From Alphaproteobacteria bacterium (GTDB lineage: Bacteria > Pseudomonadota > Alphaproteobacteria > GCA-2731375): DNA of 51,431 nt. Positions 1 through 51,431 of the stretch are shown here, piece by piece. The notes beneath the pieces were generated by a model. It searched no databases. It saw only the letters and a program-made list of their open reading frames with translations, and had not been told where the DNA came from. Position numbers and translations under genes: made by a program. Positions within the stretch are counted from its first letter, which is position 1; each line of letters opens with the position of its first letter. Where the stretch lies: contig JAPYPT010000004.1 of the NCBI GenBank assembly GCA_029937535.1, forward strand, positions 1 through 51,431. Direction: 5' to 3'.

Positions 1-584
1 TGATCTTTGACGAGGTGGTAACGGGTTTCCGCTTTGCCTATGGCGGCGCCCAGGCTTATTACGGCGTGACGCCGGATATCTGCGCCGTGGGCAAATTGGT
101 CGGCGGCGGATTTCCCTTGGCCGCGATCGCCGGCAAGGCCGAATTCATGGCGCATTTCGACCATGGTGCTGTGGGTGATGACGGCTACATGTTGCAGATG
201 GGCACCTTGAGCGGCAATCCCGTCGCCGCCGTTGCCGGACTGGCCAGCCTGGAAATCCTCAGGCGGCCCGGCACCTACGAGAGACTTTTCGCCACGGGCC
301 GAAAACTCATGCAGGGCCTCGAAGGTTTGTTACGGGATGCGGGCATCCCCGCCCAGGTGATTGGAGAGCCGCCCCTGTTCGATGTCTTCTTCACCACCCG
401 CGAGATCAAGAACTATCGAGATATGCAGGACAGCGATGCGGCCATCGCCCAACGTTTCAACGCCACCCTGCGGGAGCACGGCGTCTTCAAGGGGGACAGC
501 AAATTTTATGTCTCCCTGGCTCATGACGAGGCGGATGTGGACCTGACGCTCAATGCCTTCGCCGCCGCAGTAAATTCCATCTAG
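1..584 (+). CDS. Class-III aminotransferase (glutamate-1-semialdehyde aminotransferase-like), 5' truncated by window edge
   Basis: Frame 3 is open from the edge: IFDEVVTGFR, then GVTPDICAVGKLVGGGFPLAA (PLP-lysine region). The listed start at 15 is internal. Confidence 0.9.
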   Translation, partial: IFDEVVTGFRFAYGGAQAYYGVTPDICAVGKLVGGGFPLAAIAGKAEFMAHFDHGAVGDDGYMLQMGTLSGNPVAAVAGLASLEILRRPGTYERLFATGRKLMQGLEGLLRDAGIPAQVIGEPPLFDVFFTTREIKNYRDMQDSDAAIAQRFNATLREHGVFKGDSKFYVSLAHDEADVDLTLNAFAAAVNSI

Positions 585-609
585 TGAAATCAATTTAAAG
601 GAAATACAA

Positions 610-1359
610 GTGAGCGAGACCATCGATCTGTTGAACAACCGCGTCAGTATCAGAAAATTCAAGAGCGACCCGGTCGCGGAGGACCTGGTCGACCGGGTTC
701 TCAGGGCGGCCTTCCGGGCCCCGACGTCATCCAACATCCAGTCCTACAGCGTGATCACGGTGCAGGACCCCGATACCCGGGAAAAATTGGCGGTGTTGAC
801 CGGGAACCAGCGCCATGTGGTCGAGGCGCCGGTCTTTTTGGCCTTTTGCGCCGATCTGACCCGCATCGAACATGCCATGGCCCAGCGCGGCCACACCATC
901 GTCGACAATAACATGGAGATCGGCCTGGTCTCCTCCATCGATGCCTCCCTGGTCGGCATGTCGGCGTATCTGGCCGCCGAGTCCGTGGGCTTGAAGGGCG
1001 TCATGATCGGCGCCGTGCGCAATGACGCCTCCGCCACCGCGCGCCTGTTGGGCCTGCCGGCCCAGGTCTATTGCGTGTTCGGCATGTGTCTGGGCTGGGC
1101 GGACGAGGCGCCGCCGCAAAAGCCACGCATGGATTTTTCATCCATGGTGCATTACGAACGACACGGCGCCTTGCGGGACAACCGCGACCTGAGCCAGACC
1201 CTGGACGACTACGACGCCGCCCTGGCCGGCCACTATCGTAGTAAGGGAATTGCCACCACGCCGGATTCCTGGGGTCACGACATGGACAAGAAATTCGACC
1301 CGCAACTGCGCGACAACCTGCGCCAGGAACTGCAAGAACGCGGTTTCGATTTCCGCTAA
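610..1359 (+). CDS. Nitroreductase family protein
   Basis: NNRVSIRKFKSDPVAEDLVDRVLRAAFRAPTSSNIQSYSVITVQ is typical of the nitroreductase N-terminus; GTG start. Confidence 0.88.
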   Translation: MSETIDLLNNRVSIRKFKSDPVAEDLVDRVLRAAFRAPTSSNIQSYSVITVQDPDTREKLAVLTGNQRHVVEAPVFLAFCADLTRIEHAMAQRGHTIVDNNMEIGLVSSIDASLVGMSAYLAAESVGLKGVMIGAVRNDASATARLLGLPAQVYCVFGMCLGWADEAPPQKPRMDFSSMVHYERHGALRDNRDLSQTLDDYDAALAGHYRSKGIATTPDSWGHDMDKKFDPQLRDNLRQELQERGFDFR

Positions 1360-1372
1360 CTCAAGACGGTCC

Positions 1373-1451
1373 TAATACGGTGACGTAATACCTATTTACG
1401 TTATAAATTGCTGAATACTGCGGTTTAAATACTTATTACGTCGCCGCATTA
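1373..1451. repeat. MITE-like palindromic element, copy 1
   Basis: TAATACGGTGACGTAATA...TATTACGTCGCCGCATTA; outer 18-bp arms match 16/18; ends shared with the copy at 10281-10366. Confidence 0.75.
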
Positions 1452-2333
1452 ATATTTTCTGTGCTGGTTTAGTCCGGCAAATATCTTCTTGTGCAGGGCA
1501 AGATAGCCGGCTTGCAACACCTGCACATGGGGCCGCGCATATGTGTGGAGCTCGGGGAGTTGGTGGAACGGCACCGCCGGCTGGGCGTGGTGTTCGGCGT
1601 GGTAGGACATATTCCAGCTCAACAGCCGCCACGCAGGCGCGGTCAGGGTGGTGCGGCTGTTGGCCAGCATATCGGGAACCAGCGGGCAGCCCATATGCTC
1701 CGCCAGCAGAAACCCGCGGAGGAACGGCTGCCCGATCAGCACCGGCACCACCCAGATCCACAGCAATTGCGCGCCCCCAAGTTGGTAGGCGACGGCGTAA
1801 GCGGTCAGAAACCAGACTGCCTCCACCGTGACCCGGGCGTGGGCCTTGCGGGGGATGAAGCTGTCGCGGTTGCGGCCCAGAGCATTGGCCAGCAGACCCC
1901 GCATCTGTGCCCACCACACGGTTAGCCCGGTCAAGTGAACCAAATAATCCCTCGGGCTTTCAGGCTTGGGCACGGCCAGTTCGGGGTCGCGGGCCGGGTC
2001 GTTGGTAAAGCGGTGATGGGTAAGGTGGAAATGGCGGAACCAGGTTGGCGGCAACAGCAACAACCAGCCGCATATGAATGCCACCAGATCATTGCACCAT
2101 TTGCCGCGAAAGGCCGTACGGTGGACGGTTTCGTGCAACGGGGCGAATAGAAAGATCAGCAACAACCCCTGGGGCAGCAACAGCAACGGCCAAAGGGCGA
2201 TCTTGGCCCCGATCATGGCGCCAAGGGCCACGATCAGCCCGCCATGGATGGCCAGGCGCAGGGCGGCTGGCCCGTTCGATCGGGCGACCAAGGCCCGCCA
2301 TCGGGGCTTATCCGGAATTAGAGCAATTTTCAA
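1449..2333 (-). CDS. Fatty acid desaturase family protein
   Basis: Histidine boxes HETVHR, HLTHH and HAEHHAQP. The listed start is a TTG inside a palindromic repeat; a downstream TTG near 2291 is possible. Confidence 0.85.
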   Translation of the reverse strand: MKIALIPDKPRWRALVARSNGPAALRLAIHGGLIVALGAMIGAKIALWPLLLLPQGLLLIFLFAPLHETVHRTAFRGKWCNDLVAFICGWLLLLPPTWFRHFHLTHHRFTNDPARDPELAVPKPESPRDYLVHLTGLTVWWAQMRGLLANALGRNRDSFIPRKAHARVTVEAVWFLTAYAVAYQLGGAQLLWIWVVPVLIGQPFLRGFLLAEHMGCPLVPDMLANSRTTLTAPAWRLLSWNMSYHAEHHAQPAVPFHQLPELHTYARPHVQVLQAGYLALHKKIFAGLNQHRKY

Positions 2334-2419
2334 TAAATCGAGGTCGCTTTCGCGACCGAAGTTATTGATTCAATTGCTCTATTCTTAAGAGTCCGAGCGC
2401 ATTTTCTTCGAATGCGCTC
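2318..2419. repeat. Composite palindromic intergenic element (two or three nested hairpins)
   Basis: AGAGCAATT...AATTGCTCT enclosing GGTCGC-TTTC-GCGACC, followed by GAGCGCATT(2395-2403)/AATGCGCTC(2411-2419). Confidence 0.65.
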
Positions 2420-4088
2420 AGGGCTCACGATGGTAGTCATTGCGCGCGCCTTCCTCGGTGATATAGCCGTCCGCCAGATCGGCCATGATGGCGCCGGGAT
2501 CCCGTTCCGCCACGGGGCCGTAACCACCGGCGCCGGAGAGGCGGAAACTGACGACATCGCCTCGCTTCAGGTCATACATGCCCTTGGAATGCAATGGTTC
2601 GGCATTGCCGTCGGGGTTCAGTACGGTTTCGCCCAGGGCGCCGGGTTCGCCGCCGCACAGACCATAGGGCTGGAAGACGTGACGGTCACCGAGATGGGAC
2701 AACACGGCGGTGGAATTCAGCAGCTCAAAATCCTTACGCAGGCCGCAGCCGCCGCGCCATTGGCCGGCACCACCTGTATCGGGAATGAATTCCAGACGCT
2801 TTATACGAATGGGGCTATGGGTTTCGTGAACCTCGACGGGGATGTTGGTGCAGTTCATCACCGGGCTCAGGGCTTCAACGCCGTCCCTGCCATCGCGGCC
2901 GCCGTAGCCGGCGAAGGCCAGGTCATACATCACGAAGGGTTGTCCCGTGCGGTCGTCGGTGCCGCCGAAATTCGGGTTCGACCAGTGCGAGAAGGCACCC
3001 ATGGCCCGGTGCGGGAGGGCCTTGGCCATGGCGCCGTTGATGGTGTCGAAGATCCGCACCTGCAACACGGCCCGCCCCCCCGACGGCGCGGGGAAAGCGG
3101 GGTTGAAGAACGAACCTTCCCGCGCCGTTATGGTGATCGGCCGTATGGCGCCTTCGGTTTGTGGTTGCCGGGCATCGCAAAATACCTTGATCGCGAACAC
3201 CGCATAGGCGCGGGTGTAGTTGATGTATGAATTGATGGCGGCGGGCACCACATCGGAGGAGCGGGAGAAATCCAGCTCCACCGCCCCCTCGCCGTCGAAG
3301 GTAATATCGACGGCCATTTTGATGGGCTCGGTATCCGGGCCGTAGTCGTCCAGATAATCCTCGAAGCTATAGGTGCCGGCCGGCACGGCGGCCAGGGCCG
3401 TGCGCATGGCCTGTTCGGAGCGGTCAAGAATGATGTCGTAGGCGCGCTCCAGAACCTCCCCGCCATGCTCGCGAAACAGTTGCTGGAGGCGGCTGCCAGC
3501 GCTCAAGTTTGCGGTGTGCTGGGCCAAAAGGTCGCCGCGCACCTTATCGGGCATGCGCACATTGCCCAGTATCAGACGCAGAATATCCTCGTCAATTTCG
3601 CCGTCCCGCACGAACCGCACGGGCAGGATCCGCAAGCCCTCCTGAAAGGCTTCCGTCACCCCATGGACTTTTTGCGAGCCCGGCGCGGCGCCGCCCATAT
3701 CCACTTGATGAGCCGAACAGGCAACAAAACCGACCAGCGCGTCATCCACGAATATGGGCATGACCTGAAAGGTATCGGGAAAATGCCCGGAGCACATGAA
3801 GCTGTCGTTCAACAGAATGGAATCGCCCGGCCGCAAGGTTTCAAGTGGAAAATATTCGATGACATGGCGGGCGCAGGCGGGCATGGAGCCTAAATGTCCG
3901 GGGCTGAAATTGCCCTGGGCGATCAGCCGGCCAGTGCGGTCGAACAGCGCGGTGGCGAAATCATCGCCCTCCCGCACGCCTTCGGAAAAGGCCGTGTTGC
4001 GCAGGGTGGTGCCTAGCTCCTCGGCGATGGACATCAGGGTATTCCAGATCACCGTCAGGGTGATGGGGTCGATGGGCGGTGCGCTCAT
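2418..4088 (-). CDS. hyuB: Hydantoinase B / oxoprolinase subunit
   Basis: PIDPITLTVIWNTLMSIAEELGTTLRNTAFSEGVREGDDFATALFD is characteristic of HyuB; overlaps the HyuA stop. Confidence 0.93.
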   Translation of the reverse strand: MSAPPIDPITLTVIWNTLMSIAEELGTTLRNTAFSEGVREGDDFATALFDRTGRLIAQGNFSPGHLGSMPACARHVIEYFPLETLRPGDSILLNDSFMCSGHFPDTFQVMPIFVDDALVGFVACSAHQVDMGGAAPGSQKVHGVTEAFQEGLRILPVRFVRDGEIDEDILRLILGNVRMPDKVRGDLLAQHTANLSAGSRLQQLFREHGGEVLERAYDIILDRSEQAMRTALAAVPAGTYSFEDYLDDYGPDTEPIKMAVDITFDGEGAVELDFSRSSDVVPAAINSYINYTRAYAVFAIKVFCDARQPQTEGAIRPITITAREGSFFNPAFPAPSGGRAVLQVRIFDTINGAMAKALPHRAMGAFSHWSNPNFGGTDDRTGQPFVMYDLAFAGYGGRDGRDGVEALSPVMNCTNIPVEVHETHSPIRIKRLEFIPDTGGAGQWRGGCGLRKDFELLNSTAVLSHLGDRHVFQPYGLCGGEPGALGETVLNPDGNAEPLHSKGMYDLKRGDVVSFRLSGAGGYGPVAERDPGAIMADLADGYITEEGARNDYHREP

Positions 4089-6190
4089 GGGGCTGCCTCC
4101 GGAGAGATTTCGATGATCAGGTGACCAACATCGCTGATGCGGGCCGTATCGCCCGGCAGAATGACGATGGTGCTGTCGGGTTCTTCCACGATGGCCGGCC
4201 CGGAAATTGTCATGCCTTGGCTCAGCGCCCGCCGTTCTACGATTCGGGTCGGGACATAGCCGCCGGCCTCGGGAAACCAGGCATCGCGGATTTCGGGCGG
4301 CCCGCCCGTTGTGTCGGGAGCGTTCCGTGAAAACGCCAAGTTGGCGCTGCCGTGGCCGCGGTCGTTGCGCAAAATGGCGGCAAGGGACCAGTCCACCGCC
4401 TCGATCCTGGCCTCGGGATCCAGAAATTTATGCTTTTGCAGATAGGCCTCGTTAAAGGCCGCGATTGCCTGGGCGCCGAAATCATCACCGATCGGTCCGC
4501 CGGGCAGATCCACCTGCACCTCAAAACCCTGGCCGGCATAGCGCATATAGCCTTGCCGGCGCCATTGGGGCGCCTGCCCGCCGCCGAGCTGATCCAGTTC
4601 CAAGCGCGCCCGCGCCTCCAACTCGGCGTAGATTTCCGCAATGGCGGCGCCCGCATCGCCGTCCAGCAGCATCACCCTGGTGATGGAAACATCGATCCGG
4701 GGCGCGGCCTGCAATAATCCCACCGCCGAGCCGACGCCGGCGCCGAGGGGCACGATCACGGTTGGAATTCCCACCGCGCGGGCCAGGCGGGCGGCATGCA
4801 TTGGCCCCGCACCGCCGAAGGCAACCATGGCGTAGCGCCGGGGATCGCGGCCGCGTTCGACGGAGACGACCCGCAAGGCGTTCTCCATGTTCATGGTGGC
4901 GACCAGATGAATGCCCCAGGCGGCATCGCCCACGCTCAAATCCAGCGGCTCGCCGATGTATTTTTTGATGGCCTGGGCGGCGGCGTCTTGGTCCAATGTC
5001 ATGGCGCCGCCGTTGAAGGTATCGGGATTGATATAGCCCAGGACCAGGTTGGCATCGGTTATGGTCGGCAGGGCTCCACCCTGGCCATAGCAGACGGGGC
5101 CGGGGTCCGCGCCCGCGCTTTCCGGGCCGACGGCGATCATGCCCATGTCCGCCCGCGCGATGCTGCCGCCCCCGGCGCCAATCTCCAGCAACTCCACGGC
5201 GGGAATATTGACGGGCAGGCCGCTACCCTTTTTGTAGCGCACATGGCCAATCTCAAACGTCGGCATGATGGCTGGGGTGCCGCCATCGACCGCACCCAGC
5301 TTGGCCGTGGTGCCGCCCATATCGAAGGTGATGACATGATCGCGGCCCATCGCCGTGCCCACGATGCCGCCCATGAGGACGCCGGCGGCGGGACCGGATT
5401 CGATAATGCGGATGGGATAGGCCTTGGCGATGGCGGGCGTGACCAGGCCGCCACTGGACTGCATGACGAATAATTCGTGGCGATAGCCCTGTTCTTTCAG
5501 GGCCGCTTCCAATTGAACCATGTAACGTTCCACGATGGGTTTTACATAGGCGTTGGCGACGGCTGTATTGGTGCGCTCATACTCACGGAATTTCGGCGAA
5601 ACGTCCGACGACAGCGATACCGGCAATTCCGGCGCCCGTTCCCTGATGCGCGCCTGAATGGCCTGTTCATGGGCCGGGTTGGCATAGCTATGCAAAAGCG
5701 CAACAGCGATGGTCTCGGCCCCGCCCGCCCGCAGAGTATCGATGGCCTGATCGACGGATGCCAGATCCAATGGCGTTACCACCCCGCCGTCATGATCCAT
5801 GCGCTCCACCACCTCGGCGATATGCCGGCGGGGCACCAGGGGTTCCGGTTTGTCGATGTACAGATCATAGGTTTCATATCGTTTCTGCCGGCCGATGATC
5901 AGCACATCGCGGAAGCCTTGGGTGGTGATCAGGCCCGTCGCCGCTCCCTTGCGCTCCAACACCGCATTGGTGGCCACCGTGGTGGCATGCAAGACGCTGT
6001 CGATGGCGCCGCCCCCGATGCCCGCTTGGCCCAACAGCCGTTCCAATCCCGACATCACCGCCACGCCAGGGTCATGGGGCGTGGAAGGGATTTTCAGGAC
6101 GTGAGTTTGGTCACCACCACCATCATCGCCGTCATCATGCAGGACGAAATCGGTGAAGGTTCCGCCAATGTCGAAGGCAACCCGGATCAT
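4085..6190 (-). CDS. hyuA: Hydantoinase A / oxoprolinase subunit
   Basis: RVAFDIGGTFTDFVLHD N-terminus, ITFDMGGTTAKLG and AFGGAGPMHA motifs. Confidence 0.94.
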   Translation of the reverse strand: MIRVAFDIGGTFTDFVLHDDGDDGGGDQTHVLKIPSTPHDPGVAVMSGLERLLGQAGIGGGAIDSVLHATTVATNAVLERKGAATGLITTQGFRDVLIIGRQKRYETYDLYIDKPEPLVPRRHIAEVVERMDHDGGVVTPLDLASVDQAIDTLRAGGAETIAVALLHSYANPAHEQAIQARIRERAPELPVSLSSDVSPKFREYERTNTAVANAYVKPIVERYMVQLEAALKEQGYRHELFVMQSSGGLVTPAIAKAYPIRIIESGPAAGVLMGGIVGTAMGRDHVITFDMGGTTAKLGAVDGGTPAIMPTFEIGHVRYKKGSGLPVNIPAVELLEIGAGGGSIARADMGMIAVGPESAGADPGPVCYGQGGALPTITDANLVLGYINPDTFNGGAMTLDQDAAAQAIKKYIGEPLDLSVGDAAWGIHLVATMNMENALRVVSVERGRDPRRYAMVAFGGAGPMHAARLARAVGIPTVIVPLGAGVGSAVGLLQAAPRIDVSITRVMLLDGDAGAAIAEIYAELEARARLELDQLGGGQAPQWRRQGYMRYAGQGFEVQVDLPGGPIGDDFGAQAIAAFNEAYLQKHKFLDPEARIEAVDWSLAAILRNDRGHGSANLAFSRNAPDTTGGPPEIRDAWFPEAGGYVPTRIVERRALSQGMTISGPAIVEEPDSTIVILPGDTARISDVGHLIIEISPEAAP

Positions 6191-6203
6191 CGTGCCGCCG
6201 CAA

Positions 6204-7577
6204 TCAAGGTCCGGTCAGCTCCGCATGGGCCTGATCAAGCGTGCGGCCCAGCATTTCAACCATATGGTCCACGTCCTCGATCGTAATGATCAATGGCGGG
6301 GCGAAGGCCAGGCGGTCGCCGATAACGCGCAGGATCAGGCCGTTTTCCCGGCCGATACGGTCAACCGTGGGCCCCGCCAGGCCCGGTTCGAACGGCGTGC
6401 GGGTCGCTTTGTCCCGCATCAGCTCCATGCCGGCCAGAATGCCAATGCCGCGCACATCGCCAACCAGGGGATGATCGGACAGAGCGGTCAGGCCCTCGAT
6501 CATGTGGCCGCCGATTTCGCCGGCGCGGGCGCATATGTCCATTTCCTCGTAGATCTTGATGACTTCCAGGGCCACGGACGTGGTTACGGGGTGGCCGGCA
6601 TGGGTATAGCCGTGGGCGAAGGCGCCCAGCTTGTCGCTTTGCGCCAGCATGGCCTGGTGGATTTTTTCATTCACCATGAGGGCGGAGATTGGCTGATAGG
6701 CCGCCGACAGCGCCTTGGCGCAACTGATCATGTCGGGCTGCAGATCAAACGTCTGGCTGCCCCACCAATTGCCCGTGCGGCCAAAACCGCAGACCACTTC
6801 ATCGGCCACGAACAGCACATCGTACTTTCGCAATACCGCCTGCATCTTCGCGAAATAGGTCCTTGGCGGGATAATCGCGCCGCCCGCCGCCATCACCGGC
6901 TCGGCAAAAAAGGCGGCCACGGTGTCGGGGCCCTCTTCCAGGATCAATGTTTCCAGGGCCGCCGCCAGTCGGGTGGCGTAATCTTCCTCGCTTTCGCCCG
7001 TCTCGTGGCCACGGTAGTAATGGGGAAACTCCGTATGCCGCATCATGGGCAGGGGCAGGGGGAAATCGGCGTGCATGTCCGGCTTGCCCGAGACGGAGAC
7101 GGCGGCGATGGTGCTGCCGTGATAACCGCGTTCCCGCCCGATAATTTTAATCTTTTCCGGGTGGCCCATGGCGGCGTGATAGTACCAGGCCAACTTGACC
7201 GCCGTGTCGTTGGCCTCCGAGCCCGAGCACTGAAACAGCACCTTGGACATGGGCACCGGCGCCAGTTGGATCAGTTTCTCGGCTAGGTCGATGCTGCTCT
7301 CGTTCGCGGTGTGCCGGTAGGTATGGTAATAACCCAGCTTGCGCATCTGGTCGTAGGCGACGCGGGCGATGCGCTCGTTGGCGGAAAAGCCCAGCGCCGC
7401 GCACCACAGGCCGGCCACGGTTTCCATGTAACGGTTGCCGTTTTCGTCCTCCACATAGACGCCGTCGCCCTTGCTGACGACGACCGGGCCGATTTCGGCA
7501 TGGCGGCGCAGGTTGGTTTGGGGGTGGATATAGTAGGCGATGTCCCGCGCGGCGGCGGAGTTGGGCATGACGTTCAT
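6204..7577 (-). CDS. Class-III aminotransferase (omega-amino acid:pyruvate type)
   Basis: FVADEVVCGFGRTGNWWGSQTFDLQPDMISCAKALSAAYQPISA; GSEANDTAVKLA. Confidence 0.93.
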   Translation of the reverse strand: MNVMPNSAAARDIAYYIHPQTNLRRHAEIGPVVVSKGDGVYVEDENGNRYMETVAGLWCAALGFSANERIARVAYDQMRKLGYYHTYRHTANESSIDLAEKLIQLAPVPMSKVLFQCSGSEANDTAVKLAWYYHAAMGHPEKIKIIGRERGYHGSTIAAVSVSGKPDMHADFPLPLPMMRHTEFPHYYRGHETGESEEDYATRLAAALETLILEEGPDTVAAFFAEPVMAAGGAIIPPRTYFAKMQAVLRKYDVLFVADEVVCGFGRTGNWWGSQTFDLQPDMISCAKALSAAYQPISALMVNEKIHQAMLAQSDKLGAFAHGYTHAGHPVTTSVALEVIKIYEEMDICARAGEIGGHMIEGLTALSDHPLVGDVRGIGILAGMELMRDKATRTPFEPGLAGPTVDRIGRENGLILRVIGDRLAFAPPLIITIEDVDHMVEMLGRTLDQAHAELTGP

Positions 7578-7607
7578 GGCGGTGCTCCTATCGTATGAGG
7601 GTCTAGT

Positions 7608-8657
7608 CTAGCTGAAGGCGGGCGCGATCTCTTCTTGAAAACGGTGCATCTGTTCGCGCACCATGGCGTCGGGTTTATTGCCCACATTGAAATACAGGAT
7701 CACTTCCTCGATCCCGGCAGCTTCGACATTTTTCAAGGTCTCGATAATTTTGGCTGGCGAACCGATCAGGATGGAGCGCTCGCCCAGGTCCTGCTTTTTC
7801 ATATTGCGCAGAATTTTCACGATATCCATGAAGTAATGCATGGTGGGCGGCGCCTTGGCCGGGTCGTCCGGGAAGGCGGGCAGGACGCAATGCTGGAAAT
7901 AGGCCATCTGCCTCTCCCGGCCATAGTCCTCCCCCGAAGCATCATCGGCGATATGGATGAAATAGCTGCACATGGCGCGGCCCGGCTCATTACCCAAGGC
8001 GCGGCATTTTTCGCGATAGCTTTCCACCGCCCGCTCCAGGCCGCCATAGACCATGCCGGCGGCGAACGGGGCGTAAATAATGTTCAGGCCGTGTTTGGCG
8101 GCCATATCGGCGGAGGTTTCGGAAAACGAGGCGACATAGAACGGCACCGGGGTCTGTATGGGTTTCGGCGTAATCTCCATTTCCGGAATGTCATAAAAGC
8201 GGCCCTTGTGCGCCCAGGGTCCCGGTGAATTCCAAGCCTTCAGCACCACTTCCATGCCCTCTTCGAAGATCTCCGCCGAGTCCATGAAGGGGGCGCCGAA
8301 GGGCGCGAATTCGCGGCGGTCATAGCCGCGCCCGGCGGCGAAATCCACCCGCCCGCCCGAGATCAGATCGATCGTCGCCCACTCCTCCGCCACATGCAGG
8401 GGATGGTGCAGGGGCAGGACACTGACCGCCGGCGCCAGGCGGATATGTTCGGTTTCGGGAATAATGCTGGCCAAAAGAGTGCCGGGCCGCGAATTCACGC
8501 CGAGGGAATCAAAATGATGCTCGCCGATCCAGGCGGAGTGATAGCCCAATTTGTCCGCCAGAATGGCCTGTCCCCGAATTTCGCCGACGAATTGGTTGGC
8601 GCTGCGGGCGTTGTCCGGATAGGCATTGTCGGACAAGGTAAAATAGCCGAATTTCAT
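7608..8657 (-). CDS. LLM-class flavin-dependent oxidoreductase (luciferase-like monooxygenase)
   Basis: MKFGYFTLSDNAYPDNARSANQFVGEIRGQAILADKLGYHSAWIGEHHF. Start corrected from the listed 8816 to the ATG at 8657. Confidence 0.88.
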   Translation of the reverse strand: MKFGYFTLSDNAYPDNARSANQFVGEIRGQAILADKLGYHSAWIGEHHFDSLGVNSRPGTLLASIIPETEHIRLAPAVSVLPLHHPLHVAEEWATIDLISGGRVDFAAGRGYDRREFAPFGAPFMDSAEIFEEGMEVVLKAWNSPGPWAHKGRFYDIPEMEITPKPIQTPVPFYVASFSETSADMAAKHGLNIIYAPFAAGMVYGGLERAVESYREKCRALGNEPGRAMCSYFIHIADDASGEDYGRERQMAYFQHCVLPAFPDDPAKAPPTMHYFMDIVKILRNMKKQDLGERSILIGSPAKIIETLKNVEAAGIEEVILYFNVGNKPDAMVREQMHRFQEEIAPAFS

Positions 8658-8788
8658 GGATGCCGCGCCTTTCCCTGACTGGTTCCGTCCCATCTTACGA
8701 TGGAAGTTGGCGAATTGGTGCAAATTGCGTGCTTGACCGTGACGTTCTATCATGCGGCCAAGTTCTTGATGTTCTCGGGAGTGAGTTA

Positions 8789-9613
8789 ATGCCGGAAATT
8801 GCCACCAGCCATCCACCGCTGCATGAGAAATTCGATGCCCAGGGTTTTCTCAGCCCGATCCGGGTCATGTCGCCGGAAGCGGCGGCGGCCATTGCCGATA
8901 AAGTCTCCGGGATTGAGACGGAATACGGGGCGGACGGCGGCGATATGCTGCGTTCCAACACCCACTTTTTGTTTCCGGAGCTATACGATCTGGTTTGCTC
9001 TTCCGCCATCCTTGATCATGTGGAAGAGGTTCTGGGCCCGGACATCCTGTGCTGGTCGGCATCGTTCTTTTCCAAACCGCCCCAGGACCCCAGTTTTGTT
9101 TCCTGGCACCAGGACCTGACCTATTGGGGTCTGGAGCCGGCGGACATCGTGACCGCGTGGGTGGCCATTACGCCGAGCACCAAGGCCAGCGGCTGCATGC
9201 GGGTCGTGCCGGGCAGCCACCGCCCCGGACAATTGGGTCACAGCGATACCTTCGCGGCCGGTAATCTGCTCAGCCGTGGCCAGGTTTTGGACGTTGCCGT
9301 GGACGAGGGGTCGGCGGTCGATTTGGTGTTGCAGCCGGGCGAGATGTCCCTGCACCATGTGCTCGTGGTCCATGGCTCCGACGCGAACCAGTCCGATCTG
9401 CCCCGTCACGGCTTCGCCATCCGCTATATCCCCACCTATTGCAAACAGATCGGCGGGCGCACCACGGCCCTGTTGGTGCGCGGGCGGGACCGCTACAACC
9501 ATTTCGATCCCGTGCCCCGGCCCCAGGCCGATATGCACGCCGACGCGGTTGCGTTCCGGGCCAAGGCCAACAAGGTGGTCAAGGCGATCCTGATGGACGG
9601 CGCTAAGAATTAG
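8789..9613 (+). CDS. Phytanoyl-CoA dioxygenase (PhyH) family protein
   Basis: SWHQDLTYWG (HxD) and LHHVLVVHGSDANQSDLPRHGFAIRYIPT. Start placed at the ATG at 8789 (MPEIATSHPPLHEKFDAQGF). Confidence 0.87.
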   Translation: MPEIATSHPPLHEKFDAQGFLSPIRVMSPEAAAAIADKVSGIETEYGADGGDMLRSNTHFLFPELYDLVCSSAILDHVEEVLGPDILCWSASFFSKPPQDPSFVSWHQDLTYWGLEPADIVTAWVAITPSTKASGCMRVVPGSHRPGQLGHSDTFAAGNLLSRGQVLDVAVDEGSAVDLVLQPGEMSLHHVLVVHGSDANQSDLPRHGFAIRYIPTYCKQIGGRTTALLVRGRDRYNHFDPVPRPQADMHADAVAFRAKANKVVKAILMDGAKN

Positions 9614-9650
9614 ATCGCTCACACCGAATTTTATGGAAGGTAGATAACCC

Positions 9651-10262
9651 ATGGCCCTGGAAATAATTGGCGGCGCCCGTTCAAACTTTGTGCGCACGGT
9701 GCGCATGGTGGCCGAGGAAAAAGGCGTGCCTTACGAGCATATCTCCGCCATGCCCCATTCCGATGAAGTCAAGGCTATCAACCCGTTCGGCCAGATCCCG
9801 GTGATGCGCCACGATGGCCTGGAAATCCCGGAATCTCATGCCATCGCCACCTATATCGACACCGCCTTTGACGGCCCCGCCCTGGTGCCCATGGAGCCGA
9901 AGGAAGCGGCCGCGGTCAACCGCTGGGTTTCCGCCGTCAACACGGGCGTGGATCAAATGCTCATGCGCAAATATGTGGTGGAATATGCCTTCCACAAGGA
10001 CGAGGACGGCAATGTCGTGCGCGATGTGATCGACCAGACCGTCAAGCGCCTGCCGAAAATGTTCGCCATGCTGGATGGGGCCGTCGCCGGCGGCTATCTG
10101 GGCGGCGATAGTTTTACCATGGCCGATTGTTTTTTGATGCCGATCCTGGCGGCGGTTCAAAATTTCCCCGAGGGCAAGGAAAACCTCGAGACTTCAACAA
10201 ATCTGTCGGCCTATTTCGCCAAGCTATCCGAGCGCCCCAGCTTCACCAAAACCGCCGCGTAG
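9651..10262 (+). CDS. Glutathione S-transferase family protein
   Basis: VAEEKGVPYEHISAMPHSDEVKAINPFGQIPVMRHDGLEIPESHAIATYID thioredoxin-fold GST N-domain. Confidence 0.9.
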   Translation: MALEIIGGARSNFVRTVRMVAEEKGVPYEHISAMPHSDEVKAINPFGQIPVMRHDGLEIPESHAIATYIDTAFDGPALVPMEPKEAAAVNRWVSAVNTGVDQMLMRKYVVEYAFHKDEDGNVVRDVIDQTVKRLPKMFAMLDGAVAGGYLGGDSFTMADCFLMPILAAVQNFPEGKENLETSTNLSAYFAKLSERPSFTKTAA

Positions 10263-10273
10263 ACTGGCCGGAA

Positions 10274-10373
10274 GGCGGTTTAATACGGTGACGTAATACT
10301 TATATCGTCAACGTCCGGGCAATTTTCCTGCATTTTTGACGATATAAGTATTACGTCACCGCATTAAAACGCC
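10274..10373. repeat. MITE-like palindromic element, copy 2
   Basis: TAATACGGTGACGTAATACTTATATCGTCAA (10281-) against TTGACGATATAAGTATTACGTCACCGCATTA (10336-10366), 30/31 complementary; arms extend to about 38 bp. Confidence 0.85.
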
Positions 10374-10393
10374 TGTCGCCGTCGGCGGCTCTG

Positions 10394-10882
10394 TTAATCC
10401 CGGAAGTTCACGTATTGCAGGGGCTGGTCCAGCTTCATGTCCTTGATCAGGGCTATGGCGGCCTGCAGATCGTCGCGTTTCTTGCCGGTGACACGCAGCT
10501 CATCGCCCTGGATCGCCACCTGAACCTTCTTCAGCTTCGCGCCCTTAAGCTCCTTGACCACCTTTTGCGCCAGGTCCCGGGCGATGCCCTGTTTGATGAC
10601 GATGGTCTGGCGAATGGTGTTGCCGGAGGCTTTTTCGGGATCGCCGTAGTCCAGGGCCTTGTGGTCCACCTTGCGCTTGGCCAAATAGCCGCGCAGCAAT
10701 TCCTGCACCTGTTTCAGTTTCAGATCGTCATCGGCCCGTATGGTCAGGACTTCGTCCGTGCGCTCAATGGCGCATTGGCTGCCCTTGAAGTCAAAGCGCG
10801 TGGAAATTTCCCGCATGACGCCTTGCAAGGCGTTATCCACCTCGGGCAGTTCCGTGCGCGAGACAACATCGAATGACGGCAT
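10394..10882 (-). CDS. yajQ: YajQ family nucleotide-binding protein
   Basis: MPSFDVVSRTELPEVDNALQGVMREISTRFDFKGS and C-terminal LQYVNFRD are typical of YajQ. Confidence 0.95.
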   Translation of the reverse strand: MPSFDVVSRTELPEVDNALQGVMREISTRFDFKGSQCAIERTDEVLTIRADDDLKLKQVQELLRGYLAKRKVDHKALDYGDPEKASGNTIRQTIVIKQGIARDLAQKVVKELKGAKLKKVQVAIQGDELRVTGKKRDDLQAAIALIKDMKLDQPLQYVNFRD

Positions 10883-10900
10883 GGCAATTTCTCTCTCAGA

Positions 10901-11536
10901 TTATTGGGTCTGCTTCACGGCTTGCGTCACCAAGTCGGCCATAACCTCATTCCCCTGGGCACGCAAGCCGTTGATGACGCCAGCGGCATCGTGTTCGGAC
11001 TTATTCTGGCTCATCTTCCATTTGCCTTCCAGCCGCGTGATCGGCATCTCGATACCGATGATGCCCCGGCACATGGCCGCGATATAATCCGCCGGCGCAT
11101 CCGCCAGTTTCCAGGGCAGCTCGTAGGGGCTTTCGAAGTGGTCGGTCATGGCCGCCAGATGGGTCTGCAATTTTGCCGGATCATCGAAGGTTGTCGCCGT
11201 GCCGTAGGCGTGAATGGCCACATAGTTCCAGGTTGGCACCGCCTTGCCGGTTTGGTGTTTCGAAGGATACCAGTTCGGCGAGATATAGCTTTGGGGACCT
11301 TGAAAAATCACTAATAATTCCTGGCCATCCCGCAGGGCGGCGGCCTGGGGATTGGCTTTGGCGAAATGACAGCGCAGGGTACCATGGGGCTCGGCAGCGG
11401 TATCCAACTCGATCGGCACGTGGGAGGCGATCAGGCCGTCCGGCCCCTGGCCGACGACAATTGCCGCGCCGATCTGGCGCATGGTTTGGTGCAGAACCTC
11501 CGTGCGGTCCTCACGAAAATCGCCGGGTAGATACAT
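10901..11536 (-). CDS. FMN-binding negative transcriptional regulator (PaiB-like)
   Basis: MYLPGDFREDRTEVLHQTMRQIGAAIVVGQGPDGLIASHVPIEL, SPNWYPSKHQTGKAVPTWNYVAIHAYG. Confidence 0.9.
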   Translation of the reverse strand: MYLPGDFREDRTEVLHQTMRQIGAAIVVGQGPDGLIASHVPIELDTAAEPHGTLRCHFAKANPQAAALRDGQELLVIFQGPQSYISPNWYPSKHQTGKAVPTWNYVAIHAYGTATTFDDPAKLQTHLAAMTDHFESPYELPWKLADAPADYIAAMCRGIIGIEMPITRLEGKWKMSQNKSEHDAAGVINGLRAQGNEVMADLVTQAVKQTQ

Positions 11537-11568
11537 GGCCGTCTCCTCGAATAAGGTCGAGGCCCTAT

Positions 11569-13056
11569 TTAGGAGACCAGATCGTATTCGTCCAGGTTGG
11601 GCGTGGACATATCATTGCAGAATTTGTCGTAGGAAAAGGGCCACATGGCCGGATTGCCGTTCTTATCCAGATACCAGCTTTGACAGCCCGTGACCCAGAC
11701 CGTGCCTTTCATGGCTGCTTTCAAGGTTCCATTGAAGGCCTCCATGGCGTCTTGCTTGGCGGAAATCTCGTCGGCCCCGCCCCGCCGCCACAGATCGATC
11801 AGCTGCATAATGTAGGCCAGCTGCTTTTCCGAAATATCGATCAGGGAGAAATTTCCAATGGGGCTGTTGGGGCCCACCAACATGAAGAAGTTGGGAAAGC
11901 CGGGCAGGGAGACGGAGCGGTGGGCGGGCGTCGCCTCGGCCCATTCGTCCTGCAATTCGCGCCCGTCATTGCCGGTCAAATCCATGGGCCGCATGAAACT
12001 ATGACCATCGAAGCCCGTGGCCAGGACCAATACGTCCATTTCGTGCAGGCGGCCATCCGTGGTCCGTACACCGCCCGCCTCCACCCGTGCGATGGGGTCC
12101 GTAATCAGTTCTGCATTGGGTTTTTGGATGGCTTCATAAAAACTGTCGGAGACGATCAGGCGCTTGCAGGCCGCCTTGTAGTCGGGCGTCAGCCGCGCCT
12201 TTAGCTCCGCATCATGGACGTTGTCGTCGAGATTGGCGCGGCAGGTTTCTTCGATCCTGGCCATCTGCTCTTCGTCGCCGATCACGGCTTCGCCAAAGGT
12301 ATCGGCGAACAGCCGGGTCATTGAGGCGAGCAAATCATCCATGGCGCCGGGGACGTTGCGGAAGACATCCTTTTCCTGCTCGCTGAAGGCCGGATTTTCC
12401 TGCGGGAAGATCCATTGCGCCGTGCGCTGGAACAGGGACAGATGGGAAACTTTATCGACCAGATCGGCGGTGATCTGCACGGCGGTGGAACCGGTGCCGA
12501 TGATGCCGATGCGCCGGTTTTCAAGGGGTACGTCGTGGTCCCAGCGGGCGGAATGAAAGACCTCGCCGGCGAAATCATCCAACCCCTCGATGTCGGGGTA
12601 AACCGGATGGTGCAAAACGCCGGCGGCGGAAATGATGATATCCACCACATCGATGGTTTCATCGCCGCATTCCAAGTGCCAGTTTCCGTCCCGGCGCCGG
12701 GCGCGGGTGATCTCCGTATTGAACCTGAGGCGTCTTTCGACGTCGTATTTTTTGGCCACCCCGTCGAAATAGGCCCTGATTTCCGCGCCGGGAGAGAACC
12801 GGTGGCTCCATTCCGCATTCGGCTCGAATGAATAGCGGTACATATGCGAGGGCACATCGCAGCACAGCCCCGGATAGGTGTTGTCGCGCCAGGTGCCGCC
12901 CAAGGCCCCGGCTTTTTCATAGACGGTGAAATCGGCAATGCCGGCTTCCTTGAGTTTGATCGCCGTCAGAATGCCCGACATCCCGGCCCCGATGACCGCG
13001 ACGCGGGGGGAGCGCTTAATTTTGTTCGCGGCACCTGGATCGGCTTGCGCATTCAT
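11569..13056 (-). CDS. Flavin-containing monooxygenase / NAD(P)-FAD-dependent oxidoreductase
   Basis: [22 protein letters not shown] (Rossmann), [37 protein letters not shown]. Confidence 0.92.
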
Positions 13057-13203
13057 GACTCACCTGTACTGAAATGGTCGACAACACCTTCCATAGCATT
13101 AATCCCGGCCTTTGGCCCTGGACGCGGCAAAAAGCCACAGGCGGCGTCTTTCATGGGCGGCGGCTACGGGGTAGGTTGCCACTTTGGTATCGGGGAGGAC
13201 GTC

Positions 13204-14517
13204 ATGGCGAGATATCTGAAACAGGGCCTGGGACAGGCGGAGGTGGACGAGGCCGACGCCAAGGTGCGGGCCCAGGTGGAAACCATTCTGGGCGACATCC
13301 AGGCGCGTGGCGATGACGCGGTCCGTGATTTGTCTGAAAAATTCGACAATTGGAGCCCGGAAAACTTCCAACTGTCCGAACCCGAGATCGAAGCCGCCAT
13401 GGCAAAGGTGGCCAAGCGTGACCTGGACGATATCCGCTTTGCCCAGGAACAAGTGCGTAATTTTGCCCAGCACCAAAAAGACGCCCTGCGGGATATCGAG
13501 GTGGAAACCATGCCCGGCGTCGTGCTGGGGCATAAGAATATTCCCGTAAATTCGGTGGGCTGTTACGTGCCGGGCGGCAAATACCCCATGGTCGCCTCGG
13601 CCCATATGAGCGTGGTGACCGCAAAGGTGGCCGGCGTGCCGCGCATTGTCGCCTCCGCCCCGCCCCAGGGCGGCGCGCCACACCCGGCCATCGTCGCCGC
13701 CATGCATATGGGCGGGGCGGACGAGATTTTGGTGCTGGGCGGCATTCAGGCCGTCGCCACCATGGCGCTTGGCACCGAGAGCATTCCCAGCGTCGATATG
13801 CTGGTGGGGCCGGGCAACATGTTCGTGGCCGAGGCCAAGCGGCAGTTGTTCGGCCGGGTCGGCATCGATCTCTTTGCCGGCCCCACCGAGACCCTGATCA
13901 TCGCCGATGACACGGTCGACGGGGAATTATGCGCCATCGATCTGCTGGGCCAGGCCGAACACGGGCCCACGTCACCGGCGGTGCTGCTGACTACCTCGGA
14001 AGCCTTGGCGAAGGATACGATGGCCGAGATCGCGCGCCAGTTGGATATCCTGCCGACGGCGGAGATCGCGAGAGAATCCTGGGCCAATTACGGCGCCGTC
14101 ATTCTGTGCGACAGCGAGGAAGAGATGGTGGAGGAGGCCGACCGCCTGGCCTTCGAGCATGTTCAGGTGATGACGAAAGATCCGGAATATTTCCTCGATA
14201 ACATGACCAACTACGGCGCCCTGTTTCTGGGCCCCCGCACCAACGTCTCCTACGGCGACAAGGTGATCGGCACCAACCATACCCTGCCCACCAAACGCGC
14301 CGGCCGCTACACGGGCGGGCTGTGGGTCGGTAAATTCATCAAGACCCACACCTATCAGCGGGTGCTGACCGATGAAGCCTCGGCCCTGGTCGGGGAATAT
14401 TGTTCGCGGCTGTGCATGCTGGAAGGCTTCGCGGGCCATGCCGAACAGGCCAACGTCCGCGTGCGCCGCTATGGCGGGCGCAACGTGCCGCCCTACACGG
14501 CGGTCGAGCCTCGCTGA
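13204..14517 (+). CDS. Histidinol-dehydrogenase-superfamily protein (HpsN/sulfopropanediol dehydrogenase-like)
   Basis: [62 protein letters not shown]. Start corrected to the ATG at 13204; context is catabolic, not a his operon. Confidence 0.85.
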
Positions 14518-15452
14518 TGGCCGGACATATCGCCATCGTCGGTGCCGGTCTGGTCGGCGGTGGCTGGACCATTGTCTTTGCCAGGGCGGGCGAACAGGTC
14601 CGGGTGTTCGATGCCGCGCGCGGTGTTCGTGACGACTTTCTGGCGGTGGTCAGCCAACAGTTGGATGACCTGAAGGCCTATGATCTGGTCGATGACCCGG
14701 CCGCCATTCTGGCCCGGATCACGGTTTGCGATAGCCTAGGGGAGGCCGTAACGGGCGCCCGTTTCATACAGGAGTCCGTGCTTGAGGAAATTCCGGTTAA
14801 ACAACAAATTTCGGCGGCAATCGGCCCTTTGCTGGATGACGGCGCTATCGTCGGCTCGTCCACCTCCGGCATTCCCGGTTCCGCTTTTACCGAGGACGTG
14901 ACGAACCGGGAACGTTTCCTGGTGACCCATCCGGTCAACCCGCCCTATCTGGTACCCGTGGTCGAGGTGGTGCCGGCGCCATGGACCGATCCGGGGGCAG
15001 TGGATGGCGCCATGGCCCTGATGGCGGAAGTTGGCCAATCCCCGGTCCTGGTGCGGAGGGAAATCGAAGGTTTCATATTGAACCGCCTGCAAGGGGTTCT
15101 GTTGCGGGAGGCTTGGGATCTGTTCGAGGCGGGCTATGCCTCGGCCGAGGATATCGACAAGACCGTCTCGGAGGGGCTTGGCCTGCGCTGGTCCTTCATG
15201 GGACCGTTCGAAACCATCGATCTGAACGCGCCGGGCGGCGTGGCCGATTATGCCGAACGCCTGGGGCCGTTGTACCATGCCATCCAGAAATCCCGCACCG
15301 ACCCACGGCAATGGAGCCCGGAACTCATTGCCAAGGTTGATGACGAACGCCGTCAAGCCCTGGCCATGGGCGGCCTGGCCGGCCGGCGCAATTGGCGCGA
15401 CCGCCGCCTGATGGCCCTGGCCGCCCACAAGGCTGAACAAGACAGCCAATAG
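14517..15452 (+). CDS. 3-hydroxyacyl-CoA dehydrogenase (lambda-crystallin/gulonate dehydrogenase-like)
   Basis: [53 protein letters not shown]. Start overlaps the previous stop (TGATG). Confidence 0.88.
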   Translation: MAGHIAIVGAGLVGGGWTIVFARAGEQVRVFDAARGVRDDFLAVVSQQLDDLKAYDLVDDPAAILARITVCDSLGEAVTGARFIQESVLEEIPVKQQISAAIGPLLDDGAIVGSSTSGIPGSAFTEDVTNRERFLVTHPVNPPYLVPVVEVVPAPWTDPGAVDGAMALMAEVGQSPVLVRREIEGFILNRLQGVLLREAWDLFEAGYASAEDIDKTVSEGLGLRWSFMGPFETIDLNAPGGVADYAERLGPLYHAIQKSRTDPRQWSPELIAKVDDERRQALAMGGLAGRRNWRDRRLMALAAHKAEQDSQ

Positions 15453-15493
15453 AATCCGAACCATCCAGCCGGCGCTTTGAAGGAATTGTCTCG

Positions 15494-16459
15494 ATGTCCG
15501 AATTGACCGTCACCGACCATAAAGTCGAAAGCATCCAGGCGGGATTATCCGTCTTCGTCCGCAATAAACATCTGGCCGGCCGGACGGAATTCTCGCCCAC
15601 CGAGACGGTATTGTGCGTCCACGGCGCAACCTATCCTTCCACCGTGACGTTCGATTATGTCATTGACGGGCAATCATGGATGGATGTTTTGGCCAAGGCG
15701 GGTTTTGATGTCTGGTGCGTCGATATCCTTGGCTATGGCGCATCCGACCGGCCGCCGGAGATGTCGGTGCCGGCGGATGATAATCCACCGATTGTGGATA
15801 CAGAACATGCCGTAGCCGATGTGGCGCGGGTTGTTGACTTCATTCTGGCCCGGCGGGACCTGCCGCGCCTGGCGTTAATAGGCTATTCCTGGGGTACGAT
15901 GATTTGCGGCAACTACGCTGGCCAGAGGCCGGAGAATGTGGCGCGTCTGGTGCTGTATGGCGCGGCCTGGTTGGGCGCGGGAAGCTCCATTTCCTCCGGC
16001 ACGCCGCCGGGCGCCTATCGCATGGTCGATGCCGAAGCCGTGATTGCCCGTTGGTGCCGTGAGCTGGATGAGGATCAGATCGCGCGCATTGCCTCCCCCG
16101 CCCACATGGCGGCCTGGGCGGACGCGGCGATAGCCTCGGACCCGGAGGCAGGCAATCATGAACCGCCTCAACTGCGCGCGCCCGCGGGCGTGGTCAAGGA
16201 TGTACTGGAGAGGAATGCCAGCCAGACGCCGTCCTATGATCCTGGAAAAATCAGGTCGCCGACCATGGTCGTGGTCGGGGAATGGGACCGGGAAACCACG
16301 CCGGAGCAGGGGCGGACGGTGTTCAGTCTGCTGCCAAATGATATCGACCGCCGCTATGTCATGATCGGCGGCGCCACCCATTCCATGTTGATTGAAAATC
16401 AACGGGGTGAACTGCACCAGGTGGTGGACGGCTTTTTGAAGGAAGGGTGGGAGAGATGA
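15494..16459 (+). CDS. Alpha/beta hydrolase
   Basis: VLCVHGATYPST, LALIGYSWGTMICGNYA (nucleophile elbow G-Y-S-W-G). Confidence 0.88.
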   Translation: MSELTVTDHKVESIQAGLSVFVRNKHLAGRTEFSPTETVLCVHGATYPSTVTFDYVIDGQSWMDVLAKAGFDVWCVDILGYGASDRPPEMSVPADDNPPIVDTEHAVADVARVVDFILARRDLPRLALIGYSWGTMICGNYAGQRPENVARLVLYGAAWLGAGSSISSGTPPGAYRMVDAEAVIARWCRELDEDQIARIASPAHMAAWADAAIASDPEAGNHEPPQLRAPAGVVKDVLERNASQTPSYDPGKIRSPTMVVVGEWDRETTPEQGRTVFSLLPNDIDRRYVMIGGATHSMLIENQRGELHQVVDGFLKEGWER

Positions 16460-17100
16460 GCGACGGCATCGTCCTGTGGGGCGCCATATCCCTGCGCGCC
16501 CTGCGGGTTCATTGGGCGCTGCACGAATTGAACCTGTCTTACGAGTATCGCCCGATCCAATCGCGCACGGGGGAAACCCTGACGGTGGAATATACCGGGC
16601 ATAATCCAAAGCAGAAAATCCCCTGTTTGCAGGACGGTGATTTCACCCTGACGGAAAGCCCGGCCATCGTGAACTATCTGTTCAATGCCTATGGCTCCCG
16701 GGGGGATGTCCATATGCCGCGCGACCCCGAAGAGCAGGCCAGGGCGGATGAATGGAGCTATTTCGCCATGATGGAGCTGGATGCCCATTCCCTGTATTTG
16801 ATTCGCCGGCACAAGTTTCTCCCCGAAATTTATGGCGAGGCCCCCGTCGCCGTGGCCTCGGCCGCCGAATACTGCAAGAAACAGATGGACGCCGTGGCGC
16901 CTGACGTAGCCAAGTTCGCGCCTTTTATTTTCGGCGAAAAACTGAGCGCCGCCGATATTCTGTTGTCCACCACGTTCAATTTCGCCGAACGCTATGAAGT
17001 GGAACCGCCCGAACCCTGCCGGACTTACCGGGACCGCGCCTTTGCCCGGCCGGCGTTCTTGACCGCCAACGCACGTAACGAGGACCTAAATGCCAGCTAA
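16456..17100 (+). CDS. Glutathione S-transferase family protein
   Basis: IVLWGAISLRALRVHWALHELNLSYEYRPIQSRTGETLTVEYTGHNPKQKIPCLQDGDFTLTESPAIVNYL; ATGA overlap with the upstream gene. Confidence 0.88.
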   Translation: MSDGIVLWGAISLRALRVHWALHELNLSYEYRPIQSRTGETLTVEYTGHNPKQKIPCLQDGDFTLTESPAIVNYLFNAYGSRGDVHMPRDPEEQARADEWSYFAMMELDAHSLYLIRRHKFLPEIYGEAPVAVASAAEYCKKQMDAVAPDVAKFAPFIFGEKLSAADILLSTTFNFAERYEVEPPEPCRTYRDRAFARPAFLTANARNEDLNAS

Positions 17101-18445
17101 CAACAGCTCTCATAACGCCCGCGACACCCTGGAGGCCGCGCTTGCCGCGATCGACAGCCGGGACGAAACCATCAACGCCATGATCACGGTTACCGCCGAT
17201 CAGGCGCGCGAGGCGGCGGACGCCGCCGACCAGGCGGCGGCGGCGGGGCGATGGCTCGGCCTGCTGCATGGCATGCCCATGGCCATCAAGGATAATATTC
17301 AGACCGCCGGCGTGCGCACCACCTCCGGTTCTTTGCATTTCAAGGATGTGGTGCCCAATCAGGATGCCTTCGTCATTCAACGGCTGAAGGCGGCGGGCGC
17401 GGTGATCGTCGGCAAGGCGACCATGCAGGAGCTGGCCTTTGGCATCCGCTCCGACAATCCGGTCAGCGGCCAGTGCCGCAATCCATGGGACCTCACGAAG
17501 GTACCGGGCGGCTCCTCCGGTGGCTCCGGCGCGGTCATCGCCGCCGGCATGGCGCAGGGCGCCTTGGGCACGGATACCGGCGGCTCGGTCCGCCTTCCGG
17601 CGGCCATGAACGGTGTTGCAGGGCTGCGCCCCACCCATGGCCGGGTCCCCAACCATGGTTCCACCCCGGTCAGTGTTTCCTATGACACCATCGGCCCCAT
17701 GGCCCGGCGGGTCGAGGATATCGCCCGCATTCTGGCGGTGACCGCCAGGGGCGAACCGGGGGCAGCGCCCTCGGAGGCGCCGGATTTGGGCAATTTCCTA
17801 CCCACCTTGAACGATGGCGTGGCCGGCCTGCGCCTTGGCCTGCCCCGCAACCATTATTTTGAAGGCTGCGGCGATGAAATCGCCGAGGCCGTGATGACGG
17901 CGGTGCGGGCCTTGGAGGCGCGGGGCGCGAAGGTTGTCGAGGTGGATGTGGATGGCGCCGAGGCGACCCATCAATGGGCCACCATTCAGGTCTATTCCGA
18001 CGCCTGCGCCTATCACGCCGACCGCATTGATCGTCACCCGGAATTATTCTCCCCCGCGGTGCTGGAGCGGATGTTGGTGGGCCGTACCTTTAGTGGCGTC
18101 GATTACGCCAACGCGGCCCGGGCGCGGGAGGCTTGGCAAGGGACCATGGCGGCGCTATTTCAGGATATCGATATCCTGGTCTCGCCCACCACAACCGCCC
18201 CGCCGCCGCCCATCGAGGAAGACAAATCCCTGTTGGAGGCGACGCGGGACGCCTCCCGCAACACCTACGCTGGCGGCTTTGGCGCCTATCCCGGCCTCTC
18301 GCTGCCCTGCGGCTTTGACAAGGCCGGCCTGCCCATGGGTATGCAGTTGGAAGCCGCCTGGTGGCGGGAGCCGATGCTGCTGCGCACGGGTGCTACCTAT
18401 CAGGCGGAGACCGACTGGCACCTGGCGGAGCCGCAACTGCCCTAA
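17090..18445 (+). CDS. Amidase (amidase-signature family)
   Basis: GMPMAIKDNIQTAGVRTTSGS, VPGGSSGGSGAVIAAGMAQGALGTDTGGSVRLPAA amidase signature. Confidence 0.94.
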   Translation: MPANNSSHNARDTLEAALAAIDSRDETINAMITVTADQAREAADAADQAAAAGRWLGLLHGMPMAIKDNIQTAGVRTTSGSLHFKDVVPNQDAFVIQRLKAAGAVIVGKATMQELAFGIRSDNPVSGQCRNPWDLTKVPGGSSGGSGAVIAAGMAQGALGTDTGGSVRLPAAMNGVAGLRPTHGRVPNHGSTPVSVSYDTIGPMARRVEDIARILAVTARGEPGAAPSEAPDLGNFLPTLNDGVAGLRLGLPRNHYFEGCGDEIAEAVMTAVRALEARGAKVVEVDVDGAEATHQWATIQVYSDACAYHADRIDRHPELFSPAVLERMLVGRTFSGVDYANAARAREAWQGTMAALFQDIDILVSPTTTAPPPPIEEDKSLLEATRDASRNTYAGGFGAYPGLSLPCGFDKAGLPMGMQLEAAWWREPMLLRTGATYQAETDWHLAEPQLP

Positions 18446-18477
18446 CAAAACACCAAGACTCGAGGAAACAGATCGTC

Positions 18478-21400
18478 ATGAGTATCAAGAAACTACTGGT
18501 CGCCAACCGTGGCGAAATTGCCATTCGTATTCTGCGCGCCGCCGCCGATATGGGCATCCCGACAGTGGCGGTCCATGCCGAGGATGAGGCGGACGCACTG
18601 CATACGGTCAAGGCGGAGGCGGCCGTGGCATTGTCCGGCCGCGGCGTTCCGGCCTATCTGGATAGCGCGGGCATATTGGCTTTGGCGCGGGACAACGGCT
18701 GCGATGCGATCCATCCCGGTTATGGCTTTCTGAGCGAGAATGCGGAATTCGCCATGTCCTGTGCCCAGGCCGGCATCGCCTTTGTCGGTCCCGGCGCGGA
18801 AACCCTGGACATGTTCGGCGACAAGGCGGCGGCCCGCGACTTGGCGGAGAAAAATGGCGTGCCTGTATTGCCGGGTAGTCAGGGCGCCGTGGACGTGGCG
18901 GCGGCGGAAGCCTTTTTTGACGATCATGGCGCTATCATGATCAAGGCCATCGGCGGCGGCGGCGGCCGGGGTATGCGCGCCATCCATGAGCGCGGCGAAA
19001 TTGCTGCTGCACTGGAGCTTTGCCGGGGTGAGGCCTTGCAGGCCTTTGGCAGGGGGGAGGTTTTCGTGGAGCGTTTGCTGGAACAGCCCCGCCATATCGA
19101 AATCCAGATTATCGGCGACGGCAGTGGCGCCATCAGCCATCTGGGGGAGCGGGAATGCAGCATCCAGCGGCGCCACCAAAAACTGGTGGAATTGGCGCCA
19201 GCACCTGGCCTGACGCCCGAATTGCGCGACAAATTGGCCAAATCTGCCGTGGCCTTGGCGGGCGCCGTGGACTACCGCAACATCGGGACTTTCGAATTCC
19301 TGGTCGATGGCGATGATTATTTTTTCATCGAGGCCAACCCCCGCCTCCAAGTCGAACATACGGTGACGGAGGAGGTCTGGGGCATCGATCTGGTACAGAC
19401 CCAATTGCGCCTGGCCGGCGGCGCCAGCCTGGCGGAGCTGGACCTTTGCCAGGAAGACCTTGGGCCGCCGCGGGGCCAGGCCATGCAGGTACGCATCAAC
19501 ATGGAAACCATGGCCCCCGACGGCAGCGTGCGTCCCTCTGGCGGCGTGCTGGAAAGTTTCGAGATGCCCTCGGGCCCCGGCATCCGGGTCGATAGTTTCG
19601 GCTATGCCGGCTACCGAACTTCGCCCAGCTACGATTCTCTGCTGGCCAAGTTAATCGCCCATGCACCGGGCGGCGATTTCACGCAACTGGTGCAAAAGAC
19701 CTACCGCGCCCTGTGCGAATGCCGGATTACCGGGCTGGCCAGCAATATTCCGTTTTTGCAAAACCTGCTCAGCCATCCGGAGTTTCGGGCGGGCGGGCTG
19801 CATACCCAGTTTATCGACCGGCATTTGGATGCTTTGGCCAGCGGTACGGAACATCGACGCTTGTTCTTTGGCCCTGATACGGTTGCGGCGCCGGACGGCA
19901 ATTTGGTGGGCGTCAAGGTGGATGCCTCCGACCCCCTGGCCGTTCTGGCCCATGGCAAGTCGGAGGGAGCCCAGGAACAATTGTCCGACGGCGGCCTGTT
20001 AGGCCCCGATGGCACTGTTCCGATCATCGCGCCCATGCTGGGCACCATCGTCAGCGTCGACGTCGCCGAGGGCGATGATGTCTATCCGGGCCGTCAGATA
20101 CTGATCATGGAAGCCATGAAAATGCAGCACGTGATCGAAGCGGAAATCAGCGGCGTTTTGCGCCAACTGCCCGTGGCGCCCGGCGATACGGTTTTTGAGG
20201 GGCACGCCCTGGCCTATGTGGCGGAGCAGGAGGTGGACATTCCCGATGCCGGCGATGTGGTGGCGGTGGATCTGGACTATGTGCGCCCGGATCTGGCGGA
20301 AGTGCTGGACCGCCAGGGCCACACGCTCGATGATCGGCGGCCCAACGCCGTGGCCCGGCGGCGCAAGACCAACCAACGCACGGCACGGGAAAATATCGAA
20401 CAGCTATGTGATCCCGGTTCATTCACGGAATTCGGCTCTCTGGTTCTCGCCGCCCGCCGGGGCATGCATTCCATGGAAGAGCTGATCGAACGGACCCCGG
20501 CCGATGGCCTGATTACCGGCCTGGGCCGGATCAACGGCCATATTTTCCCCGACGAAACCGCGCGTTGCGCGGTGATGAGCTATGACTACACGGTGCTGGC
20601 GGGTACCCAAGGCAAGAACAATCACAAAAAGAAGGACCGGATGTTCGAAATGGCGGAGAAATGGCGTCTGCCGCTGATCTTCTTCACCGAGGGCGGCGGC
20701 GGCCGGCCCGGCGATACGGATATGATTTTCGCCGCCAATCTGCACGTCCCGGCTTTTCATCTGTTTGGCCGCCTGAGCGGTCTGGTGCCTTTGATCGGTA
20801 TCACGTCCGGGCGCTGCTTCGCCGGCAATGCCGTACTGCTGGGCTGCTGTGACGTGGTCATCGCGACGGAGAATTCAACCATCGGCATGGGCGGTCCGGC
20901 GATGATCGAGGGCGGCGGCCTGGGTGTTTTCCGGCCCGAGGAAGTCGGGCCCATGTCCGTGCAGGTACCCAACGGCGTGGTCGATGTGGCGGTCAAGGAC
21001 GAGGAAGAGGCGGTTGAGGTCGCGCAGCAATATCTCGGTTATTTCCAGGGCGCGGTGGAGGATTGGGACTGCGCCGATCAACGCCATTTGCGCCAGGCCA
21101 TCCCCGAGGACCGCCTGCGCATTTATGACGTGCGCAAGATTGTCGAGACCATGGCCGATACGGGCTCGGTCCTGGAACTGCGCGCCGGTTTCGGCCTTGG
21201 CATGGTCACCGCCCTCGCCCGGATCGAGGGCCGGCCCGTGGGTATCGTCGCCAACAATCCGAACCATCTCGCGGGCGCCATCGACAGCGACGGCGCGGAC
21301 AAGGCGGCCCGTTTCATGCAGCTTTGCGATGCCTACGACATCCCCCTGGTGTTTTTGTGCGACACGCCGGGCAACATGGTCGGCCCGGTGGCAGAACAGA

Positions 21401-21837
21401 CCGCCCTGGTGCGCCACTGCTGCCGCCTTTATGTCATTGGCGCCAACGTGACGGTGCCCACCTTCACCATCGTGCTGCGCAAGGGTTATGGCCTGGGCGC
21501 CCAGGGCATGGCGGCGGGTGGTTTCCATGCGCCGTTCTTCACCATTTCTTGGCCCACGGGAGAATTCGGCGGCATGGGACTGGAAGGCGCGGTGAAGCTG
21601 GGCCGCCGGGATGAGTTGATGGCCATCGAGGATCCGGAGGAACGCATGGCGAAATACGAGGAAATGGTCGCCGCCATGTATGCCCAGGGCACGGCGATCA
21701 ACGCTGCGTCCCTGTTCGAACTGGACAATGTGATCGATCCCTCGGCCACCCGGGAGTGGATCATGGCCGGCCTGCGCGCGGCACCCTCCGTACCGGCCCG
21801 CGAGGGCAAGAAACGGCCTTGGATCGACGCTTGGTGA
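18478..21837 (+). CDS. Single-chain acyl-CoA carboxylase (biotin carboxylase - BCCP - carboxyltransferase)
   Basis: MSIKKLLVANRGEIAIRILRAA, KAIGGGGGRGMR, biotinyl motif EAMKMQH (Lys codon 20119-20121), then carboxyltransferase (AVMSYDYTVLAGTQGKNNHKKKDR...). Start corrected to the ATG at 18478. Confidence 0.93.
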   Translation: MSIKKLLVANRGEIAIRILRAAADMGIPTVAVHAEDEADALHTVKAEAAVALSGRGVPAYLDSAGILALARDNGCDAIHPGYGFLSENAEFAMSCAQAGIAFVGPGAETLDMFGDKAAARDLAEKNGVPVLPGSQGAVDVAAAEAFFDDHGAIMIKAIGGGGGRGMRAIHERGEIAAALELCRGEALQAFGRGEVFVERLLEQPRHIEIQIIGDGSGAISHLGERECSIQRRHQKLVELAPAPGLTPELRDKLAKSAVALAGAVDYRNIGTFEFLVDGDDYFFIEANPRLQVEHTVTEEVWGIDLVQTQLRLAGGASLAELDLCQEDLGPPRGQAMQVRINMETMAPDGSVRPSGGVLESFEMPSGPGIRVDSFGYAGYRTSPSYDSLLAKLIAHAPGGDFTQLVQKTYRALCECRITGLASNIPFLQNLLSHPEFRAGGLHTQFIDRHLDALASGTEHRRLFFGPDTVAAPDGNLVGVKVDASDPLAVLAHGKSEGAQEQLSDGGLLGPDGTVPIIAPMLGTIVSVDVAEGDDVYPGRQILIMEAMKMQHVIEAEISGVLRQLPVAPGDTVFEGHALAYVAEQEVDIPDAGDVVAVDLDYVRPDLAEVLDRQGHTLDDRRPNAVARRRKTNQRTARENIEQLCDPGSFTEFGSLVLAARRGMHSMEELIERTPADGLITGLGRINGHIFPDETARCAVMSYDYTVLAGTQGKNNHKKKDRMFEMAEKWRLPLIFFTEGGGGRPGDTDMIFAANLHVPAFHLFGRLSGLVPLIGITSGRCFAGNAVLLGCCDVVIATENSTIGMGGPAMIEGGGLGVFRPEEVGPMSVQVPNGVVDVAVKDEEEAVEVAQQYLGYFQGAVEDWDCADQRHLRQAIPEDRLRIYDVRKIVETMADTGSVLELRAGFGLGMVTALARIEGRPVGIVANNPNHLAGAIDSDGADKAARFMQLCDAYDIPLVFLCDTPGNMVGPVAEQTALVRHCCRLYVIGANVTVPTFTIVLRKGYGLGAQGMAAGGFHAPFFTISWPTGEFGGMGLEGAVKLGRRDELMAIEDPEERMAKYEEMVAAMYAQGTAINAASLFELDNVIDPSATREWIMAGLRAAPSVPAREGKKRPWIDAW

Positions 21838-21853
21838 GTAATACATACCGCTC

Positions 21854-21867
21854 TTGATGTGGATCAA
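21854..21867 (+). promoter_or_regulatory. Candidate FNR/FixK-type binding site TTGAT-GTGG-ATCAA
   Basis: Exact match to the TTGAT-N4-ATCAA consensus; centred near -41.5 relative to a TSS implied by a TAGCAT at 21890-21895. Confidence 0.6.
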
Positions 21868-21925
21868 GGGCGTTGGCCCCAAAAGCGTGTAGCATTTCCA
21901 AATCGGTGCGAAAACAGGCAGAAAA

Positions 21926-22582
21926 ATGTCGGCTGACCATCCTGATTTTGGGGAATTTGTGCTGCCTATAGGCAAACGGAAAATCTATGACCGTATCGCC
22001 TGGCTCTATGACATCCTCGATGGGCCTTTCGAGGCCCTTCGTTACAAGCCCCTGCGCCGGGCGTTGTTCGACGGCCTGAATGGCGTCTTGCTTGACGCCG
22101 GGGCTGGTACCGGGCGGAATATCCCTTTCTACCCGGCCCGTGCGAAGGTCATCGGCATTGATCTGAGCCCCGCCATGCTTGAGCGCGCCCGGCGCCGCCG
22201 GGATGAACTAGGCGCTGTTGTCGAATTGCGCGCCATGGATGTGATGGCATTGGAATTCACCGACAATAGTTTTGATGGCGTCGTCTCGAGCTTCCTGTTT
22301 TGCGTGCTGGATGGCGAACATCAACAGCCGGCCCTTGAGGAACTGCGGCGGGTCTGCCGTCCTGGCGGCACCATCCGTATTCTGGAATATGCAATCTCGG
22401 AAAACCCTCTGCGGCGCTTCATCATGAAGCTGTGGGCGCCCTGGGTACGCTTTGCCTATGGCGCCGAGTTCGGCCGCAATACCGAACAATATCTGGAAGC
22501 CGCCGGCCTGGACCTGGTCGAAAAAAAATTCCTCTACAAGGACATCATCAAACTCCTCATTGTGCGGCCGAAAATAACCTGA
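21926..22582 (+). CDS. Class I SAM-dependent methyltransferase (UbiE/PmtA-like)
   Basis: LLDAGAGTGRNIPFYPARAKVIGIDLSPAMLERARRRR, motif post-I DVMALEFTDNSFDGVVSSFLFCVL. Confidence 0.9.
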   Translation: MSADHPDFGEFVLPIGKRKIYDRIAWLYDILDGPFEALRYKPLRRALFDGLNGVLLDAGAGTGRNIPFYPARAKVIGIDLSPAMLERARRRRDELGAVVELRAMDVMALEFTDNSFDGVVSSFLFCVLDGEHQQPALEELRRVCRPGGTIRILEYAISENPLRRFIMKLWAPWVRFAYGAEFGRNTEQYLEAAGLDLVEKKFLYKDIIKLLIVRPKIT

Positions 22583-22674
22583 GCCTTGAACACCCGGACT
22601 GGCGACGGGGTCTGCTTTTCTGATACATTTTTGGTGAGGTGAGGCCCGGACGTCTGGCGGGCGTGAGGAGCGGT

Positions 22675-25600
22675 ATGGCTGACGGTATTGAACAGTGGCT
22701 CATCGATCTTGATTTGGCGAAGTACATTGATGTCTTCGTCGAGAATGAGATTGGCGCCCGCGATCTGCCGATGCTCACCGACACCGATTTGCGCGAGCTG
22801 GGACTGCCCCTGGGGCCAAGGAAGCGCGTATTGGCGGCCATTGAGGGACTTGGCAATGACGTCACGGCGCCGCAAGCGGTACAACCGGCGGCCTCGGATG
22901 CGGAAGCGGAACGCCGTCAGGTAACCATTTTATTTGCCGACATTTCCGCCTTTACCGCCCTGTCCGAGCGCCTTGGCGGCGAAGCGACACATGATCTTCT
23001 GAACCGCTTCTTTGCCGTTGCCGATGCTGCCGTTTTGCGTTTCGGCGGCACCATCGACAAACATATTGGCGATGCGGTGATGGCCATATTCGGCGCGCCC
23101 GTCGCCCACACGAATGATCCGGAACGGGCCGTCAGGGCGGCGCGTGAACTGCATGCCGTGGCCCAGGACATGGAGCCGCCGCTATCGGTCCATATCGGCA
23201 TTGCCTCCGGTCAGGTGGTCGCCAGCCACATGGGTGGCGCCGAGCACAAGGCGTACACGGTAACCGGGGATTCCGTCAATCTGGCGTCCCGGCTAACTGA
23301 CCTGGCGGGCCCCGGCGAGACATATTCCTCGTCGGCCATCGCACGCGGTTTGGGCGACCGGATTGAAGGGACCTTGCTGGGACCTCGCGCGATCGAGGGT
23401 TTGCCGGAGCCCGTGGAGGTATGGCGTATCGAGGGCATGGCCGTCGAAGAGGATATCGTGGCGGCGACCACCTTCGTTGGGCGCGAACGGGAACGCGCGG
23501 ACTTCGCCGAGGCGGTTCAACGCTGCCGGCGCGATGGCCAAGGTGAAACGATCCTGATCCGGGGAGAAGCCGGTATCGGCAAAACCAGGCTGTTGCAGGA
23601 GTTTGACGAATATACCCAAAAACATGACTTTGAAAGTTGTACCGGGCTGGTCCTCGATTTCGGCGCCGGCAAGGGTCAGGACGCGATTGGCGCCTTGGTC
23701 CGCGGCCTGTTGCGGCTGCCGCCGGGCAGTGACAAGAATACCCGCGCCCTGGCGGTTGAAGAGGCGGTCGCCATGGATTTGCTGGCGGTGGAGCGGCGCA
23801 TCCACCTTTATGATCTGCTTGATCTTCCCCAGCCCGACGACTTGCGCGCCTTGTATGAGGCCATGGACAATGAAACCCGTGACCGGGGCCGTCAGGCGAC
23901 CCTGGGTGATTTGGTCATGGGGCGAAGCGCAAAGCGGCCCCTGCTGCTCAGGATAGAGGATATGCATTGGGCCGGTGCCGCCGTGCTGGCCCAGGCCGCC
24001 GCCCTGACCAAATTGATTGCGACCTGCCAGGCACTGCTGGTCTTGACGACCCGTATTACCGGCGATCCATTCGATGCCGAGTGGCGCAAAAAAATCGATT
24101 CGGCGCCAGTCACCAACTTTGATTTGGTTCCCCTGGCCGGTACGGAAGCTGCGGACTTGGCGCAGGAATTTGCCGATTTGGATGCTGAAACAATCGCGAC
24201 CTGTGTTGCACGGGCCGGAGGCAATCCACTTTTTTTGGAACAATTGTTGCGCAACGCCGATGAACTGGTGGCCGGGAATATTCCTGGAACGGTGCAAGGT
24301 ATTGTGCAGGCCAGGATGGATGCAATCCCGGAAGACGACCGGCGGGCGCTGCAGGCGGCAAGCATCCTTGGCCAGCGCTTTAGTTTGTCGGCCATGTTGG
24401 CGGTGGCCGGTTTCGAAGACTATCAGCCGGACAATCTATTGGCCCTTGCCTTGATCCGGCCCATAGAGAATGACTTTCTGTTTGGCCATGCCCTGATCTG
24501 CGAGGGCGCCTATGCGACTTTGCTGACCCCGCGCCGGCGTGAACTTCATTTGCGGGCAGCGGATTGGTTTCGCGAGCGGGATCCGATTTTGCATGCATCT
24601 CACCTCGACAAGGCCGAGGATGAGAGTGCGGCGCAAGCATACCATTCAGCGGCCCGCGTCTTGGCCGGCGTTTTTCGCCATGACGACGCCCTTGCGGCCG
24701 CCGAACGCGGGGCGGAAATTGCCGTCGCCCCGGACGTTCGGTTTGATCTGCAACGATTGCGTGGCGATGTTTTGCGCGGGACCGGGCAGACCGACCGCTC
24801 GATCGAAGCTTTCCGTCTGGCGCTGACCGATGCGCCGGACGACGGCGCCCGTTGCCGCGCCCTGATCGGTATCGGCGCCGGTCTGCGGGTTTTGGGCCAG
24901 GCCGATGAAACCCTGGACGTCATCGATCAAGCCCAGCCGCTGGCGGAAGCCAATGAAATGTCGCTGGAGCTTGCCCAAATTCACCATTTGCGGGGCAACA
25001 TCGGATTTCTGAAGGGGGACGCGGCGCAATGCAACGACGAACAGCAATTGGCCATGATGTATGCCAGACAGGCCGGTTCCGTTGAAATCGAGGCGCAATC
25101 TTATTCCGGTATCGGCGACAGCCAGTATATGGAAGGGCGCATGGCCTCGGCTTACCGGAATATAAAATTGGCGGATGATATCGCGAAGACCCACCAGTTG
25201 ATTGGGGTGCAGGCGGGCGGTGTTCCCGCCGTCGCCCATACGCTTGTTTTACAAGCTAAGTTGGTGGAAGCGCGGGACATTATTGTGGAAGGTTTGGAAC
25301 TCATCCGGCGGGTCGGCCATTTTCGCGCCGAACTGATTGTCCGGCTCAACTATGCGTCGCTGCTTTGCGAATTCGACGATGCTCAAGGGGGCCTGGAACA
25401 GGCCGAGACCGCCGGCCAAGTTGCCGGCCGCATTGGCGCCAAAGTATGGGAGCCCTTGGTTTGGAGTATCATGGCCCTTTGCAACGTCCACCTTGGCAAA
25501 ACGGATGCCGCCATCCCATTGGCCCGCCGGGGTGCTAAATTGGCTCTGGAGACAAGCCGCGCCCTGCTGGGACCATGGTCATTGGGAATATTGGCGTGGA

Positions 25601-25959
25601 CCACCGAAGATGCGGTTGAACGCCAGGCAGCGCTTGAGGAAGGTGAAGCCATGCTGGCTGAACGCGTGGTTGGGCATTGCCACCTTTGGTTCTATCGCTT
25701 TGCCATCGAGGCCAGCTTGAACGCGGGTGATTTCGACGAAGCCGACCGCTATGCGGGCCTGTTGGAAGCGTTTACCCGGCCCGAACCCTTGCTCTGGTCC
25801 GATCTCTTCATCGCCCGGGGCCGGGCCCTGGCCGCCTGGGGGCGTAATCCCGGCGACGGCGAGGCTCGCGCCGCACTGATTGCGGTCAAGGCGGACATCG
25901 AAAAGGTCAATTTGGGCACGGCCTTGCCGGCGATCGATCAGGCGTTGGCAGGCTTTTGA
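22675..25959 (+). CDS. Class III adenylate/guanylate cyclase with N-terminal SAM domain, AAA ATPase and TPR-like C-terminus
   Basis: SAM: WLIDLDLAKYIDVFVENEIGARDLPMLTDTDLRELGL; cyclase: VTILFADISAFTALSERLGG...DKHIGDAVMAIFGAP...TVTGDSVNLASRL; Walker A: RGEAGIGKTRLL. Confidence 0.92.
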   Translation: MADGIEQWLIDLDLAKYIDVFVENEIGARDLPMLTDTDLRELGLPLGPRKRVLAAIEGLGNDVTAPQAVQPAASDAEAERRQVTILFADISAFTALSERLGGEATHDLLNRFFAVADAAVLRFGGTIDKHIGDAVMAIFGAPVAHTNDPERAVRAARELHAVAQDMEPPLSVHIGIASGQVVASHMGGAEHKAYTVTGDSVNLASRLTDLAGPGETYSSSAIARGLGDRIEGTLLGPRAIEGLPEPVEVWRIEGMAVEEDIVAATTFVGRERERADFAEAVQRCRRDGQGETILIRGEAGIGKTRLLQEFDEYTQKHDFESCTGLVLDFGAGKGQDAIGALVRGLLRLPPGSDKNTRALAVEEAVAMDLLAVERRIHLYDLLDLPQPDDLRALYEAMDNETRDRGRQATLGDLVMGRSAKRPLLLRIEDMHWAGAAVLAQAAALTKLIATCQALLVLTTRITGDPFDAEWRKKIDSAPVTNFDLVPLAGTEAADLAQEFADLDAETIATCVARAGGNPLFLEQLLRNADELVAGNIPGTVQGIVQARMDAIPEDDRRALQAASILGQRFSLSAMLAVAGFEDYQPDNLLALALIRPIENDFLFGHALICEGAYATLLTPRRRELHLRAADWFRERDPILHASHLDKAEDESAAQAYHSAARVLAGVFRHDDALAAAERGAEIAVAPDVRFDLQRLRGDVLRGTGQTDRSIEAFRLALTDAPDDGARCRALIGIGAGLRVLGQADETLDVIDQAQPLAEANEMSLELAQIHHLRGNIGFLKGDAAQCNDEQQLAMMYARQAGSVEIEAQSYSGIGDSQYMEGRMASAYRNIKLADDIAKTHQLIGVQAGGVPAVAHTLVLQAKLVEARDIIVEGLELIRRVGHFRAELIVRLNYASLLCEFDDAQGGLEQAETAGQVAGRIGAKVWEPLVWSIMALCNVHLGKTDAAIPLARRGAKLALETSRALLGPWSLGILAWTTEDAVERQAALEEGEAMLAERVVGHCHLWFYRFAIEASLNAGDFDEADRYAGLLEAFTRPEPLLWSDLFIARGRALAAWGRNPGDGEARAALIAVKADIEKVNLGTALPAIDQALAGF

Positions 25960-26114
25960 AATACTCGGAACTTGAACTGTGTCGTTGCCGATAATCACCG
26001 TTCGGCGATTTGTTCCGAAGCGATTAAGATAGAGGTTTATTAACCATCATGGCCGATAACGTGTCGATATCGGCAGAGTTATGTCGAAATGAGTTAGGTT
26101 AGAGGATTGCCAGG

Positions 26115-27791
26115 ATGCCAAGCAAAGGCAAGGAACCTTTCAGGCCGGCAATGTCGACCTCGGTCACCGAGACCGGGGACGACACCAAAAGTCCATCCGA
26201 AAATGACCATGACGTTATGGGAGAAATCGCCCGGCTTCGCCAGCGCATTGGGGAGCTGGAGGCCACGCTGGCGGCCGTCGACCAGCCGGCGGCGGCGGAT
26301 ATCATCAGTTTTGGAGAGAATGAAATTCTTGAGGCCTGCCCGATCGGCATCGCTATTCTTGCCGAAGACGATGGGCGCCGTTTATTCGTGAACTCAGCGC
26401 TGGTGTCGATGTTGGGGTGGGGAACGCGCGAAGAACTCCTATCGGCGGTTTTAGATGTAACTTGGGCGGATCAGTCCCGGTTGTCCGAGGCTTGGTCGGT
26501 CTTTCAAAACAAAAAATATGTTGTGAATTTCGAGGCTGAACGCATACGCCGCGACGGCTCCCGATGGTGGGTCTTGATGAACACCCAGCCGATCATGTTT
26601 GAAGGCATGGCGGCAGGCATTATCTGGCATATTGACATCACGAGACGAAAACATGCCGAAGAGATTGCGGGGGTATCCGAGAACCGGTTGACGGAGGCGG
26701 TGGAGAGTCTGTCGGACGCCTTTGCCTTGTTCGATCCGGACGATAAATTGATCTTCTGCAATCGAATGTTTCATGAGCTGAACCCGGAACTTGCATCAAG
26801 TATCCATCCGGGCATGACCTTCGAGGACATGGTGCGCGACAACATTGCCAATGGCCGCATTGTCGAGGCAGTGGGCCGGGAAGAGGAATTTGTACGGCAA
26901 CGCATGGCCCAGCATATCGCGCCGCCCGACGAGCCCATTGTCTCGCAACGGGCTGACGGCCGTTGGCTGCAATTACGCGAAAAGCGGGCGCCGGACGGAT
27001 CGACATTCCTGGTCAATACGGACATCACCGAGTTGAAGAACCGCGAAGATGCGCTGCGTGCCGAAAAAGAGCGTGCCGAGCAGGCCAGTGGTTTCAAATC
27101 ACAATTTCTCGCCACCATGAGCCACGAATTACGTACCCCCTTGAACGCTATCATGGGATTTTCAGATATCCTGCAACGAGAGCTGTTCGGTGCGATCGGC
27201 GATGAACGCTACCGGGATTATGCAGCGGACATATTCTCCAGCGGTCAACATCTTCTCGACTTGATCAACGATGTCCTTGATCTCTCGCGCATCGAGGCCG
27301 GGCAGTATGAGTTGAATTTAGACGAAGTCGATATCGGCGGCGTTGTCGGATCTTCCTGCGATGTGTTGAGGGAGGAGGCCAAGAGCAAGGGATTGCACTT
27401 TTTTACCTCGATCACCGACGGCTTGCCGGCAATCCGTGCCGACGTGCGGGCGGTCCGGCAAATACTGCTCAACTTGCTCTCCAACGCCGTCAAGTTCACA
27501 CCGGCGGGCGGCGAAGTTCAGGTGCGCGCTTTCCTGGATGTTCAAGGCGGCGTCAGTATTGTTGTCGTCGATAGCGGTGTTGGCATCGCCAGGGAGGATA
27601 TGGAAACGATTCTCATGCCATTCTCGCAGGTCGCCACGAACGATCTCGCCAATCAGGGCGGCACCGGGCTCGGACTTTCCATTGTTAACTCGCTGATCGA
27701 CTTGCATGGCGGCGTCCTCGACATCGACAGCAAGAAAGGCGAGGGCACGGAAGTCACCGTGCGCTTCCCTGAATCCAGCGTCCTTTCCTAA
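26115..27791 (+). CDS. PAS-domain sensor histidine kinase (PleC/DivJ-like)
   Basis: PAS regions, HisKA SQFLATMSHELRTPLNAIMGFSDIL, HATPase NLLSNAVKFTPAGGE, GGTGLGLSIVNSLIDLHGG; no receiver domain. Confidence 0.93.
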   Translation: MPSKGKEPFRPAMSTSVTETGDDTKSPSENDHDVMGEIARLRQRIGELEATLAAVDQPAAADIISFGENEILEACPIGIAILAEDDGRRLFVNSALVSMLGWGTREELLSAVLDVTWADQSRLSEAWSVFQNKKYVVNFEAERIRRDGSRWWVLMNTQPIMFEGMAAGIIWHIDITRRKHAEEIAGVSENRLTEAVESLSDAFALFDPDDKLIFCNRMFHELNPELASSIHPGMTFEDMVRDNIANGRIVEAVGREEEFVRQRMAQHIAPPDEPIVSQRADGRWLQLREKRAPDGSTFLVNTDITELKNREDALRAEKERAEQASGFKSQFLATMSHELRTPLNAIMGFSDILQRELFGAIGDERYRDYAADIFSSGQHLLDLINDVLDLSRIEAGQYELNLDEVDIGGVVGSSCDVLREEAKSKGLHFFTSITDGLPAIRADVRAVRQILLNLLSNAVKFTPAGGEVQVRAFLDVQGGVSIVVVDSGVGIAREDMETILMPFSQVATNDLANQGGTGLGLSIVNSLIDLHGGVLDIDSKKGEGTEVTVRFPESSVLS

Positions 27792-29347
27792 ATCGTCACC
27801 TCGATCAGATACGGCCCTTCCGAGTGCAGGCCGGCGTCCAGGGCTTTATTGAGTTCTTCGGCATTGTTGGCCCGCGACCCCTCAACGCCCATGCCCTTTG
27901 CCATGGCGACCCAATCCAGGCTGGGCCGGTCGATGGACAGCATATCGATGGCGCGGGGACCGGGGTTTTGCACGCCGACATTGGTCAGTTCGCCGCGCAG
28001 AATGTTGTAGGTGCCGTTGGCGAAGACCAGGATGGTGATGTCCAGGCCTTCCCGCGCCATGGTCCAGAGCGATTGGATGGTGTACATGGCGCTGCCGTCG
28101 CCCTCCAGCGCGATGACCTTGCGGTCGGGGCAGGCAATGGCCGCGCCCACGGCGACGGGCAGGCCATAGCCGATGGAGCCGCCCCGGTTATTCATCCAAT
28201 CATGAGGCGGCGCGCCGGCGGTGGTGGGGAAGAATTCACGGCCCGTGGTGACGCTCTCGTCCACCACGATGGCGCCTTCGGGCAGCATGGCGCTCAGGGA
28301 TTGTGCGATGGTGGCCAGCGTCGTCTCGCCCGTGGGCAGGGGGGCGCGGTGCGGGGTGGCAAGGCCCGCCGGCTCCAGGTCCAGACAATCCAGCTCGGCC
28401 GCCAGGGCTTCCAACGCGGCTTCCATGTCTTCATCCGTACCGGCTAGCTTGGTGGACCGGGCGTCGGGGTCCATCAGCAGGCTGGATTTGCCGGGATAGG
28501 CGAAAAAAGCCACCGGCTCACGGGCGCCCACCAGTACCAGGTTACCGGCTTTTTTCATCACCGCCTGGGCTAGTTCTACGACGTACGGAATGCGGTTTAC
28601 CTGAACCCGTCCCGCCCCTCGTTCCAGGCGGGTGTTGGCGCCCTCCGTCAGGATGCCGCAGCCGGTTTTGGCGGCAATCCGGCCCGCCAGTTCCAGGCCG
28701 CGCTGGCGCAGGGACGCCCCACCCATGAGCAAGGTTGCCGTCTCGCTGTCGCGCAACAGCGCGGCGGCGGTCTTGACCGCGTCTTCGGACACCTTTGGGG
28801 GCGCCATCGGCGCGGTGACTTCAGCGACGCCGTCCGCCGGGCCCCAGGCTGTATCGGCGGGCAGGATCAGCGTGGCGATCTGTCCCGGCCTTTGGTTCGC
28901 GGCCTCGATCGCCAGGGCGCCGTCGGCGGCAATGGTGGTTGATGACGGCGATGTCTTGACCCAATGGGACATGGGCGCGGCCGTACCTTCAATATCGGCG
29001 GTCAGGGGCGCATCAAATTTGATGTGATAGGTGGCATGTTCGCCGACAATATTGACGACGCCGGATTCCGCCTTCTTGGCGTTGTGCAGATTGGCCAGGC
29101 CGTTGGCCAGACCGGGGGCCAGATGCAGCAGGGTCGAGGCGGGCTTGCCCAACATGCGGTAATAGCCGTCCGCCGCGCCGGTGACCACGCCCTCGAACAG
29201 CCCCAGCACGCAACGCATGCCGGGCACCTTGTCCAGGGCGGCGACAAAATGCATCTCGGACGTGCCCGGGTTGGTGAAACAGATGTTGACATCACCCGCG
29301 ATCAGGGTCCTCACGAGGCTTTCGGCGCCATTCATTTCGTCACTCAT
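27788..29347 (-). CDS. Thiamine-diphosphate enzyme (acetolactate synthase large subunit-like)
   Basis: NGAESLVRTLIAGDVNICFTNPGTSEMHF, FEGVVTGAADGY, ALEGDGSAMYTIQSLWTMAREGLDITILVFAN (TPP motif). Start placed at MSDEMNGAE. Confidence 0.9.
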   Translation of the reverse strand: MSDEMNGAESLVRTLIAGDVNICFTNPGTSEMHFVAALDKVPGMRCVLGLFEGVVTGAADGYYRMLGKPASTLLHLAPGLANGLANLHNAKKAESGVVNIVGEHATYHIKFDAPLTADIEGTAAPMSHWVKTSPSSTTIAADGALAIEAANQRPGQIATLILPADTAWGPADGVAEVTAPMAPPKVSEDAVKTAAALLRDSETATLLMGGASLRQRGLELAGRIAAKTGCGILTEGANTRLERGAGRVQVNRIPYVVELAQAVMKKAGNLVLVGAREPVAFFAYPGKSSLLMDPDARSTKLAGTDEDMEAALEALAAELDCLDLEPAGLATPHRAPLPTGETTLATIAQSLSAMLPEGAIVVDESVTTGREFFPTTAGAPPHDWMNNRGGSIGYGLPVAVGAAIACPDRKVIALEGDGSAMYTIQSLWTMAREGLDITILVFANGTYNILRGELTNVGVQNPGPRAIDMLSIDRPSLDWVAMAKGMGVEGSRANNAEELNKALDAGLHSEGPYLIEVTI

Positions 29348-29374
29348 CGGATAACAACTCCCCAAAAAAACATT

Positions 29375-31108
29375 TCAATTTGCACGTAACGCCGCCGTCG
29401 CGGTTTCGTTCACGGATTTACCATCATCGTTCAGGATAACGCCATAGGTGGTTTCCGCCGCCGCCTGGCTAACCACGCCGTCGCGGACATCGCGTAGGAC
29501 CCGTTGCGGATCTCTCGAAGTCGGCTCGCCCCAGCCGCCGCCGCCCGGCGAGGTGGCGGTAAGGGTCAAGGGTTCGTAATGGCGTACGGCGTATTTCGGC
29601 GGCTGCTCGCTACCGCCCGAGTGAAAAGCCAGCTTCATATCGCCGGCCTCGCCGGCCGCGCCACCACCGACCCCAAAGCATGATGTGTTGTACAGGCCTT
29701 CGCCGCGAAAGGCGTATTCGGCCGCAACATTGATTTCCACCTCGAAGTGGGCGCCCGTGCCGCCGCGATAGGCGCCCGGTCCCGCTGCGTCCGTGCGAAA
29801 TTCCTGGCGGTGAAAGCGGACGGGGTAAAGCTGCTCGTAGGTTTCCACGTTGGGCAGAACCAATCCGCCCAGGGCAATCAAATGGCCAATCTGGTTAAAG
29901 CCATCCCGTCCCTCCACGGCGCCGCCGCCAGGCGCGCCATTCCAATGGTACATGACAAAAGGACTTTCCTCTCCCTGGCGGCCCGAGGTGGTGCCGTGGA
30001 TGGATTTCGACCAGCCGGCGCAACTGCGTTCGGGCACGGCCTGGTTCAGGGTCTTCCAGATGGCATGGACGATTTCATGGGCGACGAAGACGGTATTCAT
30101 GGTCATGGCGGCGGGCGGCCGGGCGTTGATTATGGTGCCTTCGGGCGCGGTGATGGTCACCGTGCGGAAGGTGCCCTCGTTGCGCGGCAGATCCGGGTCG
30201 AAATACGACGCCAAGGCCATGTAGACGGCCGACCAGGTATTGGCCACCGAAGAATTCTTGAAGCCCTGGACCTGGGGTGCGGTGCCGGTGAAATCAACCT
30301 CCAACGCTTCACCCTTGATGCCCAGGCGTACGCGGATGGAATCCGCCAAGGGCTCGAAACAATCGTTGTCGATGGCCTCCTCCGCCCGGTAGTCGCCGTC
30401 CGGCATGGCGGCGACGCAGCGGCGGAAGCTGCGGTCGGCATGCTCCAGGATGCCCTCGAAATAGTCGCGGTATTGCGCCGGCCCGAGTTCCTCGACCAGG
30501 GCGGCGATACGGTCGGCGCCAATCTTCGTGGATCCGATCATGGCGCGCAGGTCGCCGTCCAGGGCCTCAGCCGTGCGCGTATTGATCATCAACAGACGCC
30601 AAATGTCTTGGTGGGTGTCCCCCTTGGCGATCAGCTTCATGACCGGCAGGCGAATGCCTTCATGAAAGATCTCCCTAGCTTCGGAATTATAGGTTCCAGC
30701 GGCGCCGCCGCCGATATCGGCCTGGTGGGCCCGGTTGCAGGCGAAGGCGATCAAGCGGTCCCCTACGAACACGGGCCGCGCGATGACCCAGTCAGGCAGA
30801 TGGTTGCCGCCCGCCGTATAGGGATCGTTTAGAATGAAAACGTCGCCGTCGTCTATATCATCGGCGAAATCCCGCAACAGGGCCCGCACCGCGAAGCCGC
30901 CGCCGCCCGTATGAATGGGAATACCGTCGGCCTGGCTGACCAAGGTGCCGTCGGGGTCGGCAATGAAGCAGGAGAAATCGTGGCTCTGGGAAAAGATCGG
31001 GCTGCGCGCGGTCCGCGTCATGACCCAGCCCATCTGCCGGGAGATATGATCCAGCCGGTTTTGCACCAACGCCAGGACGATGGGGTCCAGATTGCCGTGG
31101 CTCTTCAT
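29375..31108 (-). CDS. hyuB: Hydantoinase B / oxoprolinase subunit (second copy)
   Basis: DPIVLALVQNRLDHISRQMGWVMTRTARSPIFSQSHDFSCFIADPDG; overlaps the HyuA stop. Confidence 0.92.
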   Translation of the reverse strand: MKSHGNLDPIVLALVQNRLDHISRQMGWVMTRTARSPIFSQSHDFSCFIADPDGTLVSQADGIPIHTGGGGFAVRALLRDFADDIDDGDVFILNDPYTAGGNHLPDWVIARPVFVGDRLIAFACNRAHQADIGGGAAGTYNSEAREIFHEGIRLPVMKLIAKGDTHQDIWRLLMINTRTAEALDGDLRAMIGSTKIGADRIAALVEELGPAQYRDYFEGILEHADRSFRRCVAAMPDGDYRAEEAIDNDCFEPLADSIRVRLGIKGEALEVDFTGTAPQVQGFKNSSVANTWSAVYMALASYFDPDLPRNEGTFRTVTITAPEGTIINARPPAAMTMNTVFVAHEIVHAIWKTLNQAVPERSCAGWSKSIHGTTSGRQGEESPFVMYHWNGAPGGGAVEGRDGFNQIGHLIALGGLVLPNVETYEQLYPVRFHRQEFRTDAAGPGAYRGGTGAHFEVEINVAAEYAFRGEGLYNTSCFGVGGGAAGEAGDMKLAFHSGGSEQPPKYAVRHYEPLTLTATSPGGGGWGEPTSRDPQRVLRDVRDGVVSQAAAETTYGVILNDDGKSVNETATAALRAN

Positions 31109-33174
31109 CCCTTACCGCCCACCTCGATCATGAAGTTATCGGCCTCATCGACCCGCAACCGGTCCCCTGGCCCGACGAACACCGTGGTGGTCAGCTCCTC
31201 GACCAACAGCGGGCCGTCCTGGGCGAAACCCGACGCCAGGTCCGCTCCGGCATAGACCGGGGTTTCCTGCCAGCCGTGTTGAGGGTCCATGTAAACCTGA
31301 CGGATCGCCGTTGGTTCCACTTTCGCGTCAGAGGGCGGTGTCATCGCCGGTTCCGTGATTTCGATCAAGCCGCGCGCGGTCACGCGAAAGGCGGTGATCT
31401 CGATGGTGCCGCCAGGCTGGGTATGGCCGTATTGGCGCTGATGATCGGCATCGAAGGCATCGCGTACGGCCACCGGATCGAAGGCGCCGGGGGGCAGCTC
31501 GACCCGGATCGACCACAACTGGCCGCGATAACGCAAATCCAGCTCCCGGATGATTACCGCGCGGTCACCGGTGAAACCGTCCGCCGCCAGGGCTTCGTCC
31601 GCCCGTTGGGCCAGGGGTTCGAAACCCTGCCGCAGGGTGGCCTCGCCCACCGTATCCAGATTATCGAAATGCACGGCCAGGAAATCCTGCCGGATGTCCG
31701 TGTGCAACATGCCCAGGGCGCAAAAGGCGCCTGCCTGCCTGGGTACATAGGCTTGCCGGCAACCCAGCGCACGGGCCACGGTGGCGCCGTGCATGGGCCC
31801 CGCGCCGCCCGCCGCCACCAGGGTGAAGCGCTGGGGGTTGTGGCCGCGCTGGATGGAAATATGTTCCACCGCATGCAGCAGGTTTTGCTCCAACAGCCGG
31901 ATGATGCCCGCCGCCGCCTCGGCGACGTCGATCCCCAAGGGCCCCGCGATCTGCTCCGCGATGGCGTGTTGGGCCAGCCCTTCATCCAAGGTGACGCTGC
32001 CGCCCGCGTAGGGGCCGGGACGCAGCCGGCCCAAGACCATATAGGCATCGGTGACGGTGGGTTGTTCCCCGCCCAGGCCATAACAGGCCGGGCCGGGCCG
32101 GGCGCCCGCGCCCTGGGGCCCCACGTGCAGCAAGCCGGCCTGATCCACATGGGCAATGGTGCCGCCGCCCGCGCCCACGGTGTGAATATCCACCGACGGC
32201 GTGGCCAGATGATAACCATCGATGATCAATTCGTCGGTCACCGCCACATGGCCGCCGCCCATCAGCATGACATCGCAAGAGGTGCCGCCGATCTCCATGG
32301 CGATCAGATTATCGGTGCCCGCCGATTTGGCATACAGCCCCAAGGCGCCGACGCCCGCCGCCGGGCCGGACAGCACCAGATTGACCGGGCGTTCGGCGAC
32401 CTGGTCAACGGATATGGCGCCGCCGTTGCTTTGCAGCAGCAGGATCGGCCGGGCCAGGCCCTGTTCGCGCAGATGGCCGTCCAGGTCCCGCAGATAGCCC
32501 ACCACCTTGGGCGCGATGTAGGCATTGACCACGGCGGTGGAGGTGCGCTCGTACTCGCCCATGATCGGGGCGATGCGGCTGGACAGGGAGAGCCAGGGAA
32601 ATGCACCCAAGTGATCGGCCGCCGCGTCCTCGTGCTTCGGGTTGCCGTAGCTGTTCAGCAACGCAATGGCGATGGCTTCCACGCCCTCGTCCGTGAAGAT
32701 TGCCATCGCGGCATCGATATCGTCCGGCACCAGGGCTTCCAACTCCACGCCGTCCTTGTCCAGACGGCCGCCGACGGGTTGGCGCAGGTACCGGGGTACC
32801 AGCACCTCGGGGAAGGGCGCGCGGTGATCCCACATGTTCTCCCGGATGCCCCGGCGGATTTCCAGGCTGTCGCGAAAGCCGGTGGTGGTCAGCAAGCCGA
32901 CCTTGGCGCCTTTCTTTTCCAGAATGGTATTGGTGGCGACGGTGGAGCCATGAAAGAACAGGGCGCAGTCCCGCAAAAGATCCGGCAAGTTCATGGCCAG
33001 CTCGTCCGCGGCCCGTTGCAGCACGGCGATGACGCCCTGGCTGGGATCGGCGGGCACGGAAGGTACTTTAAAAACCCACAAGCCGCCCGCTTGGTCCCGC
33101 AACACCATGTCGGTGAAGGTGCCGCCCACATCGACGCCGATGCGCCAGGGCGCTGTCGGTTTCATCCCGGTCAC
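31105..33174 (-). CDS. hyuA: Hydantoinase A / oxoprolinase subunit (second copy)
   Basis: RIGVDVGGTFTDMVLRD, AMEIGGTSCDVML, AAGGAGPMHGATVARALG. Confidence 0.93.
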   Translation of the reverse strand: MTGMKPTAPWRIGVDVGGTFTDMVLRDQAGGLWVFKVPSVPADPSQGVIAVLQRAADELAMNLPDLLRDCALFFHGSTVATNTILEKKGAKVGLLTTTGFRDSLEIRRGIRENMWDHRAPFPEVLVPRYLRQPVGGRLDKDGVELEALVPDDIDAAMAIFTDEGVEAIAIALLNSYGNPKHEDAAADHLGAFPWLSLSSRIAPIMGEYERTSTAVVNAYIAPKVVGYLRDLDGHLREQGLARPILLLQSNGGAISVDQVAERPVNLVLSGPAAGVGALGLYAKSAGTDNLIAMEIGGTSCDVMLMGGGHVAVTDELIIDGYHLATPSVDIHTVGAGGGTIAHVDQAGLLHVGPQGAGARPGPACYGLGGEQPTVTDAYMVLGRLRPGPYAGGSVTLDEGLAQHAIAEQIAGPLGIDVAEAAAGIIRLLEQNLLHAVEHISIQRGHNPQRFTLVAAGGAGPMHGATVARALGCRQAYVPRQAGAFCALGMLHTDIRQDFLAVHFDNLDTVGEATLRQGFEPLAQRADEALAADGFTGDRAVIIRELDLRYRGQLWSIRVELPPGAFDPVAVRDAFDADHQRQYGHTQPGGTIEITAFRVTARGLIEITEPAMTPPSDAKVEPTAIRQVYMDPQHGWQETPVYAGADLASGFAQDGPLLVEELTTTVFVGPGDRLRVDEADNFMIEVGGKG

Positions 33175-33575
33175 CAGCGCGGCGCCTTGTCTTGTATGGA
33201 GACGTGGGCCGCGACCACCTTCCAGCCCAGATCGGGAAACTTGACCCAGGTCTGCGACTGCCGTCCCACTTCATCCTGGCCGCGAACTTTGAATTCCAGG
33301 TTCACCGTGGCGAAGGCATCGCCCAGGGTGAGAATTTCCAAACGCCTGCGCATTTCCTTTATGCCTGGCCCGGGCGCGCGGTTGACGCGGTGTTTGTGGA
33401 TCTCGTCAAAGCCGTAGCCGTTTTCATGCATGGCATAGCGGATGGTTTGGGGGCTGTCCCAAAACGTGTTGTCCAGCACATCCACATTCTTGTCGATCAG
33501 GGCCTGCTCGTACGCTTCAAACAACGCCGTGACTTCCGCCACCACATCCGGATCGTTTACGCTAAGGGTACTCAC
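33171..33575 (-). CDS. AtzH/HpxZ-like (DUF3225, NTF2-fold) protein
   Basis: GTG start at 33575 overlapping the amidase stop: VSTLSVNDPDVVAEVTALFEAYEQALIDKNVDVLDNTFWDSPQTIRYAMHENGYGFDEI. The listed 235-aa ORF start is spurious. Confidence 0.85.
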   Translation of the reverse strand: MSTLSVNDPDVVAEVTALFEAYEQALIDKNVDVLDNTFWDSPQTIRYAMHENGYGFDEIHKHRVNRAPGPGIKEMRRRLEILTLGDAFATVNLEFKVRGQDEVGRQSQTWVKFPDLGWKVVAAHVSIQDKAPRW

Positions 33576-34747
33576 GCGGTTTCCTCCATTGCTTTTGCCA
33601 GTGCGACCAGTTGTGCATCCATACCCCAACGCCCGACGATGGACAGACCAATGGGCAGGCCGCCAAGGGTGGCGCCGGGAATGGAAACCTGGGGCACGCC
33701 GGTCAGGCCGCCATGGCTGCACAGACAGGCGATCTGCAGGCGCAGGGGATCGGTCTGGCTGATGGGCAGGCCCTTTAGCGGTGCTGGGAAAGGCGTCGTC
33801 GGCATGCACAAAACAGTGTTCGGCGCCAACAAATAGTCCATCCGGGCCCGGGCTTCCTGGCGCATCATCTGGGCCCAATCCCGCTCGCCCTCGGGTATGG
33901 CCGAGGCGCCGGCCAGGCCGCGGGCGACGCTGTAGGCCATGGCCGGATTGACCACGTCCAGCCAGTCCTTAAAGGTCAACCAGCCCTCATAAGGCTGCAA
34001 GGTGCGTTGCGCCTTGGCCCAGGTGCTGAGACCGGGCGGCGCCATGATCTCCTCCTCCATGTCGCCCACCAACTCGCCTAGACGTCCGATCAGCGGTCGC
34101 AAGGCAGCGCGCACATCGACCCCGGCAAAGCCAAAGGCATCGACCGCTACGATCAGGCGTTCGGGCAGGGCGGTGGGGATATCCTCGCCCAGCATCACGG
34201 CGGAGGCCTTGGCGAAGGTGGCGCCGTCGCGGGCGAACCAGCCGGTGGTATCCGAACTAGGAGCTTGCGGCATCATGCCGGTCAAATCCAGCCGGCCATG
34301 GGTGGGGCGTATGCCGTAGACGCCGCAAAAACTGGCCGGCACGCGGACCGAGCCCCCGGTGTCCGTACCCAGGGCAATATCGCACAGCCCCGCCGCCACC
34401 GCCGCGACGGAACCGGCGGAGGAGCCGCCCGGCACCCGGTCCGGCGCGGCGCTGTTCACCGGCGTGCCATGAAAAACGCTCTCGCCCAGAATGCCCAGGG
34501 AAACTTCATCCGTGATGGACTTGCCGACCAGGGCCGCGCCGCCGTCCAGTAATGTCTGCACCGCCCAGGCATGTGCCTCCGCCGGTTCGATGTTGCCGGG
34601 CCAATCAGGATTGCCGCCGCCCGTGGGATGCCCCGCCACGTCGAACAGGTCCTTGGCCACGAACGTCAGGCCCGACAGCGGGCCATCCGGCGCGCCGTCG
34701 ATATGGACGGAGCTGCCCGGAACCAGGGCGCCAACGGTATCTTCCAT
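33572..34747 (-). CDS. Amidase (amidase-signature family)
   Basis: DLFDVAGHPTGGGNPDW, VPGGSSAGSVAAVAAGLCDIALGTDTGGSVRVPASFCG. Start placed at the ATG at 34747. Confidence 0.92.
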   Translation of the reverse strand: MEDTVGALVPGSSVHIDGAPDGPLSGLTFVAKDLFDVAGHPTGGGNPDWPGNIEPAEAHAWAVQTLLDGGAALVGKSITDEVSLGILGESVFHGTPVNSAAPDRVPGGSSAGSVAAVAAGLCDIALGTDTGGSVRVPASFCGVYGIRPTHGRLDLTGMMPQAPSSDTTGWFARDGATFAKASAVMLGEDIPTALPERLIVAVDAFGFAGVDVRAALRPLIGRLGELVGDMEEEIMAPPGLSTWAKAQRTLQPYEGWLTFKDWLDVVNPAMAYSVARGLAGASAIPEGERDWAQMMRQEARARMDYLLAPNTVLCMPTTPFPAPLKGLPISQTDPLRLQIACLCSHGGLTGVPQVSIPGATLGGLPIGLSIVGRWGMDAQLVALAKAMEETA

Positions 34748-34748
34748 T

Positions 34749-35762
34749 TTAAGCCTCCAACAGTTCGGCAACGGCTTGGCGCAGAAAGGCCTCGTCGTCG
34801 CTGTTGTCGAGGGGGTTGCCCGCGCGATGGCCCCAGATAGATTCGATGGGCCGGAATTCGGCATTGGGCATTTGGGCGCACTCGGCTTCGGAATCTTCCG
34901 GCGTGAAGTAGAGATCGGTGCGCGAAGGCATAATCATGGCGCGGGCCTTGATGGCGCCCAGTGCGGAGGCTAGATCACCGCCGAAAATCTCATTATCGGA
35001 AATATCGGAGCGATACCAGGTGGACAGCATGGACAGCAGATCATCGCCGTCCCGGCGCAGGAAATTGGCCTCCCAGCCCCGCACCAGATAATCCTCCAGC
35101 GAGGCGAAGCCCAATTCCAGGTGCTTGCCCTCCCGGTAAAAAGCCTGGGACATGGCCCAGCCCGCATAGAGGCGGCCCATGGCGCGCAGGCCGCGCACCG
35201 GACGGGCGGTAAAACCGCCCTCGTGCCAGGCCGGGTCGGCGGTCAGGGTGGCGCGGACGCCTTCCAGGAAGACTTTGTTGTGGGGCGAGGTGCGGGCGGA
35301 GCCGCAGACGGCGCAGATCGCCGCGACTTGATCGGGAAAGACCGCGCCCCAATGCAAGGCCTGCTGGGCGCCCATGGACCAGCCATAGACCAGGGCAAGG
35401 TGGTCCACCGCGAAGACCTCTGTCAGCATCCGGCGTTGGGCCTGTATGTTGTCCCAATGGCTAAAGTCGGGAAAGCGGCCCATGCCGTAGGGCTCCGCCA
35501 TGTTGGAGGGGGAGGACGACAGGCCGTTGCCAAACATATTGGGGATCACGACGAAGTATTTGTCTGAATCCAGAATACGGCCCGGCCCGATCAGCCATTC
35601 GATGTCCGTATGGTGGGCGCCGTAGGAAGTGGGATAAAGCACAACGTTGGATTTATCCGCCGCCAGGGCGCCATAGGTCTGGTAGGTCAATTGAGCCTTG
35701 GGCAAGGTCATGCCGCATTGCAGGCGCAGGTTTCCCAGTTCGAAAATTTTGTGATCATTCAT
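34749..35762 (-). CDS. Homoserine O-acetyltransferase-like alpha/beta hydrolase (MetX family)
   Basis: MTLPKAQLTYQTYGALAADKSNVVLYPTSYGAHHTD, LVYGWSMGAQQALHWG nucleophile elbow. Confidence 0.87.
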   Translation of the reverse strand: MNDHKIFELGNLRLQCGMTLPKAQLTYQTYGALAADKSNVVLYPTSYGAHHTDIEWLIGPGRILDSDKYFVVIPNMFGNGLSSSPSNMAEPYGMGRFPDFSHWDNIQAQRRMLTEVFAVDHLALVYGWSMGAQQALHWGAVFPDQVAAICAVCGSARTSPHNKVFLEGVRATLTADPAWHEGGFTARPVRGLRAMGRLYAGWAMSQAFYREGKHLELGFASLEDYLVRGWEANFLRRDGDDLLSMLSTWYRSDISDNEIFGGDLASALGAIKARAMIMPSRTDLYFTPEDSEAECAQMPNAEFRPIESIWGHRAGNPLDNSDDEAFLRQAVAELLEA

Positions 35763-35843
35763 TTGGCATGGCCTCCCGTGCCTATCCTATCGCCGTTGCG
35801 CGGGAGGGTCCAATCTGTTCGCCGGCGGCGGCTCAATGATTAG

Positions 35844-35934
35844 GGGTACACGTAACAAGTACATGTCCCCCTATTCACCCCAACCATCAGCACAAGCGGA
35901 GTAATTTGGGGACATGTACTTGTTACGTGTACCC
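35844..35934. repeat. Perfect 27-bp inverted repeat with 37-nt spacer
   Basis: GGGTACACGTAACAAGTACATGTCCCC (35844-35870) and its exact reverse complement (35908-35934). Confidence 0.9.
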
Positions 35935-35962
35935 AAAATACGGCGGGACCACAGCCAGCCCT

Positions 35963-37201
35963 CTACCGCCCCAGAATTATGATCGAGGCCACGCTTTCCT
36001 CGATGCCGTACAGCCCGCCGCCGTTCTCGGCGATGGCCAGGCGGGCGTCATCCACCTGACGGGCGCCGGCCTCGCCACGCAATTGCGCGGTCAATTCATA
36101 GATCTGGCACAGCCCCGTAGCGCCGATGGGATGGCCCTTGCATTCCAGGCCGCCCGAGGGATTGACGGGAATACGGCCGCCCAGGGTGGTATCGCCGCGT
36201 TCGGAAGTGGCGCCGCCGTCGCCAAATTCGCAGAAACCGAGGTTTTCGATCTGCACGATCTCGCCCATGGCGGTGGCGTCATGCACCTCCGCCACGTCCA
36301 TGTCCTCCGGCCCCACGCCGGCCCGCTCGTAGGCGCGTCTCGCGGCCTTGGCCGTGACATGCTGATCGACCGCTTCAATGGCGCGGGAGGAGCCGGTTTG
36401 CAACACTGACGCCTTGACTTCAATGGCCCGCGACCGGCCGATGCCAAGGCGTTTCAGGCCCTCCCCGGTACACAGCACCGCCGCCGCGCCGCCATCGCTG
36501 ATGGGCGCGCACATGGGCAGGGTCAGGGGGTAGGTGATGGGTGGCGCCGCCAGAACCTCATCCACGGAATAGGGCATGCGGTACTGCGCCTTGGCGTTAT
36601 GTTGGGAGTGATTGTGGTTCTTCGCCGAAACGGCGGCGATCTGACGCTGGGTGGTGCCGAAGGTGGCCATGTGATGGCGGGACCAGGCGGCATAGACATC
36701 CATGAACAGACTGTAGGGTTTGTCGGACGTGGTGCCGGGCGGCACCGGGTAGCCCTGGCCGAGAGCCAGGAGTTTTTCGGTGTTTTCCTCCACCGTGGCC
36801 ACATCCCAGGCGGCGTCGAACACGCTGAACATGCGTTCCCGGTCCGTTGAGAACATTTTTTCGACACCGACGGCCAGGGAGACATCGCCCTCGCCGGCCT
36901 TGAGGTATTGCACCGCCAGATTGAACGCCGTGGACCCGGAGGCACAGGCGTTCTCCACGTTGACCACGGGGATTTCCTCCACCCCCATGTGGCGCAAGGC
37001 GATCTCGCCCCGGATCATCTCCTGGCCTTCCATATGACCCTGGGTGGCGTTGGAGAAATAGGCCGCTTGCAGATCCTGGGTGGTGAGACCGGCATCGTCC
37101 AGGGCCTCGCCCACGGCCTCCGCCGTCAGGTCCTTGACGCTGCGGTCAAGCAGTTTGCCCATTTGCGTCATGCCGACACCGGCGATGTAAACCTTGGTCA
37201 T
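35963..37201 (-). CDS. Thiolase family protein (SCP-x/acetyl-CoA acetyltransferase type)
   Basis: VYIAGVGMTQMGKL, VVNVENACASGSTAFNLAVQYLKAG (active Cys region), C-terminal GGLECKGHPIGATGLCQIYEL. Confidence 0.93.
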   Translation of the reverse strand: MTKVYIAGVGMTQMGKLLDRSVKDLTAEAVGEALDDAGLTTQDLQAAYFSNATQGHMEGQEMIRGEIALRHMGVEEIPVVNVENACASGSTAFNLAVQYLKAGEGDVSLAVGVEKMFSTDRERMFSVFDAAWDVATVEENTEKLLALGQGYPVPPGTTSDKPYSLFMDVYAAWSRHHMATFGTTQRQIAAVSAKNHNHSQHNAKAQYRMPYSVDEVLAAPPITYPLTLPMCAPISDGGAAAVLCTGEGLKRLGIGRSRAIEVKASVLQTGSSRAIEAVDQHVTAKAARRAYERAGVGPEDMDVAEVHDATAMGEIVQIENLGFCEFGDGGATSERGDTTLGGRIPVNPSGGLECKGHPIGATGLCQIYELTAQLRGEAGARQVDDARLAIAENGGGLYGIEESVASIIILGR

Positions 37202-37289
37202 CTCTCATGCCTCCCACTCTGCCGCCCTCTTTGCAGGATAGTCTTAGCACGATCAGATGCTATGATGCCGTCTTTCGATCCACAGGGGA

Positions 37290-37892
37290 GTGTTTTTCAT
37301 GACCACAATCGGCATTCTATTTTTTGACGGCACCGAGGAACTGGACGCCGTGGGACCGTGGGAAGTTTTCACCATGGCGGCGGCGCAACGGGACGAGATC
37401 AAGGTGATAACAATCTCGGAACGGGGCGGCACGGTGCGCTGCAACAAAGGCATGCGGATCGAGATGGACCACAGTTTCGCCGATGCGCCGAAGCTGGATG
37501 TATTGTTGGTGCCGGGCGGCCAGGGCACCCGGACGGAGGTCGACAATCCCGAATTATTGGCCTGGATCGCGGACGTCGCGCCCGGCTGTCAATGGGTTAC
37601 CTCCGTGTGCACGGGTTCATTGTTACTGGCGGAGGCGGGCCCGGCGGCGGGCAAGCGCATCACCACGCACTGGGGCGCCATCGATATGGTGCGCAAGCGG
37701 GGCAAGGCGGGCGAGGTGTTGGAAAACATCCGCTATGTGCGCGACGGCAACGTGGTCACCTCCGCCGGGGTGTCGGCGGGCATCGACATGGCCTTGTGGC
37801 TGATGGGGGAGATGTATTCCCCGGACTTCGCCCGCAGCGTCCAACGCAACATGGAATACGATCCCGCGCCCCCTTATGCGGCCGAGGTTTGA
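37290..37892 (+). CDS. DJ-1/PfpI family protein
   Basis: TIGILFFDGTEELDAVGPWEVF, VTSVCTGSLLLAEAG (nucleophile elbow). Confidence 0.93.
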   Translation: MFFMTTIGILFFDGTEELDAVGPWEVFTMAAAQRDEIKVITISERGGTVRCNKGMRIEMDHSFADAPKLDVLLVPGGQGTRTEVDNPELLAWIADVAPGCQWVTSVCTGSLLLAEAGPAAGKRITTHWGAIDMVRKRGKAGEVLENIRYVRDGNVVTSAGVSAGIDMALWLMGEMYSPDFARSVQRNMEYDPAPPYAAEV

Positions 37893-38860
37893 TGCCGCAG
37901 CCAATAGAGGAAGATCTCTCCACGCCCATAAACCTGCCGGATATGAGCGGCCTGGACCTGGATTTCGATATTATCGATTGTCACCACCATTTGTTCGATT
38001 TGGGCGCCGTCCATTACCCCTGGCTGACCGATCATCCGGAAGAGAACTTTCTGCTGGGTAACTATGACGCCTTGAAACAGGACTATGGCCCCGATGACTA
38101 CCGTGCCGATGCGGGATCGTTGCGTGTGGTGAAAACGGTGCATGTGGAGGCCGAAGCGAACCGCGCCGGTCAGGTCGCGGAGACCCGGTGGTTGACCGGC
38201 GTCATGGCCCGGGACGGTCTGCCGGACGCCATCGTGGCCCATGCCTGGCTGCATCGCGCCGACAGCGAAGAGGTGCTGGCGGCCCAGGCGGCGTTCGACG
38301 CGGTGCGCGGCATTCGCAGCAAACCCCGCACGTCCGCCTCCGCCGCCGAACGTGACGGCGTCCAAGGCCAGCCCGCCAGCATGCAGGACCCCGCCTGGCG
38401 CGAAGGGTTGGGGTTGTTGGGGAAGTATGATCTGTCGTGGGATCTGCGCGTGCCGTTTTGGCATTTGTCAGAGGCGGCGGAGGTTTGCGCGCTGTACCCC
38501 GATTTGCCCATCGTCACCGAGCACACCGGCCTGGCCTGGGACCGCAATGAGGCGGGCCTGGCCGAATGGCGCCGGGGCATGGAGGCGTTGGCGGCCATGG
38601 AGCATGTGCATCTGAAGATCTCGGAACTGGGCCTGGCCGGCGCGCCCTGGGACTATGAAGACAACCGGCGCGTGGTGCGGGAGGCGATCGAGATCTTCGG
38701 CTTCGAGCGTTGCATGTTCGCCTCCAACTTTCCCGTCGCGGGGCTGCGGATAGGTTACGTGGATCAGGTAAGCGCCATCGCCCATATGATCAAGGACTGC
38801 TCCGACGCCGAGCGGGCGGCGTTGTTCCATGATACTGCGAAGCGGTTTTACCGCCTTTAA
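37892..38860 (+). CDS. Amidohydrolase family protein (amidohydrolase 2-type)
   Basis: ATG at 37892 overlapping the DJ-1 stop; FDIIDCHHHLFDLGAVHYPWL, C-terminal RCMFASNFPVAGL. The listed 500-aa ORF start is out of frame over the DJ-1 gene. Confidence 0.9.
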   Translation: MPQPIEEDLSTPINLPDMSGLDLDFDIIDCHHHLFDLGAVHYPWLTDHPEENFLLGNYDALKQDYGPDDYRADAGSLRVVKTVHVEAEANRAGQVAETRWLTGVMARDGLPDAIVAHAWLHRADSEEVLAAQAAFDAVRGIRSKPRTSASAAERDGVQGQPASMQDPAWREGLGLLGKYDLSWDLRVPFWHLSEAAEVCALYPDLPIVTEHTGLAWDRNEAGLAEWRRGMEALAAMEHVHLKISELGLAGAPWDYEDNRRVVREAIEIFGFERCMFASNFPVAGLRIGYVDQVSAIAHMIKDCSDAERAALFHDTAKRFYRL

Positions 38861-38905
38861 TCACGCGTTTTCGGCAGTTCGAAATCCGCCGCCCGCTCCA
38901 CGACA
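38858..38905 (-). pseudogene. Duplicated 3'-end remnant of the adjacent dehydrogenase gene (VVERAADFELPKTRD*)
   Basis: 44/48 identical to 39019-39066; all four differences are synonymous third-position changes. Confidence 0.85.
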
Positions 38906-38909
38906 AACC

Positions 38910-39006
38910 GTCATCCCCGGGCGTAGCGAAGCGGAGACCCGGGGATCCAGGGCCGCAAACACCTGAGTTTGTTGCCCTGGATTACCGGGTCGAGCCCGGT
39001 AATGAC
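38910..39006. repeat. Alphaproteobacteria-style composite palindrome (GTCATCCCCGGG...CCCGGTAATGAC)
   Basis: CCCCGGG/CCCGGGG hairpin (38915-38944), ATCCAGGGC/GCCCTGGAT stem (38945-38982), ATTACCGGG/CCCGGTAAT hairpin (38981-39003). Confidence 0.85.
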
Positions 39007-39017
39007 TCTAAATTGAA

Positions 39018-39914
39018 CTAATCGCGCGTCTTCGGCAGTTCGAAATCGGCTGCCCGCTCCACGACACGGAGGATTTCGCTCAAATCGCCATTCCCCAGGC
39101 CCATGGCCAGGGCCTGGCGCATGGTTTGATAGGTGGCGGCGGCGACGTTTTGCGGGACTTCCAGGCGTTCGGCTTCCATGCGCCACAGCATGGCGTCTTT
39201 TTCAATGATGTGCATGGGCGCTTCCATGTTGAAGGCCCGGTTCAGGATAAAATTGGGCACCTTGCTCAAGGTGGCGCTGTTCTGGCCGGAGCCGGAATTC
39301 ATCACGGCCAGGGCCTTTTCGGGATCAACGCCGCCCTTGGCGGCCATCACCAACGCCTCGCAGGCGATCACCAGGTTGGTGAAGGACATGATGTTGTTGG
39401 AAATCTTGACCAATTGGGCCTGCCCGACCTCCGCGCCCACATAGTGAATATCGCGGGCAAAGGATTGCAGGAAGGGTTCAACCTGGTCGTAGACCGCCTG
39501 GGGGCCGGATGTGACCACGGTGATGTCGCCATCCCAGGCCCGCTGCACGCCGCCGGTGATGGGGCTATCCAGCATGGCGATGCCTTTTTCCGATAGTGCG
39601 GCTTCCACCGCGGCCACTGCTTCGGTGCCCATGGTGCCCAGGTTGACGAAGGTTTGCATGGCGCCGCCCGCCAACACGCCGTCAGCACCGGAAACGATGG
39701 CGTGAAAGCTGTCGATGGTGGGCATGCAGGCGAATACGACCTCGGCCTCGTCCGCCACCTCCCGTGGCGAGGAGAGGATGCGCGCCTGTTTGTCGGCCAA
39801 GGATTTCGTCGCCTCGGGATTGATGTCAAAGACCGCCAGGGACTTCTCCTGATCCAGTACATTGCTCGCCAGGGGTAACCCGATACTGCCCGTTCCGATA
39901 AATCCCGCCTTCAT
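39018..39914 (-). CDS. NAD(P)-dependent oxidoreductase, 3-hydroxyisobutyrate dehydrogenase family
   Basis: MKAGFIGTGSIGLPLASNVLDQEKSLAVFDINPEATKSL, MLDSPITGGVQRAWDG, KISNNIMSFTNL. Start placed at the ATG at 39914. Confidence 0.92.
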   Translation of the reverse strand: MKAGFIGTGSIGLPLASNVLDQEKSLAVFDINPEATKSLADKQARILSSPREVADEAEVVFACMPTIDSFHAIVSGADGVLAGGAMQTFVNLGTMGTEAVAAVEAALSEKGIAMLDSPITGGVQRAWDGDITVVTSGPQAVYDQVEPFLQSFARDIHYVGAEVGQAQLVKISNNIMSFTNLVIACEALVMAAKGGVDPEKALAVMNSGSGQNSATLSKVPNFILNRAFNMEAPMHIIEKDAMLWRMEAERLEVPQNVAAATYQTMRQALAMGLGNGDLSEILRVVERAADFELPKTRD

Positions 39915-39999
39915 GCCGTTCTCTCCTATGTCTAAGCTGTGCTTTGTTGAAACCATGATACGATAAAGCACGCCGTCAGTACAAAGAACGGAGGGGTAG

Positions 40000-42216
40000 G
40001 TGTTCTTTACGACAAGAAATAACCAGCGGCCCTATCATCTTGGCGGATTTCCATTGGAGACCTTGCCCCGCGACGACAGCATCGTGGCGGAGGAAGCGGC
40101 CCGCCCGCCTGTCCTCGCGCCGAACTATGAACGCGCCGCCGATGGCCCCCTGGCCCGCTCCCTCCGCGGCTACCTGGAAATTTTCATCGAAACAGCCATG
40201 CGGGAGTCGGCGGGGGCAGAGGCGCCGGTGCCGGACGATCCCCACCGGCGCATGGTGGATGTCAAGGGATACGGTTATTTCATGAACGCTTCCCAGGTGG
40301 GTATTTGCCGCATTCCGGCCAATGCCTGGACCTCTGATGGCGGGCCGGCTGAGCATGCATTCGCAGTCGTTTTGTTGTTGGAACATGGCCGGGTGCCGGA
40401 GGCCGATAATCCGGCGGCCGGGTGGATCGCGCCGGCCCTGGCAGAGGCGGGGGATGCCCGTATCGGCGGCATTGCCGTCTGCCTGTCCGGGCACATTCAA
40501 AAGATGGGCCATCCCGCGGCGGCCCATGTCATGGGCGCCGGCGATCTGGATCTGGATCGCCTGGCGGTGCTGGCCGGGCTGGCCGTGCGGGACGGAGATC
40601 GTCTGCGCAATCCCTTCATCAAGGCTGGGTTTTCCATCGCGGCGGTCTCGACCTCTTATGGGCTGGAAACCGACCGGCCCTTGGCGGGGGCGGCATTGGG
40701 CGGCTTGGGCCTGGGTTATTGGCTGGGCCGGAACGGCGCCACGTCGGGGCGGGAACGCAACCGCCGGGCCGGGCGGGCGAGCCATCTCAGCGCCTATGCC
40801 ATGGAAACGGTGCCCCGGGTGGATCGCCCGACCACCTTGATTCTGGACGACGAGGTGCCCCGGGTTTCCAAACGCGCGGCTTTTTTCGACCGCGCCATGC
40901 GGGGCGATCTGGGTCCCAAGGCCAAGAAAGAGCGTAACCGCTTCGCCTTCAAACAACCCCATACCGCCGGCATGATGGCCTCCATGCGGGCCATGGTGCC
41001 GATCCAGGGCGGCGAACCAGCGGCCGATGCCACGCCGGGGGATTATGACGACCCGGCTGCCAACGCACGGGCGCTGAAGTCGCTATCCTACCTGCTGGGC
41101 GCCGATCTGACCGGCATTTGTGAAATTCCCAGATACGCCTGGTTCTCCCACGGCGCCAAGGGGGAGGAGATCACGCCCTATCACAAATATGCCGTGGTCA
41201 TGCTGATCGACCAGGAGTTCGACACCATGGAAGGGGCGGCGGGGGATGATTGGATTTCCGGCACCCAATCCATGCGGGCCTATTTGCGCGGGGCCGAGAT
41301 CGCCGGCGTCATGGGCGATACCCTGCGCCAGTTGGGCTTTCCGGCCCGTTCGCAAACCAACGTGGACAGCGATGTGCTGCATATCCCCCTGGTCTTGTGG
41401 GCCGGCCTGGGGGAATTGTCCCGCATTGGCGAATTGGTCCTCAACCCCTTTGTCGGGCCGCGCTTCAAATCCGTTGTGCTGACCACGGATATGCCCCTGG
41501 AAGTGGACAAACCGGTGGACTTCGGGCTGCAGTATTTCTGCGAACATTGCACGAAATGCGCCCGGGAATGCCCCTGCGATGCGATCTCCTGGGGCGCCAA
41601 AATCATCTTCAACGGTTACGAGATGTGGAAGCCGGACGCCGAACGCTGCGCCCGTTACCGCCTGACCAACGCCAAGGGCTCGGCCTGCGGCCGGTGCATG
41701 AAGACTTGCCCGCTGAACAAGGTGGTGACGGCCGATGGCCCTGTCCTTGAACGCATGGCCTCGTGGTGCGGCATCAATGCCCGCTGGCTGAAGCCAATCT
41801 TGGTGCCCATCGCCGTCTGGTTGGATGATTATCTGGGCAAGGGCCGGCGCAACCCGGTAAAGAAATGGTGGTTCGATCTGGAAGTGGTGGACGATGTCTG
41901 TATCGAACCCGTCAAGGGCGTTAGCCAGCGGGATCTGGACGTCGGCCACAAGATCGATCCCGCGAAACAAAAGATGGCCTATTACCCCGCTTCCATGATG
42001 CCCGTGCCCAACGATCTCAACGCCCAGCCGGTCGACCGCAAGGCCGCCATGGCCATGGGCGAGGTGCTGGAAAGCCCCATCACGGCGGCCATCCGGGCCG
42101 GCCGGGGACAGCCCGCGCCCGGCCATAATGCGCCGACGCCGCCCGATCCGAATGGTCCCAAGGGGCAGGATATCAAACCCACCGTTTATGGCACGGCAAG
42201 GGCGGAAAAAGGTTGA
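40000..42216 (+). CDS. Reductive-dehalogenase-domain protein with two Fe-S motifs, no Tat signal
   Basis: YFCEHCTKCARECPCDAISWG (CX2CX2CX3C, from about 41539) and CARYRLTNAKGSACGRCMKTCPLNK; AGLGELSRIGELVLNPFVGPRFKSVVLTTDMPLE. GTG start after GGAGG. Confidence 0.85.
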   Translation: MFFTTRNNQRPYHLGGFPLETLPRDDSIVAEEAARPPVLAPNYERAADGPLARSLRGYLEIFIETAMRESAGAEAPVPDDPHRRMVDVKGYGYFMNASQVGICRIPANAWTSDGGPAEHAFAVVLLLEHGRVPEADNPAAGWIAPALAEAGDARIGGIAVCLSGHIQKMGHPAAAHVMGAGDLDLDRLAVLAGLAVRDGDRLRNPFIKAGFSIAAVSTSYGLETDRPLAGAALGGLGLGYWLGRNGATSGRERNRRAGRASHLSAYAMETVPRVDRPTTLILDDEVPRVSKRAAFFDRAMRGDLGPKAKKERNRFAFKQPHTAGMMASMRAMVPIQGGEPAADATPGDYDDPAANARALKSLSYLLGADLTGICEIPRYAWFSHGAKGEEITPYHKYAVVMLIDQEFDTMEGAAGDDWISGTQSMRAYLRGAEIAGVMGDTLRQLGFPARSQTNVDSDVLHIPLVLWAGLGELSRIGELVLNPFVGPRFKSVVLTTDMPLEVDKPVDFGLQYFCEHCTKCARECPCDAISWGAKIIFNGYEMWKPDAERCARYRLTNAKGSACGRCMKTCPLNKVVTADGPVLERMASWCGINARWLKPILVPIAVWLDDYLGKGRRNPVKKWWFDLEVVDDVCIEPVKGVSQRDLDVGHKIDPAKQKMAYYPASMMPVPNDLNAQPVDRKAAMAMGEVLESPITAAIRAGRGQPAPGHNAPTPPDPNGPKGQDIKPTVYGTARAEKG

Positions 42217-42296
42217 TTTCGGGCCATTGACAGCCCTGGGCTTAGCTGGGAAGCTCCGCTTATAAAAAACGTTAAACAGGGCTAGGGGGCTGCTGT

Positions 42297-43277
42297 ATGT
42301 CGGAACCAGTTCTTGAGATCGACAATCTAAGTGTTCGTTTTAATCTCAAGCGCGGCGTATTGCGTGCGGTTGATGGGGTTTCCATAAAAGTCGGCAAGGG
42401 CGAGACTTTTGGCCTGGTGGGCGAGAGCGGTTCGGGCAAGACCGTGACCGCGCGCTCCATCATGCGCCTGGTGCCCACGCCACCGGGCGAAATCGCTTCC
42501 GGCACCGTGCGTTTCGAGGGGCGGGACATCTATCAGATGTCGGACGAGGAAATCCGGGAGATCCGCGGCCAGCACATAGCGATGGTTTTCCAGGAACCCA
42601 TGAGCGCGCTCAACCCCGTGTTCACGGTGGGCAGCCAGATCGGCGACCCCCTGCGCACCAACCTCGGGATGAGTAAACAGGAAGCGCGGGAACGTACGAT
42701 TGAGATGTTGCAGCTGGTGGGTATCCCCTCGCCCGCCACTCGGATCGACAATTATGTGCATGAATTTTCCGGCGGCATGCGGCAACGTGTCATGCTGGCC
42801 ATGGCATTGAGCTGCGACCCCACCTTCCTGATCGCGGATGAGCCGACCACGGCGCTGGACGTGACCATTCAGGCGGTGATCCTGGAACTGATTACCTCCA
42901 TGATTGAACGCTTCGATATGTCGTTGCTGTTTATCACCCATAATCTTGGCGTCGTGGCCCATGCTTGCGACAACATCGGCGTAATGTATGCCTCCCACCT
43001 GGTGGAAATGGGTAGCACGGAAGAGATATTCGCCAATCCCCAGCATCCCTACACAGTTGGCCTGCTGCGTTCGATTCCCCGTCTCGATGTGCAGGAAAAA
43101 TTTCTGACGCCCATTGATGGCACTGTTTGCAACATGATGGACCCGCCGCAAGGGTGTAAATTTCATCCGCGCTGTACCCAGGCCATGGATATCTGCAAGG
43201 AACGAATTCCTGAGTTCAAGGAACTGTCGCCCGGCCATTTCGCCGCCTGTCACCTGCATGAACAACCAACCGTCTAG
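42297..43277 (+). CDS. Dipeptide/oligopeptide ABC transporter ATP-binding protein (DppD/OppD-like)
   Basis: [20 protein letters not shown] (Walker A), [33 protein letters not shown]-terminal Cys-rich oligopeptide region. Confidence 0.95.
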
Positions 43278-43319
43278 CCCCGTGCCGGCAAGACGCAGCG
43301 TACCGAGGCAGAAAAGCAC

Positions 43320-44297
43320 ATGACTGAAAACCTGTTGGAAGTTAAGGATCTGGTCAAACATTTCACCCTCAACGGTGATCTGGTCTCGCGCATCGCGGGC
43401 AAGACCCAGACGGTGAAGGCGGTTGACGGCATCAATTTCCATATTCGTCAGGGCGAGACGTTGGGCCTGGTCGGTGAATCCGGTTGTGGTAAATCGACCA
43501 CGGGCCGCCTGATTACCCGGCTGATTGAACCCACCGCCGGTGAGATCAAGCTGCATGGCGAGGACCTGCTGTCCTTTTCTCCCAAACGCATGCGGGAGAC
43601 GCGCCGGAATGTGCAATTGGTGTTTCAAGATCCCTATGCCTCGCTCAATCCCCGCAAGACCATCATGGATATTTTGAGCCGGCCGCTCGAAGTTCATAAG
43701 CTCGCGACGACTTGGCACGAAAAACGGGAACGGGTGCTGGAGCTTTTGAACCTGGTTGGCTTGGGGTCCGAACATATTGACCGCTATCCCCATGAATTTT
43801 CAGGCGGCCAACGCCAGCGTATCGCCATCGCTCGCGGCCTGGCCCTGACGCCTGAACTGGTCATTGGGGACGAACCTGTCTCCGCCCTTGATGTTTCAAT
43901 CCAGGCGCAGATCCTTAATCTGTTCCGCGAGCTGCAGGAAAAATTCTCCCTGACATATCTGTTCATCGCCCATGATTTGGCCGTCATCCGCCATATCAGC
44001 GACCGGGTCGCGGTGATGTATGTGGGCAAGATCGTTGAAACGGGCCCGGTGGCGACGATATTTTCCGATCCCCTGCACCCCTATACCAAGGCCCTGCTGG
44101 CCGCGGTGCCCGAGGCCGATCCGAAAAAGCCGCCCCCCCGACTGACCCTGGAAGGGGAGGTGGCGACGCCCATCGATCCCCCGCCCGGCTGCCGACTGAA
44201 CGGCCGTTGCCCCCTGGCCACGTCAATCTGTGGCGAGGTCGAACCCGCTTTGGTCTCCGTCGCGACAAACCATGAGGTGGCCTGCCACAATTTGTAG
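43320..44297 (+). CDS. Dipeptide/oligopeptide ABC transporter ATP-binding protein (DppF/OppF-like)
   Basis: [58 protein letters not shown]. Confidence 0.95.
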
Positions 44298-44319
44298 GTA
44301 GATTTCGCCAAGGAAATCA

Positions 44320-44352
44320 GGCCGCGGCCCCGTGAGGAGCGCGGCCTTTTTT
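44320..44352 (+). terminator. Rho-independent terminator downstream of the DppF-like gene
   Basis: GGCCGCG-N13-CGCGGCC followed by TTTTTT. Confidence 0.85.
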
Positions 44353-44374
44353 CTTCGGCCCAGATTGCGGCCAG

Positions 44375-45325
44375 CTAACGTGCCTGAATGCGCGGGTCGA
44401 GAATGTCCCGCAGGCCGTCGCCGAACAGGTTGAAGGCGAGCACGGCATAGCAGATCGCCAGACCTGGATACACGGCGATCATCGGATGGCTCTCCATATG
44501 TTCACGGGCGACGTTGAGGTCGCTGCCCCAATCCGGCGTCGGCGGCGGCGTGCCAAGTCCGAGGAACGACAGTGCCGCGATAATCAGAATGACATAACCC
44601 AGGCGCACGGTGGCATTGACGATCAGGGGCGAGATAATGTTGGGCAATATCTCCCGCAAGGCGATATGCAAGCTGCCCTCGCCGACAATATGGGCGGCTT
44701 CCACATATTCTTTTTTGGCCTCGACCATCGAGGTGCCCCGCGTCAGGCGGGCGATTTCGGGCATGGTGTTTATGCCCAGCGCAAAGACAAGTATAGAATC
44801 GTTCCAGAACCCCTCCAGCTTCCATTCCCGCGCCACGGTGATGATCAGCAAATAGAGCAATAATCCGGGAAAGGCGATGAGGCCGTCCACGCACCTCATG
44901 GCTATGGAATCGAAACGGCCGCCAAAGAAACCGGAAAAAACGCCAAGCGGAATACCCAGCACCAGCCCGAAGATAACGGCGGCGACGGCGATGGCGACAA
45001 TGCGCTGACCGCCATACAGGACGCGGGAATAAATATCCCGGCCAAACTTGTCGGTGCCGAAATAATGCTCCGCGCTGGCCGGCTGCAGGCGAATACGATA
45101 ATTGGGCTTGGTCGGCGGGTGGGTTGCCAGCACGGGCGTCAGGATACATACGGTAAACAGGGCGATCATCATGATCGCACCGATGGTTGCCGTCTTGCTT
45201 TTCAGCAACTCGTCCAGGGCATTTTGGGTTACGGTCCGTATGCGGCGCATGCGGATGGCAAAGGGCGTATCGTCCGGGCTGATGGTGTCAACGCGCTGGC
45301 GCGACTGCAATTGTTGGTCTGTCAT
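44375..45325 (-). CDS. ABC transporter permease (DppC/OppC-like)
   Basis: EHYFGTDKFGRDIYSRVLYGGQRIVAIAVAAV; BPD permease loop. Confidence 0.94.
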   Translation of the reverse strand: MTDQQLQSRQRVDTISPDDTPFAIRMRRIRTVTQNALDELLKSKTATIGAIMMIALFTVCILTPVLATHPPTKPNYRIRLQPASAEHYFGTDKFGRDIYSRVLYGGQRIVAIAVAAVIFGLVLGIPLGVFSGFFGGRFDSIAMRCVDGLIAFPGLLLYLLIITVAREWKLEGFWNDSILVFALGINTMPEIARLTRGTSMVEAKKEYVEAAHIVGEGSLHIALREILPNIISPLIVNATVRLGYVILIIAALSFLGLGTPPPTPDWGSDLNVAREHMESHPMIAVYPGLAICYAVLAFNLFGDGLRDILDPRIQAR

Positions 45326-45336
45326 GCTCGCGCCCC

Positions 45337-46287
45337 CTAACCCGCACCGACGCGTGGGTTCAACACGCGGTACAACAAATCAACCAGCAAATTAATGATC
45401 ACCACCATGATGCCCAAAACCAGCACGCCCGCCTGGATCACCGGGAAATCCCTGAGCTGGATGGCTGAGTAGATGGCCAAGCCGATACCCGGCCAGGAAA
45501 ATATCGTCTCCAGCACCACCGTGCCCCCCAGCAGGCTGGCCAATTGCAGGCCGGAAATGGTGATGGTCGGGATCATCGCATTGCGCAGGGTATATTTGTA
45601 GATCACCTTGCGCTCCGACAAGCCGAGGGAGCGCGCCGTATCAACGTACTCCTTGCTGATTTCGTCCAGCATGCTGGATCGCGTCAGCCGCGTGGTGAAC
45701 GCCGCCTGTCGAAATCCCACCGCCAGGGCCGGCAATATCAAGTACCATATGCTCCTCCCCACATCCTCCAGCGGTGACTCATAGCCGGATGACGGCAATA
45801 TTCCGAGATGTAGGGCAAATAGCAAAATACAAAGGATCGCAAACCAGAACTCCGGGATGGAAATGCCCGCCAGCGAGGTGATCTGGGCCCCATAATCCGT
45901 CAACGTATTACGATTGACCGCGGCCAAGGTGCCCAAAGGCACGGCAATCAGAATTGACAGCCCGATACCGACCAGCGCCAGGTACATGGTCGCCGGTATA
46001 CGCTCCATCAATTCGATGTTCACCGGTCGCCGCGTGACAAGGGATTTGCCGAAATCTCCCTGTAAGACATTACCGACCCAAATAAAATATTGCACATAGA
46101 TCGGCTTATTGAGGCCAAATTCCTCTTCCAAGGCGGCCCGGACCTCCGGGTCCTCTTCGCCGTCCGTGGCCGTCAAGGTATCGATGACGTCGCCAGGCAG
46201 GGCATGGACGAAGCCGAATACCAAGACCGAAAGGATAAAAATAACGGGAATAATCTGCAGTATGCGGTTTATGGCATAAATGAGCAT
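45337..46287 (-). CDS. ABC transporter permease (DppB/OppB-like)
   Basis: Multi-TM; GDFGKSLVTRRPVNIELMERIPATMYLALVGIGLSILIAVPLGTLAA; IFSWPGIGLAIYSAIQLRDFPVIQAGVLV. Confidence 0.95.
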   Translation of the reverse strand: MLIYAINRILQIIPVIFILSVLVFGFVHALPGDVIDTLTATDGEEDPEVRAALEEEFGLNKPIYVQYFIWVGNVLQGDFGKSLVTRRPVNIELMERIPATMYLALVGIGLSILIAVPLGTLAAVNRNTLTDYGAQITSLAGISIPEFWFAILCILLFALHLGILPSSGYESPLEDVGRSIWYLILPALAVGFRQAAFTTRLTRSSMLDEISKEYVDTARSLGLSERKVIYKYTLRNAMIPTITISGLQLASLLGGTVVLETIFSWPGIGLAIYSAIQLRDFPVIQAGVLVLGIMVVIINLLVDLLYRVLNPRVGAG

Positions 46288-46377
46288 GTCACGGGCTCCG
46301 GCATGGCGCGCCGACGACGTTTTCGACTATGAAAACGTCGCCGGACAACAAAAGCGCCTCTACTTTTAGATACGCGG

Positions 46378-47997
46378 TTAACCTTCCATATAGGCGGTAC
46401 GCACGCCGCCATTGGAAATGTTGAACGGACCGGCAAATGCTGGCGCATAGTCCTTCAACTTCTTGGTTGCCGCGGATGTCAACGGGATACCGTGGGTGTA
46501 GATCAAGGCACAATCTTCATTGACCATGCTTTCGACGTCCGTATACATCTCCTTACGCACGGAGTTGTCGCGGGTCGCCCGTGCCGCAATGATCAATTTG
46601 TCCGCTGCTTCGTTCTTATAACCGGTCCGCAACATGGTTGACGGTCCGGTCGACAGAACGTTGACGGAATACCATTGATCAGGCTCGAAGCGGTAGCTGT
46701 TCGCGGTCGAATCGACGCCGTAGTCGTTCTTTTTGTACTTTTTACGCAGGACGGGATTGTCGAAAATTTCGTTGGTCACCTTAAAACCGGCTTCCTCGAG
46801 CATGGAATAGACGATTTCACCAGTCTGACGCATGTATGCATAGGCCTGCCGCGCGACCACGGCAACGGGCGTATTCTTGGCATTCAGCTTGCGCAGGATC
46901 GCCTTGGATTTTTCGGGATCGTATTCCTTGATGTTCTTGATATCAGGCATGTGCCAGGAGCTTGAGGTACCGTAGAAACCGTACAGTTTCTCGCTCAGGC
47001 CATTGAAAATCGACTGATGGATGGCTTCCCTATCGATGGCGTGGGCCAAGGCTTGCCGCATCAACTTACCATCCGCCGCGCTCATGGCGAAGGGTCCCGA
47101 TTTTGACTGCACCGCAAGATAACCGGCACCAACTTGCGGGATATCCCAGGTATTGTAGTTGGCGGTTTCGTTTTTCTTGAAATTCGCGGCATCCGCATAG
47201 GACATGTTCTCGATCAGGTCGACCTCGCCCGTGCGCAGGGCGGTCAAGCGAACCTTGTCCTCTTTCTTCGGATAGCCAATGATCGCGTCGAGATAGGGCA
47301 GGGAATTACCGGCGGCATCGGTTTGCCAGAAATTCTCGAACCGAACCATCTCGGTCTTGTTATAGCGTTTCCAACTGACGAATTTGAAGGGTCCGCAACC
47401 GATGGGATGGGTATCCACTTGATCCACGGCATTGGGCGCGATCAGATTAACCGGATAATAGGTCACGCTGGCCAGGAACACGGCACTTGGCGTACTCAAT
47501 TCGATCCGCAGGGTGTACTTATCGACCGCCGTGATATTTTTCACAATTTTGAAAAAGCTGCGATGGAAGGAATGGCTGGTTTTCGGGTCGCGTACCCGGT
47601 CATAGTTCCACTTGATCGCCGGTGCGTCCACGTCGGCGCCATTGTGGAAGGTCACACCTTTCTTGATCTTGAAGGTGTAGGTCATCATGTCATCGGAGAC
47701 GGTCCATTCCTCGCCAATGGCCGGAACGATATCCATGTTGGCGTCGATATCGAGCAGGCCGCCCGAGGTCGCGGCCAATGGGTGCGAGACGTAATAGATG
47801 ACGTTGCGTTGCGGATCCAGGCCACGGGCGTCGGCGCGGGTTGAAAACCGCAGTGTGCCGCCTTTTTTCTTGGCCGCGAATGCCGCGCCCGGCACGGTGG
47901 CCGCCGCGGCGCCCGCCACGCCTGCTGCTGCCGTCGTGGCAATGAATTCACGCCTGGTCTGTTTGCCGAATGAGTTGCTGATTTTCTGCTCGGACAT
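46378..47997 (-). CDS. ABC transporter substrate-binding protein (SBP family 5), Tat-type signal peptide
   Basis: N-terminus KQTRREFIATTAAAGVAGAAAATVPGAAFAAKK (twin-Arg); YTFKIKKGVTFHNGADVDAPAIKWNYDRVRDP. Confidence 0.94.
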   Translation of the reverse strand: MSEQKISNSFGKQTRREFIATTAAAGVAGAAAATVPGAAFAAKKKGGTLRFSTRADARGLDPQRNVIYYVSHPLAATSGGLLDIDANMDIVPAIGEEWTVSDDMMTYTFKIKKGVTFHNGADVDAPAIKWNYDRVRDPKTSHSFHRSFFKIVKNITAVDKYTLRIELSTPSAVFLASVTYYPVNLIAPNAVDQVDTHPIGCGPFKFVSWKRYNKTEMVRFENFWQTDAAGNSLPYLDAIIGYPKKEDKVRLTALRTGEVDLIENMSYADAANFKKNETANYNTWDIPQVGAGYLAVQSKSGPFAMSAADGKLMRQALAHAIDREAIHQSIFNGLSEKLYGFYGTSSSWHMPDIKNIKEYDPEKSKAILRKLNAKNTPVAVVARQAYAYMRQTGEIVYSMLEEAGFKVTNEIFDNPVLRKKYKKNDYGVDSTANSYRFEPDQWYSVNVLSTGPSTMLRTGYKNEAADKLIIAARATRDNSVRKEMYTDVESMVNEDCALIYTHGIPLTSAATKKLKDYAPAFAGPFNISNGGVRTAYMEG

Positions 47998-48253
47998 ATG
48001 AAGGCCTCCCTTATGCGAGCCACTCTAAAATGTGTGCCCAAGTTCGGCGGACAGGCTAGCAGACAATTGGTGTCTGCCTCCCCCCAAAATTCCACCGGGT
48101 ACGTCGGCACGCGTACGCTTCTGTTTTTTGCGCTTCGCTAGGGCGAGTGTAACGAGGGTGGCGCGATGATAGCAAATGAAAATTCATTATCCTTGCCGGT
48201 GAAATAACGACTTGGAACATTGACAGCGCGCCCTTGTTGCGCCGCAATGAGGC

Positions 48254-49420
48254 ATGGATCAGATCAATACGACAGACCCATTGTCGCGTGCCCGCGATGT
48301 GGCCGGACCCCTTGCCGCCGCCGCGGATGAAATCGAGGCGACCCGCCGCATTCCCGAACCATTGTTGTCGCAATTGCATGATCAGGGTCTTTTCCGTCTT
48401 CTTCTGCCCCGGGACTTGGGCGGCGGCGAGGTCGAGCCGGGGGCGTATGTTCTGGCATTGGAAGAAATTGCCCGCCATGACGCCTCCGTTGCCTGGAACA
48501 TTTTTGTCGGCAACAGTGCGGCCCTGATCGCACCGTATCTGGACCTGGAAACGGCGCGGGAGATTTTCGCCGACCCCCGTACCGTCATCGCCTGGGGCCC
48601 GCCCCACAAGGGTTTGGCGCATGCGGAAGCGGGCGGCTACCGGGTCAGCGGGACCTGGGAATTCGCCTCCGGCTGCCGCCAGGCCAACTGGATGGGCGTG
48701 CATTGCCGGGTGCGGGAGGGGGACGGCAGCCTGCGCCTGAACGGGGCCGGGCAGCCCACGCTGCGCACCTTGCTGTTCCCACGCGATCAGGCCACCCTGC
48801 ACGACACCTGGAACACCATCGGCCTGCGCGGCACGGCCTCTGATTCCTATAGCGTGAAGGATCTGTTCGTCGCCGAGGCCTATTCGGGGACCCGGGACGA
48901 TCCCCACTTGCGGCGCAAAAGCGGGCCCCTCTATGCCTTTCCCCAGCAAAATCTTTATACCGTCGGCGTGGCCTCGGTCGCGTTGGGTATTGGCCGGGCC
49001 ATGTTGTCGGCCTTCATGGAATTGGCGGCGGAAAAAACCCCACGCGGCCTGGCCCGCCTGGCGGATACGCCATCGGTGCAGTCGGGTATTGCCCATGGCG
49101 AGGCGACCCTGGGCGCCGCGCGGGCCTACCTGTTGGCAGCCTTGGCCGAGGTTTATGCCGGCGCCGGCGAGACGGAACCCATTGATATCCCCGACCGGGC
49201 CCGCGTCCGCCTGGCCGCGACCCATGCCATTCATGGCGCCTCGGATGTCACGGACTGGGTTTACAAGGCGGCCGGCGTCAGCGCCATATTCCCCGGCACG
49301 CCCTTTGAACGCCGGTTCCGCGACATGCATACCCTGACCCAGCAGATCCAGGCCCGAAGCTCCCATTACGAAACCGCCGGTCAGGTATTGTTGGGCATGC
49401 CGCCGGAAATCTATTTCTAG
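48254..49420 (+). CDS. Acyl-CoA dehydrogenase family protein (possibly flavin monooxygenase-like)
   Basis: PEPLLSQLHDQGLFRLLLPRDLGGGEVEPGAYVLALEEIARHDASVAWNIFVGNSAALIAPYL; HGASDVTDWVYKAAGVSAIFPGTPFERRFRDMHTLTQQIQAR. Confidence 0.88.
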   Translation: MDQINTTDPLSRARDVAGPLAAAADEIEATRRIPEPLLSQLHDQGLFRLLLPRDLGGGEVEPGAYVLALEEIARHDASVAWNIFVGNSAALIAPYLDLETAREIFADPRTVIAWGPPHKGLAHAEAGGYRVSGTWEFASGCRQANWMGVHCRVREGDGSLRLNGAGQPTLRTLLFPRDQATLHDTWNTIGLRGTASDSYSVKDLFVAEAYSGTRDDPHLRRKSGPLYAFPQQNLYTVGVASVALGIGRAMLSAFMELAAEKTPRGLARLADTPSVQSGIAHGEATLGAARAYLLAALAEVYAGAGETEPIDIPDRARVRLAATHAIHGASDVTDWVYKAAGVSAIFPGTPFERRFRDMHTLTQQIQARSSHYETAGQVLLGMPPEIYF

Positions 49421-50332
49421 ATGACCGAAACAGCCGTTGCGGCGCCCACCTGGCGCGCCAATTTCATTGGCCTGTTGCTGGTTCTGTTGGGCGGTATCTT
49501 CATCACCTCGCTGACCTGGATCGTGCGCAGCGTGGCCGATGACATCGATCCGCTGCAGGCCGGCTTCATGCGCTATGCCTTCGGGACCCTGCTGTTGCTG
49601 CCCATGGTCTTGAAGTTTAAGCCAGGCGACCGCGACATCAAATTGATGGGCGGACATCTGTTGCGGGGCATCGTGCATGCGGTCAGCGTCTTGCTGTGGT
49701 TCTATGCCGTCACCAAGATAACCCTGGCCGATCTGACCGCCTTGAGTTTCACGGCGCCGGTGTTCATTACCCTCGGCGCATTCATGTTTTTGGGCGAAAC
49801 ATTCAGCTATCGCCGTTTGGGCGGCATTATCTGTGCCTTTATCGGCGCCGTGGTTGTCCTGCGCCCCGGTATCGAAGTCATTTCAATCGGCGCCATCGCC
49901 ATTCTGGTTGCCTCGCCGTTTCAAGCCGCCTCGACCCTGATGGGGAAATATCTGGCCCCCCGCACCTCCCTCTACGCCATGGTGTTTTATCTCTCGTTGT
50001 TCGTGACCTTGACCAGCCTGATCCCTACATTGTTCGTCTGGAACACACCGTCCCTGCATACCTGTGTCTTGACCTTTGGCGCCGCCGTGATGGCGACCCT
50101 GGCGCATTTCTGCTGGAGCAAGTCTTTCCAGATCGCCGATTTGTCGTTTACCCAGCCAGGCTACTATTTCACCCTGATTTGGGCCGTTGCCATCGGCTTT
50201 TTCGTGTACGGTGAACGGCCCGACATCTGGTCAGGCGCGGGTGCGGCGATTATTATCGCCTCCACGGCCTATATTGCCGCCCGCGAGCGACGGGTCGGCG
50301 GCCAGGCGAAAATACGGGGAGAAGGACCATGA
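49421..50332 (+). CDS. DMT-superfamily (EamA) transporter
   Basis: Multi-TM with repeated EamA domains; LTALSFTAPVFITLGAFMFLGETFSYRRLGGIICAFIGAVVVLRPG. Confidence 0.92.
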   Translation: MTETAVAAPTWRANFIGLLLVLLGGIFITSLTWIVRSVADDIDPLQAGFMRYAFGTLLLLPMVLKFKPGDRDIKLMGGHLLRGIVHAVSVLLWFYAVTKITLADLTALSFTAPVFITLGAFMFLGETFSYRRLGGIICAFIGAVVVLRPGIEVISIGAIAILVASPFQAASTLMGKYLAPRTSLYAMVFYLSLFVTLTSLIPTLFVWNTPSLHTCVLTFGAAVMATLAHFCWSKSFQIADLSFTQPGYYFTLIWAVAIGFFVYGERPDIWSGAGAAIIIASTAYIAARERRVGGQAKIRGEGP

Positions 50333-50898
50333 GCTTACCCTTGGTGGTAGCGATCACCGGCGCCAGCGGCGTCGTCTATGGCATCGGGATCTTGCGTGCG
50401 CTGAAAACACTGGACGTGCCAACGCATCTGATTGTCTCAGAGGCGGCGGTGCAGACCCTCAAGTACGAAAGCGACATGACCCTGGCCGAAGTGCGCGCCC
50501 TGGCCGACGTGGTGCATTCCAACAAGGATATCGCCGCCTCGATCTCGTCGGGGTCTTTCCTCACACGCGGCATGATCGTGGCGCCCTGTTCCATCAAGAC
50601 CTTGTCCGCGATTGCGAATTCCTTCGACGCCGATCTTATCGCCAGGGCGGCGGACGTAACGTTGAAGGAACGCCGCCCCCTGGTCCTCATGGTGCGGGAG
50701 ACGCCCCTGCACAAAGGTCATCTGGAATTGATGACCCGGGCCGCCGATTATGGCGCCATCATCATGCCGCCCATGCCCGCCTTCTATCACAAGCCCACGA
50801 CCCTGCAGGAGATCATCGACCAGGGCGTCGCCCGCGCCCTGGATCAACTGGGCGTCACCCACGCACTGTTTCCCCGCTGGGACGACAGTCAATCCTGA
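50329..50898 (+). CDS. ubiX: UbiX family flavin prenyltransferase
   Basis: LVVAITGASGVVYGIGILRAL, VAPCSIKTLSAIANSFDADLIARAADVTLKERRPLVLMVRETPLH. Confidence 0.94.
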   Translation: MSLPLVVAITGASGVVYGIGILRALKTLDVPTHLIVSEAAVQTLKYESDMTLAEVRALADVVHSNKDIAASISSGSFLTRGMIVAPCSIKTLSAIANSFDADLIARAADVTLKERRPLVLMVRETPLHKGHLELMTRAADYGAIIMPPMPAFYHKPTTLQEIIDQGVARALDQLGVTHALFPRWDDSQS

Positions 50899-50914
50899 CG
50901 GGCGCCGGGCGAAA

Positions 50915-51181
50915 TTAGTATAGTTCAGAATGGCTACCTAACCTGGTAAGCCTCAAGTCATCGTTGGTGATTTTGTAAATCAACAGCCAGTCCGGCGCGA
51001 TATGGCATTCGCGATGATCCCGCCAATTCCCAATCAGGGCGTGATCGCGATAGGAACGATCAAGCCCCTGACCGCTCTGCAATCGGGTGATCACTGTTTC
51101 CAGTTCGTCGATATCGCGACCCTGCCGGACGGCTTTCTTGAGGTCCTTTTTGAATTGCCGCGTCGTTCTTAACGAAAGCAT
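50915..51181 (-). CDS. YafQ-family (RelE superfamily) mRNA interferase toxin
   Basis: MLSLRTTRQFKKDLKKAVRQGRDIDELETVI...LIGNWRDHRECHIAPDWLLIYKITNDDLRLTRLGSHSELY. Confidence 0.92.
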   Translation of the reverse strand: MLSLRTTRQFKKDLKKAVRQGRDIDELETVITRLQSGQGLDRSYRDHALIGNWRDHRECHIAPDWLLIYKITNDDLRLTRLGSHSELY

Positions 51182-51182
51182 C

Positions 51183-51431
51183 CTAATCGTCCAGATCGGA
51201 CCTCAGTTCGGCAAAGCCGTCATAGGTTTGCAAATTTTCGCCGGCCTGTGTTTCCTGCATTGCCGCCACGGTTGCCGCATTTGGCCGCGCCGCGGTCGGT
51301 CGAAAGGGCAGGCCGCCCATATTGACGCTTTGCTGCAGGAAAAGCCGTATTGCATCCGAGGTTTTCAGGCCCATGGCCTGAAACACCCGTTCAGCATCAC
51401 GCTTAAGCTCGGGCGTTACCCGGGATTGCAC
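51183..51431 (-). CDS. RelB/DinJ-family antitoxin, 5' truncated by window edge
   Basis: VQSRVTPELKRDAERVFQAMGLKTSDAIRLFLQQSVNMGGLPF; the first codon (GTG) abuts the window edge and DinJ proteins usually have a few residues before VQSRV. Confidence 0.9.
   Translation of the reverse strand: MQSRVTPELKRDAERVFQAMGLKTSDAIRLFLQQSVNMGGLPFRPTAARPNAATVAAMQETQAGENLQTYDGFAELRSDLDD

Follow-up and report, generated by a model that had tools for sequence, protein, structure and literature searches.

Between two convergent genes of the window (the whole stretch of DNA analysed here, 51,431 nucleotides of an alphaproteobacterial genome), the 3′ end of a dehydrogenase gene is present twice, and the two copies are separated by part of a mini-transposon (MITE). 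We interpret this arrangement, with a probability of about 0.6, as a scar left when two diverged dehydrogenase alleles recombined, with one end of the MITE as the point of joining. The locus is probably a real and well-explained recombination scar, and a single case. The scar is unusual, but made by already known processes, and it constitutes a readable fossil of an exchange between diverged alleles with a specific breakpoint, at which the end of a mini-transposon met a chance look-alike within a gene.

A repeated dehydrogenase end between convergent genes

The plus-strand gene at 37892–38860 encodes an L-fuconolactonase-like protein of the amidohydrolase_2 family (Pfam PF04909, E = 1.1e-33; NF052480 under cut-off). 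It converges with a complete minus-strand gene at 39018–39914, ending in TAG, which encodes a 3-hydroxyisobutyrate dehydrogenase-like protein with NAD_binding_2 and NAD_binding_11 domains (PF03446, PF14833) and which we designate allele B. This resident dehydrogenase is the sole close copy in its genome, and a search of the same genome for a second allele yielded just paralogues with identities of 31% or less. It is adjoined by a reductive dehalogenase-like protein (40000–42216; TIGR02486 slightly under cut-off) that is kept in two congeneric genomes, G004 and G009.

The final 16 codons of another allele, here called A, lie on the minus strand at 38857–38905 and end in TAA. Comparison of 38858–38905 with 39019–39066 reveals a 48-bp direct repeat with an identity of 44/48 and a start-to-start spacing of 161 bp, in agreement with the earlier note on this DNA, and the E-value of 1.5e-16 obtained in the flank comparison excludes a chance origin. 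In their codon registers (38857–38904 for the remnant and 39018–39065 for the resident gene), both copies translate to VVERAADFELPKTRD*, that is, 15 residues and a stop. Counting the stop, they differ in five codons (GCG/GCA, GCG/GCC, AAA/AAG, CGT/CGC and TAA/TAG), all of them through synonymous changes at the third position, as had been noticed for the coding part. The overlap between the remnant stop (38857–38859) and the amidohydrolase stop (38858–38860), also described in the earlier note, amounts to two shared bases. The 113 bp separating the two copies are MITE sequence, and a hairpin with 25-nt arms is situated between them.

Among eleven genomes of the genus searched for the amidohydrolase–dehydrogenase neighbourhood, the two genes are adjacent in three. 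G009 (L022/L049) has just one dehydrogenase end, whose stop overlaps that of the amidohydrolase exactly like the remnant; in G004 (L021/L048) the single dehydrogenase end is followed by a gap of 18 bp to the amidohydrolase. Both genomes keep the C-terminal YRL* of the amidohydrolase and neither carries an insert. Given these uninterrupted loci and the overlap in G009, the remnant preserves the older layout, to which a further gene end and the palindrome were added. The proposal that the genes abutted tail to tail before the insertion is hence borne out, and the single gene end anticipated for relatives lacking the palindrome is indeed present in both genomes.

The 3′ flank of the resident gene and the 3′ half of its coding sequence lean towards G004. 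The bases following the resident stop (TAGTTCAAT) are similar to the G004 type (TAGATCAAA), and the remnant shows the G009-type stop overlap. Identity of the resident dehydrogenase to G004 is 88% over the 3′-terminal ~490 bp, and 90–91% in the 3′ half versus ~81% in the 5′ half. A clean phylogenetic breakpoint within the gene was sought by identity comparison, which yielded only this change in similarity to G004, located around 39500.

The MITE family and its copy in the window

The palindrome belongs to a dispersed element, truncated at this locus, that has matches at about 40 places in its own genome at 80–98% identity. The alignment of 27 copies with their flanks defines a typical length of 144 bp and 14-bp terminal inverted repeats (TIRs; CACRCTACACGACA and TGTCGTGTAGYGTG), for which the pattern has 43 matches, versus 4 for a reversed control pattern. 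Target duplications measure 9 bp, are perfect in six copies (L003, L009, L012, L015, L017 and L093) and reach at least 7/9 in several more. Short, non-coding, bounded by TIRs and flanked by target duplications of fixed length, the repeat family is a MITE family. The full element (TIR and core) was found only in its own genome among 15 genomes of the bacterial family, and related cores are present in congeners. A parent transposase or autonomous element was sought through TIR pairs in the own genome and the genus, where several contigs break at the repeat, and none was recognised; an Rfam search returned chance-level matches only, and a literature search on the MITE or its core motif found no papers.

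Several copies show features of their own. L003, L009, L012 and L017 seemingly lie inside another dispersed repeat, with flanks like AGAGCAA...TTAATC and TTGCTCTA, which suggests nested repeats or a target preference. The flanks of L002, L016 and L020 are nearly alike (CATTTGAACGC and TTTGATCT), as if these copies had been inserted into copies of one further repeat. A short form (L130; G000:C225:2796-2882), which spans about 87 bp between the outer ends of its two TIRs, is probably an internal deletion, and L085, with good TIRs (11/14 and 13/14) and an absent target duplication (3/9), may have arisen when MITE copies recombined with one another.

In the window, the MITE body occupies 38906–39017. 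According to the 27-copy alignment, it retains its core and its left spacer (AACC) in full (38906–39006), its right spacer (~39007–39017) is degenerate, and the right TIR and the target duplication are missing; the core is 98% identical to that of copy L002/L077. The position of the left TIR (38892–38905, plus strand) is occupied in register by gene sequence of the remnant, CCCGCTCCACGACA, which agrees with the TIR in 11/14 positions and is identical to it in the last seven bases, CACGACA. An in-register match of at least 11/14 has a chance probability of ~4e-5, and the 48-bp repeat thus starts exactly where the TIR is expected. On the right side, similarity to the MITE is lost some 12 bases short of the dehydrogenase stop. 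Read as an insertion, the interval 38892–39035 is not an intact one: the left TIR position holds gene sequence (11/14), the right position agrees in 7/14 bases and the duplication in 1/9. The same 14 bases occur a second time, in direct orientation, inside the resident gene (39053–39066, plus strand; DNA search). We also considered a transposon using the TIR-like site of the gene as one of its ends, and rejected it since the two sites are direct and not inverted.

A duplicated gene end with an intact gene on one side is the kind of arrangement left by elements that integrate into gene ends, and the earlier note had accordingly suggested an attL/attR-like restoration of the gene end. That the locus is the relic of an integrative element, with the end restored by a site-specific recombinase, seems to us highly improbable. 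The insert, which measures 161 bp with the repeat included, is a copy of the 144-bp-type MITE without one terminal repeat, and it contains neither an integrase gene nor a 9-bp target duplication, whereas the family inserts through its TIRs with just such a duplication. Moreover, none of the 26 other MITE copies, three of which had short left flanks, shows the duplicated gene ends that the note had proposed to look for around other palindromes, with one weak 22-bp match at L007. The duplicated end is better understood as incidental to a recombination event at a sequence resembling a terminal repeat than as gene-end restoration, and the locus as probably a single scar, with no sign of a general mechanism.

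The left junction also bears on an origin in the metagenome assembly, whereby alleles of two strains, or two MITE-bearing loci, would have been misjoined. The genome is a draft in 534 contigs, several of them ending inside MITE copies, and the window MITE has up to 47 identical bases in common with another copy. But the remnant and the MITE share only about 7–8 bases at their junction, a stretch too short for an assembler to overlap on, and this junction should accordingly sit within real reads; a MITE-mediated misjoin, for its part, would still require a genome in which a MITE was fused to the remnant. We consider such a chimera unlikely.

Relative age of the MITE and the gene ends

The window MITE has no private base in its core (0/100) with respect to the 26 other copies; the third-position divergence of the gene ends is 5/16. 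Had a single event in one genome produced both the repeat and the MITE junction, the MITE and the gene ends would be of one age. At half the divergence of the gene ends, ~15.6 private core changes would then be expected, and the Poisson probability of observing none is 1.6e-7. The synonymous-only pattern of the gene ends has a probability of ~0.001 on the assumption that every change hit a non-coding remnant, and of ~0.01 on the assumption that both copies changed; taken alone it is moderate evidence, and the absence of private MITE mutations is stronger. It follows that the divergence of the gene ends is older than the join, unless MITE copies convert one another. Gene conversion among copies could make an old copy seem young, and is the main escape from this argument.

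The amount of divergence is in keeping with separate alleles. Between species, the third-position divergence of the dehydrogenase ranges from 0.24 to 0.50 per 50-codon block, and over the same 16 codons this gene end differs from G004 or G009 at 9/16 third positions (counted by eye). With 5/16 lying below the latter value and within the former range, the gene ends resemble alleles from sister lineages that diverged under selection. The synonymous changes and the unchanged MITE core together make it probable that the two copies derive from two functional, diverged alleles, as the earlier note had put forward.

The repeat might otherwise have arisen in situ, the MITE joining at the TIR-like site of the gene and 48 bp being duplicated, by aberrant transposition or template switching, with the copies diverging later. 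One genome and one event would suffice for this, and the edge of the repeat does coincide with the TIR. We nevertheless hold it to be rather improbable: divergence after the join is hard to reconcile with a core devoid of private changes, a non-coding remnant ought to have acquired non-synonymous changes too, and the target duplications of the family are 9 bp long, not 48. Unequal crossover in situ between sister chromosomes that both carried the order dehydrogenase–MITE–amidohydrolase should have placed another MITE in front of the amidohydrolase, and there is none.

Proposed history and related systems

In the recombination between alleles that we favour, one parental chromosome would have carried dehydrogenase allele B followed by the MITE, and on the other, allele A would have lain directly against the amidohydrolase, a layout seen in relatives (G009) and here attributed to the parent. 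During DNA uptake or exchange, the terminal repeat of the MITE (...CACGACA) would have been joined to the CACGACA located in the terminal part of allele A, at a distance of 48 bp from the stop codon; the second crossover would have fallen in ordinary homology elsewhere. The product would consist of a complete B gene, a MITE without this TIR and, next to the amidohydrolase as before, the final 16 codons of A. Neither gene would be disrupted, and the hairpin would become a spacer between them. The parental arrangements (B followed by an intact MITE, and a complete A) were not found, and the 48 bp are all that survives of allele A. The missing right TIR calls for a second event or for a MITE damaged beforehand, and since the full element was found in just one of the 15 genomes of the bacterial family, whichever parent bore the MITE must have been a near relative outside the sampled genomes. 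The earlier suggestion of allelic replacement at a repeat comes close to this account, two diverged alleles being the probable source of the copies.

The microhomology shared at the junction (CACGACA, 7 bp; 11/14 over the TIR) is within the range of homology-facilitated illegitimate recombination (HFIR), which combines one homologous end with one illegitimate end, mostly at 3–10 bp of microhomology, and is known from Acinetobacter, Pseudomonas stutzeri, Streptococcus and E. coli (PMC3240628). We infer a two-allele origin with a microhomology join through an HFIR-like route; the rarity of HFIR relative to homologous recombination counts against that route. As in HFIR, one junction lacks long homology, the other exchange presumably took place in normal homology, and foreign DNA would have been inserted beside a homologous anchor. 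Unlike in HFIR, the window locus is known as a scar only, almost nothing has been deleted and the gene end has been retained.

Orphan gene ends have been proposed to arise by displacement in the T6SS immunity arrays and Rhs tips of Vibrio cholerae, where old 3′ parts are kept behind a new module (PMC5361080). There, as here, the incoming allele would take the place of its predecessor, whose 3′ part stays behind downstream; the window locus differs in involving a metabolic gene, in retaining just 16 codons and in having a MITE end as its breakpoint. Known from one case, in a draft assembly of metagenome type, the scar is a minor curiosity; were such scars to recur, they would tie the origin of hybrid loci to MITE load. 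It is doubtful, and in our estimate quite improbable, that allele exchange recurrently uses the terminal repeats of MITEs as breakpoints, such that chance TIR-like gene sequences let a MITE-tipped incoming gene be added with the old end kept and MITE-rich genomes gather hybrid loci with intact genes.

With bacterial MITEs such as MITEAba12 (PMC6382973), the family shares its short, non-autonomous form, TIRs, target duplications and many copies; the window copy departs from these elements in lacking a right TIR and in having gene sequence as its left one. Its hairpin has a folding energy of -60.8 kcal/mol and an RNA-fold z of -6.1, and may act as a two-way terminator between the convergent genes.
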